Program-made: the position numbers and the translations under genes
Notes under the pieces: generated by a model
What the model was told of the DNA's origin: nothing
The model's database searches: none
Seen by the model: the letters and a program-made list of their open reading frames with translations, nothing else
Source of the DNA: Pseudanabaena sp. PCC 7367
Lineage (GTDB): Bacteria > Cyanobacteriota > Cyanobacteriia > Pseudanabaenales > Pseudanabaenaceae
Direction: 5' to 3'
DNA: 64,000 bases
Assembly (NCBI RefSeq): GCF_000317065.1
Contig: NC_019701.1
Location: forward strand, 4,288,001-4,352,000
Shown here: positions 1 to 64,000 of the stretch, in pieces
Position numbering within the stretch: position 1 is the stretch's first letter
Layout: each line of letters opens with the position of its first letter

Positions 1-514
1 TTGTGTTGTGCCTGCGATCGATTTATCTGTTTGGCTCGACTCTTATTTCTTGGCCAAACATTAACTAAATGGAAATCATAATTAGGAATAATCAGTTTAA
101 CTTAATCCTATAAATTAAGTATTAGTTTAAGCGATCGATTCCTAATGTTGGGTAACGAAAAATCAGTTAGTAAATCATTAATCTAGCTTGATCTAAATGA
201 ATTTCAGCTATGTGATTGAGAAATTAAGCCGATCGCATTCTTTGTGATCCATACTTTGGCTCCGATCGAGTAAATTCATAGCCCCATTCAATCCGAATTA
301 ATGAGAATTAATGATTAGCTATAGTTTGGTGCAGGTTGCAGGTTGAATTAATTAACTCTAACTGGTCTAACTTGGTTGAATAAAAGCCAAATTAGGCGCG
401 ATCGACAATTCCTAACAATCCCAAACAATCCCTAACCCGTTACGATTTCTCCGCTCAATAGATGCAAACGCTATTAACTTTATTAATAAATAACCCCATA
501 ACTTTGGTAAACCC
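1..514. other. AT-rich intergenic region upstream of the AbrB-like gene
   Basis: I see no credible gene here. The stretch is AT-rich with many short TTAATTA-type runs and several CGATCG palindromes. It must hold the promoter of the regulator starting at 515, but no clear -35/-10 pair or Shine-Dalgarno stands out directly before that ATG. Confidence 0.5.
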
Positions 515-919
515 ATGAGTGACATTGCTACTGCCCCCCTAACTGGTAAAGCCTTGCTCCAAAAGGTAAAAGAACTCAGCAACCTCCCGAAACGAGAGCA
601 GGCTAAACGCTGCGGCTACTATACCCTTTCTAAAGATGATCAATATCGGGTGAATTTAACCGAGTTCTATGAGGCCGTGATCACAGCCAGTGGCTATCCG
701 CTTGATCCTGAACAGCCCAAAGATGGCCGGGGGCGGGAGCCAACCTATCGGGTGAGTGTGCATAAAAATGGTCAGATTGTGATCGGCGCTACCTATACTC
801 AATCGATGGGGCTAAAGCCCGGTGATGAATTTGAAATCAAACTGGGGTATAAGCATATTCACTTGATTCAACTATCAGAGGGCGAAGATAAGCCAAGTAA
901 GAATGGCAAGTCTGCTTAG
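515..919 (+). CDS. cyAbrB-type AbrB-like transcriptional regulator
   Basis: This 134-residue protein has the size and layout of cyanobacterial AbrB-like regulators. A conserved N-terminal part (GKALLQKVKEL, then KRCGYYT) precedes a C-terminal AbrB-type swapped-hairpin half (YRVSVHKNGQIVIG, GLKPGDEFEIKLG). Putting the DNA-binding half at the C-terminus is typical of cyAbrB and unlike Bacillus AbrB. Family members in Synechocystis bind DNA broadly and affect nitrogen, carbon and hydrogenase genes; which clade this one belongs to cannot be told from one sequence. It ends in a basic, lysine-rich tail. It is monocistronic, with a pentapeptide-repeat gene about 130 bp downstream. Confidence 0.85.
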   Translation: MSDIATAPLTGKALLQKVKELSNLPKREQAKRCGYYTLSKDDQYRVNLTEFYEAVITASGYPLDPEQPKDGRGREPTYRVSVHKNGQIVIGATYTQSMGLKPGDEFEIKLGYKHIHLIQLSEGEDKPSKNGKSA

Positions 920-1049
920 CTGAGTTTATTGGCTTTATGAAATTAAGGCGTGAGCAAAATTAATTTGTGTCGCTGGTAGGTTTAGATTAATCCAGCTAGA
1001 GCGAGCTAGAGTGTAAATAGAGTTTCAGGTAGAGTTTAGGTTGAGCGTT

Positions 1050-1568
1050 ATGAATTATTGGTTTGATAAGGTGCAAGCTACTACTGCTGGTTTCGATCGA
1101 AATCAGGATGGCATTGATTTCTTTGCTCCCAGGCGCATTGCTTTTGCTGTGGCGATCGCCCTGGTTGGCTTTAGTAGCATGGTTGGCGTTGCCAGGGCTG
1201 AAGACCCGCGCGATGTTAATAAGTTATTAGATTCACGCATTTGCCAGGATTGCGACCTGCGCGGCGCAAACCTACGCGGTGCTTTCCTCAAGAATGCGCG
1301 ATTGCGCGGTTCTGATTTAACTGGTGCTGATCTGCGTGATGCCACCTTGACCGGAGCATATTTCACTGGTGCAAATCTAACTGGCGCGGATTTAGCGGGA
1401 GCGGAAATGGAATGGGCCAACCTGCGCGATGCCAATCTTCAAGATGCTAATTTGCAGGATGCTAACCTAAGCCGCAGTGATTTAGATGGTGCAAATTTGG
1501 ATGGAGCCGATCTGAGGGGAGCTAATCTAAGCCGTGCTAAAATGCCCGACAATACGATCCACCCTTAG
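1050..1568 (+). CDS. Exported pentapeptide-repeat protein
   Basis: About 172 residues. The N-terminal ~50 residues contain a hydrophobic stretch (AFAVAIALVGFSSMVGV) ending ARAED, which reads as a signal peptide. The rest is a run of A(D/N)Lxx pentapeptides (GANLRGAFLKNARLRGSDLTG and so on) expected to form a right-handed quadrilateral beta-helix. A Cys-x-x-Cys (ICQDC) sits just before the first repeat, as in the protein at 44279-44830. I prefer the ATG at 1050; an in-frame TTG lies at 1041. There are too few repeats to infer a target. Pentapeptide proteins are common in cyanobacteria and mostly of unknown role; a lumenal or periplasmic place is inferred from the signal peptide. Confidence 0.8.
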   Translation: MNYWFDKVQATTAGFDRNQDGIDFFAPRRIAFAVAIALVGFSSMVGVARAEDPRDVNKLLDSRICQDCDLRGANLRGAFLKNARLRGSDLTGADLRDATLTGAYFTGANLTGADLAGAEMEWANLRDANLQDANLQDANLSRSDLDGANLDGADLRGANLSRAKMPDNTIHP

Positions 1569-1728
1569 TAAAAGTTTGGGTAGTGCTGAACAAGTCAAGT
1601 TAACGCCTCAAAAGTTGGTAGGAACGGTAAAACAACTCAACTCTTCAGCCTCTCTTGGATCAATTCTGGGAAGCTTTGTCTGATATACCTCAGTGCTGAG
1701 GATCATTTCACTTCTTCCCATAAAACAT

Positions 1729-2523
1729 CTATCGGCTCAGCGACTTGTAGGAAGGGTGCTGGCAACAATCAAACCGATCGCTAATTGCCTCGATCGTATT
1801 GATCCCAGAAATAAACGGCAGATGGCCCTTGGGCGCTCTCAGGGAAAAAGTTAGCTCCTCTGGTCGTTTCCAATGATAATCACCGGTTAAAAAGTTGCCG
1901 GAACGCCAGCCCACCTTGCGGCCAAACAAAATCCAGGCATCAGCTTGATCCCATCGTGCCCGATCGCACTTTTGCCAAAGTTCCACTTGCACGCTAAGCC
2001 CAAATCGATCGTTACTATATTGTCGCCACAGCCGATCGATCATCAACAGGTCTTCGCAGGCAATTGCCACAATTCGATCGCTAGTGATCCGTTTGGTATC
2101 ACTAACCAGGCACAACTCCCGCAAAATCGCCACGGTCAGGTGTTCGGCTTTACGCCACTTCCGAGCCGCCAAGGTGGTAACCAGAGGGCGATAATTCATG
2201 CCAGTGCTGGTAAAAAACAGCGTGGCCAAACGTTGCTTGATTCTTTTCTCGGGGCGATCGCGGAGTAGATCATAGGCCGCCCACTGCACCCGATCGCTTG
2301 GATCGGTCAGTGCTTTAATCACTAAATCCAAACCCGCTTTACCATGATTAATCGCCTGGAATAAGGCATCGACGCGATGACGTTCATCCGCACTATTAAA
2401 TAATCGCTGCACCCCTTCAAGACCACCCAGCATCACGCCATGCAATGGCAGAGACTGTCGATCGCCGGCAAGATCGCCACCCAGGATCACATCATTTTCA
2501 CGCGGTTGGTTGGGGTCTGCCAT
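1729..2523 (-). CDS. GUN4-domain protein with N-terminal helical repeats
   Basis: A 264-residue protein. Residues about 40-95 look like an ARM/HEAT-type helical repeat (ALTDPSDRVQWAAYDLLRD). Residues about 112-240 match the GUN4 core: CEDLLMIDRLWRQYS, RFGLSVQ, FGRKVGWR and a final LTFSLRAPKGHLP. GUN4 binds porphyrins and stimulates Mg-chelatase in chlorophyll synthesis, but cyanobacteria carry several GUN4-domain paralogues, many of unknown role. The divergence here (for example a charged insert RARWDQADAW inside the core) suggests a paralogue rather than the main Mg-chelatase cofactor. It lies 38 bp upstream of the S8 protease on the same strand only in the sense that their reading is co-directional (protease first). 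Confidence 0.75.
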   Translation of the reverse strand: MADPNQPRENDVILGGDLAGDRQSLPLHGVMLGGLEGVQRLFNSADERHRVDALFQAINHGKAGLDLVIKALTDPSDRVQWAAYDLLRDRPEKRIKQRLATLFFTSTGMNYRPLVTTLAARKWRKAEHLTVAILRELCLVSDTKRITSDRIVAIACEDLLMIDRLWRQYSNDRFGLSVQVELWQKCDRARWDQADAWILFGRKVGWRSGNFLTGDYHWKRPEELTFSLRAPKGHLPFISGINTIEAISDRFDCCQHPSYKSLSR

Positions 2524-2561
2524 GATTAGCGATCGTTCGTTAGTAAGTTAAGTATGGTTAG

Positions 2562-4298
2562 TTAATTAACCGGAACAGCCCACCAGGCAACGCCATAGGT
2601 TTGCACAGGCACACTGGCTTGAGGAGTTTTGAACACTACTCTAAATTTATATTCCCCAGTTTGGGGGATTTTGATAAAGATATGTTCAACATTATCGATT
2701 TTGCTGGTTGAGGCCCATACGCTTTGTTCAAGATCCTGGGCATCCTTGGGCATTAAATAGAGATCCAGATTGCTTAGATCTGCGCCCTCAAAGCGATCGC
2801 CCAGATCAAACAGGCCATTTCTTTGGGTTGTTTTGTCTTGTTCTTGCAGTTGCACCAGCCGATCCCAGGTCAAGGTAATCGCCACGTAGCTATCGGCCTG
2901 GAGGGGGCGATCGAAACTATATTCACGATAACTATTGACCTTAATTAAATTTTGATCCCAGGCGATCGGGGGCACAAGCCCTGGCATCTGTCGGCCTGGC
3001 TCCAATTGGCGAAAAGCCCGCATCGCATTGAGTTGTCCTGCACCCAGGTGCAAACTCAGCGGAATTTGTTGATTGCGATAGGCCGGCGTATCAACCCAGG
3101 TTTTACCCTGCTGATCGATGATTGTCTTGGACATGCCCAGCCGTTTGCCACTGCCATCATCCTTGAGTTTATCAGCGGCATTGAGGAGCACCGCCTTGGT
3201 AACCAGATGATTTCTGGCCTCTTTGCCCCAAACTCCAGATGCAATTTGCCGATCGCTATATTCTTGCAGCAGGGCGATCGCACCAGTGACATGGGGCGCA
3301 GCAAAACTACTACCACTAATTGTGGTCACCTTACCCTTGATGTTTGGCAGATCAATATCGGTGCCAGGAGCCAGAATCGAGAGCGATCGCCGCCCATTGA
3401 TCGGGCTCTCTACGCCTGCTGTCCAGGTCTCATCCTGGTTCAAGTCCTCAAAATACTCACCCTCGTCAAAACTGCCATTGTTATCCCGATCGATATAGGA
3501 CTCATCGATCAAATTACCGCGATCGAGCTGACTATAAACACCATCGATCTGACGTGTGAAGCCAACTGTAAGGCCATTGTAGTGATCGGTCGGGATCGGA
3601 ATGCCCCCTTTGCCCTGATTCCCCGCCACCACTGCCAGGGTGTTGTACTTGATCGTCAGCCAATCCAGACAGAGCGTGAGCAAAGCTTCACCATTGAGGG
3701 TGGCATCGGGACGCGGGTCTTCGCTGAGCGGTTCGCCAAAACTTAGATTCATGGCGCGAATCCCGCCGTGCTGTCTGGCAATGTGCTGGGCGGCCAGGGC
3801 TGCTTCCGGTTGCCCATCCCGACGCGACATTGCATAGGCCGAGGAAAGTAATCTAGCCTTAGGGGCAACTCCTTGATAGATTTTGTTAGTGCTAATTATT
3901 ACCGCTGCCACCTGTTCCGAATGGTCATCAATGAAGCGGTTGGGGATCGCGTCCCGATCGCGGCTAAACACCCCAAAGGGCTCTACCATTTTGCGATCGA
4001 GCTGCACCAGGCGATTGACAATTTTATCCATGCCAAAGCGGGTGGGTCGATTGAGTTCAATTTGACCTACATATATGCCCTGGCCAGACAGGTTATAGGG
4101 AGCTTGATGCAACTTGTCGGCTTCGATCCCCGCCGCCCCGATCGATTGATCTACTGCCGCCACGGGTGCTATGGGTGCTATAGGCAACAAACTAATCGCC
4201 CAGCTAACCAACACCACATAAAATCTGTTGATTTTTATTCTTTTGCTCTCTGTCCGCCTTTTTACCCGCATATGTCTATTGCCCAACCCGCCGACCAT
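2562..4298 (-). CDS. Secreted subtilisin-like S8 peptidase with atypical catalytic acid
   Basis: A 578-residue protein with a signal peptide (VVLVSWAISLLPIAPIAPVAA, about residues 28-48). S8 motifs are present: His126 in DDHSEQVAAVI, oxyanion Asn227 in VVAGNQG, and Ser331 in SGSSFAAPHV. At the position of the usual Asp (strand motif GIYVGQIE) the residue is Glu81. Between the Asn and Ser motifs (about 265-292) lies an insert with two EF-hand-like acidic loops (DRDNNGSFDEGE and DLNQDE), which may bind calcium. The C-terminal ~190 residues look like a beta-rich domain (EYSFDRPL, YKFRVVF). A second start at Met10 (4271) is possible. It is probably a periplasmic or extracellular serine protease; activity with Glu at the acid position is uncertain. 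Confidence 0.85.
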   Translation of the reverse strand: MVGGLGNRHMRVKRRTESKRIKINRFYVVLVSWAISLLPIAPIAPVAAVDQSIGAAGIEADKLHQAPYNLSGQGIYVGQIELNRPTRFGMDKIVNRLVQLDRKMVEPFGVFSRDRDAIPNRFIDDHSEQVAAVIISTNKIYQGVAPKARLLSSAYAMSRRDGQPEAALAAQHIARQHGGIRAMNLSFGEPLSEDPRPDATLNGEALLTLCLDWLTIKYNTLAVVAGNQGKGGIPIPTDHYNGLTVGFTRQIDGVYSQLDRGNLIDESYIDRDNNGSFDEGEYFEDLNQDETWTAGVESPINGRRSLSILAPGTDIDLPNIKGKVTTISGSSFAAPHVTGAIALLQEYSDRQIASGVWGKEARNHLVTKAVLLNAADKLKDDGSGKRLGMSKTIIDQQGKTWVDTPAYRNQQIPLSLHLGAGQLNAMRAFRQLEPGRQMPGLVPPIAWDQNLIKVNSYREYSFDRPLQADSYVAITLTWDRLVQLQEQDKTTQRNGLFDLGDRFEGADLSNLDLYLMPKDAQDLEQSVWASTSKIDNVEHIFIKIPQTGEYKFRVVFKTPQASVPVQTYGVAWWAVPVN

Positions 4299-4616
4299 AA
4301 TCGTGAATACTTACCTTCAGTTGCTCTATAACTTTCCTTTAGCTGTTCCGCAATTACCCAAGTAATTATCCCAGTAATTGCCCAAATCTAGATTAGTGCA
4401 AATTTAACTAGTGAGGTGAAACGATCGAATAGATGGAATAGATGGAATAGCAATTTCGGCATTTTCTATAATCCAATTCTATGCTCTAGTCACAAAGACT
4501 ATGATAGGGATTAAGTTGAAAATTAGTTATTGAAATTCAGTTGTTGAAATTTAGTTTAAGAGATTGCCCCAATCACAACCGTTAATTACAAACTTTTAGA
4601 ACCGAACCACATTACT
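4299..4616. other. Divergent promoter region between the S8 protease and S4-protein genes
   Basis: The 318 bp between two divergently transcribed genes must contain both promoters. It holds a short 9-bp tandem repeat (ATAGATGGA units near 4430-4450). I see no gene and no clear operator. Confidence 0.45.
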
Positions 4617-5393
4617 ATGCTGCCTCGTGATTTATTAGACGGGTTAGAAAATAAAGAAATCCTCAGCCGCTTGTTTGATCAGGGCGATCGCGCCTTGAAT
4701 ACCTGGGAAGTGGTGTGTAGTGATTTTTTGTCGCCACCAGAGCTGGCAGAAGCACATGAAGTCTTGAAGAAGCTGACTGAAATTCACGCTGTTTCCTGGG
4801 GTGGATATCCGCAGGCAGAGCGTTGCCGATTAGCTTTAGCGCGGGTTGATTTGCCCCTAGCGCCAGAAAATGTGGAACTGGCGGCGATCGATGTGGCGGG
4901 GAATTTTTTGTTTGATGCGGCCACCCATCGTGATTTTCTGGGTGCTTGCTTGGGCAGTGGCATAGAGCGCCAAAAGGTGGGCGATATTATTGTGATCGGG
5001 GAAAGGGGAGCGCAAATAATCGTTGTGCCGGAGTTGGTGGAATATTTAACCATGAACCTGACCCAGGTTAGAACTGTGACCGTGAAAACACAGCCGATCG
5101 AATTGAGTGAGCTAAAAATCAGGCCACCGCGCACTAAGGAAATGACCACGGTGGAAGCTTCATTGCGGCTGGATGCGATCGCCTCAGCCGGATTTGGTAT
5201 GTCCCGCAGTAAGATGGTGGATTTGATCGCCGGAGATGAGGTGCGGGTGAATTGGAAGAGTGTGAAACAGTCTAGCCATCAACTCCAAGCAGGTGATCTG
5301 GTGGCGGTGCGCGGTCGCGGGCGGCTTAGCATTGGCGACATTATGATCACTAAGAAGAATCGCTATCGAGTGCAACTCACTAGGTATCTATAA
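4617..5393 (+). CDS. Photosystem II-type S4 domain RNA-binding protein (YlmH-like)
   Basis: A 258-residue protein matching the family called photosystem II S4 domain protein in cyanobacteria and plastids, which is related to YlmH. An N-terminal YlmH-like part carries GGYPQAERCRL (about residues 61-71) and GDIIVIGERGAQIIV (about 122-136). The C-terminal S4 RNA-binding domain (about 180-245) shows RLDAIASAGFGMSRSKMVDLI, GDEVRVNW and LQAGDLVAVRGRGR. The S4 fold binds structured RNA. Despite its family name a direct PSII role is not shown by sequence, and a role in ribosome or translation quality control is equally reasonable. It stands alone, convergent with the coiled-coil gene. Its last codons and the 30 bp after them consist of TCTATAAAA repeats. 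Confidence 0.85.
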   Translation: MLPRDLLDGLENKEILSRLFDQGDRALNTWEVVCSDFLSPPELAEAHEVLKKLTEIHAVSWGGYPQAERCRLALARVDLPLAPENVELAAIDVAGNFLFDAATHRDFLGACLGSGIERQKVGDIIVIGERGAQIIVVPELVEYLTMNLTQVRTVTVKTQPIELSELKIRPPRTKEMTTVEASLRLDAIASAGFGMSRSKMVDLIAGDEVRVNWKSVKQSSHQLQAGDLVAVRGRGRLSIGDIMITKKNRYRVQLTRYL

Positions 5394-5420
5394 AAATATC
5401 TATAAAAGCATCTATAAAAA
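5385..5420. repeat. TATCTATAAAA triple repeat at the end of the S4-protein gene
   Basis: Three near-identical copies of an 11-12 bp unit (tatctataaaa) follow each other. The first contains the stop codon of the S4-protein gene. It looks like replication-slippage expansion with no evident function. Confidence 0.6.
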
Positions 5421-5431
5421 AATTAGGCAAT

Positions 5432-6028
5432 TTAAGGAATTTCACTCCAGCTCGATCGCCAGACCTGCTCTGCCTGTGCCACCAGCTTAGCTTGCTTTTT
5501 ACGCTCAAGTTCTTCTTGGTGGTGGTGCCAACGATTAGACAAAACCCGCAACTGACTGCGATGGGACATCACCTCCCGATCGGCCAGTTCAATCTCATTT
5601 ACCCGCAACTGAATTTGAGGTACATCTACCGCCTCTTGTGATTGTTTAAGTAGGTTTGCTGTGGCCAACATCTGATTAGCAGATTTAGATAGGGCTTCTA
5701 GATTTGCAGTTAACAGTTTTTCCACCATTTCGTGGGTGGGTTGTTGGGTTTGCGCCATCTCGATCAGTTTGGTCTGAATTTGGCTAGCGAATTCTTTGCC
5801 CAAAACTTGCAAATCCTGTTGCAACTGTTGCCGCGTTGATTGACTCAGTTGTAAAAAATCCTGGGGGCAAGATTGGGTGCAAATCTTATAAGCACTCAAC
5901 ACCACGTGGGATTGAATTGCCTGGGCGATCGATTCTACATATCCCCTAAAAGCCGTCTTGATCTCAACTTCAATCTCGGCGAGCTTTGTTTCTAATGCGG
6001 TTATTTCTTGCTCAATTTGCGCCAGCAT
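5432..6028 (-). CDS. Coiled-coil protein of unknown function
   Basis: A 198-residue protein that I do not recognise. It begins with a heptad-like helix (IEQEITALETKLAEIEVEIKT) and continues as a mostly helical, Gln/Leu-rich sequence with long coiled-coil segments. The final basic stretch (ERKKQAKLVAQAEQVW) is also helical. There is no signal peptide or membrane segment. It is convergent with the S4-protein gene (39 bp apart) and has no close upstream partner. HIP-type CGATCG sites lie inside the gene as in its neighbours, so nothing marks it as foreign. A scaffold or cell-division-like structural role is possible but not supported by any motif. Confidence 0.65.
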   Translation of the reverse strand: MLAQIEQEITALETKLAEIEVEIKTAFRGYVESIAQAIQSHVVLSAYKICTQSCPQDFLQLSQSTRQQLQQDLQVLGKEFASQIQTKLIEMAQTQQPTHEMVEKLLTANLEALSKSANQMLATANLLKQSQEAVDVPQIQLRVNEIELADREVMSHRSQLRVLSNRWHHHQEELERKKQAKLVAQAEQVWRSSWSEIP

Positions 6029-6479
6029 AGTTTTTTAACCTCAACCATCGCTGATTGGTAATAATCCTGGGATCAAACGCATCTGCAACTAATTCTAGAC
6101 TAAAGATTTAGAGTTGTTGAGGCGATCGGAAATCTTACTATATTACTTCTTCGCCGATTTATAGCCATACGATTAACCATGCGATCGCAATTTCATCTAC
6201 TCCTCGACCACGTTAATTATGATTGGTCGCACTCTTGCAAAAGAGTTATCACAATCGCATTAGTCATCCAACTAATCAGCCTGAACCCTGGCAAACGCCT
6301 ATTTTATGACAGAGGTATGAGGGCTATGAACCTTATCATGGCTACTCTTTAGCCACTATGTCACCCCGTCAGTAAAGATGCAACTTATCGGTTAGCTAAC
6401 CGTAGCGATCGCTTGCTAAGAATGGATCATGCATGTTGTAGATTTATGCGATCGCCTCATAATATTGATTCAGATTGAT
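6029..6479. other. Intergenic region with a perfect 14-bp palindrome
   Basis: No convincing gene; a 57-codon ATG frame from 6179 lacks a ribosome site and any family resemblance. It contains the perfect palindrome CGGTTAGCTAACCG at 6389-6402 and the upstream region of the coiled-coil gene. Confidence 0.45.
6389..6402. promoter_or_regulatory. Perfect palindrome CGGTTAGCTAACCG
   Basis: Fourteen bases are self-complementary. It lies about 75 bp past the stop of the Rieske oxygenase gene and about 360 bp before the coiled-coil gene start. It could be an operator or chance; the inverted half order (CTAACCGGTTAG) occurs at 34152-34163. Confidence 0.3.
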
Positions 6480-6497
6480 TCAGATTGATTCAGATTG
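6471..6497. repeat. 10-bp tandem repeat (CAGATTGATT) across the cruH-like stop codon
   Basis: Two full copies plus seven bases of a third copy of CAGATTGATT. Read on the minus strand they encode the last residues and the TGA stop of the Rieske oxygenase, so repeat expansion may have changed the C-terminus of that protein. Confidence 0.7.
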
Positions 6498-7655
6498 CTG
6501 CCTGATCAACTTTTGCACAGCACCCAAGGCTTTGTTCAGTTCAAAGCTTTTTAGGCTGGGATTTTTCAAATAAGCCTGTTGTTCTTCTTCCACCATCACC
6601 ACGTCCTGAACCACTAAGCCTTCCAGTAATCCCCTAGCCGCATTAAATAGCAGGTTCTTCACGAACCGCCGGAAAGGTACTGGTAACTTATGCAATCGCC
6701 AAAAGGCATTAAGGGAGGTGAAATGCAGCAAATAGGCGCGGGTGTGGGTCGGGCTGACTGGGCAAAATAGGCAAAAGATTTTAAAGTCATCCCCCAACCG
6801 TGAAGCCCAATGGGGGTAAACATAGCTCACATCCAGCGGTTCGGGGTGTAAACGCCGTAATTGTGGGAAAAACAATTGTGATACCGACCAGATTTTGTCA
6901 ATTCGGTAGTAGCTCTGGGCTTCGTAGTGGGCATCAACCCGCCGATCGCTGGCTTCGATATTGAGCAAACTGGCTGAAGCCCAAGCCTGGTAGTTATCAT
7001 GCAAATGCCCATGATACATATCCATCAAGTTTTCGATCAAATAGGAATAGTGAGCCTCCGTATCGATCGTGGTGACTGAGGCAATGTAGTTAAGATGATC
7101 CCACTCTGGCACCCCCATTGGCTCGACTTGCTCCGCCAGAGCCAGATCACCGGGGAATAACCAGATAAATCCATCTAAATCCTGCACCGCATAGCGCTTG
7201 ATCTGGCAGTTGGGTAATTTCTGGTTTTCCGCCAGATAGGGCACCACGGCGCAATTACCCTGATCATTAAACTGCCAACCATGATAGGCACATTCAAGAT
7301 GATCGCCCACCACACAACCGTGACTGAGCTTGACAAACCGATGGGGGCAAGTGTCTTCAAGCGCATGTACCTGTCCTTTGCTATCCCGATAAATGACGAT
7401 CGCCTCTCCCCAGAAAGTCACCGCTAACGGCTTTTCCTGTAGCTCACTAGAAAGCGCCACCACATACCAGTGATTTGGATTAGGGCTTGCCCGCCGCACA
7501 TCAAAGCCACTCTTAGATTTAGTTTTGGGGCTTGCTTGATCAATCACTTGATTACTAGTAGCTACCGCATTGCGATCGCTAGCCTCACCATTGGCAGCAG
7601 TTGAACTAGCCTGAGGGCGATCGTCGGAATTAGAACGGGGGTCGATCGTTTGCAT
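6480..7655 (-). CDS. cruH: Rieske non-heme iron oxygenase, probable CruH (synechoxanthin synthesis)
   Basis: A 391-residue protein. The first ~50 residues are polar and low in complexity. A Rieske [2Fe-2S] domain follows, with C103-P-H105 and C122-AY-H125. The mononuclear iron motif N209-x2-D212-x2-H215-x3-H219 lies in ENLMDMYHGHLH. The architecture is that of the pheophorbide-a-oxygenase/CAO/PTC52 group. The gene lies 270 bp downstream, on the same strand, of a FAD/Rieske fusion of CrtU/CruE type. From what I recall of Synechococcus 7002, CruE makes aromatic chi-rings and CruH oxidises the C-18 methyl groups to give synechoxanthin; that pairing is the basis for the name. The Rieske oxygenase assignment is firm, the CruH assignment moderate. 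Another aromatic or chlorophyll substrate is possible. Confidence 0.7.
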   Translation of the reverse strand: MQTIDPRSNSDDRPQASSTAANGEASDRNAVATSNQVIDQASPKTKSKSGFDVRRASPNPNHWYVVALSSELQEKPLAVTFWGEAIVIYRDSKGQVHALEDTCPHRFVKLSHGCVVGDHLECAYHGWQFNDQGNCAVVPYLAENQKLPNCQIKRYAVQDLDGFIWLFPGDLALAEQVEPMGVPEWDHLNYIASVTTIDTEAHYSYLIENLMDMYHGHLHDNYQAWASASLLNIEASDRRVDAHYEAQSYYRIDKIWSVSQLFFPQLRRLHPEPLDVSYVYPHWASRLGDDFKIFCLFCPVSPTHTRAYLLHFTSLNAFWRLHKLPVPFRRFVKNLLFNAARGLLEGLVVQDVVMVEEEQQAYLKNPSLKSFELNKALGAVQKLIRQQSESI

Positions 7656-7925
7656 GGCAGAATTTAGGATCTATCTCGATGGAACAAGATGTTTAAACGT
7701 AGGTTTAATAATTTAATAAGTTTAATCATTAGATTAATAATAAATTTGCAAGTAATCGCCAGAGCAAAAGAACTCTTAAGAAATTAGGCTTTCAACTTTG
7801 CAAATCACTTAAAATCTCGATCAGTGAGCTGTTTGGCAAGAATATCGATCGCTCAGGTGCAAATATGGTCGCTCAATATTAAACTTGCACAATACACAAC
7901 TTGACTTGATCAAGCATTCACTAGC

Positions 7926-10061
7926 CTAAGTCACCACCGACAGAACCCCTTCCGGCATCACCGTATAGAGCGTCCGTCGTTGCAGCGATTGCTGATGGAT
8001 GATCGCATTGGCCGCCAAAAAGCCGCTACTGACCGCGCGTTCCATCAGGCCACAGGGAAAGGGCATTTTCACCCAATCTCCAGCAAAGAATAGGTTTGCC
8101 GCAGCAGTAATAGTCTCTGGGCGATTGGCATAGCTGTTGGGTGGGAAGCCAGAGAAGTTTTTCTGGTTCACCAACTCTCGATGCAAAATGCTAGCATCCT
8201 TCAGTTCCGGTACAACCTCATAGAGTTCTTGCTCAAAGGTGGCTAATAGCGCTTGCTGGGTAGGAAATTCTTTTTCCTTATAGCAATAGGCATGGAGTTC
8301 TACCACACTGCCACCGGTTTCCGCCGCCCAGGCTTTGTAATCATCCTGGATATGGTGATAGAGGGTGATGCTATCGGTGAGGCTGTAACCAGAGAGGGAA
8401 GTAAAATCGCTTTGTGTCCAGGGGAAGTCCCGATCGAGCCAGAATCGACACACTGCGAATGGATCCGCGATCGCCAATTCTTCTACCTGGCTGACGATTG
8501 TGGCCTCTGGGTCACCGGAAGCAATACTAAATAAATGCCTGATTCCTGGCACATCTGCGGCCAGCACATAGTAGTCAGTTTCCAGGGCTTGAATTTCATT
8601 GGCCTCTGGGTCAAGTTCAACCTGCTCGGCGATCGGCCTGGCTTTGGACTTATGGCGATCGTTCTGATCTATCTGTGCCACTAACTGCAACTTTTCACCC
8701 TGATGCGATACCACATCAAACTTATCGAGATCACGCTCCGCCGGGCCACGCACCACCTTGCCGCTACTATCAAACATTGCGCCATGACAGGGACAGTGGA
8801 AATTACCATCCGCTTCCATATGCACCGAACAACCCTGGTGGGTGCAGGTCAGCGACAGGGCTTCTTTGGCATCGGGCATCGCCGCATAAACGTCATCGCC
8901 AGCGCCATAAAACACATAGGAATTGGAATTGCTGGCAGTATCTGAATTATCATCACCTGAACCAGACAATCCAGAGCGATCGCTAGAGCTAATTAAACCT
9001 TCCAATTGGCCATCATCTAAGCTGGCCGAAGCAATTAGCGTGCTGTGGCTGAGGTGATTAAGGTGGTCATTGGCATCCACCCAAAAAGGAACCTGCGATC
9101 GGTTTTGGCCGACGCGATAACTAATTGACTTAACCTGGCGATCCTGCCATTGCACATCAGTAACGGTGGCATCGGTATAGATTTTGCCGCCATTACGCTC
9201 GATTGCCCGCGCGATCGGCTGTACCAAACTACGCCCCATGTCCTGCTTAGTGCCATTAAAGGCCAAACCCTCTGGATTGCCAAAAAAGTAGAAGTGGAAA
9301 AACTGCATTAGTTCTCCAGCGCTCAGCATATCCGGGGCATTCAGGCTGGATTTGGCAAAGGGCAAGAAATAAAGATCATATAAGCCCTTCGGGAAATCAT
9401 CGTTGACCCATTCAGCGACAGAGAGATGATCGAGGCGTTGAAAACTCTTTTGGGCATGAAACCCGCTAATCTCACGAAATACTTCCCAATGCTCCTTTTT
9501 GGTTAAGTTCAGACCCCAGCGCAATCGATTCGACGAAGACAATGCCAAATCGGCCACATTCCAGGGAAAAGCTGAGCTACTTGGCCTAAACACCTCTGGC
9601 GCATAATCACCAGTTTTATAGGCAACCGTATAAGAATCCAGGGACAGGAAATTCTGCTCAATCCCTAATTCCGCCACCATACTTTTGAGGTTGTAATATT
9701 GCGGGAAAAAGCCATGAAACCCATGTTCCATCATCATCTTGCTGCCGTTCACCTCGATCGGCCAGCTGGCAATTTTGCCGCCCAGTTGAGGTGCCTTTTC
9801 CAGCAGAGTGACCACAAAGCCACGCTTGCTCAGTTCATAGGCACAGGCCAGACCGGCCAGGCCACCACCAACCACCGTCACACTGAGGGGGGTACTCAAA
9901 AACTGCGGCAAGTCACCTTTATCTTTCTGGAATACCGCTGGCTCTGGTTTACTGAATCGAGAGTAGCCAATTGCTCCTCCCACTGCCCCCACACCAAACA
10001 TTTTCAGCACGGTACGACGGGAAACAGTCCGCAAGGGGTTTGAATCGAATAGTTGACTCAT
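7926..10061 (-). CDS. cruE: FAD-dependent carotenoid desaturase/methyltransferase with inserted Rieske domain, probable CruE
   Basis: A 711-residue protein. The N-terminus is Tat-like (SRRTVLK, then a hydrophobic run of Gly/Ala/Val). An amine-oxidase/phytoene-desaturase FAD site follows ([22 protein letters not shown] at 65-70; PQLGGKI). A Rieske domain is inserted at about 345-470: C406-T-H408, C411, C423, C425, H426, with bonding motif CPCHGAMFD. The FAD fold resumes and ends with [20 protein letters not shown], a signature close to CrtU/CruE aromatising desaturase-methyltransferases. CruE turns beta-carotene rings into chi-rings. Acidic Ser/Asp-rich linkers (about 345-385) flank the Rieske insert. 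The partner Rieske oxygenase follows downstream. The family call is strong; substrate is inferred. Confidence 0.75.
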
Positions 10062-10100
10062 TAACTAAGTTGCCTAATTCTAAATCCTACAAGTATGTCT

Positions 10101-10116
10101 TGTGGGACCTCCCACA
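10101..10116. promoter_or_regulatory. Inverted repeat TGTGGGA-CC-TCCCACA upstream of the cruE-like gene
   Basis: Seven-base arms are separated by two bases, centred about 47 bp upstream of the ATG at 10061. The spacing fits an operator or a leader hairpin. No known regulator site is recognised. Confidence 0.4.
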
Positions 10117-11343
10117 CCAATATTCTTAATTCTAGTCATTCCTAACCCATAACTAGGGGGTTAGTTGCTAAACCTGGCTTGGTTATTTAAAGATGGCGAT
10201 CGCTACTTAGCCACCTTGGCCAGACTCAACTTTGACTATGCCTAAACTAAGCCTAGATTTGTGTTCTCGTTTGCATATCCAAATGGATAAAAAATGGATA
10301 AAAGATAAGTCAACAAATTAGGTTGTGTTAGTTAATTCACCTAACCGGACAATTAACCAAACATCTGGGGATGCCAAGCAATCGACCAATCTAGATTTCT
10401 CAACTAAATTTCTCAACTAAATTTCTCAACTAAATTTCTCAACCAAGCTGCTAATCAGATCTTGACGACTGCAAGCAGGTTATTTCAATCAGACCATAAA
10501 CCATAGTGCAAACCTGTGAAAACTGCTAATTAAATCAACAGCGATCAGATGGCATCAATAGTTTTAGGTTCAAGCTAACCTGACTGGATTAGCTGCATTT
10601 GGGTTAAGTGGGATTAACTTAACACCAACGGGCAGATTTTTAAATAAATCGACCAGAATTTAATTAATAACCCAAAATATCACCAATAATAAAATACTTA
10701 ATCTATTCTTAGAGTCCAATCTTAAAGCATCCCAGCTTAGAGCATGGTTGTTGGTTTTAATATCTGCTTTTTTGATCTTTTTGATTTAATCACGCCAATC
10801 TCATTACTCATTACTAAATTGAAAATTTAGCTGGTTAGGTTCCTAATTAGTTTTTATTAGCTCACTAGTAACCTTTCCACCAGGAGATCGCTAGCCCCAA
10901 GAGCAGGTTGCCAAAATCAACTAGATCTATTAAAGCTAGACTAGTGCGGCCTTCAGCATATCTAGCGATCGCTAAGTCTAACAGACCTCTGCAACCGCTG
11001 ATTTGTCGTCATAGAGAATCGACTGAGACCCCATTGCTTCACCCTAAACCAACCTTAACGATCGGCTCATTGTCCAACTGAATCGATCGCCAACCTATCA
11101 CTAATGGCAAAAATAGTATTTTTACTTAGCCAGTTCTTAAATTCTAACTCTAGGTTGCCTTAATTCTAAGTTGTCGAAGATTTAAGCTTTAGGCTGTAAA
11201 TTAGTTAACATCGATCACTTCCCACCAAAATCTTGCAAAAGATCTGATCTAGCAACGCTAGTAACCTAGAGCCGTACAATCTCAGAGGTTCCTTACGCAT
11301 TGATGTAGGAAGTTCACTGCCCTCCCCATCGCAACACATAGTA
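10117..11343. other. Long intergenic region between the cruE-like and ABC-2 transporter genes
   Basis: About 1.2 kb between divergent genes. No frame with a plausible ribosome site or family match was found; a minus-strand frame at 11205-11645 is mostly antisense to the permease. It contains a 13-bp tandem repeat at 10402-10440. It may hold promoters for both sides and possibly an unannotated RNA, but nothing specific is visible. Confidence 0.45.
10402..10440. repeat. Three tandem copies of AACTAAATTTCTC
   Basis: Three exact 13-bp units follow each other, preceded by a degenerate partial copy (agatttctc). It is noncoding. Confidence 0.85.
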
Positions 11344-12120
11344 ATGAAATACTGGTATGAGACGATCGCCGTAGCCCAGCGCATTTTAATTGAACTAATT
11401 CGGCGGCGGCGCAGCTTGATCCTGTGGAGCATTTTCCCAATCTCAATTTTGCTAATTGTTGGCTTTATTTTTGCCGATCGCGTCGAAGATCTCCCCCTGG
11501 CGGAGGCGTTTGCCAGGGCTACTCCCCCAGCTTTAGTTGGTTCTGCCTTTTTCTTTAGTTGCCTGGGTGGGGCGGTGGCAACGGTGGTGTCAGAGCGCGA
11601 GCAACAAACCCTGAAACGTTTGTTTATTTCACCGCTTAGCGGCACTTCCTATTTCCTGGGTATATTTGCTGCCCATAGCGCGATCGCCATTGGCCAAGCT
11701 CTGGTAATGTTTACCCTGGCGGTATTTCTGGGAGCCAGATTTCGCGGTTCTCCGTTGCTTTGCCTGGTAATCCTGCTGCTCAGTATTATTACTTACGTGG
11801 GGTTGGGGTTTATTCTGGGCACCCAATTAGCGCGGCGCACCGAAGACGTTAATTCCCTGGTGGCGGCCTTTGGGGTACCGCTATTGATTTTGGGGGGTGC
11901 TTTTTTTCCCACCTTTTTGTTCCCCGAAAGTTTGCTGCGGCTGGCTCGGCTCAACCCGATTTATCACATGATTGAAGCGTTGTTTGCGGTAATAATTGAT
12001 GGTAGGGGTATAAATGCGATCGCCGATCACTTTGGATTCTTATTGCTGTTTGCCATGTTGATGGTGGGAGGAGGATGGCTTTCCTACAGACGGATGTTAC
12101 AGGTGGAAAGGCAGCTTTAG
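11344..12120 (+). CDS. ABC-2 type exporter, permease subunit
   Basis: A 258-residue protein with about six hydrophobic segments in the ABC-2 layout. A first membrane segment (LILWSIFPISILLIVGFIF) follows a basic RRRR stretch; the middle segments include AHSAIAIGQALVMFTLAVFL, and the last precedes the C-terminus. SEREQQTLKRLFISPLSG is the typical cytosolic loop of this family, where the ATPase docks. The next gene, encoding the ATPase, starts on the stop codon of this one, so the two form one transporter. The substrate is not readable; family members export drugs, lipids, polysaccharides or haem-related compounds. A recognisable Shine-Dalgarno is lacking before the ATG. Confidence 0.85.
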   Translation: MKYWYETIAVAQRILIELIRRRRSLILWSIFPISILLIVGFIFADRVEDLPLAEAFARATPPALVGSAFFFSCLGGAVATVVSEREQQTLKRLFISPLSGTSYFLGIFAAHSAIAIGQALVMFTLAVFLGARFRGSPLLCLVILLLSIITYVGLGFILGTQLARRTEDVNSLVAAFGVPLLILGGAFFPTFLFPESLLRLARLNPIYHMIEALFAVIIDGRGINAIADHFGFLLLFAMLMVGGGWLSYRRMLQVERQL

Positions 12121-13031
12121 TGCCGATCCTGGAAATTAATCGCCTGATCAAAACCTTTAATCATCAGCCTGTGCTCGATCAACTCAGTTTGGGCATCTAC
12201 CCCGGTGAGGTATATGGTCTGTTGGGCCCTAATGGTGCTGGTAAAACCACCACGATCAATATTTTATGTGGGCTGCTCAATGCCGATCGCGGCAAAATCA
12301 AGCTGAACGGTCAAGCTATCTCGGCCAGTAGCAAAGCCCTGTTGGGGATTGCGCCACAGGAAAATTTACTCTACAAAACCCTGACCTGCGTTGAGAATCT
12401 ACATTTTTTTGCCAGTATCTATGGTCTGCGTGGCCAGGAACGCACTAAACAGATTCAAACCTGTCTGGCGGCAGTGGGGCTGATCGATCGCGCCAACTCC
12501 GCGGCTGAGACATTGAGCGGCGGCATGAAACGCAGACTCAGCATTGCGATCGCCCTGGTGCATAATCCTAAGCTGGTAATTTTGGATGAACCCACCACGG
12601 GCTTAGACATTGAGGCTCGCTATGAAATTTGGCAACTAATCCGCAATCTCAAACAGCAAAATATTACCGTGCTGTTGACCACTCACTTGCTGGATGAGGC
12701 CGAAAGACTGTGCGATCGGATTGGCATCCTCAAGGGCGGCAAGTTATTGGCAGAAGGTAGCTTAGCGCAACTGCGTCAGAAAGTACCGGCGGCGGAGATT
12801 CTCTTAGTTCAAACTGATCAACCAGAACAGACGATCGCCCATGCCCAAAAACTAGGTTTCACCTATCGCAAATATGACAATGAGCTGGCCTTTTGGTTGC
12901 CCAAGCCATTACCCCTGGCGGAGATCGTGAATTTATTTGCCACTGTGCCGCTCAATTCAATTTCTAAACAACCAGTGCGCCTTGAGCATATCTACGTGGA
13001 AGTAACGCAGCAGTCTCAAGACGCACATTAA
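12120..13031 (+). CDS. ABC-2 type exporter, ATP-binding subunit
   Basis: About 303 residues from the GTG at 12120, which overlaps the permease stop as TAGTG and implies translational coupling. An in-frame ATG at 12075 exists, but its GGAGGAGG lies directly against the ATG, too close to be used well. The protein shows Walker A GPNGAGKTTT, Q-loop APQENLLYKTL, signature LSGGMKRRLSIA, Walker B LVILDEPTTGLD and the switch His in LLTTHLLDEAERL. The C-terminal ~80 residues are the usual accessory domain of DrrA-like ATPases. It powers the exporter formed with the preceding permease. It is convergent with the channel gene 30 bp away. Confidence 0.9.
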   Translation: MPILEINRLIKTFNHQPVLDQLSLGIYPGEVYGLLGPNGAGKTTTINILCGLLNADRGKIKLNGQAISASSKALLGIAPQENLLYKTLTCVENLHFFASIYGLRGQERTKQIQTCLAAVGLIDRANSAAETLSGGMKRRLSIAIALVHNPKLVILDEPTTGLDIEARYEIWQLIRNLKQQNITVLLTTHLLDEAERLCDRIGILKGGKLLAEGSLAQLRQKVPAAEILLVQTDQPEQTIAHAQKLGFTYRKYDNELAFWLPKPLPLAEIVNLFATVPLNSISKQPVRLEHIYVEVTQQSQDAH

Positions 13032-13061
13032 TTTAGAGATTATTTAGACTAGCTCAGGATT

Positions 13062-14765
13062 TTAGTAGTGATTCTGGTTGTCATCGTTGCGCTTAAAGTT
13101 TTCCAGCCAAGCACGGATTTGCTCAGCGGCAATATCGCGGCCACCCAAGCCAAAGGCCAGAGCGATCGCCACGGCAATAGCACCCAGCAACAAACCAAAG
13201 GCCAGATCGACAATATTACTGGCAATGCCCATTTGTTTGAGCGCCATCGCAATTACCAGCACCACGATCGAAATGCGGGCGGCATGAGCCACAATCCTAG
13301 CCTGTCGGCCACCGGGACTACTAATTAGCTGGAAGGCCAGGTTAGCCAGATAAAGCCCGATCGCAAAGATCACCAGACCAACACCAACCTGACCAGCGAT
13401 CGCCAGAATCACCACCACAATCTCAGTCAGCGATTCAATTTCCAGGATCTCGGTCGAAGCGATCACAGCAATAAACATCACCGCAATGAAAGCAATCACA
13501 CCCATAATTTCCGATGGCGTGGCCTTCGCAGGTGGTTCAGTTGGCTCAACTGTTGAAGAAACCACATTTGTAGCATCAACAGTAGGAGTGGTTTGACCAA
13601 AGTCTTCGGGTAAGCCCAAAATTACTGGCAAGCGATTGAAGCCAACGCCAGTCAGGATATTGGTAACAATCTGGCGCACAAACTGCCCCACCACATAAAA
13701 AACAGTCAGAATTACTGCAGCGGTAAAGAGCTTTGGTAATGCAGCCATTACCTGATTGAGCATGTCCGAGGCCGGATCAGAAATTGCCTCAATGCCCAAT
13801 GCGTCCAGAGCGCCGATCGCAAAGGGGATTAAAATCAGCACATAAACCACTGTGCCAATTAACCAGGATAGCGATTGCTGACCAGGGGTGGGCAACAGAT
13901 CTCGCTCATTGATAATCCGATCCAAACCCGCTGCCGACAGTGAATTGGTGAGTAATCGGCGCACAATTTGAGCCAGCAGCCAACCACCACCAATAATCAG
14001 CGCAGCTTTGGCGATGCGGGGCAAGGCTGACAGGAACTGATCGACCAGATTAACCACAGGATCGAGCGCTGCCTGCAGTCCTAGTGTATTGAGCACCAGG
14101 GGCAAAAACAGCAAATAAATAAACCAATAGACCACATTGGCGATCGTTTCGGTTAGAGCCACAGTTTCGGTGGCAGGATCAGTATCCCCCACTTGCTGCT
14201 CTACCTGCTGGTCAAACTCCACACCGTGGAGGGTGCGCACGATCACAACCCGCGCCACTGAAGCGATCGCCCAGGCTAAGCCAATTAACAAGGCTGCACC
14301 CCCCAGCTTGGGCAAGAAGATGGTTATTTCTTCTAAAAAGCTACTAATTGGCGATGCTTCAACGCTCAAGAACTGTAAAAACAGCACCAGCACAAACAGC
14401 ATAATCAGATAGAAAACTACCCGACCAACCCATTTTTCGATCGGGAAATTGTTACTAGCGCCATCGCTGCCAGTTATCCAGCCAGCAATGCGATTGTCTA
14501 TTTGAGTACGTTTGAGCAATTTTTCGACTGAACTAGCCAATACGATCGCCACAATCCAGCCCACTACCAGAATAAGGATCGCTAGCACAATTTGAATTAC
14601 AGCATCCTCAGCCTCTAGGCCGAGCGAACTGAGAAAATTTGATGCGGCCGATGAATTTGCTTGGGCAACCAAGGGGCTGGTCGGTAAATTCGTTAAACTG
14701 ACAAAACTATGATCAAGCCAGGGGATTGGCCGATCGACTAAATTTGTGAATAGATTTATACCCAT
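13062..14765 (-). CDS. Mechanosensitive ion channel family protein with repeated TM-helix domains
   Basis: A 567-residue membrane protein with about ten or more hydrophobic helices. They are arranged as repeats of the conserved TM-helix type (PF05552-like): repeats of L..A.L.L..GW..A...R near residues 60-80, 155-175, 255-275 and 340-360, each followed by a short hydrophilic segment such as TQIDNRI, or AAGLDRIINERDLL. The C-terminus (LAFGLGGRDIAAEQIRAWLE) is also a family hallmark. Relatives are annotated as small-conductance mechanosensitive channels, though the classical MscS beta domain is not evident here. It probably responds to osmotic or membrane tension. It stands alone, convergent with the ABC exporter. 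Confidence 0.75.
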   Translation of the reverse strand: MGINLFTNLVDRPIPWLDHSFVSLTNLPTSPLVAQANSSAASNFLSSLGLEAEDAVIQIVLAILILVVGWIVAIVLASSVEKLLKRTQIDNRIAGWITGSDGASNNFPIEKWVGRVVFYLIMLFVLVLFLQFLSVEASPISSFLEEITIFLPKLGGAALLIGLAWAIASVARVVIVRTLHGVEFDQQVEQQVGDTDPATETVALTETIANVVYWFIYLLFLPLVLNTLGLQAALDPVVNLVDQFLSALPRIAKAALIIGGGWLLAQIVRRLLTNSLSAAGLDRIINERDLLPTPGQQSLSWLIGTVVYVLILIPFAIGALDALGIEAISDPASDMLNQVMAALPKLFTAAVILTVFYVVGQFVRQIVTNILTGVGFNRLPVILGLPEDFGQTTPTVDATNVVSSTVEPTEPPAKATPSEIMGVIAFIAVMFIAVIASTEILEIESLTEIVVVILAIAGQVGVGLVIFAIGLYLANLAFQLISSPGGRQARIVAHAARISIVVLVIAMALKQMGIASNIVDLAFGLLLGAIAVAIALAFGLGGRDIAAEQIRAWLENFKRNDDNQNHY

Positions 14766-15678
14766 GTCTTCCTAGTTATTGTTGACATCAACTAACCTAA
14801 TGAATTTGTATTTGATTAATTTATACTTGATTAATTAATAATTAATCTTCAACTGCCACATTGATTAAACCTGAACAGGATTGCGAGCAGAAGCCCAAAA
14901 TATCAATTGCTGGTCAACGGCACTAAAAACTCCAGCTAGAGTTCTGAAACAATTGCAAAGCCCAATTAACAGCAACTTTAAAAGTTTTCTTTCTAAGATT
15001 TAAGCTCAGAGCCCAACAATTAGTTTTAATCAGGAGATACACCATCAATCAACTAGGACAAATACAAATTTGTGGTTTAGGTAGTATTTCCTGGCGGCAA
15101 TCACTGCAAATATCCCTTAATTAAGCTTTGCAGCATTTAGTAGAAAGATGCCTAATAATCGCTTTTGTTTAATAACCAATCTAGTACCTTCTAAAATTTG
15201 TCAGATCATTTTTCAGGCAAATCGATCGCGTCCAGCTAATTAACTAACCACCTATCTAAAATGGTTACCATATATGACAGGTTAAATAAAAGCCATAGAT
15301 GGTAAAAATACTGTGAAATGCTGTTTAAGACCTTGATTTTCTTGGTATGAGTTAGTCTTGCTTAATTTGAATAAATATTCATTCCAGTTAATTAAAAACG
15401 TTAGATATGTAGAATTTTAGATATGTAGAATTAAGGATGTTTGGCATGGAACTATTGAGCCAGTCTCAACCCTTTGGCCTGATATCATTACATGTGCAGA
15501 ATTAGCTAGATGGGTTAGATAAATTATTATTGTTTATTGCCATCCTTGCTGATATTAACTGGCAAAATTGGGTGGGCAGCGAAGCAAGAGCAGTTGAGTA
15601 AAATTGATCAGATTGAGCAAGGTGGTCGGGCATTGGGAATTTTGGGAATTAATTTAGAAGCATAAGAAACTAACAAAT
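14766..15678. other. Intergenic region with no recognised gene
   Basis: About 910 bp, AT-rich, with runs such as TTGATTAATT near 14815-14845 and a duplicated TTAGATATGTAGAATT near 15402-15432. No ORF with family resemblance was seen. It contains the promoter regions of the channel gene (leftward) and of the DUF2997 gene (rightward). Confidence 0.45.
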
Positions 15679-15903
15679 ATGGCTGAATATCAAAGAATTG
15701 AGTACATCATTGGCAAAGATGGCAAGGTAACCGAAAAGGTGATCGATGGCGCTGGCAGCAGTTGCATTTCTAGCACTGCCTCGATCGAGGCTGACCTGGG
15801 GCAAGTTAGCGATCGGCAATTATTGCCGGAGTATTACGAAGAACTCAATCAAATCGATCTCGACAATGAGGAAACCCAATACACCAATCAATATAATCAA
15901 TAA
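15679..15903 (+). CDS. DUF2997 family protein
   Basis: A 74-residue acidic protein. The N-terminus reads YQRIEYIIGKDGKVTEKVI, then GAGSSCISSTASIEADLG and LLPEYYEEL, which is the signature of DUF2997. In many cyanobacteria this family sits beside a ferredoxin and the Ycf35/DUF1257 protein, but neither is present here, so the gene is an orphan in this window. Its function is unknown. A single conserved Cys occurs in SSC. The tail (ETQYTNQYNQ) is low in complexity. Confidence 0.75.
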   Translation: MAEYQRIEYIIGKDGKVTEKVIDGAGSSCISSTASIEADLGQVSDRQLLPEYYEELNQIDLDNEETQYTNQYNQ

Positions 15904-16107
15904 TTAGGGAAATAATCAGTTTCAAGAATGGCTGCAAAACCAGATAATCTTGATGTTTTCATGATTCAGCAATTAAGCGCATAATCACCCAAACAGGTGA
16001 TCCATAAGCACGAAGCGCATTTCTACTCCTGCCCGCTATAGTTAAATCAACTAACTGAATTGGTTTAGACAGTTAGATTGCTATGACTAAGGGAGGAGTT
16101 CCCCTAC

Positions 16108-16587
16108 ATGAAGTTACAAAAATTACGAAACATACGAAATACAAAACAGCATTTTAGTCTTAAAAGTTATCTTAATCTTAAAAGTTTAAGTGCTACCCTC
16201 ATTTTTGCTACCGCTACCACCATTGGTGGCCTGATTGCTTTTCCCCTCAACGCCAGCGCTACCCCTGCCAAGTCTGGCGATCGCCCAGTCAATCAGGTAA
16301 TCACCTCTGCGCCGGTGCAACAGCTACCTAATAGTGCTTACGATTCCCAAACCAATCATCAAACCTATTTTGGCATTGCTCCCAACGGTCAACCGATCGC
16401 AATTGATTACCGCGCCTACAACGCTACATCGGCAGCTAATCAACAGGCTCAGGCCACAGAAACATGGGTTAGGGTTGCCGATCGGGTTGGCAAGTCAGAA
16501 TGCCTTCAAAATGTCTATACCGGTAAGGTGCTGTGTCAGGACATCGATAGCACTGACGATCGGTTAGTGATTAATGTTAGTCAATAA
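16108..16587 (+). CDS. Secreted protein of unknown function
   Basis: A 159-residue protein preceded by a good ribosome site (GGGAGGAG, about 10 nt before the ATG). The N-terminal ~50 residues form a signal peptide: a basic start, the hydrophobic run ATLIFATATTIGGLIAFPL and cleavage near ASA-TPA. The mature part is small, polar and Gln/Asn-rich, with two Cys (ECLQNVYTGKVLCQD) that could form a disulfide loop. I recognise no domain. It is probably periplasmic or exported. It is isolated between the DUF2997 gene and the convergent DUF177 gene. Confidence 0.7.
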   Translation: MKLQKLRNIRNTKQHFSLKSYLNLKSLSATLIFATATTIGGLIAFPLNASATPAKSGDRPVNQVITSAPVQQLPNSAYDSQTNHQTYFGIAPNGQPIAIDYRAYNATSAANQQAQATETWVRVADRVGKSECLQNVYTGKVLCQDIDSTDDRLVINVSQ

Positions 16588-16743
16588 ATAATAATTTCTA
16601 AGGTCGTGATTGGGAGCTGCGGCGATTGATTACCAGCAGTGACAAGTTAGTAACAAGTTAAAGCCGCAAAGATCGGCCTGGTTCACTAACTCAGGTTGAT
16701 TCATGTGGGTAAATCGACATAAATTAATCAATTAATTAATTAA

Positions 16744-17244
16744 TTATTCAGACAAATTAAGTGCCTGAAGCGCAGCCCAACGTTTATCTATCACTGGCGC
16801 ATCATCTTCTAAAGATTCAGCAGTTTGGATCAAATCAGGAGCATCGGGGGCAAACTTTTGGACTGGGATCGCCAGCACCAACTGTTCATAGAGCCAGTTC
16901 TGGGGATCAAAATAGCCCTGCGGAGATAGGGTGTCGGCAAGATCGTCGAAGGTGATTTCGCGCTCCTTCGGAAAGTCTGACTCTGGTAGTGGCTCAAATA
17001 GCCAGATGTCTTCACTGGTATCGATCGCCAGACGGTGATTAAATTGCTTCAGGGTACGATCGCAGGTTAGCGTAACAATTGTGTTGGCAGTGGCAGAAAC
17101 CGCAAGAAAGTTGCCCATATGACATACCTCGATCACCCCAGATACTGGCGTGAGTGAATCAAGACCATCGATGAACTGGCGAAACTCGATCGTCTCGGTG
17201 GCATCGATCGCCTTTAATAGCTGAGGAATGTAAATCCGCTCCAT
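16744..17244 (-). CDS. DUF177/YceD family protein
   Basis: A 166-residue protein with the YceD pattern: an N-terminal IEVCHMGNFLAVSATANTIVTLTCDRTLKQF (key Cys in TCDR) and a C-terminal acidic helix with DKRWAALQALNL. YceD genes are usually next to rpmF; in cyanobacteria they often follow the yidC-jag pair, as here (81 bp after jag). In plants and bacteria DUF177 proteins take part in 23S rRNA processing or accumulation. The ribosome site AGGAGG sits 5 nt before the ATG. It is probably the last gene of the rpmH-yidC block. Confidence 0.85.
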   Translation of the reverse strand: MERIYIPQLLKAIDATETIEFRQFIDGLDSLTPVSGVIEVCHMGNFLAVSATANTIVTLTCDRTLKQFNHRLAIDTSEDIWLFEPLPESDFPKEREITFDDLADTLSPQGYFDPQNWLYEQLVLAIPVQKFAPDAPDLIQTAESLEDDAPVIDKRWAALQALNLSE

Positions 17245-17325
17245 CCTAACCTCCTGGCTTACTCAGCGCGTAGGCCACCAAACATAAAATATAAGCAAAG
17301 CAATCAAGCAATTAATTATTGCGAC

Positions 17326-17847
17326 TTACTCTATTTCTTCTACTTCCGCTGCTGTTTGCAAGCTTACAATCAAATGGCGGTGGGGCTCTCGACCACGACT
17401 CTCGGTTTTTAGGTCTGGATATTCCTTCAACAGATTATGCAAAACCTTACGTTCGGCAGCAGATAGATCGTCAATTTGTTCTGGTTGACTCGTTGATCTC
17501 ACCTTTTCCGCAGCGGCGATCGCAATTTGCTGTAATCGCTGCTCGCGCTCTTGGCGATAGCCGTTGATATCAATGACATAGGACGATTGCTCTGTTTCTG
17601 CCAGACTGGCATTCAACGAAACATTAGCTAAATATTGAATTGCGTCAATATTAACGCCGCCCCTGCCAATGAAGGTTTCAACCTGTGCTTCACTCAAGTT
17701 ATTGTGATCAACCGTTAATCGGCAGCTCGAATCACCGCGATCAGGGTCAACCTCAGCCGACTCGATCGTAGCGGCGATCGATGTTTCAAGTCCTAGTAAA
17801 TCCAGTAAACTGGCTAGCCATTCTTTGCCTCTTTCCGTTGGTGGCAT
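17326..17847 (-). CDS. jag: Jag/KhpB-like KH-R3H RNA-binding protein
   Basis: About 173 residues from the ATG at 17847 (the frame is open to 17886, but MPPTERGKEW is the likely start). A KH-like part (GRGGVNIDAIQYLANVSLN, with the GxxG-type loop GRGG) is followed by a C-terminal R3H domain. That domain has LSAAERKVLHNLLKEYPDLKTES and the Arg-x3-His motif in RGREPHRHLIV. Jag/KhpB binds RNA and is typically encoded right after yidC, as here (80 bp). It may regulate translation or cell-envelope growth. The N-terminal Jag-N domain of Firmicutes is missing, as is common in cyanobacteria. Confidence 0.88.
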   Translation of the reverse strand: MPPTERGKEWLASLLDLLGLETSIAATIESAEVDPDRGDSSCRLTVDHNNLSEAQVETFIGRGGVNIDAIQYLANVSLNASLAETEQSSYVIDINGYRQEREQRLQQIAIAAAEKVRSTSQPEQIDDLSAAERKVLHNLLKEYPDLKTESRGREPHRHLIVSLQTAAEVEEIE

Positions 17848-17966
17848 AGGTCTTATCTTATTTAGTGAGGGATAGCAACGTACCAATCAACGGCACAGAT
17901 TATATAAAGCAAGGCAAAAACCTCGATCGCAATCAACTTGATTAAGCTAGAGCAACCTAGTTAAAG

Positions 17967-19562
17967 TTAACTGGATTTCGACTTTTTCTTCTTGCCAAAA
18001 CCAGGCTCAAATGGCAGCGGCTCTCTTGGTTCGGACTGCTCTTCCTTTGCCTTCTTACCCTTAGCTGGTTTACGGGGCTTTTCTTTTTGCTCTTTCTGGG
18101 GCTTTGGAGCAGCCGACTTAGTAGCTTTACTAGCTTTGGCGGTCTTTGGCGCTGGAGCCTCTGACTGATCTGCTGAGTCTTCAACATCTACAGCTTGCTC
18201 AGGCTCACTAGATTCATTGAGATCTGGAGCTTCTGCCTGTGGTTCGGACTCTGCTGCTACATCCGTCTCAACGATTTCGGTTTGCTCTTGCTCAATTTCA
18301 GCCGCTGGCTCGATCGCCTTTTCCGGCTCAGTTGCATCCTCAACTGGTTCAGCAGCTTTAGTCTTATTTGGCTTGCTTGCCTTAGCTTTCTTGCTAGCTT
18401 TAGTAGCAGGCTTAGCTGACTTGGTAGGCGCAGCAGATTTGGTGGGCGCACCTGCCGTAGCCAAACCACCACCATCAAGAATCCGTTGCAGATTCTCTGG
18501 CAAGGGCTCACGGGAAATAACATAGGATTGCAAGGTTTGGAACACATTGGCAATCAGCATGTAAAGCAAGACCCCAGATGGCAGTGGGAAGAACAAGAAC
18601 ATCCCTGAGAATAATACAGGAGTAACCTTATTCATCAATTCTTGCTGGGAGCCGGAATCATCATCACCCTTAGAATTCAGCTTGGGTGAACTTTTATTAG
18701 TAAATAATTGGTTGATGTAGAGACTAAGTCCAAATCCCAAAATCATAGCCAGGATGTCCCAGTTGATGCTGCCGTCGGCATTGGTAACCCCAACTTTACC
18801 TAGGGCTTGAATAAACAGGAATCCTTTATTGGCAGCTAGCCCAGGCACAGTTACCTGAACTGTGGCATCACCAGGTTGCAGCGCCACAATGTTACCGTTT
18901 TGATCGACTTGAACTACGTTTTCACCCTTAGTTACCTGCCAATCTGGCACCAGACCTGTTTCTGGATATTGGTTACTGAGTTGCTTAAATTCATCACCGG
19001 CGGGCGATCGCAAGTCCACATTGACCGTATCGCCAACCACTAAATTTGTACCACTGGCAACCGTAGCTTGGATCGGGAAATGCACTCGATCGGCAAAATA
19101 AACACTTTGCGCTTTACTGGCAAAAGCTTGTGGTTGCACCTCTGCCTGTTGTTCCGCTGGATACACCTGAAAATTCACGGTGTAGTTAATGTTGGCAAAG
19201 GGCGATCCCCGCAGGGTTGCAAACAGGGCAAACAGGATTGGTATTTGCAAAATCGCTGGCAAACATCCGGCCAGGGGATTACCAAATTCCTTGAAGTTCT
19301 CGGACTGCACCCGCTGAATTTCTTCTCGCTGCTTAAGCGGGTCATTTTTGTAGCGCTCTTGCACCTCTTTGGTTCGCTTCTGCATAATCGGATTGGCGAT
19401 CTTCATCCGGCGCATATTGCGGATTTGGTTGGCACTAACTGGAAACAGGGCAAATCTAATTACCAATGTTAGAGCCACGATCGCTAGACCATAACTAGGC
19501 ACTATGCCATAGAAAAAGTCCAGGATCGGCAACATTATATTGTTGGAAAGAAAATTGATCAT
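17967..19562 (-). CDS. yidC: Membrane protein insertase YidC/Oxa1/Alb3 with a long charged tail
   Basis: A 531-residue protein. The first hydrophobic segment ([29 protein letters not shown]) starts the Oxa1 core; the cytosolic loop [22 protein letters not shown] and the following membrane segments are typical. The lumenal loop (about 130-260) is large. After the last membrane segment (about residue 350) a tail of about 165 residues follows. It is rich in Lys, Ala, Pro and Glu, basic then acidic then basic again, ending [10 protein letters not shown]. Cyanobacterial YidC is usually near 380-390 residues. YidC/Alb3 inserts thylakoid and plasma membrane proteins; in Alb3 a basic tail binds cpSRP43 and ribosomes. 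Confidence 0.93.
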
Positions 19563-19885
19563 GGGGAAATCAAACGCTTAATTTACCTGATTGTTGTGCC
19601 TAAATAATTGCTCAATTTCACGATCGCCTGTGAACCCTTATGATTACTTAGACAAATTAAGTTTTGCTCACATCCAGGCGAAAGATGGGCGAAGTAGGTT
19701 TGAATACCTGCGCTAACCAGCCAGCTAACCACAGGTTCACCCAGTTAACAAGTCTAGCGGCTAATTACCAAACTTGATCTTGATTTTCATTACGCTTAAA
19801 TTGCCCACTTAAAAATCATTGCAAAGTGATCATGCTTTAAGTATGACAAATATTTATGACAAATATTTAAGTATGACAAATATAT
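19563..19885. other. Gap between yidC and the PH-domain gene
   Basis: This 323 bp gap is longer than the others in the block. It has three TATGACAAATAT-type copies (about 19842-19882) and no gene. A promoter for yidC may lie here. Confidence 0.45.
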
Positions 19886-20293
19886 CTAGCCAGCCGAAGC
19901 CTGGGTTCCAGCATGGCCACTGATTGATTGAGCCTGGGGATTGAGCTTAGCTTCAACATACTCATAGGTTTGACGGAAATTAGGTACGGCTCTCAGTTCA
20001 AGCCGTGAACCATCCTTGAGCGTCAGCACCATATCACCCCAGATCCCCAAACCCCTGGGTACGGTTACAACTTTGGCGATCTCACTGTAAACCACATCTG
20101 TACGGTTACGACCCAGCCAGCCACCTGTAATGGTAATCCGGCGGTTGGTGATCCGATACCTTAACCACAGTGCCCTGGCAATCGCGCCGATCGTCAGGGG
20201 GAGCGTAATGATAAACGCACCCATGATCACACTAATAATCAGATCGCCAATGTGGGGGCCACCCTCATAATAAACATCTTCTTGAATTGCCAT
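19886..20293 (-). CDS. PH-domain (YdbT/bPH2-like) membrane protein
   Basis: A 135-residue protein with one strong membrane segment near residues 15-40 (IGDLIISVIMGAFIITLPLTIGAIA). A bacterial PH-like domain follows: LRYRITNRRITITGGWLGRNRTDVVYSEI and GDMVLTLKDGSRLELRAVPN. It lies 9 bp after rnpA and upstream of yidC, the classical order in cyanobacteria, which suggests a role in membrane protein insertion or lipid sensing, though this is unproven. The tail (SISGHAGTQASAG) is disordered. Confidence 0.83.
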   Translation of the reverse strand: MAIQEDVYYEGGPHIGDLIISVIMGAFIITLPLTIGAIARALWLRYRITNRRITITGGWLGRNRTDVVYSEIAKVVTVPRGLGIWGDMVLTLKDGSRLELRAVPNFRQTYEYVEAKLNPQAQSISGHAGTQASAG

Positions 20294-20302
20294 ATTTATT
20301 AC

Positions 20303-20650
20303 CTAGTATAATATTTCAGCTTTAATAAGTATTTGGTTTAAATCCTGACAGAGTTGGTGGTAAGTCGGCTCCCCTCGCAGGGTGGAAACTGTAACAATTA
20401 TTTGCAATCCCTGTCTTAGGTTTGACAGGTGCGATCGCAAAATTGCTCGCAATTGCCGTTTAACCCGATTTCGCACCACGGCCTGCTTACTTACTTTTTT
20501 ACTGATTACTATACCAATTCGGGTGGGCTGATGTGGATTATCGGTAAACCGAACCCGCAAACGCAAAAAACGGCCACCATAACGATTGCCTTGATTATAT
20601 ACTTTGGCAAAATCATGCCGGCATCGTAACCGATTTTGTTGCGGTAACAC
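20303..20650 (-). CDS. rnpA: Ribonuclease P protein component
   Basis: A 115-residue RnpA. It has the expected N-terminal RLRCRHDFAKVYNQG, the central FVxVK-like strand (LRLRVRFTD) and the RNR signature: SKKVSKQAVVRNRVKRQLRAI. RnpA is the protein cofactor of RNase P, which removes 5' leaders from tRNA precursors such as those at 52032-52234. It lies between rpmH and the PH gene, the conserved bacterial arrangement; it ends 9 bp before the PH gene start. The ATG at 20650 fits the usual MLPQ/MLPK start. Confidence 0.95.
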   Translation of the reverse strand: MLPQQNRLRCRHDFAKVYNQGNRYGGRFLRLRVRFTDNPHQPTRIGIVISKKVSKQAVVRNRVKRQLRAILRSHLSNLRQGLQIIVTVSTLRGEPTYHQLCQDLNQILIKAEILY

Positions 20651-20836
20651 TTTATAGTTATCAGCGTAATTGTCAGCAATCGACAGAAACTAGAGCAGCG
20701 ATCGCTGATATCTAAACTCCCTTACACCGCGATCGGTTGGAAATCTGAAATCAATTTGCTCATCAATTAACGCTAGTTAACAGCACTTCGCTATAAATAA
20801 CTTCGCTATAATTCGCTATAAATAATCGGCAATTAA

Positions 20837-20977
20837 TTAGGCTGTGGTTAGCCTTACTCTGCCCTTACGGCGACGGGCTCTGATTACACGCTTGCCGCTA
20901 GGAGTGCGCATTCGGGCACGGAAGCCAGAAGTACGTCGTTTTTTACGAACGGAACCACCAAATGTACGTTTTGTCAT
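20837..20977 (-). CDS. rpmH: 50S ribosomal protein L34
   Basis: A 46-residue protein that starts [20 protein letters not shown] and ends with a basic tail ([18 protein letters not shown]), which is L34. The open frame extends to 21028, but the first residues upstream (MTYGIWLNF) do not belong to L34; the ATG at 20977 is the usual start. It is the first gene of the rpmH-rnpA-PH-yidC-jag-DUF177 block on the minus strand, with a 186 bp gap to rnpA. Confidence 0.95.
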
Positions 20978-21412
20978 TACAATTACGAGTAGAGCTCTAC
21001 AAAAATTTAGCCATATGCCATATGTCAAATAAGCCTCGAAACTGTCGTGTAGCTAATCAGTAAGCTAATCAGTTTTTATGGCCAAACCATTCATGCCATC
21101 AACCAACACTGCTAAAAATCTAGCGCCAGTTAAATTTTGATTAATCTTGGCAATGAAAAGACTAGGCTATTGGCCATTGACACGGTCAATAATTCTAGCA
21201 TCCTTTGGAGAGTCTGATAAACCCCTCACCAATTACAATTAATTAATTGGCAGCCTGACTGAACCATAAGAATGTTTTAGCTTGCATGAGCATGGATGAC
21301 ATGAGCACAGTGCTAATTTTTCTCAGGCCGAACTCAGCAGAGCTGGTGCAGATGCTGAGGAGCAATATCCATAGCCAATCGAGTTTGGAATTTGTCCTAT
21401 CTGCTTAGGCAA
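20978..21412. other. Upstream region of rpmH and downstream of the Tic22-like gene
   Basis: No gene is seen. It should contain the promoter of the ribosomal-protein block (leftward). CATATGCCATATG near 21010-21022 is a duplicated CATATG motif. Confidence 0.4.
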
Positions 21413-22210
21413 TTACTGATCCAGGTCAGCCGAATTTTCAATCACATACTCAAATGCCTCACGGGATGGCACAAACGTAAACCGCTCCGTATCCCTGGTG
21501 GCAGCATCCTCGTCAGCGATCATTGAATCTAGTACCTGGAACAGCGAAGTAACCTGGATTTCCGTACCTTGGGCAACATCCGCTTGCTGTTGTCTGGCGC
21601 GATCGATTAAACCTTCTAGATCTTTTTGCTCAAAGAAAAATGGTACGATCTGCTGTCCTTCTTGCTGTAGGGTCAACAGCCCTTCGCCATTTTCATCCTG
21701 CCCACCGGTGGCAAAAAATACAGGCACATTGGGCAACTGGTCAGCGGGTTTGCCTTGGTCGGCAAGAATTTTACGGGCTGAATCAAGGCTGGTTTGGGAT
21801 GGCACAATCTGGAAGGCGATCGCCTCGTCTTGGTTATCCTGAATCACCTTATAGGCATCATTCATCGATCGCACAATCACCCTGGCTTGGTTACCGACCT
21901 GGGGATTGCTAGATTTGATTTGATTGATCAAAGCATTGGCATCATCGGGATTGAGGAAAAACAATAGCAATTGGCGATCGGCATTAGCCGGATCTTGATT
22001 CAATGATCCCAAAATCGGTGTGCCCTGCTCATCCGTAATCGTAAAGACGGGAATCCCTTCTAGTTTCTCAAACACTTCTTGTTCAGTGGCTGCTTCAGCG
22101 GCTTGGTTAGTCAAATTAGCGATCGGTGTCACCATAGTTGGTGCTAGAAAAAGAACACCCATCAGACTGGTACTTGCAGCTAGTTTAAGTAGAGATTTAA
22201 TCACAGACAC
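21413..22210 (-). CDS. Tic22-like family protein
   Basis: About 266 residues from a GTG at 22210. An AGGAG lies 6 nt before that GTG, and the signal peptide (VIKSLLKLAASTSLMGVLFLAP) then begins at residue 3; an ATG at 22282 would add 24 residues of no evident value. The mature protein shows the Tic22 pattern: VFEKLEGIPVFTITDEQGTPI, GSLNQD, LLFFLNPDDANALI and ending RFTFVPSREAFEYV. Cyanobacterial Tic22 is a periplasmic or lumenal chaperone-like protein for outer-membrane biogenesis. Transcribed alone. Confidence 0.88.
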   Translation of the reverse strand: MSVIKSLLKLAASTSLMGVLFLAPTMVTPIANLTNQAAEAATEQEVFEKLEGIPVFTITDEQGTPILGSLNQDPANADRQLLLFFLNPDDANALINQIKSSNPQVGNQARVIVRSMNDAYKVIQDNQDEAIAFQIVPSQTSLDSARKILADQGKPADQLPNVPVFFATGGQDENGEGLLTLQQEGQQIVPFFFEQKDLEGLIDRARQQQADVAQGTEIQVTSLFQVLDSMIADEDAATRDTERFTFVPSREAFEYVIENSADLDQ

Positions 22211-22282
22211 TTGTAGCTCCTGTTGGTCAGACCTAAGATTTAAATTTTTTGCCCAATGCTTTGGTTTTGCGTGGTATTGCAA

Positions 22283-23274
22283 TTTTGTGAGTATGTCAAT
22301 CTGCCTAAATATTAATCTAAATATTAATTTGGCATTGCATTAGCATTACTCTGGTTGCTAGAGCTAGATTAGATCGATTGCTAGCGATCGCAGTTAGTGC
22401 AATTGGCTTTGCCAAACTCAGTCCAGATTCAGAGCAATCCACTACCCCGCTTGAGCATATTTTGGACATAGGGTTGGACATAGGGAAAAATTAAGCATGA
22501 GGCAATTATGCGATTTTGCGTGAATGCAGTTTACCCTCTTTCTGGTGATTTTGACTTTGGCGGTAAACCGAATTGACTATCTATGTTTTTTATTAGCGAT
22601 TGGCAAGCCAATAATTGATTAGTAATTGACAGTGGTTGATCATTCGACCCTAGTGCGGAAATATACTAAATGTTGGCCAATCATGCAAATGGGTTTTCGA
22701 TCGATTAATCCTTAGAAATACAACTACTCGAACCCCACCCCCTATAATTCACCAGTCTGTTTAGACTCTTGGATCTCTAAATTAGTTCCCGCAAGACACC
22801 CATATATTCGCTAGTGCTGTTTCAATCGAGATGTTGTGCAAGGAGTAACCCGAATGCTTTGATCTATCCGAATGCTTTGATCTATAAGGTATTCAGGCAA
22901 AAGAAGTCTTTTGAAGATGCACTAGGAAAATCTCTAGAAACCGCTTGAGCCAGAATAGCGATCGATTGAGTATAAATGAGTATGAACAAATTAATGCTGG
23001 TCGATGGTATTGCGATCCCATAGAACCACATAGAGCCAAGCCAGAGGATGCGATCGACGATTCGGGAACCTCGCCTGTTCAAAAAACAACTAATGACGTT
23101 TACTAAAACAGCAGATCTAAAAAGTATTTATAAATAATCTTTTGCCCTTGCCTATTTACGCTAGAGAGTTTAAATAATTGAGTAGATATCAAATAAATAC
23201 CAAACAAATATTAAATAAATACCGAAGCAATTAAATAGAAATCGAGAAATTGAATTGAGAAGTATTGGAAGCCT
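22283..23274. other. Intergenic region with no recognised gene
   Basis: About 990 bp. A frame at 22882-23082 has no family resemblance. Two copies of CCGAATGCTTTGATCTAT lie near 22851-22884. The AT-rich stretch before 23275 (many AAATA repeats) belongs to the GTPase promoter. I saw no RNA gene that I can name. Confidence 0.45.
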
Positions 23275-24726
23275 ATGCCTGCCCATGGAAGCAATAGAAG
23301 CAATAGAAGTAATAGTAGTAATGCCGATAATTCCAGCTTTGACTATATTCAAACCGAACTGAACTATAGGCAGGCCAAAAGCACGCTACGGGAAATTGTG
23401 CGCGGCTTAGACCTCACCCCCAGGGAGCGATCGGGCTTGGAACCAGAGTTGCGCGAATTGCAATATATGCTCAATAAACTAGAGCATACGGTGGTGCAGA
23501 TCGCCGTATTTGGCATGGTAGGGCGGGGTAAGTCTTCATTACTGAATGCGCTGCTGGGTAAATATGTATTCGAGACTGGCCCTGTTTATGGCGTGACCAA
23601 GTCCCAAAATATGGCCGATTGGGATCTCACCAAAGAAACGATCGTGCAGGGTCAAGAATTTACGCGCGTATCCTTGAGAAGCTTAGGTGATGCCAGGGTA
23701 GAGTTGATCGATACGCCTGGGATCGATGAGGTGGATGGTGAAACCAGGGAAGAACTGGCCAGAAGGGTAGCTCATCAAGCAGATTTAATTTTGTTTGTGG
23801 TGGCAGGGGATATCACTAAGGTTGAGTTTCAGGCACTTTCGCGGCTGCGCGAGGCTAGTAAGCCAATTTTGCTGGTATTTAACAAAATCGATCAATACCC
23901 AGTCCGCGATCGCCTTGCCATCTATGCCAAAATCCGCGATCAGCGGGTCAAGCAGTTGCTATCGGAAGATGAAATTGTGATGGCGGCTTCTGCACCTCTG
24001 GAGGCAAAGGCAACCAGGCAGGCAGATGGATCGATCGAAGCAGAGCTAATCCCTGGCCAGCCGCAGATTGATGATTTAAAAATCAAGATTTTGGAGGTAC
24101 TCGATCGGGAGGGCAAAGCTTTGATCGCCCTGAATAGCTTGATGTATGCCGATAATGTTCACAGCAGGGTGATCGATCGCAAGATGCAAATCCGCGAACG
24201 GCGTGCTAATAAAATTATCTGGAATTCGGTGATTACCCAGGCAGTGGCGATCGCCGTTAATCCAATCACAGTGATCGATGTAATTTCTACGGCAGTAATT
24301 GATGTATCGATGATTATCGCCCTCTCTAAGCTCTATGGCATCAGCATGACCCAAAAGGGAGCGATCGCCCTGTTGCAAAAAATTGCCCTCTGTATGGGTG
24401 GGGTAACCGCCAGTGAATTTTTAGTCCATTTGGGGCTCGGCTCCCTCAAGACCCTGCTGGGAGCATCTGCGCCTGCTACTGGTGGAATATCACTAAGTGC
24501 CTACATCCCGATCGCCATTACCCAGGCTGCTGTTGCTGGCGTATCCAGCTATGCGATCGGCTTGATTACCAAAACCTACCTGGCCAATGGTGCTTCCTGG
24601 GGGCCAAAGGGGCCAAAGGCAGTGGTCAAAAATATTCTTGAAAACCTGGACGAAGAATCAATCCTGGCGCGGATCAAGGATGAACTACGCCATAAGATCG
24701 ATCTTTCTCGTTTGGGGCAAATTTAA
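23275..24726 (+). CDS. Era-like GTPase with C-terminal membrane domain (DUF697 type)
   Basis: A 483-residue protein. A low-complexity Ser/Asn/Arg N-terminus (residues about 6-20) is encoded by AGYAATAG triplet repeats. The P-loop GMVGRGKSS (80-88), Thr-containing switch I, DTPGIDEV and NKID form a G domain. Residues about 300-440 contain hydrophobic helices in the DUF697 manner, and the C-terminus is helical. GTPase DUF697 proteins of cyanobacteria are membrane-associated; their job is unknown. The gene is monocistronic and convergent with the RTX-type gene 52 bp away. Confidence 0.82.
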   Translation: MPAHGSNRSNRSNSSNADNSSFDYIQTELNYRQAKSTLREIVRGLDLTPRERSGLEPELRELQYMLNKLEHTVVQIAVFGMVGRGKSSLLNALLGKYVFETGPVYGVTKSQNMADWDLTKETIVQGQEFTRVSLRSLGDARVELIDTPGIDEVDGETREELARRVAHQADLILFVVAGDITKVEFQALSRLREASKPILLVFNKIDQYPVRDRLAIYAKIRDQRVKQLLSEDEIVMAASAPLEAKATRQADGSIEAELIPGQPQIDDLKIKILEVLDREGKALIALNSLMYADNVHSRVIDRKMQIRERRANKIIWNSVITQAVAIAVNPITVIDVISTAVIDVSMIIALSKLYGISMTQKGAIALLQKIALCMGGVTASEFLVHLGLGSLKTLLGASAPATGGISLSAYIPIAITQAAVAGVSSYAIGLITKTYLANGASWGPKGPKAVVKNILENLDEESILARIKDELRHKIDLSRLGQI

Positions 24727-24778
24727 TCTTGCCAATCACTATCAGCAACTATCAACATAAACCTGGTGCTGAAAAATA

Positions 24779-26395
24779 TTAATAGATATAAATCAGGATT
24801 TCTGGAGGATTGACAATATCATTGAAGTTCTGGGGCAAACCATTCACCTCCGTCAGCGGTGGGAAACCATCATTGGGATCGCCGCTAGTGCCAAGATCGG
24901 ACATCCAGAAATCAAAGAATTGAGTGCCACTGCCATCCCGATCGAAGAAGAGCCTTGCCGCGCCGGTACTGAAGTAGAAAGTAGGTTGCATATCATCTTC
25001 TGCTGCACCATTGACAACCGGAACAGTACCTTCACCCACCACCAATTGACCATTCTTGGTAGATGCAGTACCAGTACCATCCGAAGAAATGATTGTGCCG
25101 GGGGTAAGATAACCAATTTGCTCGGCCAACTCAGGATTAGTGATGGGGTCAATGCCGCGATTGAAGGCCGCAGAATTAACCAATAAAATATCTGGCCCAG
25201 TGCGGGTGGTAAACGGATCTTCTAGGGGAGTACCATAGGGTTCTTCATAGCGAATATAACCAATCCGGGCATCGGCTCTAGCATTGCTGATCGGGTCTTG
25301 TTGAACATCATCTCGATCGCGGATTTCGAGGATCGAATCAAAGATAATGTAGTCAGTCCCTTCACGGCCAATAATAATATCCTGGCCAGTACCAGCCCAG
25401 ATAATATCTGTACCCTGATTGCCAACAATGATGTCATTGCCAGGCCCCCCAATTAGGAAATCATTACCAGGACCACCCACGATCAGATCATCGTTGACAG
25501 TGGCAGGCGCAAAGGCTGGCGTAAATCGATTGAGATCGACAATGCCATTTTCATCCAGCGCAAAGTTAAACGCATTGCCAGGCAAAAGCGAAGCTGGGAT
25601 TTGACCAATTACTTTTTCTGCTTCCAGCAATTCCCGCAAATCAGCAGGAATATCCGGATCGTTTGTACCAGGAATAGTAATATCGGTAACGGTTTGCATA
25701 ATCTTGGCTAAAAGATTGCCAATCTCACCTGGGCTCACAAAGTCACCGGCGATCAGATTGTTCTCTGGGGCTACGCCTGGCTGACCAAACCCAAAATCAG
25801 TAAAAATTGAATTACCAGCTACCCCACCAGACCGCAGCGGGAAATTAGAATCCAATCCACCCACCACATAATCAAAGGTGCCGAATACCTTTGCTACACC
25901 TTGAGTAGTGTCATTGAGGTCAACGCCATTGACTTCCAACAAACCCTGGCTCATCAATTGCAGTGCTGAGACATTATTCAAAACAATTGTCTGAATGATG
26001 CTAGGTGCAAAATTACCATTCCCCGATGAACCAGCGGTGGGATCAATGTTGGCGCGATCGCTGACGGTGATCAAAGTATTACCCTGGCCATCATCGGCAA
26101 TGCTAAAACCAATATTATTATCTACGTTTCTAAATTTAATTTCGTCGCCAATACCAGCGATCGCTTGATAATCGGTGATCACATCCGCACCACCATAGCC
26201 ACCAACTAGATCGCCAGTAATTGGGTCAATAAACTGCTGCTGAAAAATGAACTGATCAATCCCCAAGCCTCCGGTAAACACATCATTGCCGACACTGCCG
26301 ATCAGCGCATCATTACCACCGCCACCACTGAGAATACTCCCACCAGGAAAAGCAATCTGGATCGTACTACCATCTGCACGAGAAATAACATTCAT
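24779..26395 (-). CDS. RTX/hemolysin-type calcium-binding repeat protein
   Basis: A 538-residue protein. GGxGxDxx nonapeptides occur in two groups: GGGGNDALIGSVGNDVFTGG near residue 20-45 and GGPGNDFLIGGPGNDIIVGN near 305-345, forming calcium-binding beta-roll repeats. Between them is an acidic domain without recognised fold. No classical signal peptide is present, which fits type I secretion, but no transporter genes lie nearby. The final ~90 residues (FYFSTGAARLFFDRDGSGTQFFDFW) may act as the export or anchoring part. It is probably an extracellular or cell-surface protein; relatives are extracellular glycoproteins. It is acidic, with few Lys/Arg. Confidence 0.78.
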   Translation of the reverse strand: MNVISRADGSTIQIAFPGGSILSGGGGNDALIGSVGNDVFTGGLGIDQFIFQQQFIDPITGDLVGGYGGADVITDYQAIAGIGDEIKFRNVDNNIGFSIADDGQGNTLITVSDRANIDPTAGSSGNGNFAPSIIQTIVLNNVSALQLMSQGLLEVNGVDLNDTTQGVAKVFGTFDYVVGGLDSNFPLRSGGVAGNSIFTDFGFGQPGVAPENNLIAGDFVSPGEIGNLLAKIMQTVTDITIPGTNDPDIPADLRELLEAEKVIGQIPASLLPGNAFNFALDENGIVDLNRFTPAFAPATVNDDLIVGGPGNDFLIGGPGNDIIVGNQGTDIIWAGTGQDIIIGREGTDYIIFDSILEIRDRDDVQQDPISNARADARIGYIRYEEPYGTPLEDPFTTRTGPDILLVNSAAFNRGIDPITNPELAEQIGYLTPGTIISSDGTGTASTKNGQLVVGEGTVPVVNGAAEDDMQPTFYFSTGAARLFFDRDGSGTQFFDFWMSDLGTSGDPNDGFPPLTEVNGLPQNFNDIVNPPEILIYIY

Positions 26396-27005
26396 ACCTT
26401 ACAACTCCCTATGAGCTAATTACCTGAGTCAAAATAGAGATAGGGCTACACACCCACACAAATTCCTCAATTCCTCAATTAGTGTCAACCTGAGAAATAA
26501 GACGCAGCACCTTAGATGCCAATAGATTTGGCTCATGTAGCGATCACTCTCTACAGCAATTTACATCTGCCAAATTTGAGGCCTTAATTAACAAAAACAA
26601 AGCCAATCTTATGTGTGGCAACTAGATTTGCTTCTAAGAATTTTCGTCAGCGCTTTTGAGCAGGCTTGCTTTAGCCATATATAGCGGTTTTTGAATGGCC
26701 TGAAATATAGACATCCTGACAAGATTGCAATTCTTATGAATGGCTTGTAGTTCTTGTAATCCAACCATATAAAGATTGCTTATCTGAAACCAACTAATTT
26801 TGATGCCTGCTGCTAAATAGACAACCTGAGCAGATAAATGGAATTGGCACAGGCTGTCTATATAAACAAAGCAAGTCTTAGTCTGTCTTAATTCTGGGTT
26901 TTGATCCAAATATTAGAATTATTACTTTCTCAACTAAGCCTAAATTGATTTATGCAGGCAAGTGGTAACACCTAGGATTTTCTTAAGTATTCCTAGACAG
27001 ATATT
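26396..27005. other. Intergenic region between RTX protein and porin
   Basis: About 610 bp. A minus-strand 91-codon frame (26634-26909) lacks family resemblance, ribosome site and conserved motifs, so I do not call it. No other structure was recognised. Confidence 0.45.
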
Positions 27006-29090
27006 CTAGAACCTGAAAGATAGGCGCAGATTTGCCACTGTCACGGTAGGATTACTACTGAAGTTGTTAGGATTGAAGATAAAATAGAGGTTGGGTACGA
27101 TCGCAATATTGCGGTTAATCGGATAGAAATAGACCAGCTCCAGGTCATACTGAGTGCCACCATCACCACTACCAGAAACCAGAAACTCACTACCGCTCTT
27201 TACGTCGTAGGGCATCGCAAAGGAGATCATGCCCTGAGCACCACGCTTGAACAAATCGGGAAAAGCTAACCCCACCTGGAATGATTGCATGGTAATTACA
27301 CCATTATCGATCGTGGGATTGGCAGGGTTCAGGCTAGTGCGACCAGTACCATAACGGCCAAACAGAGCCAGATGCTCAGCGATTCGCCAGTCAAAACCCA
27401 GCGTAAATACATTCGATTGGGCATTCACCAGCGCTCCACCAAATCCATCATCGGCCAGACCGCGAATTGGTTCGCCAACCGCATCGCCGACCACATTAAA
27501 GAAACCATCAACCGGATTAGTAAAGGCGTTCTGGTTAGTGCGGTTATAGAGCAGACGCAGCGCAAAACTATCAGTGGGTCTGAAGCCTAGCTCCGTAGTC
27601 AGGCTATAGGTGCCACCAAACAGCCCTTCATCAGGATTACCAGCCGATCGCGGTTGGGGCAAGAAGGTATTACTCTCAGACAAGTAGCCAACTTTGATCT
27701 CAAATTTATCGCCCAGGGGTGCTTGGATGACTGCACCAGCCCCATGTTCGATGTTATTGGTCAGCGTATTATCGATCGAACTGAAGGTGCCACCAGAAGT
27801 AAAAATCAAAGTGTTTGGACTAATATCAAAGACCCGATACCAAACAATCTGGGGGCCAATTTTGAGGCGGGCACGTTCATTAAAGATCGGAAACTCATAG
27901 AACATTTCCTGCAAGGCCACCACATTCTCGCCAAAGGGGCCTGGGCCAGCGGTTTGATCGGTAAAAGGAGCACCCCAGGTATTGGTATGCCCAGCCGAAG
28001 CAAACACATTGGCCGGGGAATTGCCATTACCCATTACGATCGTGCTGACTAGCTGGTCTTTGCCGGTAAATGAAGAAACCAGATTCAGCCACACCAAACC
28101 ACTGAGGGTAGCATTGGGGTTATCGGTGACTATTTCGCTCAGGGGTTGATTGGTAACCGGATCACGGCGGGCGATTTCCCGGCGAATATCGCCACCAAAT
28201 GCCCCGGTCAGATTCATCCAGGCCAAACCATTCAGCTTGGTGACGGTGGAAAATTGTTGGGCTTCGAGCCGGGCGGTGGTGGCTTCTAGAACATCAACTC
28301 GACCACGCAGGGCGGCCAGTTCCGCCGCGAATTCTTCTTGGAGTCTTTGCAGAGCGGCCAGATCTTCTTGGCTTACTTTGTCGGCCAGGCCACTGCTGAT
28401 AATATCGTTGATTTTATCGAGGCAGGCATTTAAACCAGCGGCAAATTCATAGCGGGTGATCGCTTGCTGCCCCCGATAGACCCGATCGCTACCATCAACT
28501 TGCTTCAGCCTTGGCACAATTGGACTGGGTGAAGTGCCTGGTACGTCATAGCCAGCAATACAACCATAGCGTTCTACCAATGATTGCAAGGCTGTAAATG
28601 CCCAATCGGTGGGCTGCACATCACTAAGCTGAGAAACGGAGGTTACACCAGCAGCGATCGGCTTAGTTGGCACTTCATTGCCATATTCAAGCAATAGATC
28701 TAATGACTCGATCTCACTGTGGGGATTGAGATGTCCTAGATCACTAAGATCGCGTGGGTGTACCGCTAAATCAGCTAAATCATTGCTAGTTTGGCTAGCT
28801 AGCGGTGTTTGATTGTCGTAGGTTTGAGTAGCCTGAACCTGAGAATTTGAAGACTGGAGCTGATTAACTTCTGTTTGAGGCGCAACAATTTGATCGGCAG
28901 TGGCGATCGATTCAGATTCAGCCACATCTTTAGCATCTAAAGCATCTAATTGAGCCAGATTATCTATGGTAGCTAGATCAATCTCTTCAGCCCGGAGCGA
29001 TCCTGTCCATATGTCAGCGGAAGCAAGACCTAAGCAAATAGCGATCGAAAACGGAAAGCGCAAACAGCACTTGACCCAAACATTTTTCAT
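27006..29090 (-). CDS. SLH-domain OprB-like outer-membrane porin (iron uptake porin type)
   Basis: About 694 residues from the ATG at 29090, which has GAGGAG 6-7 nt upstream; the open frame extends to 29132. A signal peptide (CLRFPFSIAICLGLASADI) is followed by an acidic, Gln-rich segment. An SLH domain (SQLSDVQPTDWAFTALQSLVERYG) comes next, then a coiled coil (LQRLQEEFAAELAALRGRVDVLEA). The remaining ~400 residues are a beta-barrel of the OprB/SomA type, ending in ...LRLSFRF with the terminal Phe recognised by BAM. Cyanobacterial members form the main outer-membrane channels and pass inorganic ions, including iron. SLH binds peptidoglycan-linked polysaccharide. Confidence 0.9.
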   Translation of the reverse strand: MKNVWVKCCLRFPFSIAICLGLASADIWTGSLRAEEIDLATIDNLAQLDALDAKDVAESESIATADQIVAPQTEVNQLQSSNSQVQATQTYDNQTPLASQTSNDLADLAVHPRDLSDLGHLNPHSEIESLDLLLEYGNEVPTKPIAAGVTSVSQLSDVQPTDWAFTALQSLVERYGCIAGYDVPGTSPSPIVPRLKQVDGSDRVYRGQQAITRYEFAAGLNACLDKINDIISSGLADKVSQEDLAALQRLQEEFAAELAALRGRVDVLEATTARLEAQQFSTVTKLNGLAWMNLTGAFGGDIRREIARRDPVTNQPLSEIVTDNPNATLSGLVWLNLVSSFTGKDQLVSTIVMGNGNSPANVFASAGHTNTWGAPFTDQTAGPGPFGENVVALQEMFYEFPIFNERARLKIGPQIVWYRVFDISPNTLIFTSGGTFSSIDNTLTNNIEHGAGAVIQAPLGDKFEIKVGYLSESNTFLPQPRSAGNPDEGLFGGTYSLTTELGFRPTDSFALRLLYNRTNQNAFTNPVDGFFNVVGDAVGEPIRGLADDGFGGALVNAQSNVFTLGFDWRIAEHLALFGRYGTGRTSLNPANPTIDNGVITMQSFQVGLAFPDLFKRGAQGMISFAMPYDVKSGSEFLVSGSGDGGTQYDLELVYFYPINRNIAIVPNLYFIFNPNNFSSNPTVTVANLRLSFRF

Positions 29091-29509
29091 GGTGTTCTCC
29101 TCACATCTCCACGGCCATCGCAACCAAAGCATTAATGGTGTAATAAACTTCGCTTACGATGGTGAATTAACTTGACTGCGTTCTCAGAGTGGTTGCTATA
29201 AATGCAAAGAAAATAGCATCTCAAGTGCAATCTCAACTTTTACCTTATGTAAGAATATAGCGAAATATACTTAATCCTTGATCGGTATCTATCAACATAA
29301 TATGGTTTTGCTGCTTAAACCAAGTTAATTATGATGAATTTAGATTATGGGAAATGGTTATGCCGCCCAAAATACTAAACAGCTAAAGTCGGGTTGACTA
29401 AATTCAATGACAACGATCGCCAAAAAGCCTAGACCAAACGCCTAGACTTTGATTGTGATTAAGGCTAACTAATTTACCTTGTGGTAAGGGTACTAATCAG
29501 CCAAAAGAC
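29091..29509. other. Upstream region of the porin gene
   Basis: About 420 bp. It carries the porin promoter (leftward) and downstream sequence of the DUF5602-like gene. Repeated AT-rich stretches are seen, but no gene. Confidence 0.4.
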
Positions 29510-30538
29510 TCAGTTTATTTTTTCCTCAAAACCTTGTCGATAGACTAGCTTATCCAAGGCGATGTCAAATTCTTTCTTGTCAGCGTTGTATCTAATTGAA
29601 TATTCCAAGGGATAATAACCACTCTTGGGATATTCATAGGGCTGCACGATCGGCTCAACATAATTAGTTGGCTTAGTCAGCAAAAAACGCCGCGTAATCA
29701 TCGGTTCCCAGAACAACATCTTGCCATTGTATGAACCAAACAGAAAAATTTTGTTGAAGTTACCAGGCTTTAATTCTGGTGAGCTAAGGTCGGCCCAATG
29801 GATGCCCATGCGTGGCTCCAATGTGCCATAGACGATCGAATGCCCCGGCGGCACATACTTGCGCTCCATTTTTTTATGCCCGATCAAGATATCCTGCTTG
29901 GCGGATTTGTCCATGCTGTGGCGATAGTCCATGCTCTCCATGTAGAAATGGACATCAAAGTGAGGCTCCGTAAAGATGCCACCAGGCCAGTGGCCAAAGG
30001 CATTCCAGTTATAGCCCATATGATTAAAGGCGGTTTCTTTGACCTCAGCGGGAAAAGCCAACTCATGCTCGTAGGTGGCATGGCCAATCCCATCCAGCAA
30101 AGTTAGTTTGAGCGCATCTTTCTCAGCCGGATCATCATCAGATTCCGGTAGGCCATATAGGCCATCCTCAGTCATGGTAACGCCAATGCTGGTCGGGTGG
30201 CCGTCTTGGTCAAGCTCTACCCAGGTGGAAACCTCACCATTGCCAATCGGCTTAACATCGCCTGTGACTCGTTTAACCGCTTTGCGTGCTTCGATCGCGC
30301 CAAGTTCTTCATTGCCGATCGCTTGAGGGCGCTCCTGGAACGAGGCGATCGCCCCTTGATTGGTTACCAGGCAAAAGACCAAAACTATTAGCACACTAAC
30401 CAGCCATAGGCTTAGTTTGTGCAAACTTGCTTTAACTGAAATTGACCCTGGAATTGTCGCCATCTTTTTGATGCGATTGGTGGGTGATTCGATCTCAGAC
30501 AAATGGCTAAAACTTTGCTGTTGATTCCACATCTTCAC
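29510..30538 (-). CDS. Exported DUF5602/TTHB210-like protein
   Basis: A 342-residue protein. A hydrophobic segment (LWLVSVLIVLVFCLVT, about residues 45-60) after a basic start makes a signal peptide, with a possible start at Met26 (MATIPGSISVKA) instead of the GTG at 30538. The mature part shows GHATYEHELAFPAEV, NAFGHWPGGIFTEPHFDVHFYM and VPPGHSIVYGTLEP. These His-rich motifs are those I associate with the DUF5602/TTHB210-like family and look like metal ligands. The enzymatic role is unknown. It lies downstream of four NTF2-like genes on the same strand (286 bp gap), which hints at a shared pathway. Confidence 0.68.
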   Translation of the reverse strand: MKMWNQQQSFSHLSEIESPTNRIKKMATIPGSISVKASLHKLSLWLVSVLIVLVFCLVTNQGAIASFQERPQAIGNEELGAIEARKAVKRVTGDVKPIGNGEVSTWVELDQDGHPTSIGVTMTEDGLYGLPESDDDPAEKDALKLTLLDGIGHATYEHELAFPAEVKETAFNHMGYNWNAFGHWPGGIFTEPHFDVHFYMESMDYRHSMDKSAKQDILIGHKKMERKYVPPGHSIVYGTLEPRMGIHWADLSSPELKPGNFNKIFLFGSYNGKMLFWEPMITRRFLLTKPTNYVEPIVQPYEYPKSGYYPLEYSIRYNADKKEFDIALDKLVYRQGFEEKIN

Positions 30539-30824
30539 TAATTTCTACTTAACGTAATTAACAAAAACGAATTAACAAATATTGGCTGTGAATGAGAGTT
30601 CCCAGGCGAGCTTAGCCAATTACCAGATCAACTAATAGGTCAAGATTTAGGAACTCAGAAGCAATTTAGATTATTGTCCTTCAAATCAAGTATTACCTGG
30701 CTGACATGGCGGGAAATAATTGTGCAGGGCGATCGCTCAATATCTGGCGATATCTAAACAAAACTCAAGCTTTGGGTATCAATAGTCAAATCCAAAACAA
30801 TTAGCTCGATCGCCTTTATTGCCT

Positions 30825-31190
30825 TTATTGCCTGAGCGGCGACACATCAACATAGACCCGCAGATCACGGATTAGATCGCCGTCCATCCGAAATATATCT
30901 GTGCCAGGCAGAGTAACCACACTGTCATCATGGCGGTGGTAGTTAATATCTAGCTCACAAATGACCACATCGCCTATTTCCCATAACTCATGGATATCAT
31001 GGGTGACAAACTTAACTCGCTTACGCGCATTGGCAGCAAATTCGCGGATCGCTGGCTTGCCGGTCAAAAGCGGCGCATTAGCAAATTTATATTTGGCCTG
31101 CTCGGTAAAAAAGCCGATGAAATCATCCAGGGTTTTACCACCACCAGTCAAAAAATATTTAATTCGCTCACCCTTGCTACTTATAGACAT
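30825..31190 (-). CDS. NTF2/SnoaL-like protein A
   Basis: About 121 residues from the ATG at 31190, preceded by AGAGGAG 7 nt upstream; an in-frame ATG at 31217 would add nine residues. It has the SnoaL_2/NTF2 cone fold pattern: helices first (LDDFIGFFTEQAKYKFANAP), then HDIHELWEIGDVVICELDINYHR and DDSVVTLPGTDIFRMDGD, ending VDVSPL. NTF2-fold proteins include polyketide cyclases, epoxide hydrolases and steroid isomerases. It is last of four paralogues. Over the C-terminal 58 residues about 33 are identical to protein C by hand alignment. It follows protein B closely (B stop at 31234). Substrate unknown. Confidence 0.8.
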   Translation of the reverse strand: MSISSKGERIKYFLTGGGKTLDDFIGFFTEQAKYKFANAPLLTGKPAIREFAANARKRVKFVTHDIHELWEIGDVVICELDINYHRHDDSVVTLPGTDIFRMDGDLIRDLRVYVDVSPLRQ

Positions 31191-31233
31191 TTGGGGCTCC
31201 TCTGCCATGATTGGCATTTAAAACGTAGGATGA

Positions 31234-31593
31234 CTAGGCAAAAATAGGTGATACATCTATAAATGATTGCAGTTTCTTGACCTTGTCGCCCTCAAACTCA
31301 ATGATATCGAGAGCAGGAATATCAAAGGACTTGCCATCTTTACGATTGTAAACAACGATCATCTCCGCAAAAACTATGTCGCCTTGTTCCCACATGTTTT
31401 TGATGTCATGGGTAACCGAAGTAAAATTATCCATGATTGGGGCGGCAAATTCCTTGATTGCAGCAGGGCCGATCACTGGATCCAGGTTGCTGATCTTGTA
31501 GATCGCATCCTCGGTAAATCCCTTGATGTAATCATCAACATTATTCGCCTCAACTAGTTCGAAGGCTTTCTTGACCAGATCAATTTTGCTCAT
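31234..31593 (-). CDS. NTF2/SnoaL-like protein B
   Basis: A 119-residue protein, the most diverged of the four paralogues. It begins MSKIDLVKKAFELVEAN like protein C, has SVTHDIKNMWEQGDIVFAEMIVVYNRKDGKSFDIPALDIIEFEGDK and ends IDVSPIFA. The conserved Cys of A, C and D after VI is replaced by Ala (FAEM), and TLP is replaced by DIP. It is probably an enzyme or ligand-binding protein of the SnoaL group. It is co-directional with its paralogues; protein A follows with a very short gap. A weak ribosome site only. Confidence 0.8.
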   Translation of the reverse strand: MSKIDLVKKAFELVEANNVDDYIKGFTEDAIYKISNLDPVIGPAAIKEFAAPIMDNFTSVTHDIKNMWEQGDIVFAEMIVVYNRKDGKSFDIPALDIIEFEGDKVKKLQSFIDVSPIFA

Positions 31594-31697
31594 GTTGGTT
31601 TAACTCTAAAACTCTAACCCTAGTTGGTGAATGCAACTGTGAATGTGTGAATACATGTGTGAATAATTGATACAGCGATCGCAAAGGATTACTTATA

Positions 31698-31733
31698 GTT
31701 CGATTAGTTCGATTAGTTCGATTAGTTCGATCG
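31698..31733. repeat. 9-bp tandem repeat GTTCGATTA (four copies, last one degenerate)
   Basis: Three exact GTTCGATTA units and a fourth ending GTTCGATCG lie between genes B and C of the NTF2-like group. No hairpin is formed. Confidence 0.8.
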
Positions 31734-31862
31734 CCTCTGTATTATCTGTTTTGTCTGTCTTGATTATTAAGGTATTACGGTATTAATTACGGTTCGATTC
31801 CGGCCTAACTAATACATAACCACAGAACAATTAAGTTTAGTGATTAGCTAAAGTCTAACTGG

Positions 31863-32225
31863 CTAGGCAAACAGCGGTGAAGCGTCCATAAACACCTTCA
31901 TCTCTTTGACTTTGTCGCCTTCCATGCGGAAAATATCGGTACAGGGCAAGGTCAAAACCGAATCATCCACTTTGGTGTAGTTGATTTCCATTTCGCAAAT
32001 TACCGCATCGCCGCTTTCCCAAATTTCCTTAACATCAAAGGAGATGCCTTTAATTTGATCCATGTGGCTGGCTTTGACCGTTTGTTCGATATTTGCCTTA
32101 CCCACCGCCGCGGGATAATTGCCAAACCGATAGAGAGCATCATCGGTGAGATAGGTTAAAAACTCATCAACTTGCATTCCCTCAAACAATTTGAGCAATG
32201 TTTTTACAGTCTCGATCTTGGACAT
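31863..32225 (-). CDS. NTF2/SnoaL-like protein C
   Basis: About 120 residues from the ATG at 32225, which has GAGG 5 nt upstream; the frame is open to 32249. It starts MSKIETVKTLLKLFEGMQVDEF. The sheet region reads SFDVKEIWESGDAVICEMEINYTK and DDSVLTLPCTDIFRMEGDKVKEMKV, ending MDASPLFA. It is closest to A in the C-terminal half and to B in the N-terminus. Same fold family as A, B and D; no catalytic residues can be named with certainty. It is the third gene of the array in the direction of transcription, after VOC and D. Confidence 0.82.
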   Translation of the reverse strand: MSKIETVKTLLKLFEGMQVDEFLTYLTDDALYRFGNYPAAVGKANIEQTVKASHMDQIKGISFDVKEIWESGDAVICEMEINYTKVDDSVLTLPCTDIFRMEGDKVKEMKVFMDASPLFA

Positions 32226-32424
32226 AATTGCCTCACTTAAACATTTCACTTAAACATTAGACACATTAGATTTGAAAGCGCATTCAGGGCAAAATCGCAG
32301 ATCTGCTAATCACCATTTGAGCAGCCCTGGTGACGACTAACAATTAGATTAGCGATCGTTAATAGGACTATGTTAATAGTAAAAATATTGAGCGATCGCC
32401 ACCTGCTTCTAGATTTATATTTAA

Positions 32425-32871
32425 TTAGCAAAAATTACTCTTTTCTGGCTTTTCAGGCGTAAACAATGGCCCAATGTCCATATAAATGCGCAACTCCTTA
32501 ACCTTGCCATCTTCAAACTTGATCGTGTCACAGCAAGGTAGGGTAACAACCCTGGCATCATGGCCAATGTAAGTCACTTCCATTTTGCAAATCACAGTGC
32601 CATCTGGCATTTCCCAAATGTCCACAATGTGGTGGTGCAAACCCTCACATGCTTCAATAAATCCACTTGAGGTCTCAGCGATCATCTGGGGGGTCTCAAC
32701 GGCAGGGAAATTACCAAACTTGTAGTAACAAGGATCGGTGTAAAACTTGATAAAGTTGTTCACATTCAAGGATTCGCCAGCCAAGAACATCTTTTTAAGC
32801 ACATCGATATTCCCACCAGAGAACTTTGGCCATTTTTTAGTGTGCGGCCATTCCCATGTAATTTCTGCCAT
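32425..32871 (-). CDS. NTF2/SnoaL-like protein D with Trp-rich N-terminus
   Basis: A 148-residue protein. An extra N-terminal segment of about 25 residues rich in Trp and Lys (EITWEWPHTKKWPKF) precedes the NTF2 core (VNNFIKFYTDPCYYKFGNFPAVE). The sheet reads VDIWEMPDGTVICKMEVTYIGHDARVVTLPCCDTIKFEDGKVKELRI and ends MDIGPLF, with an added tail. A GGAG ribosome site lies about 10 nt before the ATG. The paralogues C and A share VICxM/L, TLPCxD and the VKELxI(Y/F)MD end. The Trp-rich extension could contact the VOC partner or a membrane; this is speculation. Confidence 0.82.
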   Translation of the reverse strand: MAEITWEWPHTKKWPKFSGGNIDVLKKMFLAGESLNVNNFIKFYTDPCYYKFGNFPAVETPQMIAETSSGFIEACEGLHHHIVDIWEMPDGTVICKMEVTYIGHDARVVTLPCCDTIKFEDGKVKELRIYMDIGPLFTPEKPEKSNFC

Positions 32872-33223
32872 ACTCTGCTTCTCCTTCTTAACTAATGGTT
32901 CGTTATTACTAATTACTTACAATTACTTGCAATTACTTACAGATAATGCCTTGTACTGTTTGCTGTTTGGGCTGGAGCTAATCAGATCAAATTTAGCTAT
33001 TCAACCCTGGCCATTGCTTAATAACCGAAAAGGTGCGTTTAAATACCTGAAAAATAAAATGCATTGATCAACTATTTAAGTTAATTATTGCTCTGTCTAA
33101 ATTAACAAGGTTTAATCAGTGAAAAGAAACAAGCCAGCTTAAGTAGGTTGTCTTGAAGAAATAGCTTTAGATCAGAATCGGATTAGATTTAGATCAAAAT
33201 CCCGATCGCATCCGGGGTTAAAT
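32872..33223. other. Gap between VOC gene and NTF2-like gene D
   Basis: This 352 bp gap is large for an operon. It has repeated AATTACTTACAATTACTTGC-like sequence (about 32915-32945). No gene. D may have its own promoter here. Confidence 0.4.
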
Positions 33224-34015
33224 CTAGCCATTCGGCATATCGGCCACCGGCACCGAATCGATCGGCCATTTATAGTTAGTGCCGTTTGTTTCGTTATATG
33301 CCTTCTGGGCACCCATAAACTTTTCTTTGGCACCACGGGTGACCTGATTGAATTCTAGCTGCTCCCCATTGGGGCCTTTGGCATAGAACAACGACCAACC
33401 AGAAAAATCACCAAAGTCAAGGTCGGAATATCCTTCCACAAAATAGTCCTCGTCGGCCCAGAACTTATTGGCGTTATATTTGGGATCAACTTTTTGGCGC
33501 TCCGCCTCGGTTTGAACCGTAATGATGCGATTGCAAACTAGGTTGATGCCACGGTTTTGACATTCTTGCTCCAGTTCGATCGCAAACTGGTTCAAGTCCA
33601 CATCATCCTTGACGTGAAATGACAGATGCGGTGCATTGACATAGCCAACCCCAGAAGGAATTTTGCCGCAAAAGTTAGGGGCATTGGGGTTTAACTTGGC
33701 ATCCCTAAAGTGAATTAGCTCAACCACAGTATTACCAAACGAGACAAATCTGACATCTAGCACTTCTTCATCACCGGGTACTAGATTTGGAACCCCAACA
33801 GTTTTGGGATTCAAGCCTTGAGCGATCGCATCGAGGTAATCTTTTTGGAAGCAGGTATTCTGGATCACCTCGCCATAAAAACCATCGCCAGCAATCGCCA
33901 CTTTGCCACCAAGCACTTCAGTATAAAACTCCATCGCTTTGGCCATATCCCCAACGGTGATTCCGAAGTGCTGGACTCCCTGAAGGTAGTAGCCTAAGCT
34001 CCTTTTGTCGCTCAT
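33224..34015 (-). CDS. VOC (glyoxalase/dioxygenase superfamily) protein
   Basis: A 263-residue protein. The first VOC beta-alpha-beta module starts GVQHFGITVGDMAKAMEFYTEVLGGKVAI (His17 a likely metal ligand); the second contains APHLSFHVKDDVDLNQFAIEL (His133-type ligand) and later EQLEFNQVTRG with an acidic ligand. This is the pattern of metal-dependent VOC enzymes such as extradiol dioxygenases and glyoxalase-like proteins. It is the first of a co-directional series VOC-D-C-B-A-DUF5602-like. A Gly-rich ribosome site AGGAGGG lies rather far (15 nt) before the ATG. The substrate is unknown; linkage to SnoaL-like proteins suggests small aromatic, polyketide or epoxide chemistry. Confidence 0.82.
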   Translation of the reverse strand: MSDKRSLGYYLQGVQHFGITVGDMAKAMEFYTEVLGGKVAIAGDGFYGEVIQNTCFQKDYLDAIAQGLNPKTVGVPNLVPGDEEVLDVRFVSFGNTVVELIHFRDAKLNPNAPNFCGKIPSGVGYVNAPHLSFHVKDDVDLNQFAIELEQECQNRGINLVCNRIITVQTEAERQKVDPKYNANKFWADEDYFVEGYSDLDFGDFSGWSLFYAKGPNGEQLEFNQVTRGAKEKFMGAQKAYNETNGTNYKWPIDSVPVADMPNG

Positions 34016-35400
34016 AGTAAAATTCGAGCCCTCCTAAAATGTTGCGATCGCAGTTTAGATTAACATCAATTCAATTTAATCACTGAAATAGAGTATTTGA
34101 TTAAATATTGCCAGTTAGCCCTTATCACCACTTATGCCATTAATTTAGCCACTAACCGGTTAGCTTAATAAACAAATCAGAATTAACTTCGGTCGGTTCA
34201 ATTCGCTTTTTACTGCCGATCGACGGCTTCACTAATTTTTTTGGTGTTGACCAAATTCAGCGGAGATTACTGATTTAAGCACTGATTTAAGCTATGACTA
34301 TCCCCTAAAGACACTTTTCCCAAACCATTGATGTTGATTATGTTTGGTGCTTCTATGGTTGCGATCTTTGGGTAATGGTATCTCCCTTGCGATCAACTTC
34401 GATTAGCTAAATTACGGCCAACTATGTTAAATCTATAGTTACGATCAAAAGCTAATTAAGCGCTGGCAAAGAATTGCTCTACCAAAGTAACGATCAAAAG
34501 AAATAATTAAGTTATTGAGGCAAAGAAGGAGCAAGACTGATAGACTGATTTTGTGGCAGGGTAGCTTCTTAAGCTGGCATTTCATCAGCCCTGTAAATCT
34601 TGTTGAGATTAAAAAATATTTGATAACTATATTATTGTGTGATAGCAAAATTGTGTGATAGCAAAAGCTGTAAACTCATGCTTTGAAAAAACGATCTGGC
34701 ACAATTGACTGGCTTTAGCGCGAGTTTTGCTAAGAAAGTTGTTTAGAGTCTGAAACATGTAATTTTTAAAGCTGCTTATTCACTCTGATTTACTCTTAAA
34801 ATTCAATTAGTTTTTTGATTAGTTTTACTCTTAAAATTTAATTAGTAGTATTTTACCTGTCATGATACCTAGCCATACATTGGTTCTTGAGGCAAAGAAT
34901 GACTTACATCCATACTAACTCGCAAGTAATTCGTAAGTAATTCGTACTTAACAAATGTGAAGTAGCATCTTAATATTCCGGATCATATAAATCATATAAT
35001 TAGCTCTTAACTAAAATAGACGAGCTTCGATCGATTTAGATCTTGTTAGATCTTGAGTTAGAGACATTACTGAACAAAAAGCAAAAAGGTTTGAAACTTA
35101 GCCTCGATTCTGACCAGGTTATGCATAGAATTATTGATGACACAGGTAAGTTGCTTAAATTTAGGTTTAACTTTATTGCCGTTTTATTGCCATTGGCGAT
35201 CGGCAGATGAATTATGCTTTTTGAGGGTAAAAGGCTAAACTAACAGCACCTCAAAGTATGATCAGGTCATGCATGTAAGCTAAGCAAAGGCTGAATACAT
35301 CAAGACATCATGATCACGGCTTAATTGTCCAAACGACAAAGGCTAGGCACCCTCTAAAATCCGCTCACTTTACCAGCTACATACACTTCGAGGAGAGTAA
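34016..35400. other. Long intergenic region before the AGE epimerase gene
   Basis: About 1.38 kb without a credible gene; frames at 34445-34648 and a 29-codon frame at 35121-35210 lack support. A palindrome CTAACCGGTTAG occurs at 34152-34163 and a small hairpin TTGTC-CAAAC-GACAA at 35325-35339, about 60 bp before the ATG at 35401. The rest is AT-rich. Promoters of the divergent VOC and epimerase units must lie here. Confidence 0.45.
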
Positions 35401-37218
35401 ATGAATAACATTGATTTCTCGTTTTCAGATACGATCGCCGGCTATGTTACTAGTTTTGACTCTGATGCTGGAGTCTTTGGGCTTAAAACTTCTGATGGAC
35501 GTGAATATCAGGCTAAACTAACCCCGACTACCTACGCCAAGCTAGCGCGTAACCTTGGTGAGCCCTGGCAGGACTGTACTGGTCAACTTCACTCCATGTT
35601 GACCCCTGGTCGCTTTATGTATACCTATGGCCCTTTTTATTACGAAGGCGGCGGCTATAAGTATGAAGCAAAAGAAATCACCTTTGTGGGGCGCAAGCAA
35701 GAAGAATATAACTTCGAGAAACAAAACTGGTGGATTAATCAGATTCATCAGCTAGGCGATTTTTATCTGCGTGCCCAGTTCCAGGGTGAAGAAGTGGATT
35801 ATCGCAATTATCGCACTGCCCTTTCGGTGACGGGAGCCAAAAAAGGTGATTACCGTCAGGAAACCGATACCATTGCGCGTCTGGTTTATGGCTTTGCCTC
35901 CGCCTTCATGTTGACTGGTGATGAAGCATATTTAGATGCAGCGGAAAAGGGAACTGCCTACCTGCGCGATCACATGCGGTTCGTGGACATCGATGAAGGA
36001 ATTGTTTATTGGTATCACGGTATTGATGTATCTGGGAAACGGGAAACCAAGATTTTTGCGTCTGAGTTTGGCGATGATTATGATGCGATCCCAGCCTATG
36101 AGCAAATCTACGCCCTAGCCGGACCAATGCAAACCTATCGCCTCAATGGTGATCCAGAGATCCTTGATGATGCCGAAAAGACTGTTGAACTATTCGATCG
36201 CTTCTTCCTCGACAAGGATCAGGGCGGTTATTTCTCGCACATCGATCCAATTACGCTCGATCCCCTTTCGCCCTCGATTGGCGATCGCAATATGGGACGC
36301 AAAAATTGGAACTCGGTGGGTGACCATGCTCCTGCCTATTTGATCAATTTGTATCTGGCCACAGGCGAAGAAAAATACATCAAGTTCCTGGAATATACCT
36401 TCGATACGATCGCCAAATACTTCCCCGACTATGAAAACAGTCCCTTTGTACAAGAGAAGTTCTTCTCTGACTGGAGCAAGGATCAAAGCTGGGGTTGGCA
36501 GCAAAACCGGGCAGTAGTGGGCCACAACCTCAAGATTGCCTGGAACCTGATGCGGATGCAAAGTCTGAAGCCCAAGGATGAGTATATGGATCTGGCCAAG
36601 AAGATCGCCGATATGATGCCCGCAGCGGGTGGCGATCAACAACGTGGTGGCTGGTATGACGTGGTCGAGCGCGAACTAGCAGAAGGCGAAGAGAACTATC
36701 GGTTTGTCTGGCACGATCGCAAAGCCTGGTGGCAACAGGAACAGGGTATTCTGGCCTACTATATTCTGGCCGGTATTCTCAAAGATGAAAACTACCATCG
36801 CTTAGCCCGTGAATCCGCCGCCTTCTATAATGCCTTCTTCCTCGATCATGACGACGGTGCGGTCTACTTTAATGTCCTGGCCAATGGTATTCCCTTCTTG
36901 ATGGGGACCGAAAGGCTAAAAGGCTCTCACTCCATGAGTGGCTATCACTCCTTTGAGCTTTGCTATCTAGCTGCGGTTTATACCAACTTCCTGGTAACCA
37001 AACAGCCAATGGATCTTTATTTCATGCCTCTGCCCAATGGGTTTAAGGACAGAATCTTGCGGGTTTCGCCCGATATCTTGCCCCCTGGCAGCATTCGGAT
37101 CGCATCCTGCACGATCGATGACAAGCCCTATGATAACTTTGATGCCGATGCCTTGACTGTCCAGCTCCCTGAAGCGAAGGATCGCCTGAAGGTGAAAGTA
37201 CACATTGTGCCAAACTAA
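35401..37218 (+). CDS. AGE-family (N-acylglucosamine 2-epimerase-like) protein with N-terminal extra domain
   Basis: A 605-residue protein with a strong ribosome site (GAGGAGAG before ATG). Residues 1 to about 110 form a small domain not in ordinary AGE enzymes (SDTIAGYVTSFDSDAGVFGLKTSDG). The rest is an alpha/alpha barrel of the AGE type, with paired helices and key stretches YAGPM-like ALAGPMQTYRLNGD, GDHAPAYLINLY, GHNLKIAWNLMRM, WWQQEQGILAYYIL and SYHSFELCYLAAVY. It corresponds in position to Slr1855 in the icfG cluster of Synechocystis. AGE enzymes epimerise or isomerise sugars; the sugar here is not readable. It is followed by a STAS protein and glgX on the same strand. Confidence 0.85.
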   Translation: MNNIDFSFSDTIAGYVTSFDSDAGVFGLKTSDGREYQAKLTPTTYAKLARNLGEPWQDCTGQLHSMLTPGRFMYTYGPFYYEGGGYKYEAKEITFVGRKQEEYNFEKQNWWINQIHQLGDFYLRAQFQGEEVDYRNYRTALSVTGAKKGDYRQETDTIARLVYGFASAFMLTGDEAYLDAAEKGTAYLRDHMRFVDIDEGIVYWYHGIDVSGKRETKIFASEFGDDYDAIPAYEQIYALAGPMQTYRLNGDPEILDDAEKTVELFDRFFLDKDQGGYFSHIDPITLDPLSPSIGDRNMGRKNWNSVGDHAPAYLINLYLATGEEKYIKFLEYTFDTIAKYFPDYENSPFVQEKFFSDWSKDQSWGWQQNRAVVGHNLKIAWNLMRMQSLKPKDEYMDLAKKIADMMPAAGGDQQRGGWYDVVERELAEGEENYRFVWHDRKAWWQQEQGILAYYILAGILKDENYHRLARESAAFYNAFFLDHDDGAVYFNVLANGIPFLMGTERLKGSHSMSGYHSFELCYLAAVYTNFLVTKQPMDLYFMPLPNGFKDRILRVSPDILPPGSIRIASCTIDDKPYDNFDADALTVQLPEAKDRLKVKVHIVPN

Positions 37219-37306
37219 CCAGAACCAGCCCTGCCTAGGAATATAAGAACTTAAACACTGGTTAATTGTTAAGCCAACCTGCCTGGGTTGGATGTGAGGA
37301 AAAAAG

Positions 37307-37642
37307 ATGGAAATTGAGATCAAAACCCAAGCAGATATTACCCTAGTTGAGCTAGATGGTGATATTGATGCTAATACTGCCCCCACCGTGCAAGAAAAAG
37401 TATTGCCGATCGTCGATTCAAGTAGCAAAATCCTATTGAATATGACAAAGGTGCCATACATGTCTAGTGCGGGATTGCGGACACTCTTGTCCCTCTATCG
37501 CCAGGTATCGGCCAAGGACGGCAAATTAGTTTTGGTGGGTCTAACCGAAGAAATCAAAGACACCATGTCGATCACTGGGTTTCTAGATTTCTTTACTACC
37601 TGCGAAACCGAGGCCGAGGGCTTGGAAACTCTAAATCAATAG
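37307..37642 (+). CDS. STAS-domain anti-sigma factor antagonist (Slr1856-like)
   Basis: A 111-residue protein of the SpoIIAA/RsbV group: ELDGDIDANTAPTVQEKVLP and LLNMTKVPYMSSAGLRTLLS. Ser54 in MSSAG aligns with phosphorylated Ser58 of SpoIIAA by hand alignment. In Synechocystis the cluster homologue Slr1856 is a phosphoprotein of the icfG kinase/phosphatase pair. It stands between the AGE gene and glgX (19 bp to glgX), which suggests control of glycogen metabolism by partner switching. Ribosome site GTGAGGA precedes the ATG. Confidence 0.88.
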   Translation: MEIEIKTQADITLVELDGDIDANTAPTVQEKVLPIVDSSSKILLNMTKVPYMSSAGLRTLLSLYRQVSAKDGKLVLVGLTEEIKDTMSITGFLDFFTTCETEAEGLETLNQ

Positions 37643-37661
37643 GAAGCAATAGGAGAATTGC

Positions 37662-39788
37662 ATGGTACTGGATCGCATTGACATCCATCCAACCCATGAG
37701 TATAAGGGTTTCAAGTTACGCTATGGCAGACCTTTCCCCTTTGGTGCCACCCTGGTGCCGGGAGGGGTGAATTTCTCAATATTTTCACGCCATGCCACTG
37801 CTTGTACCCTGGTACTGTTTGAGCGACATGCTAAGGAACCATTTGCAGAGATTCCCTTCCTAGAGGAATTCCGGATCGGTAATGTGTTTACCATGACCGT
37901 ATTCGATCTCAACTATGAAGAACTGGAATATGGTTATCGCATGGATGGTCCCTATGATCCCAAGGAAGGTCATTGGTTTGACAAAACTAAAATCCTGATG
38001 GATCCCTACGCCAGAATTATTGGCGGCCGTGATATCTGGGGTAAGCAACCGGACTGGGACGATGTCTATCATCACCGGGCTCGGATTGCCTTTGACGATT
38101 TTGATTGGGAATCCGATCGCCCCTTGGAGATCCCGCCAGAAGACTTAACCGTCTATGAAATGCATGTGCGCAGTTTCACTAAACATGAATCCTCTGGTGT
38201 CAAACATCCCGGCACCTATGCGGCGATCCGCGATAAGATCCCTTACTTAAAGGAGTTAGGCGTTAATTGCATTGAACTCATGCCGATCTATGAGTTTGAT
38301 GAGTTTGAAAACAGCCGCCCCAATCCCCAAAACCCCGAAGAAACCCTGATGAACTATTGGGGCTATAGCACCGTAGGGTTCTTTGCGCCCAAAGCTGGCT
38401 ATGCAGCCACTGGCAAATTTGGGATGCAGGTGGATGAACTCAAGGCAATGATCAAGGAATTGCATCGCAATGGGATTGAGGTGATTCTGGATGTGGTATT
38501 TAATCACACCGCCGAAGGGAACGAAAAAGGGCCTTATATTTCCTACCGTGGGTTAGACAATCAAACCTACTATATGCTCACGCCCGATGGTTATTACTTT
38601 AACTTTAGCGGCACTGGCAATACCCTAAATTGTAATAATCCGATCGTGCGGAATATGGTGCTAGACTGCCTCCGCTATTGGGCAGCCGAATACCACGTGG
38701 ATGGGTTCCGGTTTGACCTGGCCTCGATCCTCAGCCGTGATGCCTGGGGTGCGCCATTGGCAAATCCGCCGCTTTTGGAAACCCTGGCATTCGATCCAAT
38801 TTTGGCTAAATGCAAATTGATTGCCGAAGCCTGGGATGCTGGCGGCCTCTATCAAGTTGGCTCTTTCCCCGCCTTTGGCCGTTGGGCTGAATGGAATGGC
38901 AAATACCGCGATTGCATTCGCAAGTTCATCAAAGGCGATGATGGTATGGCTGGTGAGATGGCACAAAGAATTCAGGGTTCTCCCGATCTCTATGCCTGGG
39001 GTGGTCGTGGCCCAGCAACTTCGATCAACTTTATTACCTGCCACGATGGATTTACCTTGATGGATACGGTTTCCTACAATGGCAAGCACAATGATGCCAA
39101 TGGGGAAGACAATCGTGACGGCAACAATGATAACGATAGTTGGAACTGTGGCTGGGAAGGGCCAACCGATGATTCCGGCATCAACGCCCTGCGTCAGCGC
39201 CAGATCAAAAATGCCGTGGCGATTATGATTGCCAGCCAAGGTGTACCGATGTTCCTGATGGGCGATGAGATGGGTCGCACTAAATATGGTAACAACAATA
39301 CCTATTGCCATGACAACGAACTAAACTGGCTGGATTGGGATTTGTTAAATCAAAACCAAGGTCTATTTAGATTCTTTAAACTGGCGATCGCCTTCCGGAT
39401 GGCTCATCCAGTGTTGCGCAGCCGTACCCACTTCCGCAATTATGATTATGTGGGCAGTGGTTATTCAGACATTACCTGGCACGGCACTCAAGCTTGGAAT
39501 GCGGACTGGTCAGACTCTAGCCACGCCCTAGCGTTTATGCTCTGTGGCAAACATGCCAAGGAGGGTACTGTCAATGATGACTATATCTATGTGGCGATGA
39601 ATACCCACTGGGATGCATTGTGGTTTGAACCACCTGGCCTACCCGAGGGTATGCAATGGCATGTGTTCGCTAATACTGGGGCAAGCTCGCCGGAGGATGT
39701 TTGGACTCCTGGCCAAGAACCGGCTTTAGAAAATCAGCACGGCATCTTACTTGGCGATCGATCGGTTGTAATTCTGGTCGGCAGATAG
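37662..39788 (+). CDS. glgX: Glycogen debranching enzyme GlgX (isoamylase-type GH13)
   Basis: A 708-residue GH13 protein. An N-terminal CBM48 domain (GATLVPGGVNFSIFSRHAT) precedes the barrel. Conserved regions are LDVVFNHTAEG (I), GFRFDLASIL with the nucleophile Asp (II), AEAWDAGG with the acid Glu (III) and FITCHDGFTLMD (IV). The C-terminal all-beta domain ends with VVILVGR. It hydrolyses alpha-1,6 branches in glycogen after phosphorylase action. AGGAGA lies before the ATG. It lies between two STAS genes; in Synechocystis its counterpart is Slr1857 in the icfG cluster. Confidence 0.94.
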   Translation: MVLDRIDIHPTHEYKGFKLRYGRPFPFGATLVPGGVNFSIFSRHATACTLVLFERHAKEPFAEIPFLEEFRIGNVFTMTVFDLNYEELEYGYRMDGPYDPKEGHWFDKTKILMDPYARIIGGRDIWGKQPDWDDVYHHRARIAFDDFDWESDRPLEIPPEDLTVYEMHVRSFTKHESSGVKHPGTYAAIRDKIPYLKELGVNCIELMPIYEFDEFENSRPNPQNPEETLMNYWGYSTVGFFAPKAGYAATGKFGMQVDELKAMIKELHRNGIEVILDVVFNHTAEGNEKGPYISYRGLDNQTYYMLTPDGYYFNFSGTGNTLNCNNPIVRNMVLDCLRYWAAEYHVDGFRFDLASILSRDAWGAPLANPPLLETLAFDPILAKCKLIAEAWDAGGLYQVGSFPAFGRWAEWNGKYRDCIRKFIKGDDGMAGEMAQRIQGSPDLYAWGGRGPATSINFITCHDGFTLMDTVSYNGKHNDANGEDNRDGNNDNDSWNCGWEGPTDDSGINALRQRQIKNAVAIMIASQGVPMFLMGDEMGRTKYGNNNTYCHDNELNWLDWDLLNQNQGLFRFFKLAIAFRMAHPVLRSRTHFRNYDYVGSGYSDITWHGTQAWNADWSDSSHALAFMLCGKHAKEGTVNDDYIYVAMNTHWDALWFEPPGLPEGMQWHVFANTGASSPEDVWTPGQEPALENQHGILLGDRSVVILVGR

Positions 39789-40067
39789 CAAAGGCAGCTT
39801 TGTCAACCAACTGCTTGAGTTTTTTAGGATTACAGCAAGTTCTCAACTAGATTGCTCTTTTATGTAGGCTTGTTCTATCTATTTGCCAATAGATTGCTGA
39901 GTGATTAGCGATTACCAAGTTTGCTCAAATAGCTGGATCAGCACAGTGCTAAATGCGCTTGGTTGCAATAAAAGCTAGTCTGGCTAGCCATTTAGCATTC
40001 CAATCACCCTATTATTCATTATCCGTAGTTACCACCAAAAATTAACCACCCTGAAAGGAGAAACTCT

Positions 40068-40403
40068 ATGGCTTTTGATGCATCTCTAGAAGTTGATAAT
40101 GGCATTGCTAAAATAACCGTATCCGGTGAACTAGACGCAAGCACCGCTCCTGTGTTTAAAGAAGAAGTAGAAAAGGCGGCAGGTGCCGAAGTGAAAAAGC
40201 TAGTTTTGCTCATGCAAGAGCTAGAGTATATGGCTAGTGCTGGTTTGAGAGTGCTGATTTTTGCCAAGCAGAAAATGGGTGCGGATGTAGATATCTATTT
40301 GGTTGGCACCCAAGAAATGGTTCTGGATACAGTTAAAAAGACTGGCTTCGATCACAGTGTCTTTTTGCTCGATGAGTATGATGCAGCTCAGATTGAAAGC
40401 TAA
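40068..40403 (+). CDS. STAS-domain anti-sigma factor antagonist (Slr1859-like)
   Basis: A 111-residue SpoIIAA/RsbV-type protein: VSGELDASTAPVFKEEVEKA and LEYMASAGLRVLIFAKQ. Ser57 in MASAG aligns with the phosphoacceptor of SpoIIAA. It is 279 bp after glgX and 181 bp before the RsbW-like kinase; a strong AAAGGAGA ribosome site precedes the ATG. The Synechocystis counterpart Slr1859 is a phosphoprotein. In Synechocystis the phosphatase IcfG (Slr1860) follows, but here there is no room for it (182 bp). Confidence 0.88.
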   Translation: MAFDASLEVDNGIAKITVSGELDASTAPVFKEEVEKAAGAEVKKLVLLMQELEYMASAGLRVLIFAKQKMGADVDIYLVGTQEMVLDTVKKTGFDHSVFLLDEYDAAQIES

Positions 40404-40584
40404 GGATTAAGTTGGTTGTTAGATAGCAGGTTAGTGGCGATCGCTCTGCCAATTGGCAAACGAGATTAAATCTATGCTTGCTATCTAGCTAAATTAGGCT
40501 TTTACAAAAGTTACCTGCTTTGAGCTAGGCAAATATTAGCTTCGATTGTTTCTACCCGTATTTCTCAACATTCATGGAAATATC

Positions 40585-41007
40585 ATGGAACCTTTAACCG
40601 TACCAGGGAAGCTGGATTCCCTCTCACCGATCGCCAAATATGTTATGCATGCTGCTGGAGAAGCAGGGTTAGATAAAAAGGCAGCCTATCGGCTTCGCTT
40701 AGCAGTCGATGAAATTGTTACTAATATTATTCTGCATGGCTATGAAGAGGCTGGGCTAGAAGGGGATGTGCATATTAAGGCTGATCTGGATGCTGCCACA
40801 TTGACAATTTGTGTAGAGGATACGGGGGAAAAATTTGATCCGGCCAGTAAAGAAGATCCCGGTGATCTCAGCCAGCCCTTGGAAAACCGATCGATCGGTG
40901 GACTGGGGGTTTATCTGGCTTTCCAGGGGGTAGATAAATTTCAGTATGAACGCACTGGCAAGGTTAACTGTAATACTTTTGTGATGAACCGCCCCCAGGC
41001 AGAATAA
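40585..41007 (+). CDS. RsbW/SpoIIAB-like serine kinase, anti-sigma regulatory factor (Slr1861-like)
   Basis: About 140 residues from the ATG at 40585 (the frame is open to a TTG at 40546, but MEPLTVPGKLDSL is the natural start). It is a GHKL ATPase of the RsbW type: N-box RLAVDEIVTNIILHGY, G1-box VEDTGEKFDP, G2-box GGLGVYL. Such kinases phosphorylate STAS antagonists on Ser and, when free, bind sigma factors or other targets. The two STAS proteins at 37307 and 40068 are the expected substrates. The phosphatase is not in the window. Confidence 0.88.
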   Translation: MEPLTVPGKLDSLSPIAKYVMHAAGEAGLDKKAAYRLRLAVDEIVTNIILHGYEEAGLEGDVHIKADLDAATLTICVEDTGEKFDPASKEDPGDLSQPLENRSIGGLGVYLAFQGVDKFQYERTGKVNCNTFVMNRPQAE

Positions 41008-41041
41008 GCCAGCATCATGGTTGCTGTGATTAATTTTAATT

Positions 41042-41069
41042 AGGTTTAGGCTGGGGGCTCAGCCAACCT
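41042..41069. terminator. Hairpin downstream of the RsbW-like gene
   Basis: Arms AGGTT-TA-GGCT and AGCC-AACCT with a 8-nt G-rich loop start 35 nt after the stop codon at 41007. There is no T-run after it, so it may be a processing or stabilising stem rather than an intrinsic terminator. Confidence 0.35.
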
Positions 41070-41313
41070 GGGTTCAATAGAGATAAGATGTTTTGAGCCC
41101 GTAACTTGTGATTATTATTAAGAATCGCCCGCAAACCTTAATTACTTTGTTAGCTGTTGTTTTAGATCGAATTAGATCGAACTGATATCAAAAATAAGCT
41201 TTGGCTAAAGTTTTATTGCAAAGATGTCAGCTTAGTCTGGGTAGGATAAATTTGGCCATAATTCTTGAATTTATGAGTTTGAATCATATTGGATCCTACA
41301 TTTCGCGGTTAGG

Positions 41314-41780
41314 TCAGCAAAGCAGATAATATTTCTGACAGGGAGCACCAAGGAAATTTAAGATCAGCAAACGTTCCTCAGTAAGATTAGAAATTTGCTT
41401 AGTGCCAGCCATATGGAGTAAATGGACGGCTTGAAAGCACTGGAAAACCCAGCGCAGAGTGGGACGGTCAGTCGGTTTTCCCCGCTGGTCGGCAATCGTG
41501 TCGCCAGCACGCGCCAAAGCTTGCCGTAACTTGCGCTGTCCGAGTGAATAGACTAACAAGCATAAGCCCATTACCATCGCCATTGCTGCCACTCGGTGAG
41601 GATATTTAACAAACACACTAGAGGTGAAAAATAGTGGGTCTTTGAGGAAGCGAAAACCGCGTTCAACCGATTGCTGCGCCTTATATTGACTGAGACAATC
41701 TCGGCTGACTCATTTTGATTGCAGCCGACCTCTCGTGCTTTCTTGTACACTTGCACTTGATATTGTTTTATATCCGACAT
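41314..41780 (-). pseudogene. Transposase C-terminal fragment, frameshifted (IS1634/DUF4277-like)
   Basis: The frame 41314-41709 encodes LSQYKAQQSVERGFRFLKDP, then FFTSSVFVKYPHRVAAMAMVMGLCLLVYSLGQ and PTLRWVFQCFQAVHLLHM. This is the C-terminal signature of cyanobacterial IS1634/DUF4277-type transposases. A TGA at 41710-41712 breaks that frame; the residues upstream (to 41780) continue in another frame. The N-terminal two thirds and the catalytic centre are missing, so the gene is dead. The full-length family member has roughly 500 or more residues. Confidence 0.8.
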
Positions 41781-42022
41781 TCCGCGGTTTACTTTGGAAA
41801 ATTAATAATTAAATTGATGATGCAATCCCAAAGCCCTTATTACCACGTAGCTTGGTCAATTTCACAAGAAAACAAGAGAACTGACTTAAGACTGATAAGC
41901 ATATATACTGGCTCATAATAATTTGTCCAAATGCCATATATAGAGTTTTAGATTGTTTGGGGTACTACATATAGCGTCAATATTTAATTGATCAATTTCG
42001 TTTTATAAGCGCGGAATGTGGG
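41774..42022. mobile_element. Nested 249-bp inverted-repeat element (MITE-like)
   Basis: The ends CCGACATTCCGCGGTTT (41774-41790) and AAGCGCGGAATGTGGG (42007-42022) are complementary at about 15 of 17 positions and resemble the outer IS ends. The AT-rich interior has no gene. Two left-type and two right-type ends in series suggest that one element landed in another or that the ends were duplicated. Confidence 0.5.
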
Positions 42023-42245
42023 TCTTAACCGCGAAATGTGGGATAAAAGCTGTGATGGAGTGATTTTGCAAGAGTTCTAATATTTAACTCAACTTGACCT
42101 TCGCTGAATCAAGAGCAGTAGCACCAGAGTAAGATCGATTACCCACTCAGCTAGTCGAATATGCTTACAATTGAATATCTTGGCAATTAATTTAGACAAA
42201 TTAGCGGCCAGGTAAGTAGGACGATCGAGGTTAATAAATTAGCGT

Positions 42246-43553
42246 ATGACTAATATTTATGCTCAGCGGCGGCAGCGGCTGATCGAAAAAATTGGCGAGG
42301 GCGTAGCTATTTTCAGGAGTGCTCCCCCGGCGGTTAACCATTACGACGTTGAGTATAACTATCGCCAGGATAGTGATTTTTATTACCTCACTGGCTTAGC
42401 AGAACCAGATGCGGTGGCGGTTTTATGCCCCAACCACGACGAGCATCGGTTTATTTTATTTGTGCGTCCCCGCGATCCCCTGGCGGAAACTTGGTCAGGC
42501 TTGCGTACTGGCATTGAAGGCGCAAAAGAAATTTATGGCGCAGACGAAGCCTATCCGATCGCTGAGCTAGAAGCCGAAGTTCTGCCCTACTTGGTTAAAA
42601 GTAATCCGCTCTATTATTCCTTTGGCCGCGATCGTGAGTTTAATGATCTGGTGATTGGCTGGTGGCAAAAACTACTCGATCGCTATGCTAAGCGAGGCAC
42701 AGGCCCCACCGCGATCGCTGATGCCAGATTACTCTTAGCACCAATCCGGAACCGCAAGAGCACTGATGAACTAACCAAAATTCGACAGGCGGTGGCGATC
42801 GCCGCAGATGCCCACAACCAAGCGCGGCAATCCACCCAACCGGGTATGTATGAATATGCGATCCAGGCGCAAATGGAATTGCAATTTCGGGTTTCTGGTG
42901 GCATGGGGCCTGCCTATCCTTCGATCGTGGCTGGGGGCGAGAATGCCTGTATTTTGCATTATGTCGAGAATAAGGCACAACTGAAAGCGGGCGATCTGCT
43001 CTTGATTGATGCGGGCTGTTGCTATGACTATTACAACTCCGATATTACGCGCACTTTCCCGATCGATGGCAAATTCAGCCCCGAACAAAAGCTACTTTAT
43101 GAGCTGGTGTTGAAGGCACAACTGGCGGCGATCGATGCGGTGAAGCCAGGTAATTCTTGCCAAGCGCCCCATGAGGCAGCGGTGCGGGTGATTACCGAGG
43201 GGCTGTTGGAACTAGGGTTGCTACGTGGCGAACTAGACCAATTAATTGAAGAGGGCAAGTACAAAGCCTTTTTTATGCATGGCACCAGTCATTGGCTGGG
43301 GATGGATGTCCATGATACGGGTTTGTATCGAGTGGGTGAAACCTGGCAAAATTTGGTGCCTAATCAAGTGCTGACGATCGAGCCGGGGATTTATATTGCG
43401 CCGAATGCTGAAGCGGCCGAGGATCAACCGGCCATTGCCGATCGCTGGAAGGGAATTGGGATCAGGATCGAAGATGATGTGTTGGTAACTGATTCGGGGC
43501 ATGAGGTGTTGACGGCGGCGGTGCCTAAGTCAGTCGAGGCGATGGAACGCTAA
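42246..43553 (+). CDS. pepP: Xaa-Pro aminopeptidase (aminopeptidase P)
   Basis: A 435-residue protein with an N-terminal AMP_N domain (QRRQRLIEKIGEGVAIFRSAPP, YNYRQDSDFYYLTG) and a C-terminal pita-bread fold. Metal ligands are visible: Asp in LLIDAGCCYDYYNSDITRTF, His in HGTSHWLGMDVHD, Glu in LTIEPGIYI and Glu in IRIEDDVLVT. It removes N-terminal residues before proline in the cytosol. It stands after the IS remnant and is likely the first gene of its own unit. The counterpart of E. coli PepP is 441 residues. Confidence 0.92.
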   Translation: MTNIYAQRRQRLIEKIGEGVAIFRSAPPAVNHYDVEYNYRQDSDFYYLTGLAEPDAVAVLCPNHDEHRFILFVRPRDPLAETWSGLRTGIEGAKEIYGADEAYPIAELEAEVLPYLVKSNPLYYSFGRDREFNDLVIGWWQKLLDRYAKRGTGPTAIADARLLLAPIRNRKSTDELTKIRQAVAIAADAHNQARQSTQPGMYEYAIQAQMELQFRVSGGMGPAYPSIVAGGENACILHYVENKAQLKAGDLLLIDAGCCYDYYNSDITRTFPIDGKFSPEQKLLYELVLKAQLAAIDAVKPGNSCQAPHEAAVRVITEGLLELGLLRGELDQLIEEGKYKAFFMHGTSHWLGMDVHDTGLYRVGETWQNLVPNQVLTIEPGIYIAPNAEAAEDQPAIADRWKGIGIRIEDDVLVTDSGHEVLTAAVPKSVEAMER

Positions 43554-43607
43554 TTTTGATTGATCGCTTTACTTTAATCATTTTGTGCGGATTAACCCGC
43601 TTAGTGC

Positions 43608-43613
43608 TACAAT
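43608..43613 (+). promoter_or_regulatory. Extended -10 element candidate (TGC-TACAAT)
   Basis: TACAAT preceded by TGC lies about 50 bp before the secreted-protein gene at 43664. No good -35 is placed 17 bp upstream, in keeping with an extended -10 promoter. Confidence 0.3.
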
Positions 43614-43663
43614 CCTGCCTTGAACTCGCCATCTTTTTTGTGGCAGCGTGAGGAGGGTTAACC

Positions 43664-44272
43664 ATGAAGCAACTATTCGGTCAACGATTCGGGCGATTAA
43701 AGCGATTAGTCGCAGGAGCCAGCCTTGCTGGACTAGCATTATTTGGGATTAGTATTGTTAGCTCAAGCATTGGTAATCAAGGCAAGCCAGAGGCGATCGC
43801 CCAGAATTTTACTGGCATCGCCGGAATCAGCGCCCCCAAACTACTCAAACTAAAAAATCTGGGGGTCAGGGTCGCGGTGCCGGAATATGTGCCCAGTGGC
43901 TTCAAGGTCACCGCGATCGATACCAAAAGATGCGCCCCCGGCATGAGCATCCCCTGTGGTCATTTTCCCCAGTATGAAATTATTTACAGCAATGCCAACC
44001 TGCAATGCTTTGCGATCGAATCGCGGCCGATCATCTTCGAGCCAATCTTACCCGACAGCTCATCACGCTTGAATACCAGGAACTTTGGCCGCGCCACCCT
44101 CTATCATGGCTCCTCCCCCGATCAGCCCAATCAAACCAAGGTTTTCTCAGAATGGCTAGAGCGCGATCGCCAATATTATCGTTTTACCCAGGTGGATGAT
44201 TCAGGATGTCAGGGGACAGTTGAGGTCGAAGAGGCGATCGAAATTACCGAATCATTGATATTTGTGGATTAA
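43664..44272 (+). CDS. Exported protein of unknown function
   Basis: A 202-residue protein with a strong ribosome site (GAGGAGGG, 6 nt before ATG). A basic N-terminus and the hydrophobic run LVAGASLAGLALFGISIVSSS form a signal peptide, with cleavage after about residue 45 (EAIAQNF). The mature part contains conserved-looking VAVPEYVPSGFKVTAI and four Cys, two close together (RCAPGMSIPCGHF), which may form disulfides. The pattern resembles cyanobacterial proteins of unknown function. It is convergent with the pentapeptide gene 6 bp away. Confidence 0.7.
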   Translation: MKQLFGQRFGRLKRLVAGASLAGLALFGISIVSSSIGNQGKPEAIAQNFTGIAGISAPKLLKLKNLGVRVAVPEYVPSGFKVTAIDTKRCAPGMSIPCGHFPQYEIIYSNANLQCFAIESRPIIFEPILPDSSSRLNTRNFGRATLYHGSSPDQPNQTKVFSEWLERDRQYYRFTQVDDSGCQGTVEVEEAIEITESLIFVD

Positions 44273-44278
44273 GTTCAA

Positions 44279-44830
44279 TCAATCAACACTTGCCATCAAG
44301 CGCTTGTGAAACCTGCGGCTGAAGATCGCCTGTTGCCAATTTTTGGCCGACTTCACCTGGTCGATCGTCAAGTTCCTGGCATAGCTAAGATCGGCGCGAT
44401 CGAGATTTGCACCAGTTAAATTAGTGCCCTGGAAATTAGCACTATTCAAATTTGCATTGCTAAGATCGGCAGCCGCTAAATTGGCATCGCTAAGATTGGC
44501 AAACAGCAACTTAGCATTGGTCAGCACCGCCCCATCCAGGATCGCACCACTGAGATTGGTACGGCTTAGGCTGGCATGATCCAAACTGGCAAAACTGAGG
44601 CTGGCACGGCTGAGATCGGCAGAGAGTAAATAGGCATAATCCAGTTTGTTTGCCACCAGATAAGCACGACTAAGATCGCAACCCTGGCAAATTTTGGTCT
44701 GGCGCAGTTGCACCACCTGGGCGGGATCAGCCGCTAAAGCCGAACTGGGCATGAAGCCAACCCATGCAGCGATCGAGAATATATAAGCAGCTAATGTAAT
44801 TACAATCGCAAAAACTCTGTTTTTAACCAT
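44279..44830 (-). CDS. Exported pentapeptide-repeat protein
   Basis: About 183 residues from ATG 44830 (the frame is open to 44887). A signal peptide (VFAIVITLAAYIFSIAAWVGF, then SSALAADP) precedes KICQGCDLSRAYL, a Cys-x-x-Cys at the start of the repeats as in the 1050-1568 protein. The repeats run A(D/N)LSxA for about 90 residues, making a short quadrilateral beta-helix, followed by a non-repeat tail (YARNLTIDQVKSAKNWQQAIFSRRF). It is probably lumenal or periplasmic. The function is unknown. Confidence 0.82.
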   Translation of the reverse strand: MVKNRVFAIVITLAAYIFSIAAWVGFMPSSALAADPAQVVQLRQTKICQGCDLSRAYLVANKLDYAYLLSADLSRASLSFASLDHASLSRTNLSGAILDGAVLTNAKLLFANLSDANLAAADLSNANLNSANFQGTNLTGANLDRADLSYARNLTIDQVKSAKNWQQAIFSRRFHKRLMASVD

Positions 44831-45187
44831 TGTTCTACAATTTCTACTGTCTAGGTTAATTTTAGTTGAAATTTTTAATTTGGGCATTGCTAATTAGATG
44901 AAGCATCTAGCCAATCAGTCACTAGTTAGCGAATCTAGTTAGTTAACTGATATAGCGATAGCGATCTTTAACAGAGCTAAGCACACCCTATAGAAACTTT
45001 ACCTAATTTTGTCGCCAGAAAGTGAATCATGGCAATAATTTTTAGATTAGCTAATCATCTACAAGAGCTACAGATCAGGTTATTTTATTGGCTAAAAACG
45101 CAAATTTCAGCCTTGGGGGACTAACCCAAACAACCAAAATTTGCCACGATCGAAACCTGTGCCCATTTAACCAAAGATCGATTTGTA
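44831..45187. other. Divergent promoter region
   Basis: About 350 bp between the pentapeptide and SNase genes, which are divergent. No gene or clear operator is seen. Confidence 0.4.
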
Positions 45188-45622
45188 ATGCATTTTTTAT
45201 TAGCGATCGCCCTGACTGCCTTTAATATCTTTAATCTGTTTCAACCAGATACAGTGTTGCGGACATTGCAATTCTATGACGGCAATAACATCACCGTAAT
45301 TGAACGAGGGGTCAAAACTAAGGTAAGCCTGGCTTGTATTATTGCACCAGAGATATCAGCCGAGGCGATCGATGGCGATCGAGCCCGTGATGCCCTGGTC
45401 AGCCTGCTCAGTGATGCACAGTTTGGGTTGAAGGTGTTTGGCAAGAATCACTATGGCCGCTTGATCGCAGAAATTTTTGCCAATGGTACTAATGTAAACA
45501 AAACCCTGGTAGAGCAAGGCAATGCCTATTATGATCCTGGTTATGGCAGTGAGTGTGATGAATATGAAGGGTTAGAACAAATAGCTAAACAAAATAAGCG
45601 GGGGCTGTGGCGCGATTCATAG
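45188..45622 (+). CDS. Staphylococcal-nuclease-like (thermonuclease family) protein
   Basis: A 144-residue protein. A short hydrophobic start (MHFLLAIALTAFNIFNLF) suggests a signal or membrane anchor. The SNase-like fold shows GNNITVIERGVKTKVSLACIIAPEIS, RARDALVSLLS and the Arg/Tyr segment YGRLIAEIFANGTNVNKTLVEQGNAYYDPGY, ending with KRGLWRD. It is the pattern of small extracellular or periplasmic calcium-dependent nucleases. It faces the kinase gene (43 bp, convergent). Catalytic Arg residues appear in the expected strands, but the Ca-ligand Asp is less clear. Confidence 0.83.
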   Translation: MHFLLAIALTAFNIFNLFQPDTVLRTLQFYDGNNITVIERGVKTKVSLACIIAPEISAEAIDGDRARDALVSLLSDAQFGLKVFGKNHYGRLIAEIFANGTNVNKTLVEQGNAYYDPGYGSECDEYEGLEQIAKQNKRGLWRDS

Positions 45623-45665
45623 GTCTTTTGCTCAGGATGTGATTAATACTTCTGGTTCTGGTCAG

Positions 45666-47324
45666 CTAAGCGGCTAGACCAACTACGATCCCCAGCCAGG
45701 CAACTCCAACCAAAATAGCCAGACTTTGCCACCACATAAAGCTTTTTTTGAGAATACTTTGGCTTTGGCAAATGAATAAACCAGCAGCACTTGCCGCAAA
45801 CAGGCTAGCGATCTTCAACCCCAACCCTAGTCCAAAACAGACAAATAAAAATGCCATTAGCCTGGCATCAAACTTCTTGGCCAGTTTGTCGCCCCTAACT
45901 GCCAATGCCGCTACCACTAGCAGCGCCAAGTAAATCCAGAAATAAGGACTAGCCAGCGGGTCATGCCCGGTAACCGCAAAGTCTAGATTGATCGCCATGG
46001 GCAAAAAAGCACTGAATGCCGCCAACCCCGACAGCAAAAACCAGGGCACATCCTTGGGCTTAATCATCTTCAGCCACTTTTCCATAGACTTTGGCCGCTT
46101 CCTGATCCGCAGCTCCAGTCCTTTCATTACGCCCCGATTCAAGGCATCACTAACTTTTAAATCTGCGATCGCCTCACGTGGTGAAAGCAACTCATTCCCT
46201 CGATATAACCCCTTTAATCCTCCTCCTAGCCCCCTTGAGGCAGCAGGAATCGGTGGTTCGCCAGTTACGGCAAAATACAGCGTTGCTGCCAAGCCATAGA
46301 TGTCATAGCCAGGGGTGGGGGTGATTTCTCTGGCATGAACCTGTTCCGGCGGATCGTAGGGCTTGAGGCCAGGATCGCGGCCTTTGGGAAATCGAGCCGG
46401 AATGATGTGCCGCGCCAGGCCAAAATCCACCAACACTGCTTTCATCTCATTATCAAAGCTCTGCAAAATAATATTTTTAGGATTGATATCTTTGTGGATA
46501 AATCCCTTGGCATGGAGCTTTTGAAGTTCTTTACCGACCTGAGTAATATATTTAACTGCGTCTTTTTCGCTGAGTTTGCCCTGGTCTTTGACCAGATCGG
46601 CCAGGCTTTTGCCCGCCACAAAATACATTGCTAGAAGGCTGGGATCTTCCTTCTTTTCTTCCTTATCTGCTTTGTCCCCTTTATCGTCTGGCTTTTTATC
46701 ATCTGCATCAGGTTTGCCGTTGCCATTGCTCTTTTGATCGCCCTTGCCTGATTTATCCTTTGGCTCGCCTGGTTTCTGATCTTCTTTGGTATCACGATCG
46801 CCCGATGGTGGTTTTTGATCGGTCTTTTGGTCTCCCCCCTGATCAGCTTTATCTGGTTTGCCTGATTTGCCAGATTTGCTAGATTCGCTAGATTTATCAG
46901 ACTTGGCTGCGCCAGAATCATTTGATTTCTCCGCCTTGCCATTTTGCTCAGCTTTTCCCGCTGCCTTATCCTTACCCTCCTCTTTATCTTCTTCAGGCGG
47001 GAAACTTTCTTTGATCTCTACCAAACAAGGCGCACCATCCGGTGGTTTGACCGGCATCCCTTTGCGGATACCGAAAATTTGCTGGCGTTCCTTGTCGAAA
47101 GCTTCCTTAAATTTGGCAAAGTTAGGATCGCTACCCAGCTTAGGATCGTAGGTCTTGATTACTACATCCTCTTTCGTATCTTTGTGCTTAGCTTTATAGG
47201 TAATGCCAAATCCCGATTCCCCCAATTTTTTGAAATCCAGAATATATTCGCTATCCTTTGCCTTCAGGGTTTGCTTAGGCTTAAGTGCTTCATGGAATTT
47301 TTTTGCAGCTTCTTCAATATCCAT
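45666..47324 (-). CDS. Membrane-anchored Ser/Thr protein kinase with a long low-complexity insert in the kinase domain
   Basis: A 552-residue protein. A kinase domain begins with FKKLGESGFGITYKAKHKD; Lys57 in VVIKTY is the ATP Lys. Residues about 111-227 are an extremely Lys/Asp/Gly/Ser-rich insert lying between what should be beta4 and beta5. The domain resumes with LLAMYFVAGKSLADLV, HKDINPKNIIL (catalytic Asp279) and DFGLARH (Asp300), GYDIYGLAATLYFAVTGEPP. After about residue 430, four or five membrane helices follow (WFLLSGLAAFSAFLPM, YFWIYLALLVVAALAV). Such Hanks-type kinases signal across or at membranes. Targets are unknown. Confidence 0.88.
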   Translation of the reverse strand: MDIEEAAKKFHEALKPKQTLKAKDSEYILDFKKLGESGFGITYKAKHKDTKEDVVIKTYDPKLGSDPNFAKFKEAFDKERQQIFGIRKGMPVKPPDGAPCLVEIKESFPPEEDKEEGKDKAAGKAEQNGKAEKSNDSGAAKSDKSSESSKSGKSGKPDKADQGGDQKTDQKPPSGDRDTKEDQKPGEPKDKSGKGDQKSNGNGKPDADDKKPDDKGDKADKEEKKEDPSLLAMYFVAGKSLADLVKDQGKLSEKDAVKYITQVGKELQKLHAKGFIHKDINPKNIILQSFDNEMKAVLVDFGLARHIIPARFPKGRDPGLKPYDPPEQVHAREITPTPGYDIYGLAATLYFAVTGEPPIPAASRGLGGGLKGLYRGNELLSPREAIADLKVSDALNRGVMKGLELRIRKRPKSMEKWLKMIKPKDVPWFLLSGLAAFSAFLPMAINLDFAVTGHDPLASPYFWIYLALLVVAALAVRGDKLAKKFDARLMAFLFVCFGLGLGLKIASLFAASAAGLFICQSQSILKKSFMWWQSLAILVGVAWLGIVVGLAA

Positions 47325-47564
47325 CTTTAAGCGCTGTGCCTGCCTCGATCGGTTGGGAAATTAGGAAATTAGCTAGATATACAATGTGAATAGTGGTGGC
47401 AAAATCAAATATTGGCGATCGCCCTCCATTTGGTGTAAATTAACCCCAAAATTTCTATTTGTCCAACTATCAAACTATCCATTGGTCTACTCATTGATAT
47501 CGATTCGATCGCCTAAAACTATCGTGGATCATAGTCCTTTGCTAACTCCTGGGGATGTGCACAT

Positions 47565-48668
47565 ATGCCGCAGTTTTTATTTATCTTCACTTTTCTCTTG
47601 TTCTCCAGCGGTTTTTTCTTGAGTTCAATCAAGTTTATTGACGAAGATAAGCAAGCCCTGGTAACTCGATTTGGTAAGTATATCCGCACCCTGGAGCCGG
47701 GGGTTAATTTTGTGATGCCCGTGGTTGACAAAATTGATTTTGAAACCAGGATTGTCGATCAGGTCTATGATATTCCTCGCCAGGAGGTGATCACGGCGGA
47801 TAATGTGGATATCACGATCGATGCGGCAATCTACTGGCGGATTGAGGATTTGGCTAAGGTTAGCTTTGAGGTGGAAGATGTTAAGCAGGCGATCGAAATT
47901 ATTGCCACTGCTACTCTGCGTAAGGTGATCGCAAATATGACCTTTCGGCAAACCTATGCTGCCCAGGATCAGATTAGCGATGAGGTAATCAAACAATTAA
48001 AAGGCCGCTCCGATGACTGGGGCGTAGAAATTTTCCAGGTGGCAATCACTGAGGTTACGCCCCAATCGCGGGATGAGGTGATCAGGGCGATCGAGGATCT
48101 CGATGTGGCCAAAAATCAAAGTACCGCAAAACGTACCCGTTCCCAGGCAGACATGGATGTGGCGATCTACCTAGCCAAGGGGGAGGCAGAATCGGCGCGA
48201 TTGCTGGCTCAGGCTAACCATGATGTCCAGCTTTTGAATGCCCAGGCAGCCCGGGAATCGATCAAAGAAGTGGCAGATGTATTTGCCAAGCATGATAACT
48301 CCCAGTTGGCGATGCAATATTTGCTGGCTCAGGAATATATTAATATGGGCAAAAAAATTGGCGAAAGCCCCAGTGCCAAGGTTTTGTTCATGGACCCCAA
48401 CTCAATTCCTGGTACGATCCAAGCGATGCTATCAATGGCGGGGCAACCTGCTAGTAATAATGTATTGGAGCCATCGGTTCAGCCCTTTGGCGCGATCGGC
48501 AATTTGGGTAGCTTAGACCAATCATTGCGATCGGCAATGCCATCTATGGTTGATAGCCCTGTAAATACAGAGCAATCTCGATCGAGCCAAGCTCCTACTA
48601 ATGCTCCTGAAAATGCTGATCAAGCTAGTGATGATGATGGCGAAAATAATCAATCGGCAAATACTTAA
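47565..48668 (+). CDS. SPFH/Band 7 (stomatin-like) protein
   Basis: A 367-residue protein. An N-terminal membrane anchor (FLFIFTFLLFSSGFFLSS) precedes the SPFH domain: KQALVTRFGKYIRTLEPGVNFVMPVVDKI, then RQEVITADNVDITIDAAIYWRI and IRAIEDLDVAKN. A coiled coil with many Ala/Glu follows (AKGEAESARLLAQANHDVQLL), then a conserved MQYLLAQEYINMG segment and a disordered acidic tail. It resembles slipins. It scaffolds membrane microdomains or modulates membrane proteases. The branched-chain permease gene starts 30 bp downstream and may be in the same transcript. Confidence 0.9.
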   Translation: MPQFLFIFTFLLFSSGFFLSSIKFIDEDKQALVTRFGKYIRTLEPGVNFVMPVVDKIDFETRIVDQVYDIPRQEVITADNVDITIDAAIYWRIEDLAKVSFEVEDVKQAIEIIATATLRKVIANMTFRQTYAAQDQISDEVIKQLKGRSDDWGVEIFQVAITEVTPQSRDEVIRAIEDLDVAKNQSTAKRTRSQADMDVAIYLAKGEAESARLLAQANHDVQLLNAQAARESIKEVADVFAKHDNSQLAMQYLLAQEYINMGKKIGESPSAKVLFMDPNSIPGTIQAMLSMAGQPASNNVLEPSVQPFGAIGNLGSLDQSLRSAMPSMVDSPVNTEQSRSSQAPTNAPENADQASDDDGENNQSANT

Positions 48669-48698
48669 TTAACAAATACTTAATTAAATAGTCTGGCA

Positions 48699-49649
48699 GT
48701 GGATATTACTTTATTAATCAAGCAAGTTTTAAATGGGCTTTCGATCGGCAGTGTCTATGCCATTTTTGCGCTTGGCTATACCTTGGTTTTTTCGGTACTG
48801 GGGATCATTAATTTTGCCCACGGCGCGATTTTTACCCTGGGGGCATATTTTGCCTATACGCTGCACGGTGGCTCATTTGGGTTTAATGGCCTGCTGGCCA
48901 ATGCGGCACTACCAATTAAATTCCCCTTTGCGATCGCCATGATTCTAGGTGGCATTCTGGCCGGACTGGTAAGCGTGCTGGTAGAGCGAATTGCCTTTCG
49001 ACCCTTGCGATTAAAGGGTGCTGATTCGCTGCTGACACTGGTTTCCAGCCTGGGTGTAGCCGTTGCGATCGTCAATACTATTCAATTCCTGGTCGGTGCC
49101 GAGAATTATTCATTTGCCGCCGATATCTATGGCAATTTGCCAGAATCGATCAACTTTGGCAGTGTCGCTAATCCGATCGTGATTCGTACAGTGCAACTGG
49201 TGATTTTTGGGGTTTCGGTGGTAATTCTGGCGGTGCTCACCTATGTGATTAATTTCACCAAGCTGGGCAAGGCGCTCAAGGCCGTAGCAGAAGACCCAAC
49301 CACGGCTAGCCTGCTGGGGATCGATGCCGAATTTATTATTATGTTCACCTTTTTTGTGTCGGGCTTCCTGGCTGGGATCGCCGGTACGCTGGTGGGTTCC
49401 AGCTTCAGTATTGCTGGCCCCTATTTTGGCATCACCTTTGGCCTGAAGGGGCTGGCGGTGATTGTTTTGGGTGGCCTGGGCAGTATTCCCGGTGCGGTGT
49501 TGGGCGGCGTGTTAATTGGCCTTGCAGAAGCATTTGTACCAGCAGACTTTTCGGCCTATAAGGATGCGGTGGCGTTTGCGTTGTTGTTTGTGATGTTACT
49601 GGTCAGGCCACAGGGTTTGCTTAGTCGAAAAGCTACTACAAAGGTTTAG
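48699..49649 (+). CDS. livH: Branched-chain amino acid ABC transporter permease (LivH/NatD type)
   Basis: A 316-residue protein starting with GTG. It has about eight membrane helices with the LivH pattern: LNGLSIGSVYAIFALGYTLVFSVLGIINFAHGA, AEDPTTASLLGID (the EAA-like loop that contacts the ATPase) and FGLKGLAVIVLGGLGSIPGAVLGG. It corresponds to the membrane subunit NatD of the neutral amino acid N-I system or a urea/branched-chain relative. Partners (LivM, LivG, LivF, binding protein) are not in the window. It overlaps in transcription with the SPFH gene upstream (30 bp). It is convergent with the SLH gene (9 bp). Confidence 0.9.
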   Translation: MDITLLIKQVLNGLSIGSVYAIFALGYTLVFSVLGIINFAHGAIFTLGAYFAYTLHGGSFGFNGLLANAALPIKFPFAIAMILGGILAGLVSVLVERIAFRPLRLKGADSLLTLVSSLGVAVAIVNTIQFLVGAENYSFAADIYGNLPESINFGSVANPIVIRTVQLVIFGVSVVILAVLTYVINFTKLGKALKAVAEDPTTASLLGIDAEFIIMFTFFVSGFLAGIAGTLVGSSFSIAGPYFGITFGLKGLAVIVLGGLGSIPGAVLGGVLIGLAEAFVPADFSAYKDAVAFALLFVMLLVRPQGLLSRKATTKV

Positions 49650-49658
49650 GTATAAGGT

Positions 49659-50372
49659 TTAGTTATTCTGTGGAAACTCCTCACTAGACCAGGGCAGCGG
49701 CGCAGTTTGATCCAGGCGGGTTAAATATTGACTCAGCACATAGGCCATATCCCCACGGGTCATTGGTTCCAATGGTTTAATCAAGCCGCCATTGTCTAAG
49801 TTCACGAACTGTTCATACAACGCCGTGGCCATTGATTTCCGCGCCCAGGTGGGAATTTGATCCGCGTCGGGATACATCGCCAAAACCCGATCGATCGTTT
49901 CGGTGGGGAACTGAAACACGCCATAGGCATTCGCAAAGATCGCCATCGCCTCAGCGCGATTGATCCGTTGATTGGGGTAAAACTCGCCAGGGTAATAGCC
50001 AGTCATGGTTTTGGTGCGTAAAACCGTCTGGATTTTGCCATAGGCCCAGTGGGATTTGGGCACATCCTTTAGCGGGACTACCTCATTGTTGCCCGTAACC
50101 CGTTGCTCCAGATTAAAAGTATCAACCAAAATTGTGGCTAACTCAGCACGGGAAATCACCCGCTCAGCATGGAACTTACCATCGGCGGCATTTGACATCA
50201 GGCCAGACTCAAGCACCCGCTCGATCGGATCACCTACTTCTACAGTGGGCACTGGCGGCAAGGGATCGGCAGCCTGGGCAAAAGCAGCGATCGGCATGAT
50301 TGCTCTGGTGGAACCAATTGCTAGCAATAATGCAAACGTGGTGAAGATTCTAGGATTAACTATTTGGCGCAT
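49659..50372 (-). CDS. SLH-domain protein, secreted
   Basis: About 237 residues from ATG 50372 (the frame is open to 50408). A signal peptide (IFTTFALLLAIGSTRAIMPIAAFAQA) is followed by three S-layer homology domains: GKFHAERVISRAELATILVD, VPLKDVPKSHWAYGKIQTVLRTK with YPNQRINRAEAMAIFANAYGV, and QIPTWARKSMATALYEQF with EPMTRGDMAYVLSQYL. There is no other domain, so the protein is a pure SLH module, perhaps a surface-anchoring or cell wall polysaccharide-binding protein. It ends 9 bp from livH (convergent). Confidence 0.87.
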   Translation of the reverse strand: MRQIVNPRIFTTFALLLAIGSTRAIMPIAAFAQAADPLPPVPTVEVGDPIERVLESGLMSNAADGKFHAERVISRAELATILVDTFNLEQRVTGNNEVVPLKDVPKSHWAYGKIQTVLRTKTMTGYYPGEFYPNQRINRAEAMAIFANAYGVFQFPTETIDRVLAMYPDADQIPTWARKSMATALYEQFVNLDNGGLIKPLEPMTRGDMAYVLSQYLTRLDQTAPLPWSSEEFPQNN

Positions 50373-50913
50373 AACTGTTTCAGGAAATAGGTTCTGGGGC
50401 GATCGCATCTACTTGACTCCTACTCTAGCGAATATGCAGGCAAGCAATAGAAACAAGGGAACATCGAGTTTAAGTGCTGGGTCTTAGTCTTAGGACGTGG
50501 ACGGAGGCAAATTGTTTCTTATTTAATCAGCAAAAAGGCAAGTCTAATCAGCAAAAAGGCAAGATCAACGATCGAGATTGCCTGACAAGATGCCCAAGAA
50601 TCCACAGACTCTATTTTAAATAGTTTTAATCAGCAGTTTTCAGCAAGGTGAAGAGCGCGATCGATGGTAATTGCTCAAAACTGGCCAGAACTAATTCCAA
50701 ATCCTAGCGATCGTCAGAAGATCGATTCACCCGCGCCGCAAAACCAGCTATATTGATTAATCAAAAACTACTACTCCACTTATTGGCTTCTATTACCAAA
50801 GCCTAATCTTGCCAGTTCAGAACTAGAATCTTAGCCTTGGGCTCGAAATTTCTAAATTTGCGCAAGCAGAACAATTTAACTAACCAAATTTATTCGTAGG
50901 AACCTAAGTAAAT
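50373..50913. other. Intergenic region with no recognised gene
   Basis: About 540 bp. A GCAAAAAGGCAAG element occurs twice near 50529-50561. A 30-codon ATG frame from 50664 has no family resemblance. Promoters for the divergent flanking genes are expected. Confidence 0.4.
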
Positions 50914-51204
50914 ATGGATCTGCCTCTACTTATTGGTGCGCTGATCGTGGCAGCTTTGCTTTTTCTGGCGCTGATCAACATTATCAAAGTTGCCATTAAA
51001 ACCGCCTTCACGATCGCCATTGTGGTGTTTGTGTTGCAGGTGCTAACTGGGATTGGCCCCGAAGAGCTGGCAACCCAGGTGGGCAAAATTATTGGCGCAG
51101 CAATGGGATGGGTGATTGATTTCTTCGGTGGGGATGGTTCCGAGGAAGCGATCGAGGGTGAGGCCATGCTCTGGCTGTTCAACTATTTAGGATATCTACA
51201 TTAG
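50914..51204 (+). CDS. Small membrane protein of unknown function
   Basis: A 96-residue protein. Two hydrophobic segments (LLIGALIVAALLFLALINII, and TAFTIAIVVFVLQVLTGI) with a basic link (KVAIKTA) suggest a membrane hairpin. A helix (QVGKIIGAAMGWVIDFF) and a short acidic tail follow. I do not recognise a named family, though similar short proteins occur in cyanobacteria. It stands alone. Confidence 0.68.
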   Translation: MDLPLLIGALIVAALLFLALINIIKVAIKTAFTIAIVVFVLQVLTGIGPEELATQVGKIIGAAMGWVIDFFGGDGSEEAIEGEAMLWLFNYLGYLH

Positions 51205-51413
51205 CAATTAGCGTCTTGATCAGCCCATAATTGCTCTTACTCAATTCCACGAAAAATAAAGGGCGATCGTTGCATCTGTTTCTAACACCAGACGAAACAA
51301 CTACCCCTTGATTATGGTTTGATCGTGGTTTGATTATGGTTTGATTGCGATCGTTAATCTTGAATCGCTCTACTGTTTTTTCTACTAATAGCTCGATCAG
51401 CAGCGCTAAAGAC

Positions 51414-51689
51414 CTAGCCGCCAGCGATCGCCGGAATAATGCTCACCTCATCGCCATCACTCAACTTGGTTTGAGGCCCCTCAAGGAAGCGAATATCTTC
51501 GCTATTAACATAAAAATTGACAAACCGACGTAAATTACCTTGATCGTCACAAATCCGTGCTTTAACGCCAGGGAAGTTGGTTTCTAAGGAATCAAGAATT
51601 TCATTAATATCATGTCCGTCACATTCAACGGCTGCCTGATTTTTGGTTAGTTGTTGCAGGGGGGTAGGAATCAGAACCTTAACTGCCAT
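51414..51689 (-). CDS. MoaD/ThiS family sulfur-carrier protein
   Basis: A 91-residue beta-grasp protein. It starts [18 protein letters not shown] and ends [13 protein letters not shown], with the C-terminal Gly-Gly needed for adenylation and thiocarboxylation. The middle has [15 protein letters not shown]-like text ([20 protein letters not shown]) and [12 protein letters not shown]. MoaD carries sulfur for molybdopterin, ThiS for thiazole, CysO-type proteins for cysteine. No partner gene (MoaE, ThiG, CysM) is in the window, so its pathway is not decided. Confidence 0.87.
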
Positions 51690-52031
51690 AGCTGATACTC
51701 TTTTTTAGGATTTTATATAGTAATCGATTTAATCAATTCTGCCATAGTTGAATCTGAATTGGCGGTGGATTTGGATTTTTTGCTGATTCAGTTTACAAAC
51801 CGTTATTTGTTGTGTTTGTAGGATCAGCCTACATTGACAAAGTTCAGCCAAATTAATTTGAGTTAGCCCCAAATTTGAGATGCGCAGAATCAGAATAAAT
51901 TGCTTCAAAAAATTACTTGGCAAGGCAGCCAAAACTAAACCACAACTGCTAGAATAGATTTCGCCGGAAAAATCTGACGGTGAATTGACAAAGGATACAC
52001 ACTTAGTTATCTTTGATAAAGTCACAAATAC
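51690..52031. other. Region before tRNA-Glu containing a promoter
   Basis: Apart from the promoter elements at 51985-52013 nothing is recognised. A minus-strand frame (51729-52070) overlaps the tRNA antisense and is not believed. Confidence 0.45.
51985..52013 (+). promoter_or_regulatory. Sigma-70-type promoter for tRNA-Glu
   Basis: TTGACA at 51985-51990 is a perfect -35; 17 bp further TATCTT at 52008-52013 is a -10 with four matches. Transcription would begin near 52020, about 12 nt before the tRNA 5' end. Confidence 0.6.
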
Positions 52032-52104
52032 GCCCCCATCGTCTAGAGGCCTAGGACACCTCCCTTTCACGGAGGCGACAGGGATTCGAATTCCCTTGGG
52101 GGTA
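52032..52104 (+). tRNA. trnE: tRNA-Glu (anticodon UUC)
   Basis: A 73-nt cloverleaf: acceptor GCCCCCA/TGGGGGT, D stem GTCT/GGAC, anticodon stem CCTCC/GGAGG around loop CTTTCAC (anticodon TTC), T arm AGGGA-TTCGAAT-TCCCT, discriminator A, no encoded CCA. It matches the well-known cyanobacterial and plastid tRNA-Glu. In these organisms glutamyl-tRNA also feeds 5-aminolevulinate, and thus haem and chlorophyll synthesis, through glutamyl-tRNA reductase. A good promoter lies upstream. Confidence 0.97.
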
Positions 52105-52160
52105 TTGGTTTGATTAGATTTCTTTGTTCAGTTTTTCTAAATATCTAAATAGGATAATGA

Positions 52161-52234
52161 GCCCCCATCGTCTAATAGGCCAGGACACTTCCCTTTAACG
52201 GAAGAAAAGGGTGATTCGAATTCCCCTGGGGGTA
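52161..52234 (+). tRNA. Glu-like tRNA with UUA anticodon (would read UAA)
   Basis: A 74-nt tRNA-like sequence 56 nt after trnE. Acceptor GCCCCCA/TGGGGGT is identical to tRNA-Glu. D stem is GTCT/GGAC with a 9-nt loop containing GG. The anticodon stem CTTCC/GGAAG is fully paired around CTTTAAC, so positions 34-36 read TTA. The T loop is TTCGAAT; T stem GGTGA/TCCCC has one T-C mismatch, or GGGGA with one bulged T pairs fully. Relative to trnE, pair 28-42 changed C-G to T-A and pair 49-65 changed A-T to G-C: both compensatory. Base pair A53-U61 is kept. It may be a functional suppressor-type tRNA, a non-decoding tRNA, or a decaying copy. Confidence 0.75.
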
Positions 52235-52247
52235 TTAAATAATAAAC

Positions 52248-52895
52248 ATGCTCACTTTTGCGATTCCGAAAGGAGCTTTGCTCAAGAGTTCCATTAACCT
52301 ACTTAAATCGGTGGGATTAGACTTCAGTGCGTTTCTGGATGATTCCAATCGCATGTTGCAAATTGTCGATCCCACTGGTAGCGCCAAGGCACTGTTGGTA
52401 CGCACCCATGATGTACCTGTTTATGTGGAATATGGCCAGGCGCAGGTTGGGTTTGCTGGTGACGATGTATTGCGTGAAAAGCAGCCCAGGGTAGCGCAAT
52501 TACTGGATCTGAAGTATGGCTATTGCCGTATGGCGATCGCGGTGCCCAAGCAAAGCCCCTATAAAACGCCGCTGCAATTGCCCTCCCATTGTCGGGTTGC
52601 CTCCAAATTTGTCAATTGTGCCAAAGCCTATTTCAAGAGCATCGATCTACCGGTGGAAGTAATTCCCCTCTATGGATCGGTGGAATTGGGGCCAATTACG
52701 GGCATGTCCGATGCGATCGTGGATTTGGTTTCCACTGGCAAAACCCTACGCGAAAATGGCCTGGTAGAAATCGAAGAATTATTTGAGAGTACCGCTCGCC
52801 TGGTGGTTAATCCCCTCAGCTATCGCTTGAATACTGACCAAGTGGCCACAATGGTTGATAAGCTCCGGTTTGTGGTAGAGAACCAATCGAGCTAA
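52248..52895 (+). CDS. hisG: ATP phosphoribosyltransferase, short form (HisG)
   Basis: A 215-residue HisG of the short type, which needs HisZ for regulation. Family stretches are [62 protein letters not shown] and [24 protein letters not shown]. It starts histidine synthesis from PRPP and ATP. The ATG lies only 13 nt after the UUA tRNA-like gene, with no Shine-Dalgarno in that gap apart from the G-run inside the tRNA acceptor, so the tRNA is in the hisG leader. Confidence 0.95.
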
Positions 52896-52964
52896 TTGAA
52901 GCTGTCTTTTAGGCGTTGCTGAAATCATCAAAGTCGAGATACTCTAAAAATTTTTACAAAATAA

Positions 52965-53372
52965 ATGATATGTCAATTTGTGGCGATTATAGTTGTTTTA
53001 ATGCAAAAGATTTTAAATTTTGCGTTCGCCTATTTGTTGTTATTTGATATCAAAATTGGTTTATATCCATATAGCGATATCCAAGACTCTTTGTCTTCTT
53101 ATGTAGTTAGTTCAAATGCGCTTTTTGGCAAGATATTTTTAACGTTAATAGGAATAATTTTAAGTATTTTTTCTATTTTACTTTGCATTTGGGTTCTAAG
53201 AAATAAGCGATTACGATACTTTGCGATTGTATTATTAATATTATCAAGTGTAGAAATAACATTTTTCAGTTTGCGATTTGTGGAGCTAAACAAACTTGTA
53301 TCTCTAGTAGAGAATTGCGATTTCGACCATCAAGTAGAAGTAGGATGTTCAATTCCACCAGACAAGTTTTGA
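52965..53372 (+). CDS. AT-rich membrane protein of unknown function
   Basis: A 135-codon frame (perhaps starting at ATG 53001). Three to four hydrophobic helices: FAYLLLFDIKIGL, LFGKIFLTLIGIILSIFSILLCIWVL and YFAIVLLILSSVEITFF. There is a small extracytoplasmic end with two Cys. The DNA is clearly richer in AT than its neighbours, uses ATA/TTA codons and has no CGATCG sites, so it may be acquired. No family is recognised and the ribosome site is weak; it may also be a random hydrophobic frame. Confidence 0.45.
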   Translation: MICQFVAIIVVLMQKILNFAFAYLLLFDIKIGLYPYSDIQDSLSSYVVSSNALFGKIFLTLIGIILSIFSILLCIWVLRNKRLRYFAIVLLILSSVEITFFSLRFVELNKLVSLVENCDFDHQVEVGCSIPPDKF

Positions 53373-53581
53373 TGTAATCTGTTTTCAACAGAACCATCAC
53401 TATATGGGTTTGAGTAGCAAATACTACTCCTGACAAGGCATTCCATCCCTTTATTATGCAATGCCGTCTTTTAGATAATTATTTAAATAGCTAAATTAAT
53501 GCCAGTTAGCCAGAGATTTGGTTATAGTAGCGATCGCCACAGGCACAGTTAACCCAATTAAGCTCAGGGAGAAAAATTGAG

Positions 53582-54445
53582 ATGCGATCGCAGTGGGATT
53601 GCCTCCTTCAAAATCTAGGACATTGGCAGGGTTCATTTGCCTATCTGTTGCCAACGGGGGAAATGCAAAAGGATGTGCGTAGCCTCACCACCCTGGAAGG
53701 ACAAGACAACCATAAAAAAGTGCATCAAGAGGTGCATTTATTTCAAAGTGAATTGCCAGCACCACTGCGCCAGCCTGATCGCAAAATTGAGCTGGACTAT
53801 ACTTCTCTGGGGCGGAACACGGTATTTTTTGAGGATGGCGCTTTTTCGCAAGGCTCATTACAGCTAGCACCATTTACCACCTTTGGCGCAGAGCTGGGTT
53901 TAATTAACGCCGATCGGCAAAGGCGGATGCGGATTGTGCAGCTATTTGAACCAGGTGGCAACCTGAGCAGCTTTACTTTTATTCGTGAGCAGTTGGCTGG
54001 TAGCAATCATCCCGAAAACCCCAAATTAACGATCGCGCAGCTTTTGGGGGAATGGCGCGGCACCGCCACAATCATCTACCCAGACATGCATGTGGAAACC
54101 CATCCTACGGTTAATCATTGGACTCAGGAAGGCGATCGGCTGTTGCTGACTTCCAGCATCAATCAAGCTCTGACTGCCAAGATTACAGCCCAGATCCAGG
54201 GCGATCGGCTGGTCTATGAGTCCTCTAGTTCGAGCAGCGATCAAGCTAATTACCCGCAAATTCAAACCCTATTACTGCCCGATGGTGCGTCGGCAACCTG
54301 CCCAACTCAGATCAAAGCAGGTCAGCCATTGCGATTGGCGGTGTCCTGGTTAATTACGCCCGATCGGCAACAGCGCATGATCCGCAGCTATGATCCTCAG
54401 GGTGGCTGGTCGAGCCTAACTCTGGTTGATGAGTTAAAAAATTGA
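53582..54445 (+). CDS. DUF3598 family protein (calycin-like)
   Basis: A 287-residue protein with two repeats of a lipocalin-like pattern: SQWDCLLQNLGHWQGSFAYLLPTGEM then QLLGEWRGTATIIYPDMHVETHP, each followed by beta strands; ends with RSYDPQGGWSSLTLVDEL. This is the DUF3598 architecture common in cyanobacteria and plastids. It may bind a pigment or lipid; relatives are in the same calycin group as phycobilin lyase CpcS/T, but no lyase motif is visible. It is followed by the Uma2 gene (165 bp). Confidence 0.82.
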   Translation: MRSQWDCLLQNLGHWQGSFAYLLPTGEMQKDVRSLTTLEGQDNHKKVHQEVHLFQSELPAPLRQPDRKIELDYTSLGRNTVFFEDGAFSQGSLQLAPFTTFGAELGLINADRQRRMRIVQLFEPGGNLSSFTFIREQLAGSNHPENPKLTIAQLLGEWRGTATIIYPDMHVETHPTVNHWTQEGDRLLLTSSINQALTAKITAQIQGDRLVYESSSSSSDQANYPQIQTLLLPDGASATCPTQIKAGQPLRLAVSWLITPDRQQRMIRSYDPQGGWSSLTLVDELKN

Positions 54446-54610
54446 GGATTTAAAAGTCGATCGCGTAAAGGTCAAAAAAAGACGGCGTTATAGAATAAGG
54501 ATTTTTAGCAAACACCCCTTGCAGCAGTCTCTCTCCTATGAGCAAATATCTTTATACCTATCTTTGATACCCGTAGAATTGGCAAAACTGCGCCCTTGAC
54601 GCTAACTTAA

Positions 54611-55495
54611 ATGAGTTTGCCCGAAGTCAAAAATCTCATCCCAAATCTACTATTGGCGATCCTGAGTGAGCTTTGGCGCGATCGCCAGGATTGGTTTTTT
54701 GGCGTAAACATGGCGATCGACCTGCTGACGACGCAAGAGCAAATAGAACAATCCAATCACAACGATCGGGATGATTCTGCCAGCCTTGATGAAACCCCAA
54801 AATCTGAACAGTTGTTTGAATCGCAGCCACTTTCGCTTAGTGATGATTCTACTAATCTTGAGCAAACCAAACAGCATGGCAATCGTAATGAGGGCGATCG
54901 CCCTGACCCAGAATCTGGTCGTAATTTGATCCATAGTGCCAATCAAAATCTATCAACCGCAATTATCGCCAATGGCCTGCTGAGTTTAGGTATCCCGCGT
55001 TACCGCAGTGAACAAGGGCGTAGCCGCTATGTCATCACTACCGAACATAACCAGGTGCCGCAGTTTTGCCTGGAAATTGTGACCAGTGCCGATACCAATG
55101 CCTATGGCCAAAAACTAGTGCAATATGCAGCGCTGGGCGTGCGCTATTATGCGATTTATAATCCCCATTTCTGGCAAGCTAGCGATCGCCAACCCCTGGA
55201 GGTATATAAGCTGGAAGCGGGTAAATATTGGCAGCAAAGGGGGGAGCCATTCTGGATGCCGGAACTGGTGTTGGGCATTGGCCGCGAATGGGGGACTAAT
55301 TATGGCTGGAGTCGGGAATGGTTATATTGGTATGATTTTCGCGGTTATCGCTATCCCACTGCCACTGAGATCGCAGAAAAAGAGCGATTGCAAACTGAAT
55401 TAGCCCGATCGCAGGTCTTTGAATTGCAGCAACAGGTACAGGAAATCACTGATATGCTGGCAAAATATAAACAGCGATTTGGTGATTTGTCCTGA
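54611..55495 (+). CDS. Uma2 family (PD-(D/E)XK fold) protein
   Basis: A 294-residue protein. A polar, acidic low-complexity insert (about residues 45-110) splits the N-terminal part, which starts with SLPEVKNLIPNLLLAILSEL. The core has YVITTEHNQVPQFCLEIVTSADTNAYGQKLVQYAALGVRYYAIYNP, typical of the Uma2 (DUF820) family with E..K active-site residues, and a C-terminal coiled coil (QTELARSQVFELQQQVQEITDMLAKYK). Uma2 proteins are numerous in cyanobacteria; most are of unknown role and only a nuclease-like fold is known. Confidence 0.83.
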   Translation: MSLPEVKNLIPNLLLAILSELWRDRQDWFFGVNMAIDLLTTQEQIEQSNHNDRDDSASLDETPKSEQLFESQPLSLSDDSTNLEQTKQHGNRNEGDRPDPESGRNLIHSANQNLSTAIIANGLLSLGIPRYRSEQGRSRYVITTEHNQVPQFCLEIVTSADTNAYGQKLVQYAALGVRYYAIYNPHFWQASDRQPLEVYKLEAGKYWQQRGEPFWMPELVLGIGREWGTNYGWSREWLYWYDFRGYRYPTATEIAEKERLQTELARSQVFELQQQVQEITDMLAKYKQRFGDLS

Positions 55496-55558
55496 TCGTA
55501 GTTCTGCGTTCAATCGCTACGTTGCAATCATTTTCGATTTTTATAGTTAGTTACATAT

Positions 55559-57172
55559 ATGACCACAAACAGCCTGCCACCTTTGATCCAGCAAATGCTC
55601 TTGCCGGAGTTCTATCCGCATCCAGTCACCAAACCGATCGAACTGTTGCAAACCCATATCTCGTTCGTGTTGCTGGCGGGGGAATATGCCTACAAAATTA
55701 AAAAGCCGGTTAACTTTGGCTTCCTGGATTTTTCTACCCTGGCCAAGCGTCATCATTTCTGCGAAGAAGAAGTGAGATTGAATCGTCGTCTGGCACCGGA
55801 ATTATATCTGGGCGTGGTGGCGATCGCCGAGAATGATCGTAAATATAGCTTTGCGCCCGATCATGCTGAACCAGGACAGAGTATGGCGGCGGCGGAATAT
55901 GCGATCAAAATGACCCAGTTTGATCAGAGCAATTTGCTGATTAATTTGTTTGAGCAGGGCAAGCTGTTGCCTGAGCACATGGTGGATATTGGCAAGCAAC
56001 TGGCCGAGTTTCATGGGATCGCGGCAACCAATGCTCATATTGCCAGCTTTGGCACGATGGCGGCGATCAAAGCAGTGGCCGATGATAACTATGCCGCCAC
56101 CGATCAATACATTGGCAGAGCCCAGACGCAAGCACAATTTGACCAAACCCGTGCCTTTACTGATGCCTTCTTTGCTGAGCATGAACAGCTATTTAGCGAT
56201 CGGATCGCCCAGGGCAAAGTTAAGGAATGTCATGGCGATGTGCATTTAAAAAATATTTGCCTCTACGAAGATAAAATCCGCATTTTCGATTGTATTGAGT
56301 TTAATGAGCCGTTTCGGAATAGCGATATTCTCTACGATGCGGCCTTTTTGCTGATGGATCTGCAATACCGAGGACGGCGCGATCTGGCCAATATTTTCCT
56401 CAACACCTATCTAGAGCAAACCGGTGATTATGATGCGTTGCCGCTGTTGCCGCTCTATGGCAGTATGCGTGCCTATATTCGGGCTAAGGTCACTTCCTTT
56501 TTGCTGGATGATCCCAATATTCCAGAACCAGTTAAAGAAAGCGCTGCCACGGAAGCCGCTGCCTACTACAAGCTTGCCCATGACTATGCCAGTTCTAGCC
56601 AGGGCAAAATCCTGCTGATGTCGGGGTTGTCGGGTTCCGGCAAAAGCACGATCGCCCGGACGATCGCCCCCCAGATCGAAGCAATCCATTTGCGATCGGA
56701 TGTGATCCGCAAACATCTGGCAGGCGTTGGCTTATTGGAGCAGGCTGGTGATGAAATCTATACGCCAGAAATGACCAGCAAAACCTATGCCAAACTCGCA
56801 GAACTGGTGGTATTACTTGCCAGTAAGGGGTTTAATGTGATCCTGGATGCCAAATTCGATCGCCAGAATCTGCGCAATCAAGTCACTCAAGCCGCTACTG
56901 CGCAAAACATTCCCTGGCAGATTATCCATTGCCAGGCACCGATCGAACAGCTTCAGCAACGATTGGGCGATCGGGCGGCTCAGGGTGGTGATGCGGGTGA
57001 CTCGGTGGCGACGGTGACTCAAACTGAACAACTTTTGGCCAGCCAGCAAGCAAAATTTGAGACATTTAGCGATGCGGAAAAAGCCAAGCTAATCGAAATT
57101 AAAACCACCGAGCCGATCGACTATTACCAGTCTGAGGATTTTTATCGGGCGATCGCTACCAAGCTCAGTTAG
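55559..57172 (+). CDS. APH-like / P-loop kinase fusion protein
   Basis: A 537-residue two-domain protein. Residues 1 to about 340 resemble aminoglycoside phosphotransferase-like enzymes (HGDVHLKNICLYEDKIRIFDCIEFNEPFRNSDILYDAAF with catalytic Asp and metal Asp). Residues about 355-537 are a small AAA/P-loop kinase: LLMSGLSGSGKSTIAR, IHLRSDVIRKHLAG, VILDAKFDRQNLRNQV. The pattern occurs in several bacterial groups as a conserved fusion of unknown substrate. It probably phosphorylates a small molecule. It follows the Uma2 gene by 63 bp. Confidence 0.85.
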   Translation: MTTNSLPPLIQQMLLPEFYPHPVTKPIELLQTHISFVLLAGEYAYKIKKPVNFGFLDFSTLAKRHHFCEEEVRLNRRLAPELYLGVVAIAENDRKYSFAPDHAEPGQSMAAAEYAIKMTQFDQSNLLINLFEQGKLLPEHMVDIGKQLAEFHGIAATNAHIASFGTMAAIKAVADDNYAATDQYIGRAQTQAQFDQTRAFTDAFFAEHEQLFSDRIAQGKVKECHGDVHLKNICLYEDKIRIFDCIEFNEPFRNSDILYDAAFLLMDLQYRGRRDLANIFLNTYLEQTGDYDALPLLPLYGSMRAYIRAKVTSFLLDDPNIPEPVKESAATEAAAYYKLAHDYASSSQGKILLMSGLSGSGKSTIARTIAPQIEAIHLRSDVIRKHLAGVGLLEQAGDEIYTPEMTSKTYAKLAELVVLLASKGFNVILDAKFDRQNLRNQVTQAATAQNIPWQIIHCQAPIEQLQQRLGDRAAQGGDAGDSVATVTQTEQLLASQQAKFETFSDAEKAKLIEIKTTEPIDYYQSEDFYRAIATKLS

Positions 57173-57317
57173 TGACTGAAGCTATTGAGTTAGTTTGAGG
57201 TAGAGATTTAGAGCTTTAAGGTGATTTTTTCTATCGATCTTGGCGCTATTAGTGCTATTAGTCGATATCGATCGATTAGTTGGTATGTCTATTACAACCA
57301 AGCTGCCAGCAGAATAA

Positions 57318-57941
57318 CTAACGACCGAGGGCATTTTTAAGCCAATCGATCGCATGGGAGCCACCCCAGAACCAGGCATAAATCACCGTGGCGGAAGTAA
57401 AGCCAGCAAACAAACAAAAGACCACACCAAATAAACTCACTGCGCCATCATCCTCGGTTAACCCCAGGCCTATGATTGCGATACCAATAGCTGGCAGGGT
57501 ATTGGTAAATGGAAGTATTACCATCATAGACATACTCATCAGGGTGATCGCCATGCCCACCAACAGGCGACCACCGATCGAGGTGCAAACATAAATCAAT
57601 CTGGGGCGTAAAAAGGTTTCAAATCTTTGCAGCCAGGGGATCGCGGCCTTGGCAAATTTCTGGGCTTGATTCAGGCTAATCGTGCCCTGACTGAGCCGAC
57701 GTGGTAGCCAGGGTTTTTTTGCTCCCCAGATAAATTGCATTACCAGCAAAAACAATGGCATCGAAAGCACTGACGAAATCACTGGCGCGGGAATCGGGAG
57801 CGCTGATGGGATTGCCAGGATCACAAACAAAAAACCAAAGATTTTTTCTTCGGTTAGCTCCAACAAGCTCTCCAGGGTAATGCGCTCAGGGCGTTTTTCT
57901 TCAAATAAAAATCGCTGTAACTCTACCGATAATCGCGCCAT
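57318..57941 (-). CDS. ExoD family protein
   Basis: A 207-residue membrane protein. It begins RLSVELQRFLFEEKRPERITLESLLELTEEKIFGFLFVILAIPSALPIP, the ExoD signature, and has four hydrophobic segments (LSMPLFLLVMQFIWGA, LLVGMAITLMSMSMMVILPF, IGIAIIGLGL, LFAGFTSATVIYAWFW). ExoD was found to affect exopolysaccharide synthesis in Rhizobium; its molecular role is not known. It stands convergent with the fusion gene (145 bp apart). Confidence 0.85.
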   Translation of the reverse strand: MARLSVELQRFLFEEKRPERITLESLLELTEEKIFGFLFVILAIPSALPIPAPVISSVLSMPLFLLVMQFIWGAKKPWLPRRLSQGTISLNQAQKFAKAAIPWLQRFETFLRPRLIYVCTSIGGRLLVGMAITLMSMSMMVILPFTNTLPAIGIAIIGLGLTEDDGAVSLFGVVFCLFAGFTSATVIYAWFWGGSHAIDWLKNALGR

Positions 57942-58280
57942 AGATTAGGTTAAGGCTCCTGGTAACTAGATCGTGTTTTTTGTCACATACTTCAAATATT
58001 TGATTCACGCTCAAGGGCGATCGCCAAACTGAGCATTAGCATAACTTGTTTGCAATCTTTAGATCCAAAGATCCAAAAATGCGATCGGGCTAGCTATTTT
58101 AGCCAGAGTAATCATGGGAGTATCCTAAAGGTAGCAACCGCTTTAAAATCAAGACTGGCTTGCAAAATTTGTTTATCAAAAATCTCTGTTTTATCTACTA
58201 TCACTTGGCATCTAAATATTTAAAATATTCAAAATATTTAACACAACTAGTCAATAAATATAGAGCACACATCAATTAAA
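57942..58280. other. Divergent promoter region
   Basis: About 340 bp between divergent exoD-like and pentapeptide genes. It has no gene; AAATATTTAAAATATTC repeats lie near 58212-58240. Confidence 0.4.
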
Positions 58281-59051
58281 GTGACGATCAAAAAATTAAG
58301 GCAAATCTGGCGGCGTATTTTTGGCCCCACCCATGACTATACCTATGAAGAAATCCAACATCTGAAACGTGCCAATCGCCATATCCCGCACCCGCAAACG
58401 ACTGTAATTATCTGGATTGGCGATCGCCTCCATGAGATCGCCGCCGTGATGCGCAAGATTGCCCTCTTTGAAATCCTTGATTATGCTCGTCGCCTAACCT
58501 TGCTAGTGGGGGTGATCAGTGTAATTTTTTATGTAGCTGGACAATCACAGCGCCAAATGCAACAGGTCAAAGAATCGCACTATGAAGCCTGGCAGGTGAT
58601 TAATTCTTCTTTAGGCCAAGAGGCCAGCGGGGGACGAATTGAAGCTTTACAAGACCTGGCCAAGGATGGGGTTTCGCTGAACGGTCTCCACGCGGAAGGT
58701 GCATATTTGAATTTGATCAACTTGCATGGGGTCGATCTGGGTCGTGCTGATCTGCCCAAGGCGAAGTTAAATGGTGCGAATTTGAGTGAAACATCATTAT
58801 TTAAAGCCAATTTACACGGCGCATCGTTGATCGAAGCTGATCTCAGCGGTGCTTTTTTGCGCAATGCCGACTTGAGCAATGCTAATTTACAGAGTGCCAA
58901 CCTGGACAACGTTAATTTAGATGGGGTGAATTTGTGTGGTGCCACCATGCCCGATGGGAGGGTATCTGAGCAAGGTTGCGATCAAAAAACTGACAGCTTT
59001 ACCCAGGCGGTTTTGAATTACCAACCAAGAAGATTGCCTCCCAAAAATTAA
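58281..59051 (+). CDS. Membrane pentapeptide-repeat protein
   Basis: A 256-residue protein with a GTG start. It begins with a basic soluble part (KLRQIWRRIFGPTHDYTYEEIQHLKRANRH), has one membrane segment (LLVGVISVIFYVAGQ, about residues 75-90) and then a coiled-coil-like link. About fifteen A(D/N)Lxx repeats (AYLNLINLHGVDLGRADLPKAKLNGANL) form a beta-helix; a tail with two Cys follows (LCGATMPDG...EQGCDQ). Unlike the two exported pentapeptide proteins in the window it keeps its membrane anchor. Function unknown. Confidence 0.8.
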   Translation: MTIKKLRQIWRRIFGPTHDYTYEEIQHLKRANRHIPHPQTTVIIWIGDRLHEIAAVMRKIALFEILDYARRLTLLVGVISVIFYVAGQSQRQMQQVKESHYEAWQVINSSLGQEASGGRIEALQDLAKDGVSLNGLHAEGAYLNLINLHGVDLGRADLPKAKLNGANLSETSLFKANLHGASLIEADLSGAFLRNADLSNANLQSANLDNVNLDGVNLCGATMPDGRVSEQGCDQKTDSFTQAVLNYQPRRLPPKN

Positions 59052-59592
59052 AAAATTAGAGCCAGATTAAAGCTGCGTAAATACCGACTAATCTCTTTAC
59101 TTATCTGCCAGAGGTATTGATATAGAGGGGATTGCAGGCGTTAAATCGCTTTACCCAGACCGATCGCAATTTAGGTAACTTCTCAGACAAATCTAATTTA
59201 CGGGTGAAGCATTTGCACGACAATACACATATGAAAGGCAATCGACTTTTTGCATCCTTGGCTCAGAACTCAAATAACTGGTGAGATCGTGATTTCCCTA
59301 TTTTTAGATTGAGCTTTGGGCAAGAACTCTAATTAGGAATAGTGTGAATAAATGCATCTCTCTATTTTTTGATGCAAACACATATTCATTGAAGCTAAAT
59401 AGCTTAATTGATTGGATCTTAATTGACTCAGAAAATCTAGCGATCGCCCAGAATAAAAATTTTAATTAAATCCAATTCAACTGCATTAATCGTAATAACT
59501 TTGTGAGCATTGTTCAATCTCTCTCATCGATCTCTAACAGAAAATAAGTCAAACTCTCTCATTACTTAATCATTCAATCAAGGAGCAACACC
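59052..59592. other. Intergenic region upstream of the DM13 gene
   Basis: About 540 bp. No gene. Ribosome site AAGGAGCA lies just before the DM13 ATG. AT-rich with two CATT..CATTGAAG-type runs only. Confidence 0.4.
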
Positions 59593-60081
59593 ATGAACAA
59601 AATCCTAACTACCGCCGCTATTTCGGCTCTTTTGGTCATGCCTTTGGCGAATCAAGCCTTTGCAGAAACCATCGATCGGCAAGGTGGAGCTTCGAGCCAA
59701 TCAAGTCCAGTATTGGTGGCAGAGAAAGCTGCTAAAGCCATGCAAATGGGTTCGTTTGTAGAGGTTGCCCCCAACCACCCCACCGAAGGCATGGCCAAGC
59801 TAGTCGAGCGTGAAGGTGAAATGTTCTTAGAGCTTAGCTCCGACTTTAAAACTGTTTCCGGGCCTGCGGTATATGTCGTTCTGCACAAATCCAGTGATGT
59901 TGGTGTGAACATTGAAGGCACTGAATACATTAACCTCGGTAAACTCACGAGTATCGAAGGTGCCCAGAGCTATAAGATCGAACTACCCGCCGGAGCAGAT
60001 ATTAATGACTATAAGTCTGCGGTGATCTGGTGCCAACAGTTTGACGTAACCTTTGCCGCCGCTGCTTTCCAGGCTAGCTAG
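59593..60081 (+). CDS. Secreted DM13-domain protein
   Basis: A 162-residue protein. Signal peptide ALLVMPLANQAFAE; DM13 domain follows: MQMGSFVEVAPNHPTEGMAKLV, FKTVSGPAVYVVLHKSSDVG, and AVIWCQQFDVTFAAAAF with the conserved Cys that may bind a haem or a redox cofactor. DM13 proteins are thought to be electron transfer or adhesion components with a DOMON-like fold. Strong AAGGAG ribosome site. It is monocistronic, followed by the 23-bp repeat and peroxiredoxin gene. Confidence 0.88.
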   Translation: MNKILTTAAISALLVMPLANQAFAETIDRQGGASSQSSPVLVAEKAAKAMQMGSFVEVAPNHPTEGMAKLVEREGEMFLELSSDFKTVSGPAVYVVLHKSSDVGVNIEGTEYINLGKLTSIEGAQSYKIELPAGADINDYKSAVIWCQQFDVTFAAAAFQAS

Positions 60082-60190
60082 TTATTATTAGACATAATCC
60101 AGCGAGGTCATGCTCCGTTGCGATCGCCCCCCCAATTAACCAGTTTGCTAATAGTTATGTCTCTATTTATAGCTGATTTAAAATTAAAAG

Positions 60191-60236
60191 AACGATCGTT
60201 CTTAATCTATTCTAACGATCGTTCTTAATCTATTCT
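60191..60236. promoter_or_regulatory. Two tandem 23-bp units each starting with the palindrome AACGATCGTT
   Basis: Two exact 23-bp units (60191-60213 and 60214-60236) begin AACGATCGTT and end CTATTCT. The palindromes are 23 bp apart centre to centre, about two helix turns, which suits an operator for a dimeric regulator. They lie about 170 bp before the peroxiredoxin ATG. A chance duplication around a HIP-like palindrome is equally possible. Confidence 0.4.
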
Positions 60237-60406
60237 CAAGCCCTAAATATTGCTCATCTCAAACCATTTTTTATTTTTTAACAGCCTAAATGAGCTAATA
60301 AAAATCTGTTTTCAATTTATCAAAAACTGATTCTCAGATTCAGAATCATTAGCCTTGAAGTTAGTTCTAACCTAGTAATTTCCATATCGAAGAGGTACTG
60401 AAGACC

Positions 60407-61063
60407 ATGAGCCTAACTACAGATCTTGCTAATATCAAAGCCAGTTTTAGAGACGGGCGCGATCCAGAAATCCTGGCCAAAATGGATCGTGCCACCGAAG
60501 AGCTGGGCGAATCTGGCATTGTCGATCGCAGCCTCAAAGTTGGCGATCGGATTCCTGCATTTAGCCTGCCCAATATTGCTGGTGAGGAAGTGAAAATTAG
60601 TGATTTCCTAACCAAGGGTTTAACAATTATCTCGTTCTATCGCGGTGGTTGGTGTCCCTATTGCAATATGGAGTTGCGGGCTTTGCAGCAATATTTGCCC
60701 CAGTTCCAAGCACTAGGCGCAGAACTGGTGGCGATCACGCCGGAAACCCCAGATAACTCCCTGACTACCACCGAGAAAAATGAGCTTAGCTTCGCGGTGC
60801 TGAGTGATGTAGGTAATAAGATCGCCCGTCAATTTGGTTTGGTCTTTGTGCTGCCAGAATATCTACGCTCAGTATATGAAAAGTTTGGCATTGATCTACC
60901 CGCTTACAATGGCGATCAAACCTTTGAATTGCCTGTGCCTGCTACCTATGTGGTCGATCGTGAGGGCAAAATCATTCATGCCTATGCCAATATTGACTAT
61001 ACTCAGCGCCTCGATCCGGAGGTGATTTTAGGTGTCCTTCAGCAAGCGGCAGCCACCATTTAA
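60407..61063 (+). CDS. Peroxiredoxin-like (AhpC/TSA) protein with CxxC
   Basis: A 218-residue protein. Residues about 40-200 form a thioredoxin-fold peroxiredoxin: GDRIPAFSLPNIAGEEVKISDFL, then YRGGWCPYCNMELRAL with Cys-x-x-Cys, FAVLSDVGNKIARQFGLVF, and YVVDREGKIIHAYANIDYTQR. The peroxidatic Cys is the first of the WCPYC pair. It reduces peroxides or acts as thiol oxidase. An N-terminal helix (DLANIKASFRDGRD) precedes. It may be controlled by the palindromic pair upstream. The gene is followed by a convergent K+ channel. Confidence 0.9.
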   Translation: MSLTTDLANIKASFRDGRDPEILAKMDRATEELGESGIVDRSLKVGDRIPAFSLPNIAGEEVKISDFLTKGLTIISFYRGGWCPYCNMELRALQQYLPQFQALGAELVAITPETPDNSLTTTEKNELSFAVLSDVGNKIARQFGLVFVLPEYLRSVYEKFGIDLPAYNGDQTFELPVPATYVVDREGKIIHAYANIDYTQRLDPEVILGVLQQAAATI

Positions 61064-61172
61064 GTTCTAAGTCAGAGTTTGCTTCTGGCTAGCTAAAATA
61101 AACTTAGTTATTGCAGGACTTACGCAGCAAAATTAATAGTTAGCGCAGTGCAACAGTGGATTATCCTAGCAG

Positions 61173-62288
61173 TTAAATTTTGGCACCACGATAACGAATT
61201 TCTCGCCGCATCGCATAATTCTGGGCAAACTTAGGAATGTCACCCCGATGTCCCATCACCACCACCGTATCGCCAGGGTAGACAAGCTGAGAGTGGCTGG
61301 GATTAGAGTTGATCAGCCCATCTTGCTGGCGGATGGCGATCACAATAAACGCCCCCTTGCCGCGCACCTCCATATCACTGAGGGCTTTGCCAGCAAACGG
61401 TGAATCTGGCGTAATTACCAATTCATCGATCTGCACATTCATCTGACCTAGCAGCTCATTCAGGTTCATTCGTCCTTCCTCACCCTCCAGAAAATCGATC
61501 GCGGTGGGGTGAGTAATCATATGCGCCATTCGATCGGCACCAATGTTAGCTGGCAGGACAACCCGATCGGCTCCGGCCAGCTTTAGCTTTTTTTCGGTTG
61601 AGGGTAATTCCCCCCGCGCAATGATAAAAATACTAGGTGATAATTCCTTGGCCGTGAGGGTAATAAATACATTCGTAGCATCATCGGGCAAAACCGTTGC
61701 CAGCACTCGCGCTTTTTTGATTCCGGCTGCAAGCAACACATTCTCATCGGAGGCACTACCACAAATGCCCCAGAAACCCTGAGCATGGGCTAGCTCAATC
61801 CGATCGTCATCAGTATCAATTACCACAAAACTCTGGTGTGATTTTTTGAGCTTGCGAGCCAGGATATAGCCAATGCGGCCAAACCCACAAATAATTACAT
61901 GGTTATCGAGTGATTCTATACTTTTCGTCATACGTCTTGCATCCAAAGCTCTGGTAATTTCGCCCTCGGTCACCATCTGGATAAACCCGCCCACAGTGTA
62001 GACTGCGGAAGATGTCCCAGCTACGATCACTAGCATCGTAAAAACTTTTAATTGGGGGGAGTCAAGGGCGCGCACTTCACCATAACCAACCCCAAAAATG
62101 GTTATGACTACCATATAAATCGCATCAAGGAAGCTCCAACCAGCGAGTTTATAGCCCACTACTGCCGTAACGATCGTAACGACGAAGAATGATAGGCCGA
62201 TAATGATCCGCTGTAATGAACCTTGCATCGAACCAGAGCGGTTTTGGGACTCTAGGAGTTCAGATTTGATACTTGATTTAACAGTCAC
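61173..62288 (-). CDS. Potassium channel with RCK/TrkA-N regulatory domains
   Basis: A 371-residue protein with two membrane helices flanking a pore: IIIGLSFFVVTIVTAVVGYKLAG, filter region VITIFGVGYGEV and FTMLVIVAGTSSAVYTVGGFI. An RCK_N Rossmann domain follows (HVIICGFGRIGYILARKLKKS, DTDDDRIELAH) and an RCK_C/TrkA-C (NVQIDELVITPDSPFAGKAL). The filter reads GVGYG instead of the standard TVGYG. It is probably a ligand-gated K+ channel in the plasma or thylakoid membrane. Confidence 0.9.
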   Translation of the reverse strand: MTVKSSIKSELLESQNRSGSMQGSLQRIIIGLSFFVVTIVTAVVGYKLAGWSFLDAIYMVVITIFGVGYGEVRALDSPQLKVFTMLVIVAGTSSAVYTVGGFIQMVTEGEITRALDARRMTKSIESLDNHVIICGFGRIGYILARKLKKSHQSFVVIDTDDDRIELAHAQGFWGICGSASDENVLLAAGIKKARVLATVLPDDATNVFITLTAKELSPSIFIIARGELPSTEKKLKLAGADRVVLPANIGADRMAHMITHPTAIDFLEGEEGRMNLNELLGQMNVQIDELVITPDSPFAGKALSDMEVRGKGAFIVIAIRQQDGLINSNPSHSQLVYPGDTVVVMGHRGDIPKFAQNYAMRREIRYRGAKI

Positions 62289-62861
62289 AGGATCGCTAAT
62301 TGGGTGATTAGATGTTTGGGGTTAGTCAATGTCAACAACTATAAGCAGGGTGATTTGCGCCTTTCGGAGACTATTGGCCTGGACTTTGAATAAATCAATC
62401 AAAAATAATTGTGCGGCAGTTGAGTGCCAGCTAGGGGATATTCATCCACTAATAATTTGGCAGCAGATTATTTTTAACTTAGAGATTTAGAGGTAGGGAT
62501 AGGATTCTTTGCAAATTTGTGAAGCTTGGTAGATTTATTAGTAGATGTAGATATTAGAACTGGGTTTGGAAAGTAACATAATCAGCCTTCATTCGGCTCT
62601 ACCAATTAAGACCAATTAAGACCAATTAAGATAAACTTAGCCACACTACATTGACCTAAACGATCGCACTTGCCTAGATTTATATTGTTATTGTTCCTTA
62701 CTTAAGCCTGATTGGTTTGTATCAATTATTGCTTAAATCCTAGATTGCCTAAGTCCCAGGCTGTCGGCTCAAGTTGATTTGGGGATATGTCTATCCACAA
62801 TCCCACAGCAGCAATCGCTATTCTTGCCAAGGGGTGGTTGAAATTTGTATTAATGCCTTAA
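62289..62861. other. Intergenic region with a 10-bp tandem triplicate
   Basis: About 570 bp, no gene. It contains three exact ACCAATTAAG units (62601-62630). The K+ channel promoter lies in the right-hand part of its flank. Confidence 0.45.
62601..62630. repeat. Three tandem copies of ACCAATTAAG
   Basis: Three exact 10-bp units in noncoding DNA. Confidence 0.85.
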
Positions 62862-63758
62862 TTACAATGTGGCTAAAAAATCACTTACCACCTGTTTGAC
62901 ATCCTGTTCTTCTACATCCACCAAGTAGTTCAAGCGCCGCATTTCCACCGCATCAAGCCGACCCGCCAAACTGCTCAGGGCTGGTTCCAATTCTGGATGT
63001 TCTGCCAATGTGTCTAAACGCACAACCGGGGCGGCGGTATAGGTGGGGAAGTAGTTGCGATCGTCTTTGAGCACTACTAAATCTAACGATTCGATCAAAG
63101 CGTCGGTAGTGCCAACGGAGATTAGATCCACCTGCCCATCTGCCAGGGCACGATAGGTAAGGCTGTAGTCCATTGTTTTGGGCGTACCAGCAAAGACCAT
63201 TTCATAGGTACTCAGCAATCCATCCAGGCCGTCTTTGCGTTCAATGAATTCAAAGTCAAACCCAGCTTGCCACTCAGGTGTATAGGCAGTGACATCGGAA
63301 ATAGTTGCGATCGCAAATTGGCGGGCATCTTCCCCCCGAATCACGATCGCTTGATTGTTGGCAAACCCAAACGAGGGCAGCCAGGTAAGCTGAAAATCCT
63401 CTTGGTATTGTTTTTGCAGTTGCGAGGCTACCGCATCAGCGTTGCTGCTCGGTTCATTCTTCAGGATCGCCACAAAAGCAGTGCCCGTATATTCGGGATA
63501 AATATCTAGCTCACCGGTGGTGATCGCCTGATGGCAAATGAAAGTACCGCCCAGATTCAAGCGCCGTTTCACTTCTAAATCCGTGCTGGCTTCGATTTGC
63601 TGAGCAATCAATTCACCTAGAATAATACTCTCGGTAAAGTTTTTGGAACCAACTACGATCGCCTTAGCCTGGTTGGTCTGATCATTACAAGCCACGATCG
63701 CCACAGTCACTACAAGCATGGTTAGCAGCAAACCGATTGTTTGTTTAAACCTTCTCAT
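62862..63758 (-). CDS. Osmoprotectant ABC transporter substrate-binding lipoprotein (OpuAC/ProX-like)
   Basis: A 298-residue protein. A lipoprotein signal peptide ends in AIVAC (Cys24). The mature part carries the type II binding protein features of glycine-betaine/choline receptors: VVGSKNFTESIILGELIAQQIE, ICHQAITTGELDIYPEYTGTAFV, and DLISVGTTDALIES with VVLKDDRNYFPTYTAAPVVR. It binds quaternary ammonium compounds or a similar osmoprotectant on the periplasmic side. Permease and ATPase partners are not in the window; they may lie beyond the right-hand edge. Confidence 0.88.
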   Translation of the reverse strand: MRRFKQTIGLLLTMLVVTVAIVACNDQTNQAKAIVVGSKNFTESIILGELIAQQIEASTDLEVKRRLNLGGTFICHQAITTGELDIYPEYTGTAFVAILKNEPSSNADAVASQLQKQYQEDFQLTWLPSFGFANNQAIVIRGEDARQFAIATISDVTAYTPEWQAGFDFEFIERKDGLDGLLSTYEMVFAGTPKTMDYSLTYRALADGQVDLISVGTTDALIESLDLVVLKDDRNYFPTYTAAPVVRLDTLAEHPELEPALSSLAGRLDAVEMRRLNYLVDVEEQDVKQVVSDFLATL

Positions 63759-64000
63759 TCGCTACCTCTGCCTAAAATCTGATGAAACACGATCTTGATC
63801 ATTCATATAAGTGATATTCATATAAGTGATTAAGCACCCAACCGAAATTGGCTGGCACAAATAGTAAGCGAATTTACTACCTAATCCGATTAACTATTAA
63901 GTATCTTTACGGTCACGCAACAAAAGTTAAACAAAAAACATGAAGAAACTCTATAGAATATTAAGTTAGATGAGGTTCTTTAGGTTACACTAGCTACCAA
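63759..64000. other. Edge region upstream of the binding-protein gene
   Basis: The last 240 bp contain an ATTCATATAAGTG duplication near 63802-63828 and no gene. The sequence ends mid-region. Confidence 0.4.

Follow-up and report, generated by a model that had tools for sequence, protein, structure and literature searches.

VOC, SnoaL-like and TTHB210-like genes beside an icfG-type cluster in Pseudanabaena sp. PCC 7367 and their recurrence in other bacteria

Introduction

What might a cyanobacterium gain from four adjacent SnoaL/NTF2-like paralogues placed between a VOC protein and an exported His-rich protein? The question arises from a stretch of 64,000 nucleotides of the Pseudanabaena sp. 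PCC 7367 genome, referred to here as the window. The original prediction described these genes as a row transcribed in one direction, hinted at aromatic or polyketide chemistry and knew of no described cyanobacterial pathway with this set. We examined the families, relatives and genomic company of the array and asked which role these would best agree with.

Results

The array comprises six genes on one strand

The predicted row of a VOC protein, four NTF2-like proteins (A to D) and an exported DUF5602-like protein was borne out by the ORF check of the window and by Pfam matches, with all six ORFs on the minus strand (Table 1). A to D exceed the SnoaL_2 (PF12680) cut-off of 27 bits with scores of 36.5 to 51.9 and represent the four top-scoring matches in a whole-genome scan. 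The exported protein passes the cut-off of 26.6 bits for PF18197 ('TTHB210-like'), which we take to be the same family as DUF5602. From the VOC gene to the TTHB210-like gene the intergenic gaps measure 352, 175, 269, 16 and 286 bp, and a promoter and terminator scan of the array found no such sites above shuffled sequence. Three starts have alternatives: for C the likelier start is ATG 32225 (120 aa), in agreement with the N-termini of C orthologues; A has an in-frame ATG at 31190; and the TTHB210-like protein, if begun at ATG 30461, has a start that looks more signal-peptide-like as judged by eye.

Table 1. Array genes and neighbouring features in the window
Feature	Position	Strand	Length	Match or remark
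OprB-type porin, adjoins array	27006..29132	-		PF04966 98.6 bits
Exported TTHB210-like protein, His-rich	29510..30538	-	342 aa	PF18197 59.5 bits
SnoaL/NTF2-like A	30825..31217	-	130 aa	PF12680 45 bits
SnoaL/NTF2-like B	31234..31593	-	119 aa	PF12680 51.9 bits
SnoaL/NTF2-like C	31863..32249	-	128 aa	PF12680 45.5 bits
SnoaL/NTF2-like D	32425..32871	-	148 aa	PF12680 36.5 bits
VOC protein with invariant H16/E99/H130/E221	33224..34015	-	263 aa	PF00903 36.7 bits
AGE-family epimerase (Slr1855-like), divergent from VOC	35401..37218	+		PF07221
STAS protein	37307..37642	+		PF01740 92.7 bits
GlgX-type glycogen debranching enzyme	37662..39788	+		own profile and position; name by similarity
Second STAS protein	40068..40403	+		PF01740 68.1 bits
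Anti-sigma kinase-type HATPase (Slr1861-like)	40546..41007	+		PF13581 83.5 bits for 40582-41007

In the VOC protein the residues H16, E99, H130 and E221, presumably metal ligands by analogy with glyoxalase I, are conserved in 41, 41, 40 and 41 of 41 domains, respectively. No NCBIfam equivalog reached its cut-off for this protein, and its PDB sequence matches span the first 40 residues only. Viral spread of the VOC gene was considered and rejected, as a profile scan detected no relative in viral contigs. In the TTHB210-like protein five His, one Asp and one Glu are conserved in all nine close relatives. PDB sequence searches returned no match to this protein and Foldseek against the PDB no clear fold match (best E 0.025); the best results were Z 4.6 over 60 residues with VIA-align and E 0.11 in BFVD. 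An AF2 model of C (pLDDT 93.4) adopts the NTF2 fold.

The four SnoaL paralogues are probably old

The motifs WExGDxVICExxxNY and TLPxTDIFRMxGDxVKE had been attributed to all four paralogues. They are strictly present in A and C, while B (WEQGDIVFAEM and DIPALDI) and D (WEMPDGTVICKM and TLPCCDTIKF) deviate. The Cys said to be lost from B is indeed absent from the window copy; it is kept by the B orthologues of two other genomes (G088 and G221), hence its loss is not typical of B. The Trp-rich N-terminus, thought to be a gain of D itself, is common to the D orthologues of the same two genomes.

In a tree of 36 rows, orthologous groups were recovered for C (99/97), D (95/96), A (94/87) and B (80/73). 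The AU test does not reject a single clade for the five named B rows (p 0.38), a 75-row tree leaves A unresolved, and C orthologues extend to an acidobacterium. Recent local duplication is thus rejected for C and D and made unlikely for A and B. As judged from these trees, old orthologous groups exist for C and D and weaker ones for A and B, so that the four do not appear to be recent local duplicates: the original prediction recognised the kind of relationship but misjudged its age, since each copy has orthologues elsewhere. Tandem SnoaL ORFs carry a non-B followed by a B domain in 21 of 23 cases of a 75-domain set, the set on which the pairing of B with non-B domains rests; the split is not clean when all 139 domains are included.

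An icfG-type cluster lies beside the array

The icfG cluster has long been linked to carbon control. Divergently from the array, positions 35401-41007 of the window show the AGE-STAS-GlgX-STAS-HATPase order of an icfG-type cluster. The gene for the icfG (SpoIIE/PP2C-type) phosphatase is absent from this block, where 143 bp separate the second STAS gene from the HATPase gene; eight SpoIIE matches lie elsewhere in the genome and none within the window. Slr1852-, Slr1853- and Slr1854-like genes are not found upstream of AGE in the window. They are located at a second locus of the same genome (about 360-364 kb), which encodes EthD, a double CMD, the Slr1852-like protein and DJ-1; in two other genomes (G120 and G218) Slr1852-1854-like genes adjoin AGE. 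No Pfam family matched the Slr1852-like protein, and PDB sequence searches with it and with EthD gave nothing usable. The notion that the array lacks a described cyanobacterial context is not supported, as the regulatory part of the neighbouring cluster is described for Synechocystis in passages of PMC8670252 and PMC12329169.

The set recurs, in part as fused proteins

Recurrence of the neighbourhood had been set beforehand as the test of the predicted linkage, and VOC-SnoaL-TTHB210 does recur in distant cyanobacteria and in an acidobacterium. In Calothrix brevissima NIES-22 (L154) VOC, four SnoaL genes and TTHB210 follow the order of the window, and the run also holds EthD, Slr1852-like, DJ-1/PfpI, AGE epimerase, STAS, GlgX, STAS and anti-sigma kinase genes, the additional genes thus including the icfG carbon-control cluster. 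The whole set forms a single run in this strain and in a Tolypothrix (L155); genome G221 links four SnoaL genes to TTHB210, and the acidobacterial locus (L233) holds VOC, SnoaL and TTHB210 inside 7.3 kb. VOC, SnoaL and TTHB210 thus form a recurrent group, accompanied by EthD, CMD, Slr1852-like, DJ-1/PfpI and AGE-STAS-GlgX-STAS-HATPase proteins or joined to such proteins by fusion. Because the set recurs in these genomes, the linked VOC/NTF2/TTHB210 proteins are very probably one functional unit.

We compared 67 loci, a set that leaves out seven of 74 EthD loci, all proteobacterial, with no other cluster member nearby. EthD and VOC share a single ORF in at least 27 of the 67 and VOC and SnoaL in at least 26, and an OprB porin gene is present in at least 14; these counts are lower bounds since many loci are cut by contig ends. 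The commonest fusion arrangement is CMD-EthD-VOC-SnoaL-SnoaL. Across 242 genomes presence is nested, from VOC (6), strong SnoaL (7) and strong EthD (8) to Slr1852-like and DJ-1 (14 each) and AGE (24), each step having chance odds of about 1e-10 or less. The cluster claim does not extend to the weaker SnoaL relatives (E 1e-26 to 1e-6) seen in 24 of the 242 genomes, where EthD never matches strongly. One genome has VOC without SnoaL (G146), two have SnoaL without VOC (G065, G157), and of 42 genomes with EthD, 14 gave no VOC match and just five carry TTHB210; no part but the core is therefore obligatory. Two Synechocystis-like genomes carry an exported ABM protein and a polysaccharide deacetylase in a divergent operon. 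Full-text literature searches, with subscription papers mostly outside their scope, did not find a description of the extended cluster.

Discussion

From the association seen within the cluster we infer a substrate and a chemistry. We give about an even chance to the reading in which the array forms the local section of an enlarged icfG cluster and encodes subunits of an icfG-controlled assembly for small-molecule tailoring. The single runs in L154 and L155, the nested presence, the fusions, the acidobacterial locus, the conserved metal and catalytic-type residues, the LEH-like model of C and the order of tandem SnoaL domains speak for it; the missing LEH Arg99 counterpart, the genomes with incomplete sets, the unclean B/non-B split of the 139 domains and the dispersed loci of G088 speak against it. 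Array and partners would form one multi-enzyme, cofactor-light system, and the earlier hint at small-molecule chemistry fits the company of EthD, CMD and ABM. VOC would be a 2-His-2-Glu metalloenzyme of the glyoxalase/dioxygenase type, with an enediol, alpha-hydroxycarbonyl or quinol-like intermediate as its substrate. The SnoaL proteins may be acid-base enzymes of the limonene-epoxide-hydrolase/SnoaL fold that use the conserved Tyr and C-terminal Asp and might pair with unlike partners, a B-type protein joining an A-, C- or D-type one. Oxygenation or cyclisation and decarboxylation could fall to EthD (in other places ABM as well) and CMD, DJ-1 would clear leaked carbonyls, and the exported TTHB210 protein together with a porin or multicopper oxidase may act on or release the product. 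Sugar supply by GlgX and AGE and expression set by the STAS/anti-sigma switch would make the substrate probably carbohydrate-derived. A sugar context is seen in GlgX, AGE and OprB, and in the exported ABM and polysaccharide deacetylase of the divergent operon in the two Synechocystis-like genomes.

We hold only tentatively the further-reaching idea that the enlarged icfG cluster represents an undescribed pathway of a multi-domain assembly, in which the icfG switch governs or senses a carbohydrate-derived product and the SnoaL proteins are obligate unlike pairs. On this view the CMD-EthD-VOC-SnoaL-SnoaL assembly would span cyanobacteria and several other phyla and be split into single genes in the window.

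The same proteins might instead remove reactive dicarbonyls or quinones arising from glycogen or sugar mobilisation, with no dedicated product. We regard this detoxification as a realistic though unlikely explanation. Possible roles are easily assigned, with VOC as glyoxalase, DJ-1 as deglycase and EthD/ABM as quinol monooxygenase. The glyoxalase-type ligands of VOC and the deglycase-type match of the DJ-1/PfpI protein agree with it, as do VOC relatives on rhizobial plasmids that adjoin a gene for a 'putative quinol monooxygenase' in both regions examined, out of five records found. However, the large ordered fusions and the age and distinctness of the SnoaL paralogues point to a dedicated route of several steps, and a general stress need would be expected to show a wider distribution than 6 to 14 of 242 genomes.

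EthD, CMD, SnoaL, ABM and VOC families often serve aromatic or polyketide pathways, and putative polyketide cyclases, TerC and SdnG are among the structural neighbours of SnoaL C. A role in completing an aromatic skeleton that is made elsewhere nevertheless seems rather improbable, as an informal look at the recurrent neighbours noticed no polyketide synthase and the genes regularly found alongside are those of sugar metabolism and the icfG switch. We consider it very unlikely that the SnoaL, EthD and VOC domains serve as metabolite-binding sensors or scaffolds that signal to the STAS/anti-sigma switch instead of catalysing a reaction. Several loci (e.g. L070, L195, L208) have AGE and STAS fused, which ties the block to the switch, and a chain of repeated, unlike domains could form a binding scaffold; yet catalytic-type residues are conserved in VOC, DJ-1 and CMD, and among the loci compared neither STAS nor HATPase was seen fused to SnoaL, EthD or VOC. 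Finally, the distribution is patchy, the loci of the window genome are split, and in G088 the VOC copies, the SnoaL array and the core sit at different places, as might be expected of chance neighbours or a shared mobile island. Conserved order and nested presence speak against this and the fusions already contradict it, which leaves it a negligible probability.

The tailoring assembly under icfG control, as we prefer to read the array, would tie a definite chemistry to a switch in carbon signalling. Four small paralogues gain a testable partner list. The fusions of EthD, VOC and SnoaL domains with relatives of the Slr1852-Slr1855-type enzymes indicate which proteins cooperate, and natural single-gene and fused versions are on offer for biochemistry.

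Comparison with known systems

The C model superimposes on limonene epoxide hydrolase (LEH, 5aif) with Z 19.7 and 1.5 A over 119 residues, and LEH Tyr53 and Asp132 are matched in the alignment by the SnoaL Tyr and last Asp. LEH Arg99 has no counterpart in the SnoaL profile alignment; the SnoaL proteins typically carry a Cys-x-Asp (PCxD) motif instead. The Asp-Arg-Asp triad is thus incomplete, and C scores below the Pfam LEH cut-off (12.8 versus 24 bits). The VOC protein shares the PF00903 match and the 2-His-2-Glu pattern with glyoxalase/VOC enzymes but differs in its 263 aa and long insert. Its rhizobial plasmid relative is about 40% identical and adjoins an ABM-type gene; the two annotated rhizobial stretches name no SnoaL array, CMD, EthD, AGE or GlgX, one separate NTF2-family gene (L229) being the exception. 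The TTHB210-like protein is far longer than the 50-position PF18197 model.

The closest parallel to the neighbourhood is the icfG operon slr1852-slr1862 of Synechocystis sp. PCC 6803 together with the sll1783 operon divergent from it, as given in parts of PMC8670252 and PMC12329169. AGE, STAS, GlgX, STAS and anti-sigma kinase genes have the same order there as beside the array. Unlike that operon, the window block has no icfG phosphatase gene, the slr1852-1854 relatives are at a separate locus, and VOC, four SnoaL genes and TTHB210 are added.

An array of SnoaL-like paralogues adjoins an icfG-type gene block

The predicted array of four SnoaL/NTF2-like paralogues with a VOC gene and an exported protein was borne out by our analysis, as all six genes are present on one strand in the order VOC, D, C, B, A and the gene for the TTHB210-like exported protein. 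A to D all exceed the SnoaL_2 cut-off (4/4) and represent the top four SnoaL_2 matches genome-wide, with B, C and D showing 39%, 43% and 33% identity to A. The motifs originally described as shared by all four hold strictly in A and C and are not strict in B and D. Intergenic gaps within the array reach 352 bp, so that the genes may or may not share a single transcript; promoter- and terminator-like sites in the array were not above shuffled sequence. Between C and B (window 31670-31740) there is a short tract in which the unit 'atcgaacta' repeats.

The VOC gene is separated by 1,385 bp from an AGE-STAS-GlgX-STAS-HATPase block. A phosphatase gene is absent between the second STAS gene and the kinase in the window, and the eight SpoIIE-type matches of this genome are all located elsewhere. 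A second locus (C2, ~360-364 kb) carries EthD, a double CMD, Slr1852-like and DJ-1 genes in one run, so that the gene set is split over two places in this genome.

Positions and strands of the array and of the adjacent block in the window
Feature	Coordinates	Strand
Six-gene array (VOC to TTHB210-like)	29510-34015	-
AGE-family epimerase	35401-37218	+
STAS	37307-37642	+
GlgX	37662-39788	+
Second STAS	40068-40403	+
Anti-sigma-type HATPase	40546-41007	+

The partner families occur together

Among 242 cyanobacterial genomes, VOC was found in 6, TTHB210 in 12 (3 strong), EthD in 9 (8 strong), DJ-1 (DJ-1/PfpI) in 14 and AGE in 24. The SnoaL profile matched 31 at E 1e-6, seven of these at E 1e-30 or better, and the Slr1852-like family occupies exactly the same 14 genomes as DJ-1. 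The strong sets fit inside one another, VOC and the strong SnoaL matches inside EthD, EthD inside the 14 Slr1852-like/DJ-1 genomes and those inside AGE. Hypergeometric odds are ~1e-10 or less per step, although these genomes are not independent. Exceptions to the linkage are G146 (VOC without SnoaL) as well as G065 and G157 (SnoaL without VOC).

A scan with the EthD alignment yielded 243 relatives; the top 80, making up 74 loci, were retained, and our own profiles were run over all ORFs. Seven proteobacterial loci were set apart; by these profiles none (0/7) carried any of the eleven neighbour families counted in the other 67. These were Slr1852-like (53), CMD (51), DJ-1 (42), SnoaL (39), AGE (37), VOC (33), STAS (29), GlgX (28), OprB (14), multicopper oxidase (14) and TTHB210 (3). 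EthD and VOC are fused in one ORF in 27/67 loci, VOC and SnoaL in 26/67. Searching whole genomes with EthD loci recovered VOC in 28/42 and TTHB210 in five of the 42, all five with VOC. Calothrix brevissima NIES-22 (L154) and Tolypothrix FACHB-123 (L155) carry the whole set on one strand: OprB, VOC, SnoaL, SnoaL-SnoaL, SnoaL and TTHB210, followed by EthD, Slr1852-like, DJ-1, AGE, STAS, GlgX, STAS and HATPase. In an acidobacterium (L233), VOC, three SnoaL genes and, in convergent orientation, TTHB210 fall within 7.3 kb; the proteins encoded between them, read by eye, are one that is porin-like and a small one that is exported. The linkage is real and conserved, and it extends beyond the original prediction.

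The EthD-CMD-Slr1852-like-DJ-1-AGE-GlgX core also occurs, in part or whole, in L187, L197, L198, L153, L159 and L217, whose host MAGs are named Nitrospirae, Ignavibacteria, Ca. Magnetomicrobium and Acidobacteria. Synechococcus-type genomes of ~2 Mb keep the cluster (L208, L211, L206, L070, L073), adjoined by large multicopper oxidases. The AGE epimerase is fused to STAS in L070:1782-3941 and in L176, L178, L181, L182, L185, L195, L197, L198, L208 and L211, a direct link of this epimerase to the partner switch.

SnoaL copies form distinct clades

A 36-row tree recovered a C clade (support 99/97) with C of genomes G088 and G221, Calothrix, Phormidium and one acidobacterial copy, a D clade (95/96) with D of the same four, an A clade (94/87) and a B clade (80/73) including one acidobacterial copy. 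C and B form a single chain in Calothrix and Phormidium. With 75 rows the tree split 31 versus 44 (support 97), and 21 of 23 tandem SnoaL ORFs consist of a non-B then a B domain, although these 21 are not independent because fused pairs share ancestry. Both kinds occur in all 21 loci. With 139 rows the B/non-B split was not clean.

Conserved residues and predicted folds

In VOC, H16, E99 and E221 are conserved in 41/41 sequences and H130 in 40/41; by analogy with glyoxalase I, these residues correspond to a 2-His-2-Glu metal site. DJ-1 retains Cys131-His132 in 55/55 sequences, and CMD retains His70 in 81/83 and Glu83 in 82/83. The Slr1852-like protein (L139:9170-9739 and 64 relatives) represents an unassigned family that lacks a Pfam match despite its extreme conservation; Cys, His, Trp and Arg positions are retained in 65/65 sequences. 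Five His, one Asp and one Glu are present in 9/9 close relatives of TTHB210, for which a confident model (pLDDT 87.2) gave no clear fold match. A second TTHB210-like domain ends an 878-aa cupin-CHRD-cupin protein of the window genome (L074:8354-10990, C2 ~2.64 Mb); cupin-CHRD proteins recur in 18/77 cluster loci.

The SnoaL fold is predicted to resemble limonene epoxide hydrolases (LEH). For C, the AF2 model (pLDDT 93.4) comes closest to these enzymes (5aif, Z 19.7, 1.5 A over 119 residues), compared with Z 16 to 17.5 for putative polyketide cyclases, TerC, SdnG and ketosteroid isomerase entries. In the alignment, the Tyr and the final Asp of the family correspond to LEH Tyr53 and Asp132 (residue roles from PMC3734700). 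LEH Arg99 has no counterpart, and we therefore confine the likeness to the fold.

Relation to the icfG operon

Sugar-derived chemistry is inferred to be the most likely for the cluster, judging from the following neighbours and fusions. In G120 and G218, which have a Synechocystis-like gene order, an exported ABM monooxygenase gene is divergent from the Slr1852-like gene. Behind it come a pair of genes for exported proteins, then genes for a xylose-isomerase-like protein, a hydrolase and a polysaccharide deacetylase (Pfam assignments from the G120 copies). ABM is fused to SnoaL-SnoaL in G178, G212 and L192. Of five rhizobial records with VOC relatives, two regions were opened, and in each the VOC relative adjoins a 'putative quinol monooxygenase'.

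The plus-strand block matches the Synechocystis icfG operon region (slr1852-1862). Within it, passages of PMC8670252 place the epimerase Slr1855 together with Slr1856, GlgX1 and IcfG, and a table in PMC3564720 annotates slr1853 as a carboxymuconolactone decarboxylase. Portions of PMC12329169 describe Slr1861 as anti-SigC and as the kinase of Slr1856 and Slr1859, and report carbon phenotypes in icfG-operon mutants. There is good support for filing the array with the icfG cluster as its extension.

Follow-up and report, generated by a model that had tools for sequence, protein, structure and literature searches.

Does a tRNA gene whose anticodon pairs with a stop codon read that codon, serve some other role, or merely persist after leaving the decoding set? 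The question is raised by a locus of Pseudanabaena sp. PCC 7367, in which the ordinary trnE gene is followed by a trnE-like second copy with a UUA anticodon and then by hisG. Below, positions refer to the window, the whole stretch of 64,000 nucleotides that was analysed. The second copy, with its UUA anticodon, is genuinely a paralogue of tRNA-Glu; today it probably decodes nothing or has barely any activity, as a pseudo-tRNA within a trnE–hisG transcript. The locus comprises the following features.

51985 to 52013, forward strand: likely sigma-70-type promoter of trnE (TTGACA-17-TATCTT; consensus scan, 10 of 12 matches)
52032 to 52104, forward strand: trnE, tRNA-Glu(UUC), the genome's only intact tRNA-Glu gene (ARAGORN; Rfam, 56.6 bits)
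52105 to 52160, forward strand: 56-nt spacer without recognisable terminator or promoter (sequence scan)
52161 to 52234, forward strand: trnE-like second copy with anticodon UUA, for the UAA codon (ARAGORN, Rfam and tRNA comparisons)
52195 to 52197, forward strand: anticodon TTA of the second copy, set by ARAGORN at gene position 35; trnE has TTC
52248 to 52895, forward strand: hisG, ATP phosphoribosyltransferase (open reading frame; Pfam PF01634, 179.8 bits)

The 74-nt second copy was called tRNA-Stop(UUA) by ARAGORN. Scanned directly with the Rfam tRNA covariance model (RF00005, cut-off 29), it scored 52.1 bits (E = 1.8e-9) in an end-to-end alignment over model positions 1–71 of 71, close to trnE and higher than the 49.0 bits of one functional tRNA-Leu in the same genome. 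A genome-wide Rfam search had omitted it, probably because neighbouring candidates were merged in that first look. The second copy is 84% identical to trnE, with an identical acceptor arm and discriminator A73. Its 7-nt anticodon loop, CTTTAAC, pairs with UAA as the loop of an ochre suppressor does; C36 has changed to A, and the UUC or CUC anticodon with C36 that marks a functional tRNA-Glu is absent. The coordinates, length, 56-nt spacing, shared acceptor arm, loop and TTA anticodon reported in an initial annotation were thus all confirmed. A whole-genome search revealed just two trnE-like genes. A sequencing or assembly artefact is so improbable as to be nearly negligible, given about ten differences from trnE, one compensated pair among them, in a two-contig genome of 4,885,680 bases with 100% completeness.

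Against the commonest cyanobacterial trnE, the second copy differs by about ten events. The D loop is rearranged (AGAGGCCTA to AATAGGCCA), the variable loop has changed from CGAC to AAAA, and pair 28-42 has changed from C-G to U-A. The T stem carries an extra U (GGGUGA versus UCCCC), either a bulged U or a U51×C63 mismatch, which bears out the one weak point previously noted there. Moreover, the tertiary (Levitt) pair 15-48 is broken, because A15 faces a purine at position 48 (A48 or G48) in place of the G15-C48 of trnE, a pair invariant across 13 distinct trnE sequences. No damage is seen in the acceptor, D and anticodon stems or in the T loop, and U34, U35, A37, U11-A24 and U13-G22 are kept. 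Under the bulge reading the molecule has A46 without residue 47, which is present under the alternative reading. The predicted fold is still a cloverleaf, weaker than that of trnE (-25.3 versus -30.0 kcal/mol). Among 35 tRNA sequences from the genome, the T-stem defect and purine 48 are unique to the second copy; the other 34 have a perfect T stem and Y48, including tRNA-Arg(UCU), which was missed by the motif script and read by eye as regular. The second copy therefore lacks the regular T stem and R15-Y48 pair.

The same genome also contains a 5′-truncated copy of tRNA-Gly(GCC) at G000:C2:1116622-1116677 (L290:823-878), which otherwise matches the intact tRNA-Gly(GCC) at G000:C2:1135076-1135147 (L154), 18.4 kb away on the same strand. 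Such a pair typically results when an element integrates into a tRNA gene. The truncated copy may be the odd tRNA-Gly without G1 and G3 that has been reported for Pseudanabaena sp. PCC 7367 (PMC5733544).

The initial annotation had described the second copy as structurally maintained, on the strength of two pairs, 28-42 and 49-65, that seemed to have changed together. Of these, 28-42 did change in the second copy, but the change at 49-65 belongs to trnE. Pair 49-65 is G-C in 64 of the 65 trnE genes from cyanobacteria that share this GGGA core, a count in which loci overlap and some genes appear twice; by distinct trnE sequences it is G-C in 4 of 13 and A-U in 9 of 13, most of the latter with other T-stem cores. 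Given that G-C is common at this position, the resident trnE with its A-U pair is derived there, not the second copy, which retains G-C. Working trnE genes have either C-G or A-U at 28-42, so the change in the second copy may date from a phase as a working tRNA-Glu. We further simulated free decay by random substitution at K = 8–11 sites of the ancestral trnE and scored 21 pairs. On average 3.2–4.2 of the 21 pairs were broken (2.8–3.7 with changes confined to the gene middle), versus about one in the second copy. Outcomes with no more than one broken pair and with one or more positions that had changed on both sides yet still paired made up 1.2–2.9% of trials, a figure that ignores indels and concerns a gene already picked as tRNA-like. 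As such outcomes are rare, selection probably acted on the fold during part of its history. These comparisons provide moderate, not strong, evidence of past constraint on the fold, and they point to constraint during much of the history of the second copy, possibly extending to the present. The description as structurally maintained holds in that the fold is better kept than under free decay, and it is overstated in that no Levitt pair remains and the T stem is defective.

Across the phylum, one of 386 cyanobacterial genomes, that of PCC 7367, carries a UUA loop in a Glu-type arm. The copy is absent from the sampled relatives, an outcome that the initial annotation had itself named as speaking against its proposal. 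No UUA-bearing Glu-type tRNA was found in viral contigs, and no published description of the gene was found in the literature. A phage origin was rejected, as the best phage tRNA-Glu is just 77% identical and the genome's own trnE is the nearest relative. Comparison of 33 family members with a trnE match revealed two identical tandem trnE genes in six Pseudanabaena genomes (G014, G019, G021, G025, G027 and G033) and a decayed second copy in two (G026 and G030); the remaining members are single-copy. The decayed copies (L137:1054-1127 and L141:1084-1157) have 6 of 21 pairs broken in G026 and 5 of 21 in G030, where about 6 are expected under neutrality for that number of changes; both carry anticodon UUU and received no ARAGORN or Rfam call. 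In the Pseudanabaena tandems, a hairpin-plus-T terminator separates the two copies; the 56-nt spacer here has no recognisable one. The tandem of G014 lies after a NUDIX gene and before a dapB-like gene (names from sequence), and the single trnE of G004 also adjoins a NUDIX gene. In PCC 7367, the NUDIX orthologue is 2.9 Mb from the trnE–hisG locus, whose neighbours are a ThiS-family gene and hisG. Given the differing neighbours, the duplication here was independent or has been relocated; descent from the Pseudanabaena tandem is unsupported by position, a relocated tandem being possible. As a separate observation, the intact tandem pairs (L125, L130, L132, L136, L138 and L144) are identical within each genome. 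The variant that they carry, with a CCTCC or CATCC anticodon stem, is not the same in every genome, a pattern suggestive of gene conversion or of recent duplications that occurred repeatedly.

We consider it somewhat better than an even chance that the second copy is a lineage-specific tandem duplicate of trnE that has left the decoding set as a partly degenerated pseudo-tRNA. This is supported by the family pattern, in which tandem trnE copies are otherwise identical or, as in G026 and G030, decayed. Against it stand the Rfam score near that of trnE, the mostly intact stems, and about one broken pair where three to four are expected.

If the second copy were active in decoding, the stop codons of the genome might bear its mark. 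General reassignment of UAA, which had already been dismissed in the initial annotation, is indeed excluded, since TAA is in use as a stop and undepleted. In 0.8 Mb of PCC 7367 (GC 46.1%), TAA ends 43.4% of 519 long open reading frames, compared with 40.8% in G004 (GC 48.1%) and 57.9% in G014 (GC 42.4%); its use thus lies between those of the two relatives, in line with GC content. Second in-frame stops after TAA are no commoner in this 0.8 Mb than stops in other frames. No well-aligned gene interrupted by TAA was found among 143 relatives' proteins with matches; internal stops occur in 4 of 367 alignments of relatives' proteins, all weak (22%–32% identity) and resembling distant paralogues or gap regions. 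TAA-ended reading frames with long in-frame extensions were considered as readthrough candidates and rejected, the long extensions reading as separate downstream genes with their own starts; the same pattern follows TAG. The initial annotation had retained weak or conditional readthrough; the 0.8 Mb examined showed no trace of selective or programmed UAA readthrough. This portion of the genome thus appears to make no general sense use of UAA and to bear no sign of defence against readthrough, although very weak readthrough could escape these comparisons. We also observed, at G000:C2 about 3637216-3637965 and over about 2.1 kb downstream, a reading frame that ends in TAG and continues in frame with about 700 codons of pentapeptide repeats. 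The repeats may belong to a neighbouring gene, or the TAG may have arisen by nonsense mutation.

A natural ochre suppressor of weak activity would receive Glu from the single GluRS and insert it with low efficiency at UAA and perhaps UAG, which would be tolerated or useful at a few sites. Such a role is unlikely. The complete UUA anticodon loop, the retained nucleotides and pairs listed above and, under the bulge reading, A46 without residue 47 argue for such activity, and there is a precedent in E. coli tRNA-Glu, which Raftery and Yarus reportedly made into an ochre suppressor in 1987. The genome encodes one GluRS and no GlnRS above cut-off, so that this GluRS presumably takes tRNA-Gln too and may tolerate A36; it is probably non-discriminating, already accepting C36 and G36. 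On the other side are the undepleted TAA, the lack of extra tandem stops and of a well-aligned TAA-interrupted gene, the damaged T stem and 15-48 pair, and C38, which should prevent the MiaA-type modification of A37 typical of A36 tRNAs. In addition, E. coli GluRS depends strongly on C36 (PMC9976931), which is lost here, and EF-Tu affinity is set by the T-stem pairs 49-65, 50-64 and 51-63 (PMC11231383). Standard-code bacteria do, if rarely, have stop-reading tRNAs, which are reported in 0.3% of 42,109 bacterial genomes (PMC13092985), and this favours the suppressor. Its fuller version, in which an inefficient Glu-inserting suppressor, weak in T stem and core, is made from a trnE–tRNA(UUA)–hisG transcript and kept for conditional readthrough of a few UAA codons in a free-living standard-code cyanobacterium, is very improbable.

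The position of the second copy allows another role. The hisG start codon, backed by alignment to relatives from residue 1, lies 13 nt 3′ of the tRNA-like gene. The TTGACA-17-TATCTT site is the sole forward-strand promoter match 5′ of hisG in the scanned stretch, in a region where about as many sites are expected by chance as were found; relatives have a similar TTGACA site ahead of trnE, and the position suits a trnE promoter. As a sequence scan found neither a terminator nor a further forward-strand promoter between trnE and hisG, we infer that trnE, the second copy and hisG are co-transcribed. The second copy might then be a tRNA-shaped element of the hisG leader, at which RNase P and RNase Z cuts set the 5′ end of the hisG mRNA or folding tunes expression. 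Its closeness to hisG, the lack of a recognised terminator or of a promoter besides that of trnE, and the partly conserved fold are consistent with this, as is the Bacillus cereus pseudo-tRNA inside a larger regulatory RNA (PMC3399842). However, in 80 other cyanobacterial loci the 1.5 kb upstream of hisG contain no tRNA, as judged with the program that finds both tRNAs here, so the arrangement is at best local; trnE alone would give the same cuts, and a search found no alternative structure or regulatory motif. We regard a leader function as quite unlikely.

The initial annotation had also proposed that a tRNA released from decoding could feed tetrapyrrole synthesis by providing glutamyl-tRNA reductase with glutamyl-tRNA. 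The A53-U61 pair and the acceptor stem are kept, but ordinary trnE has the same elements, so that A53-U61, the sole argument offered, gives the idea no specific support. Moreover, the gene is absent in relatives that are also expected to make tetrapyrroles, the tertiary core pair 15-48 is lost, and the second copy has no C36, on which strong charging depends in E. coli. Such a role is extremely improbable.

Returning to the favoured reading, a partly degenerated pseudo-tRNA, we propose a putative history of the second copy. Initially, trnE would have been duplicated in tandem, and the duplicate would for a time have remained a working, though redundant, tRNA-Glu, with pair 28-42 changing in concert as it has among functional trnE genes. 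Afterwards, constraint would have relaxed, and the single C36-to-A change would have ended the reading of GAA and GAG; since a single base separates UUC from a stop anticodon, no special cause is required for one to arise in a copy under relaxed constraint. At present, the second copy is probably co-transcribed with trnE into hisG and then excised by RNase P and RNase Z. Its reading of UAA would be weak or nil, because the 51-63 region of the T stem that aids EF-Tu binding is damaged, C38 rather than A38 should deny A37 its modification, and RF1 and RF2 compete. It would persist because its cost is small. If inert, the second copy is a snapshot of a duplicated tRNA gene leaving the decoding set, one base away from a stop-codon reader, whose structural damage would render it harmless. 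An active copy would instead represent a naturally occurring ochre suppressor that arose from tRNA-Glu in a free-living phototroph, and it would illustrate how a standard-code cell tolerates the reading of UAA.

Among known systems, the second copy is closest in sequence features to cyanobacterial tRNA-Glu(UUC), with which it shares the acceptor arm, A73, U11-A24, U13-G22 and the T loop, and from which it differs by UUA, the D loop AATAGGCCA, the variable loop AAAA, the T-stem defect and the absence of G15-C48. It resembles E. coli tRNAGlu-Suoc as a tRNA-Glu body reading UAA, a likeness that for the second copy comes from the anticodon alone; the E. coli molecule is engineered, whereas the second copy is natural and impaired in T stem and core. 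The decayed trnE copies of G026 and G030 are likewise tandem second copies downstream of trnE, but they have 5–6 of 21 pairs broken, carry UUU, escape ARAGORN and Rfam, and lie at a locus other than trnE–hisG. Pseudo-tRNAs with non-decoding roles are known, and the second copy is reminiscent of tRNA-Other of Bacillus cereus, a tRNA-like paralogue apparently outside translation and perhaps part of a longer RNA (PMC3399842). That molecule has a Trp anticodon, lies beside a genomic island and has been tested for function, whereas the second copy is known from its sequence.
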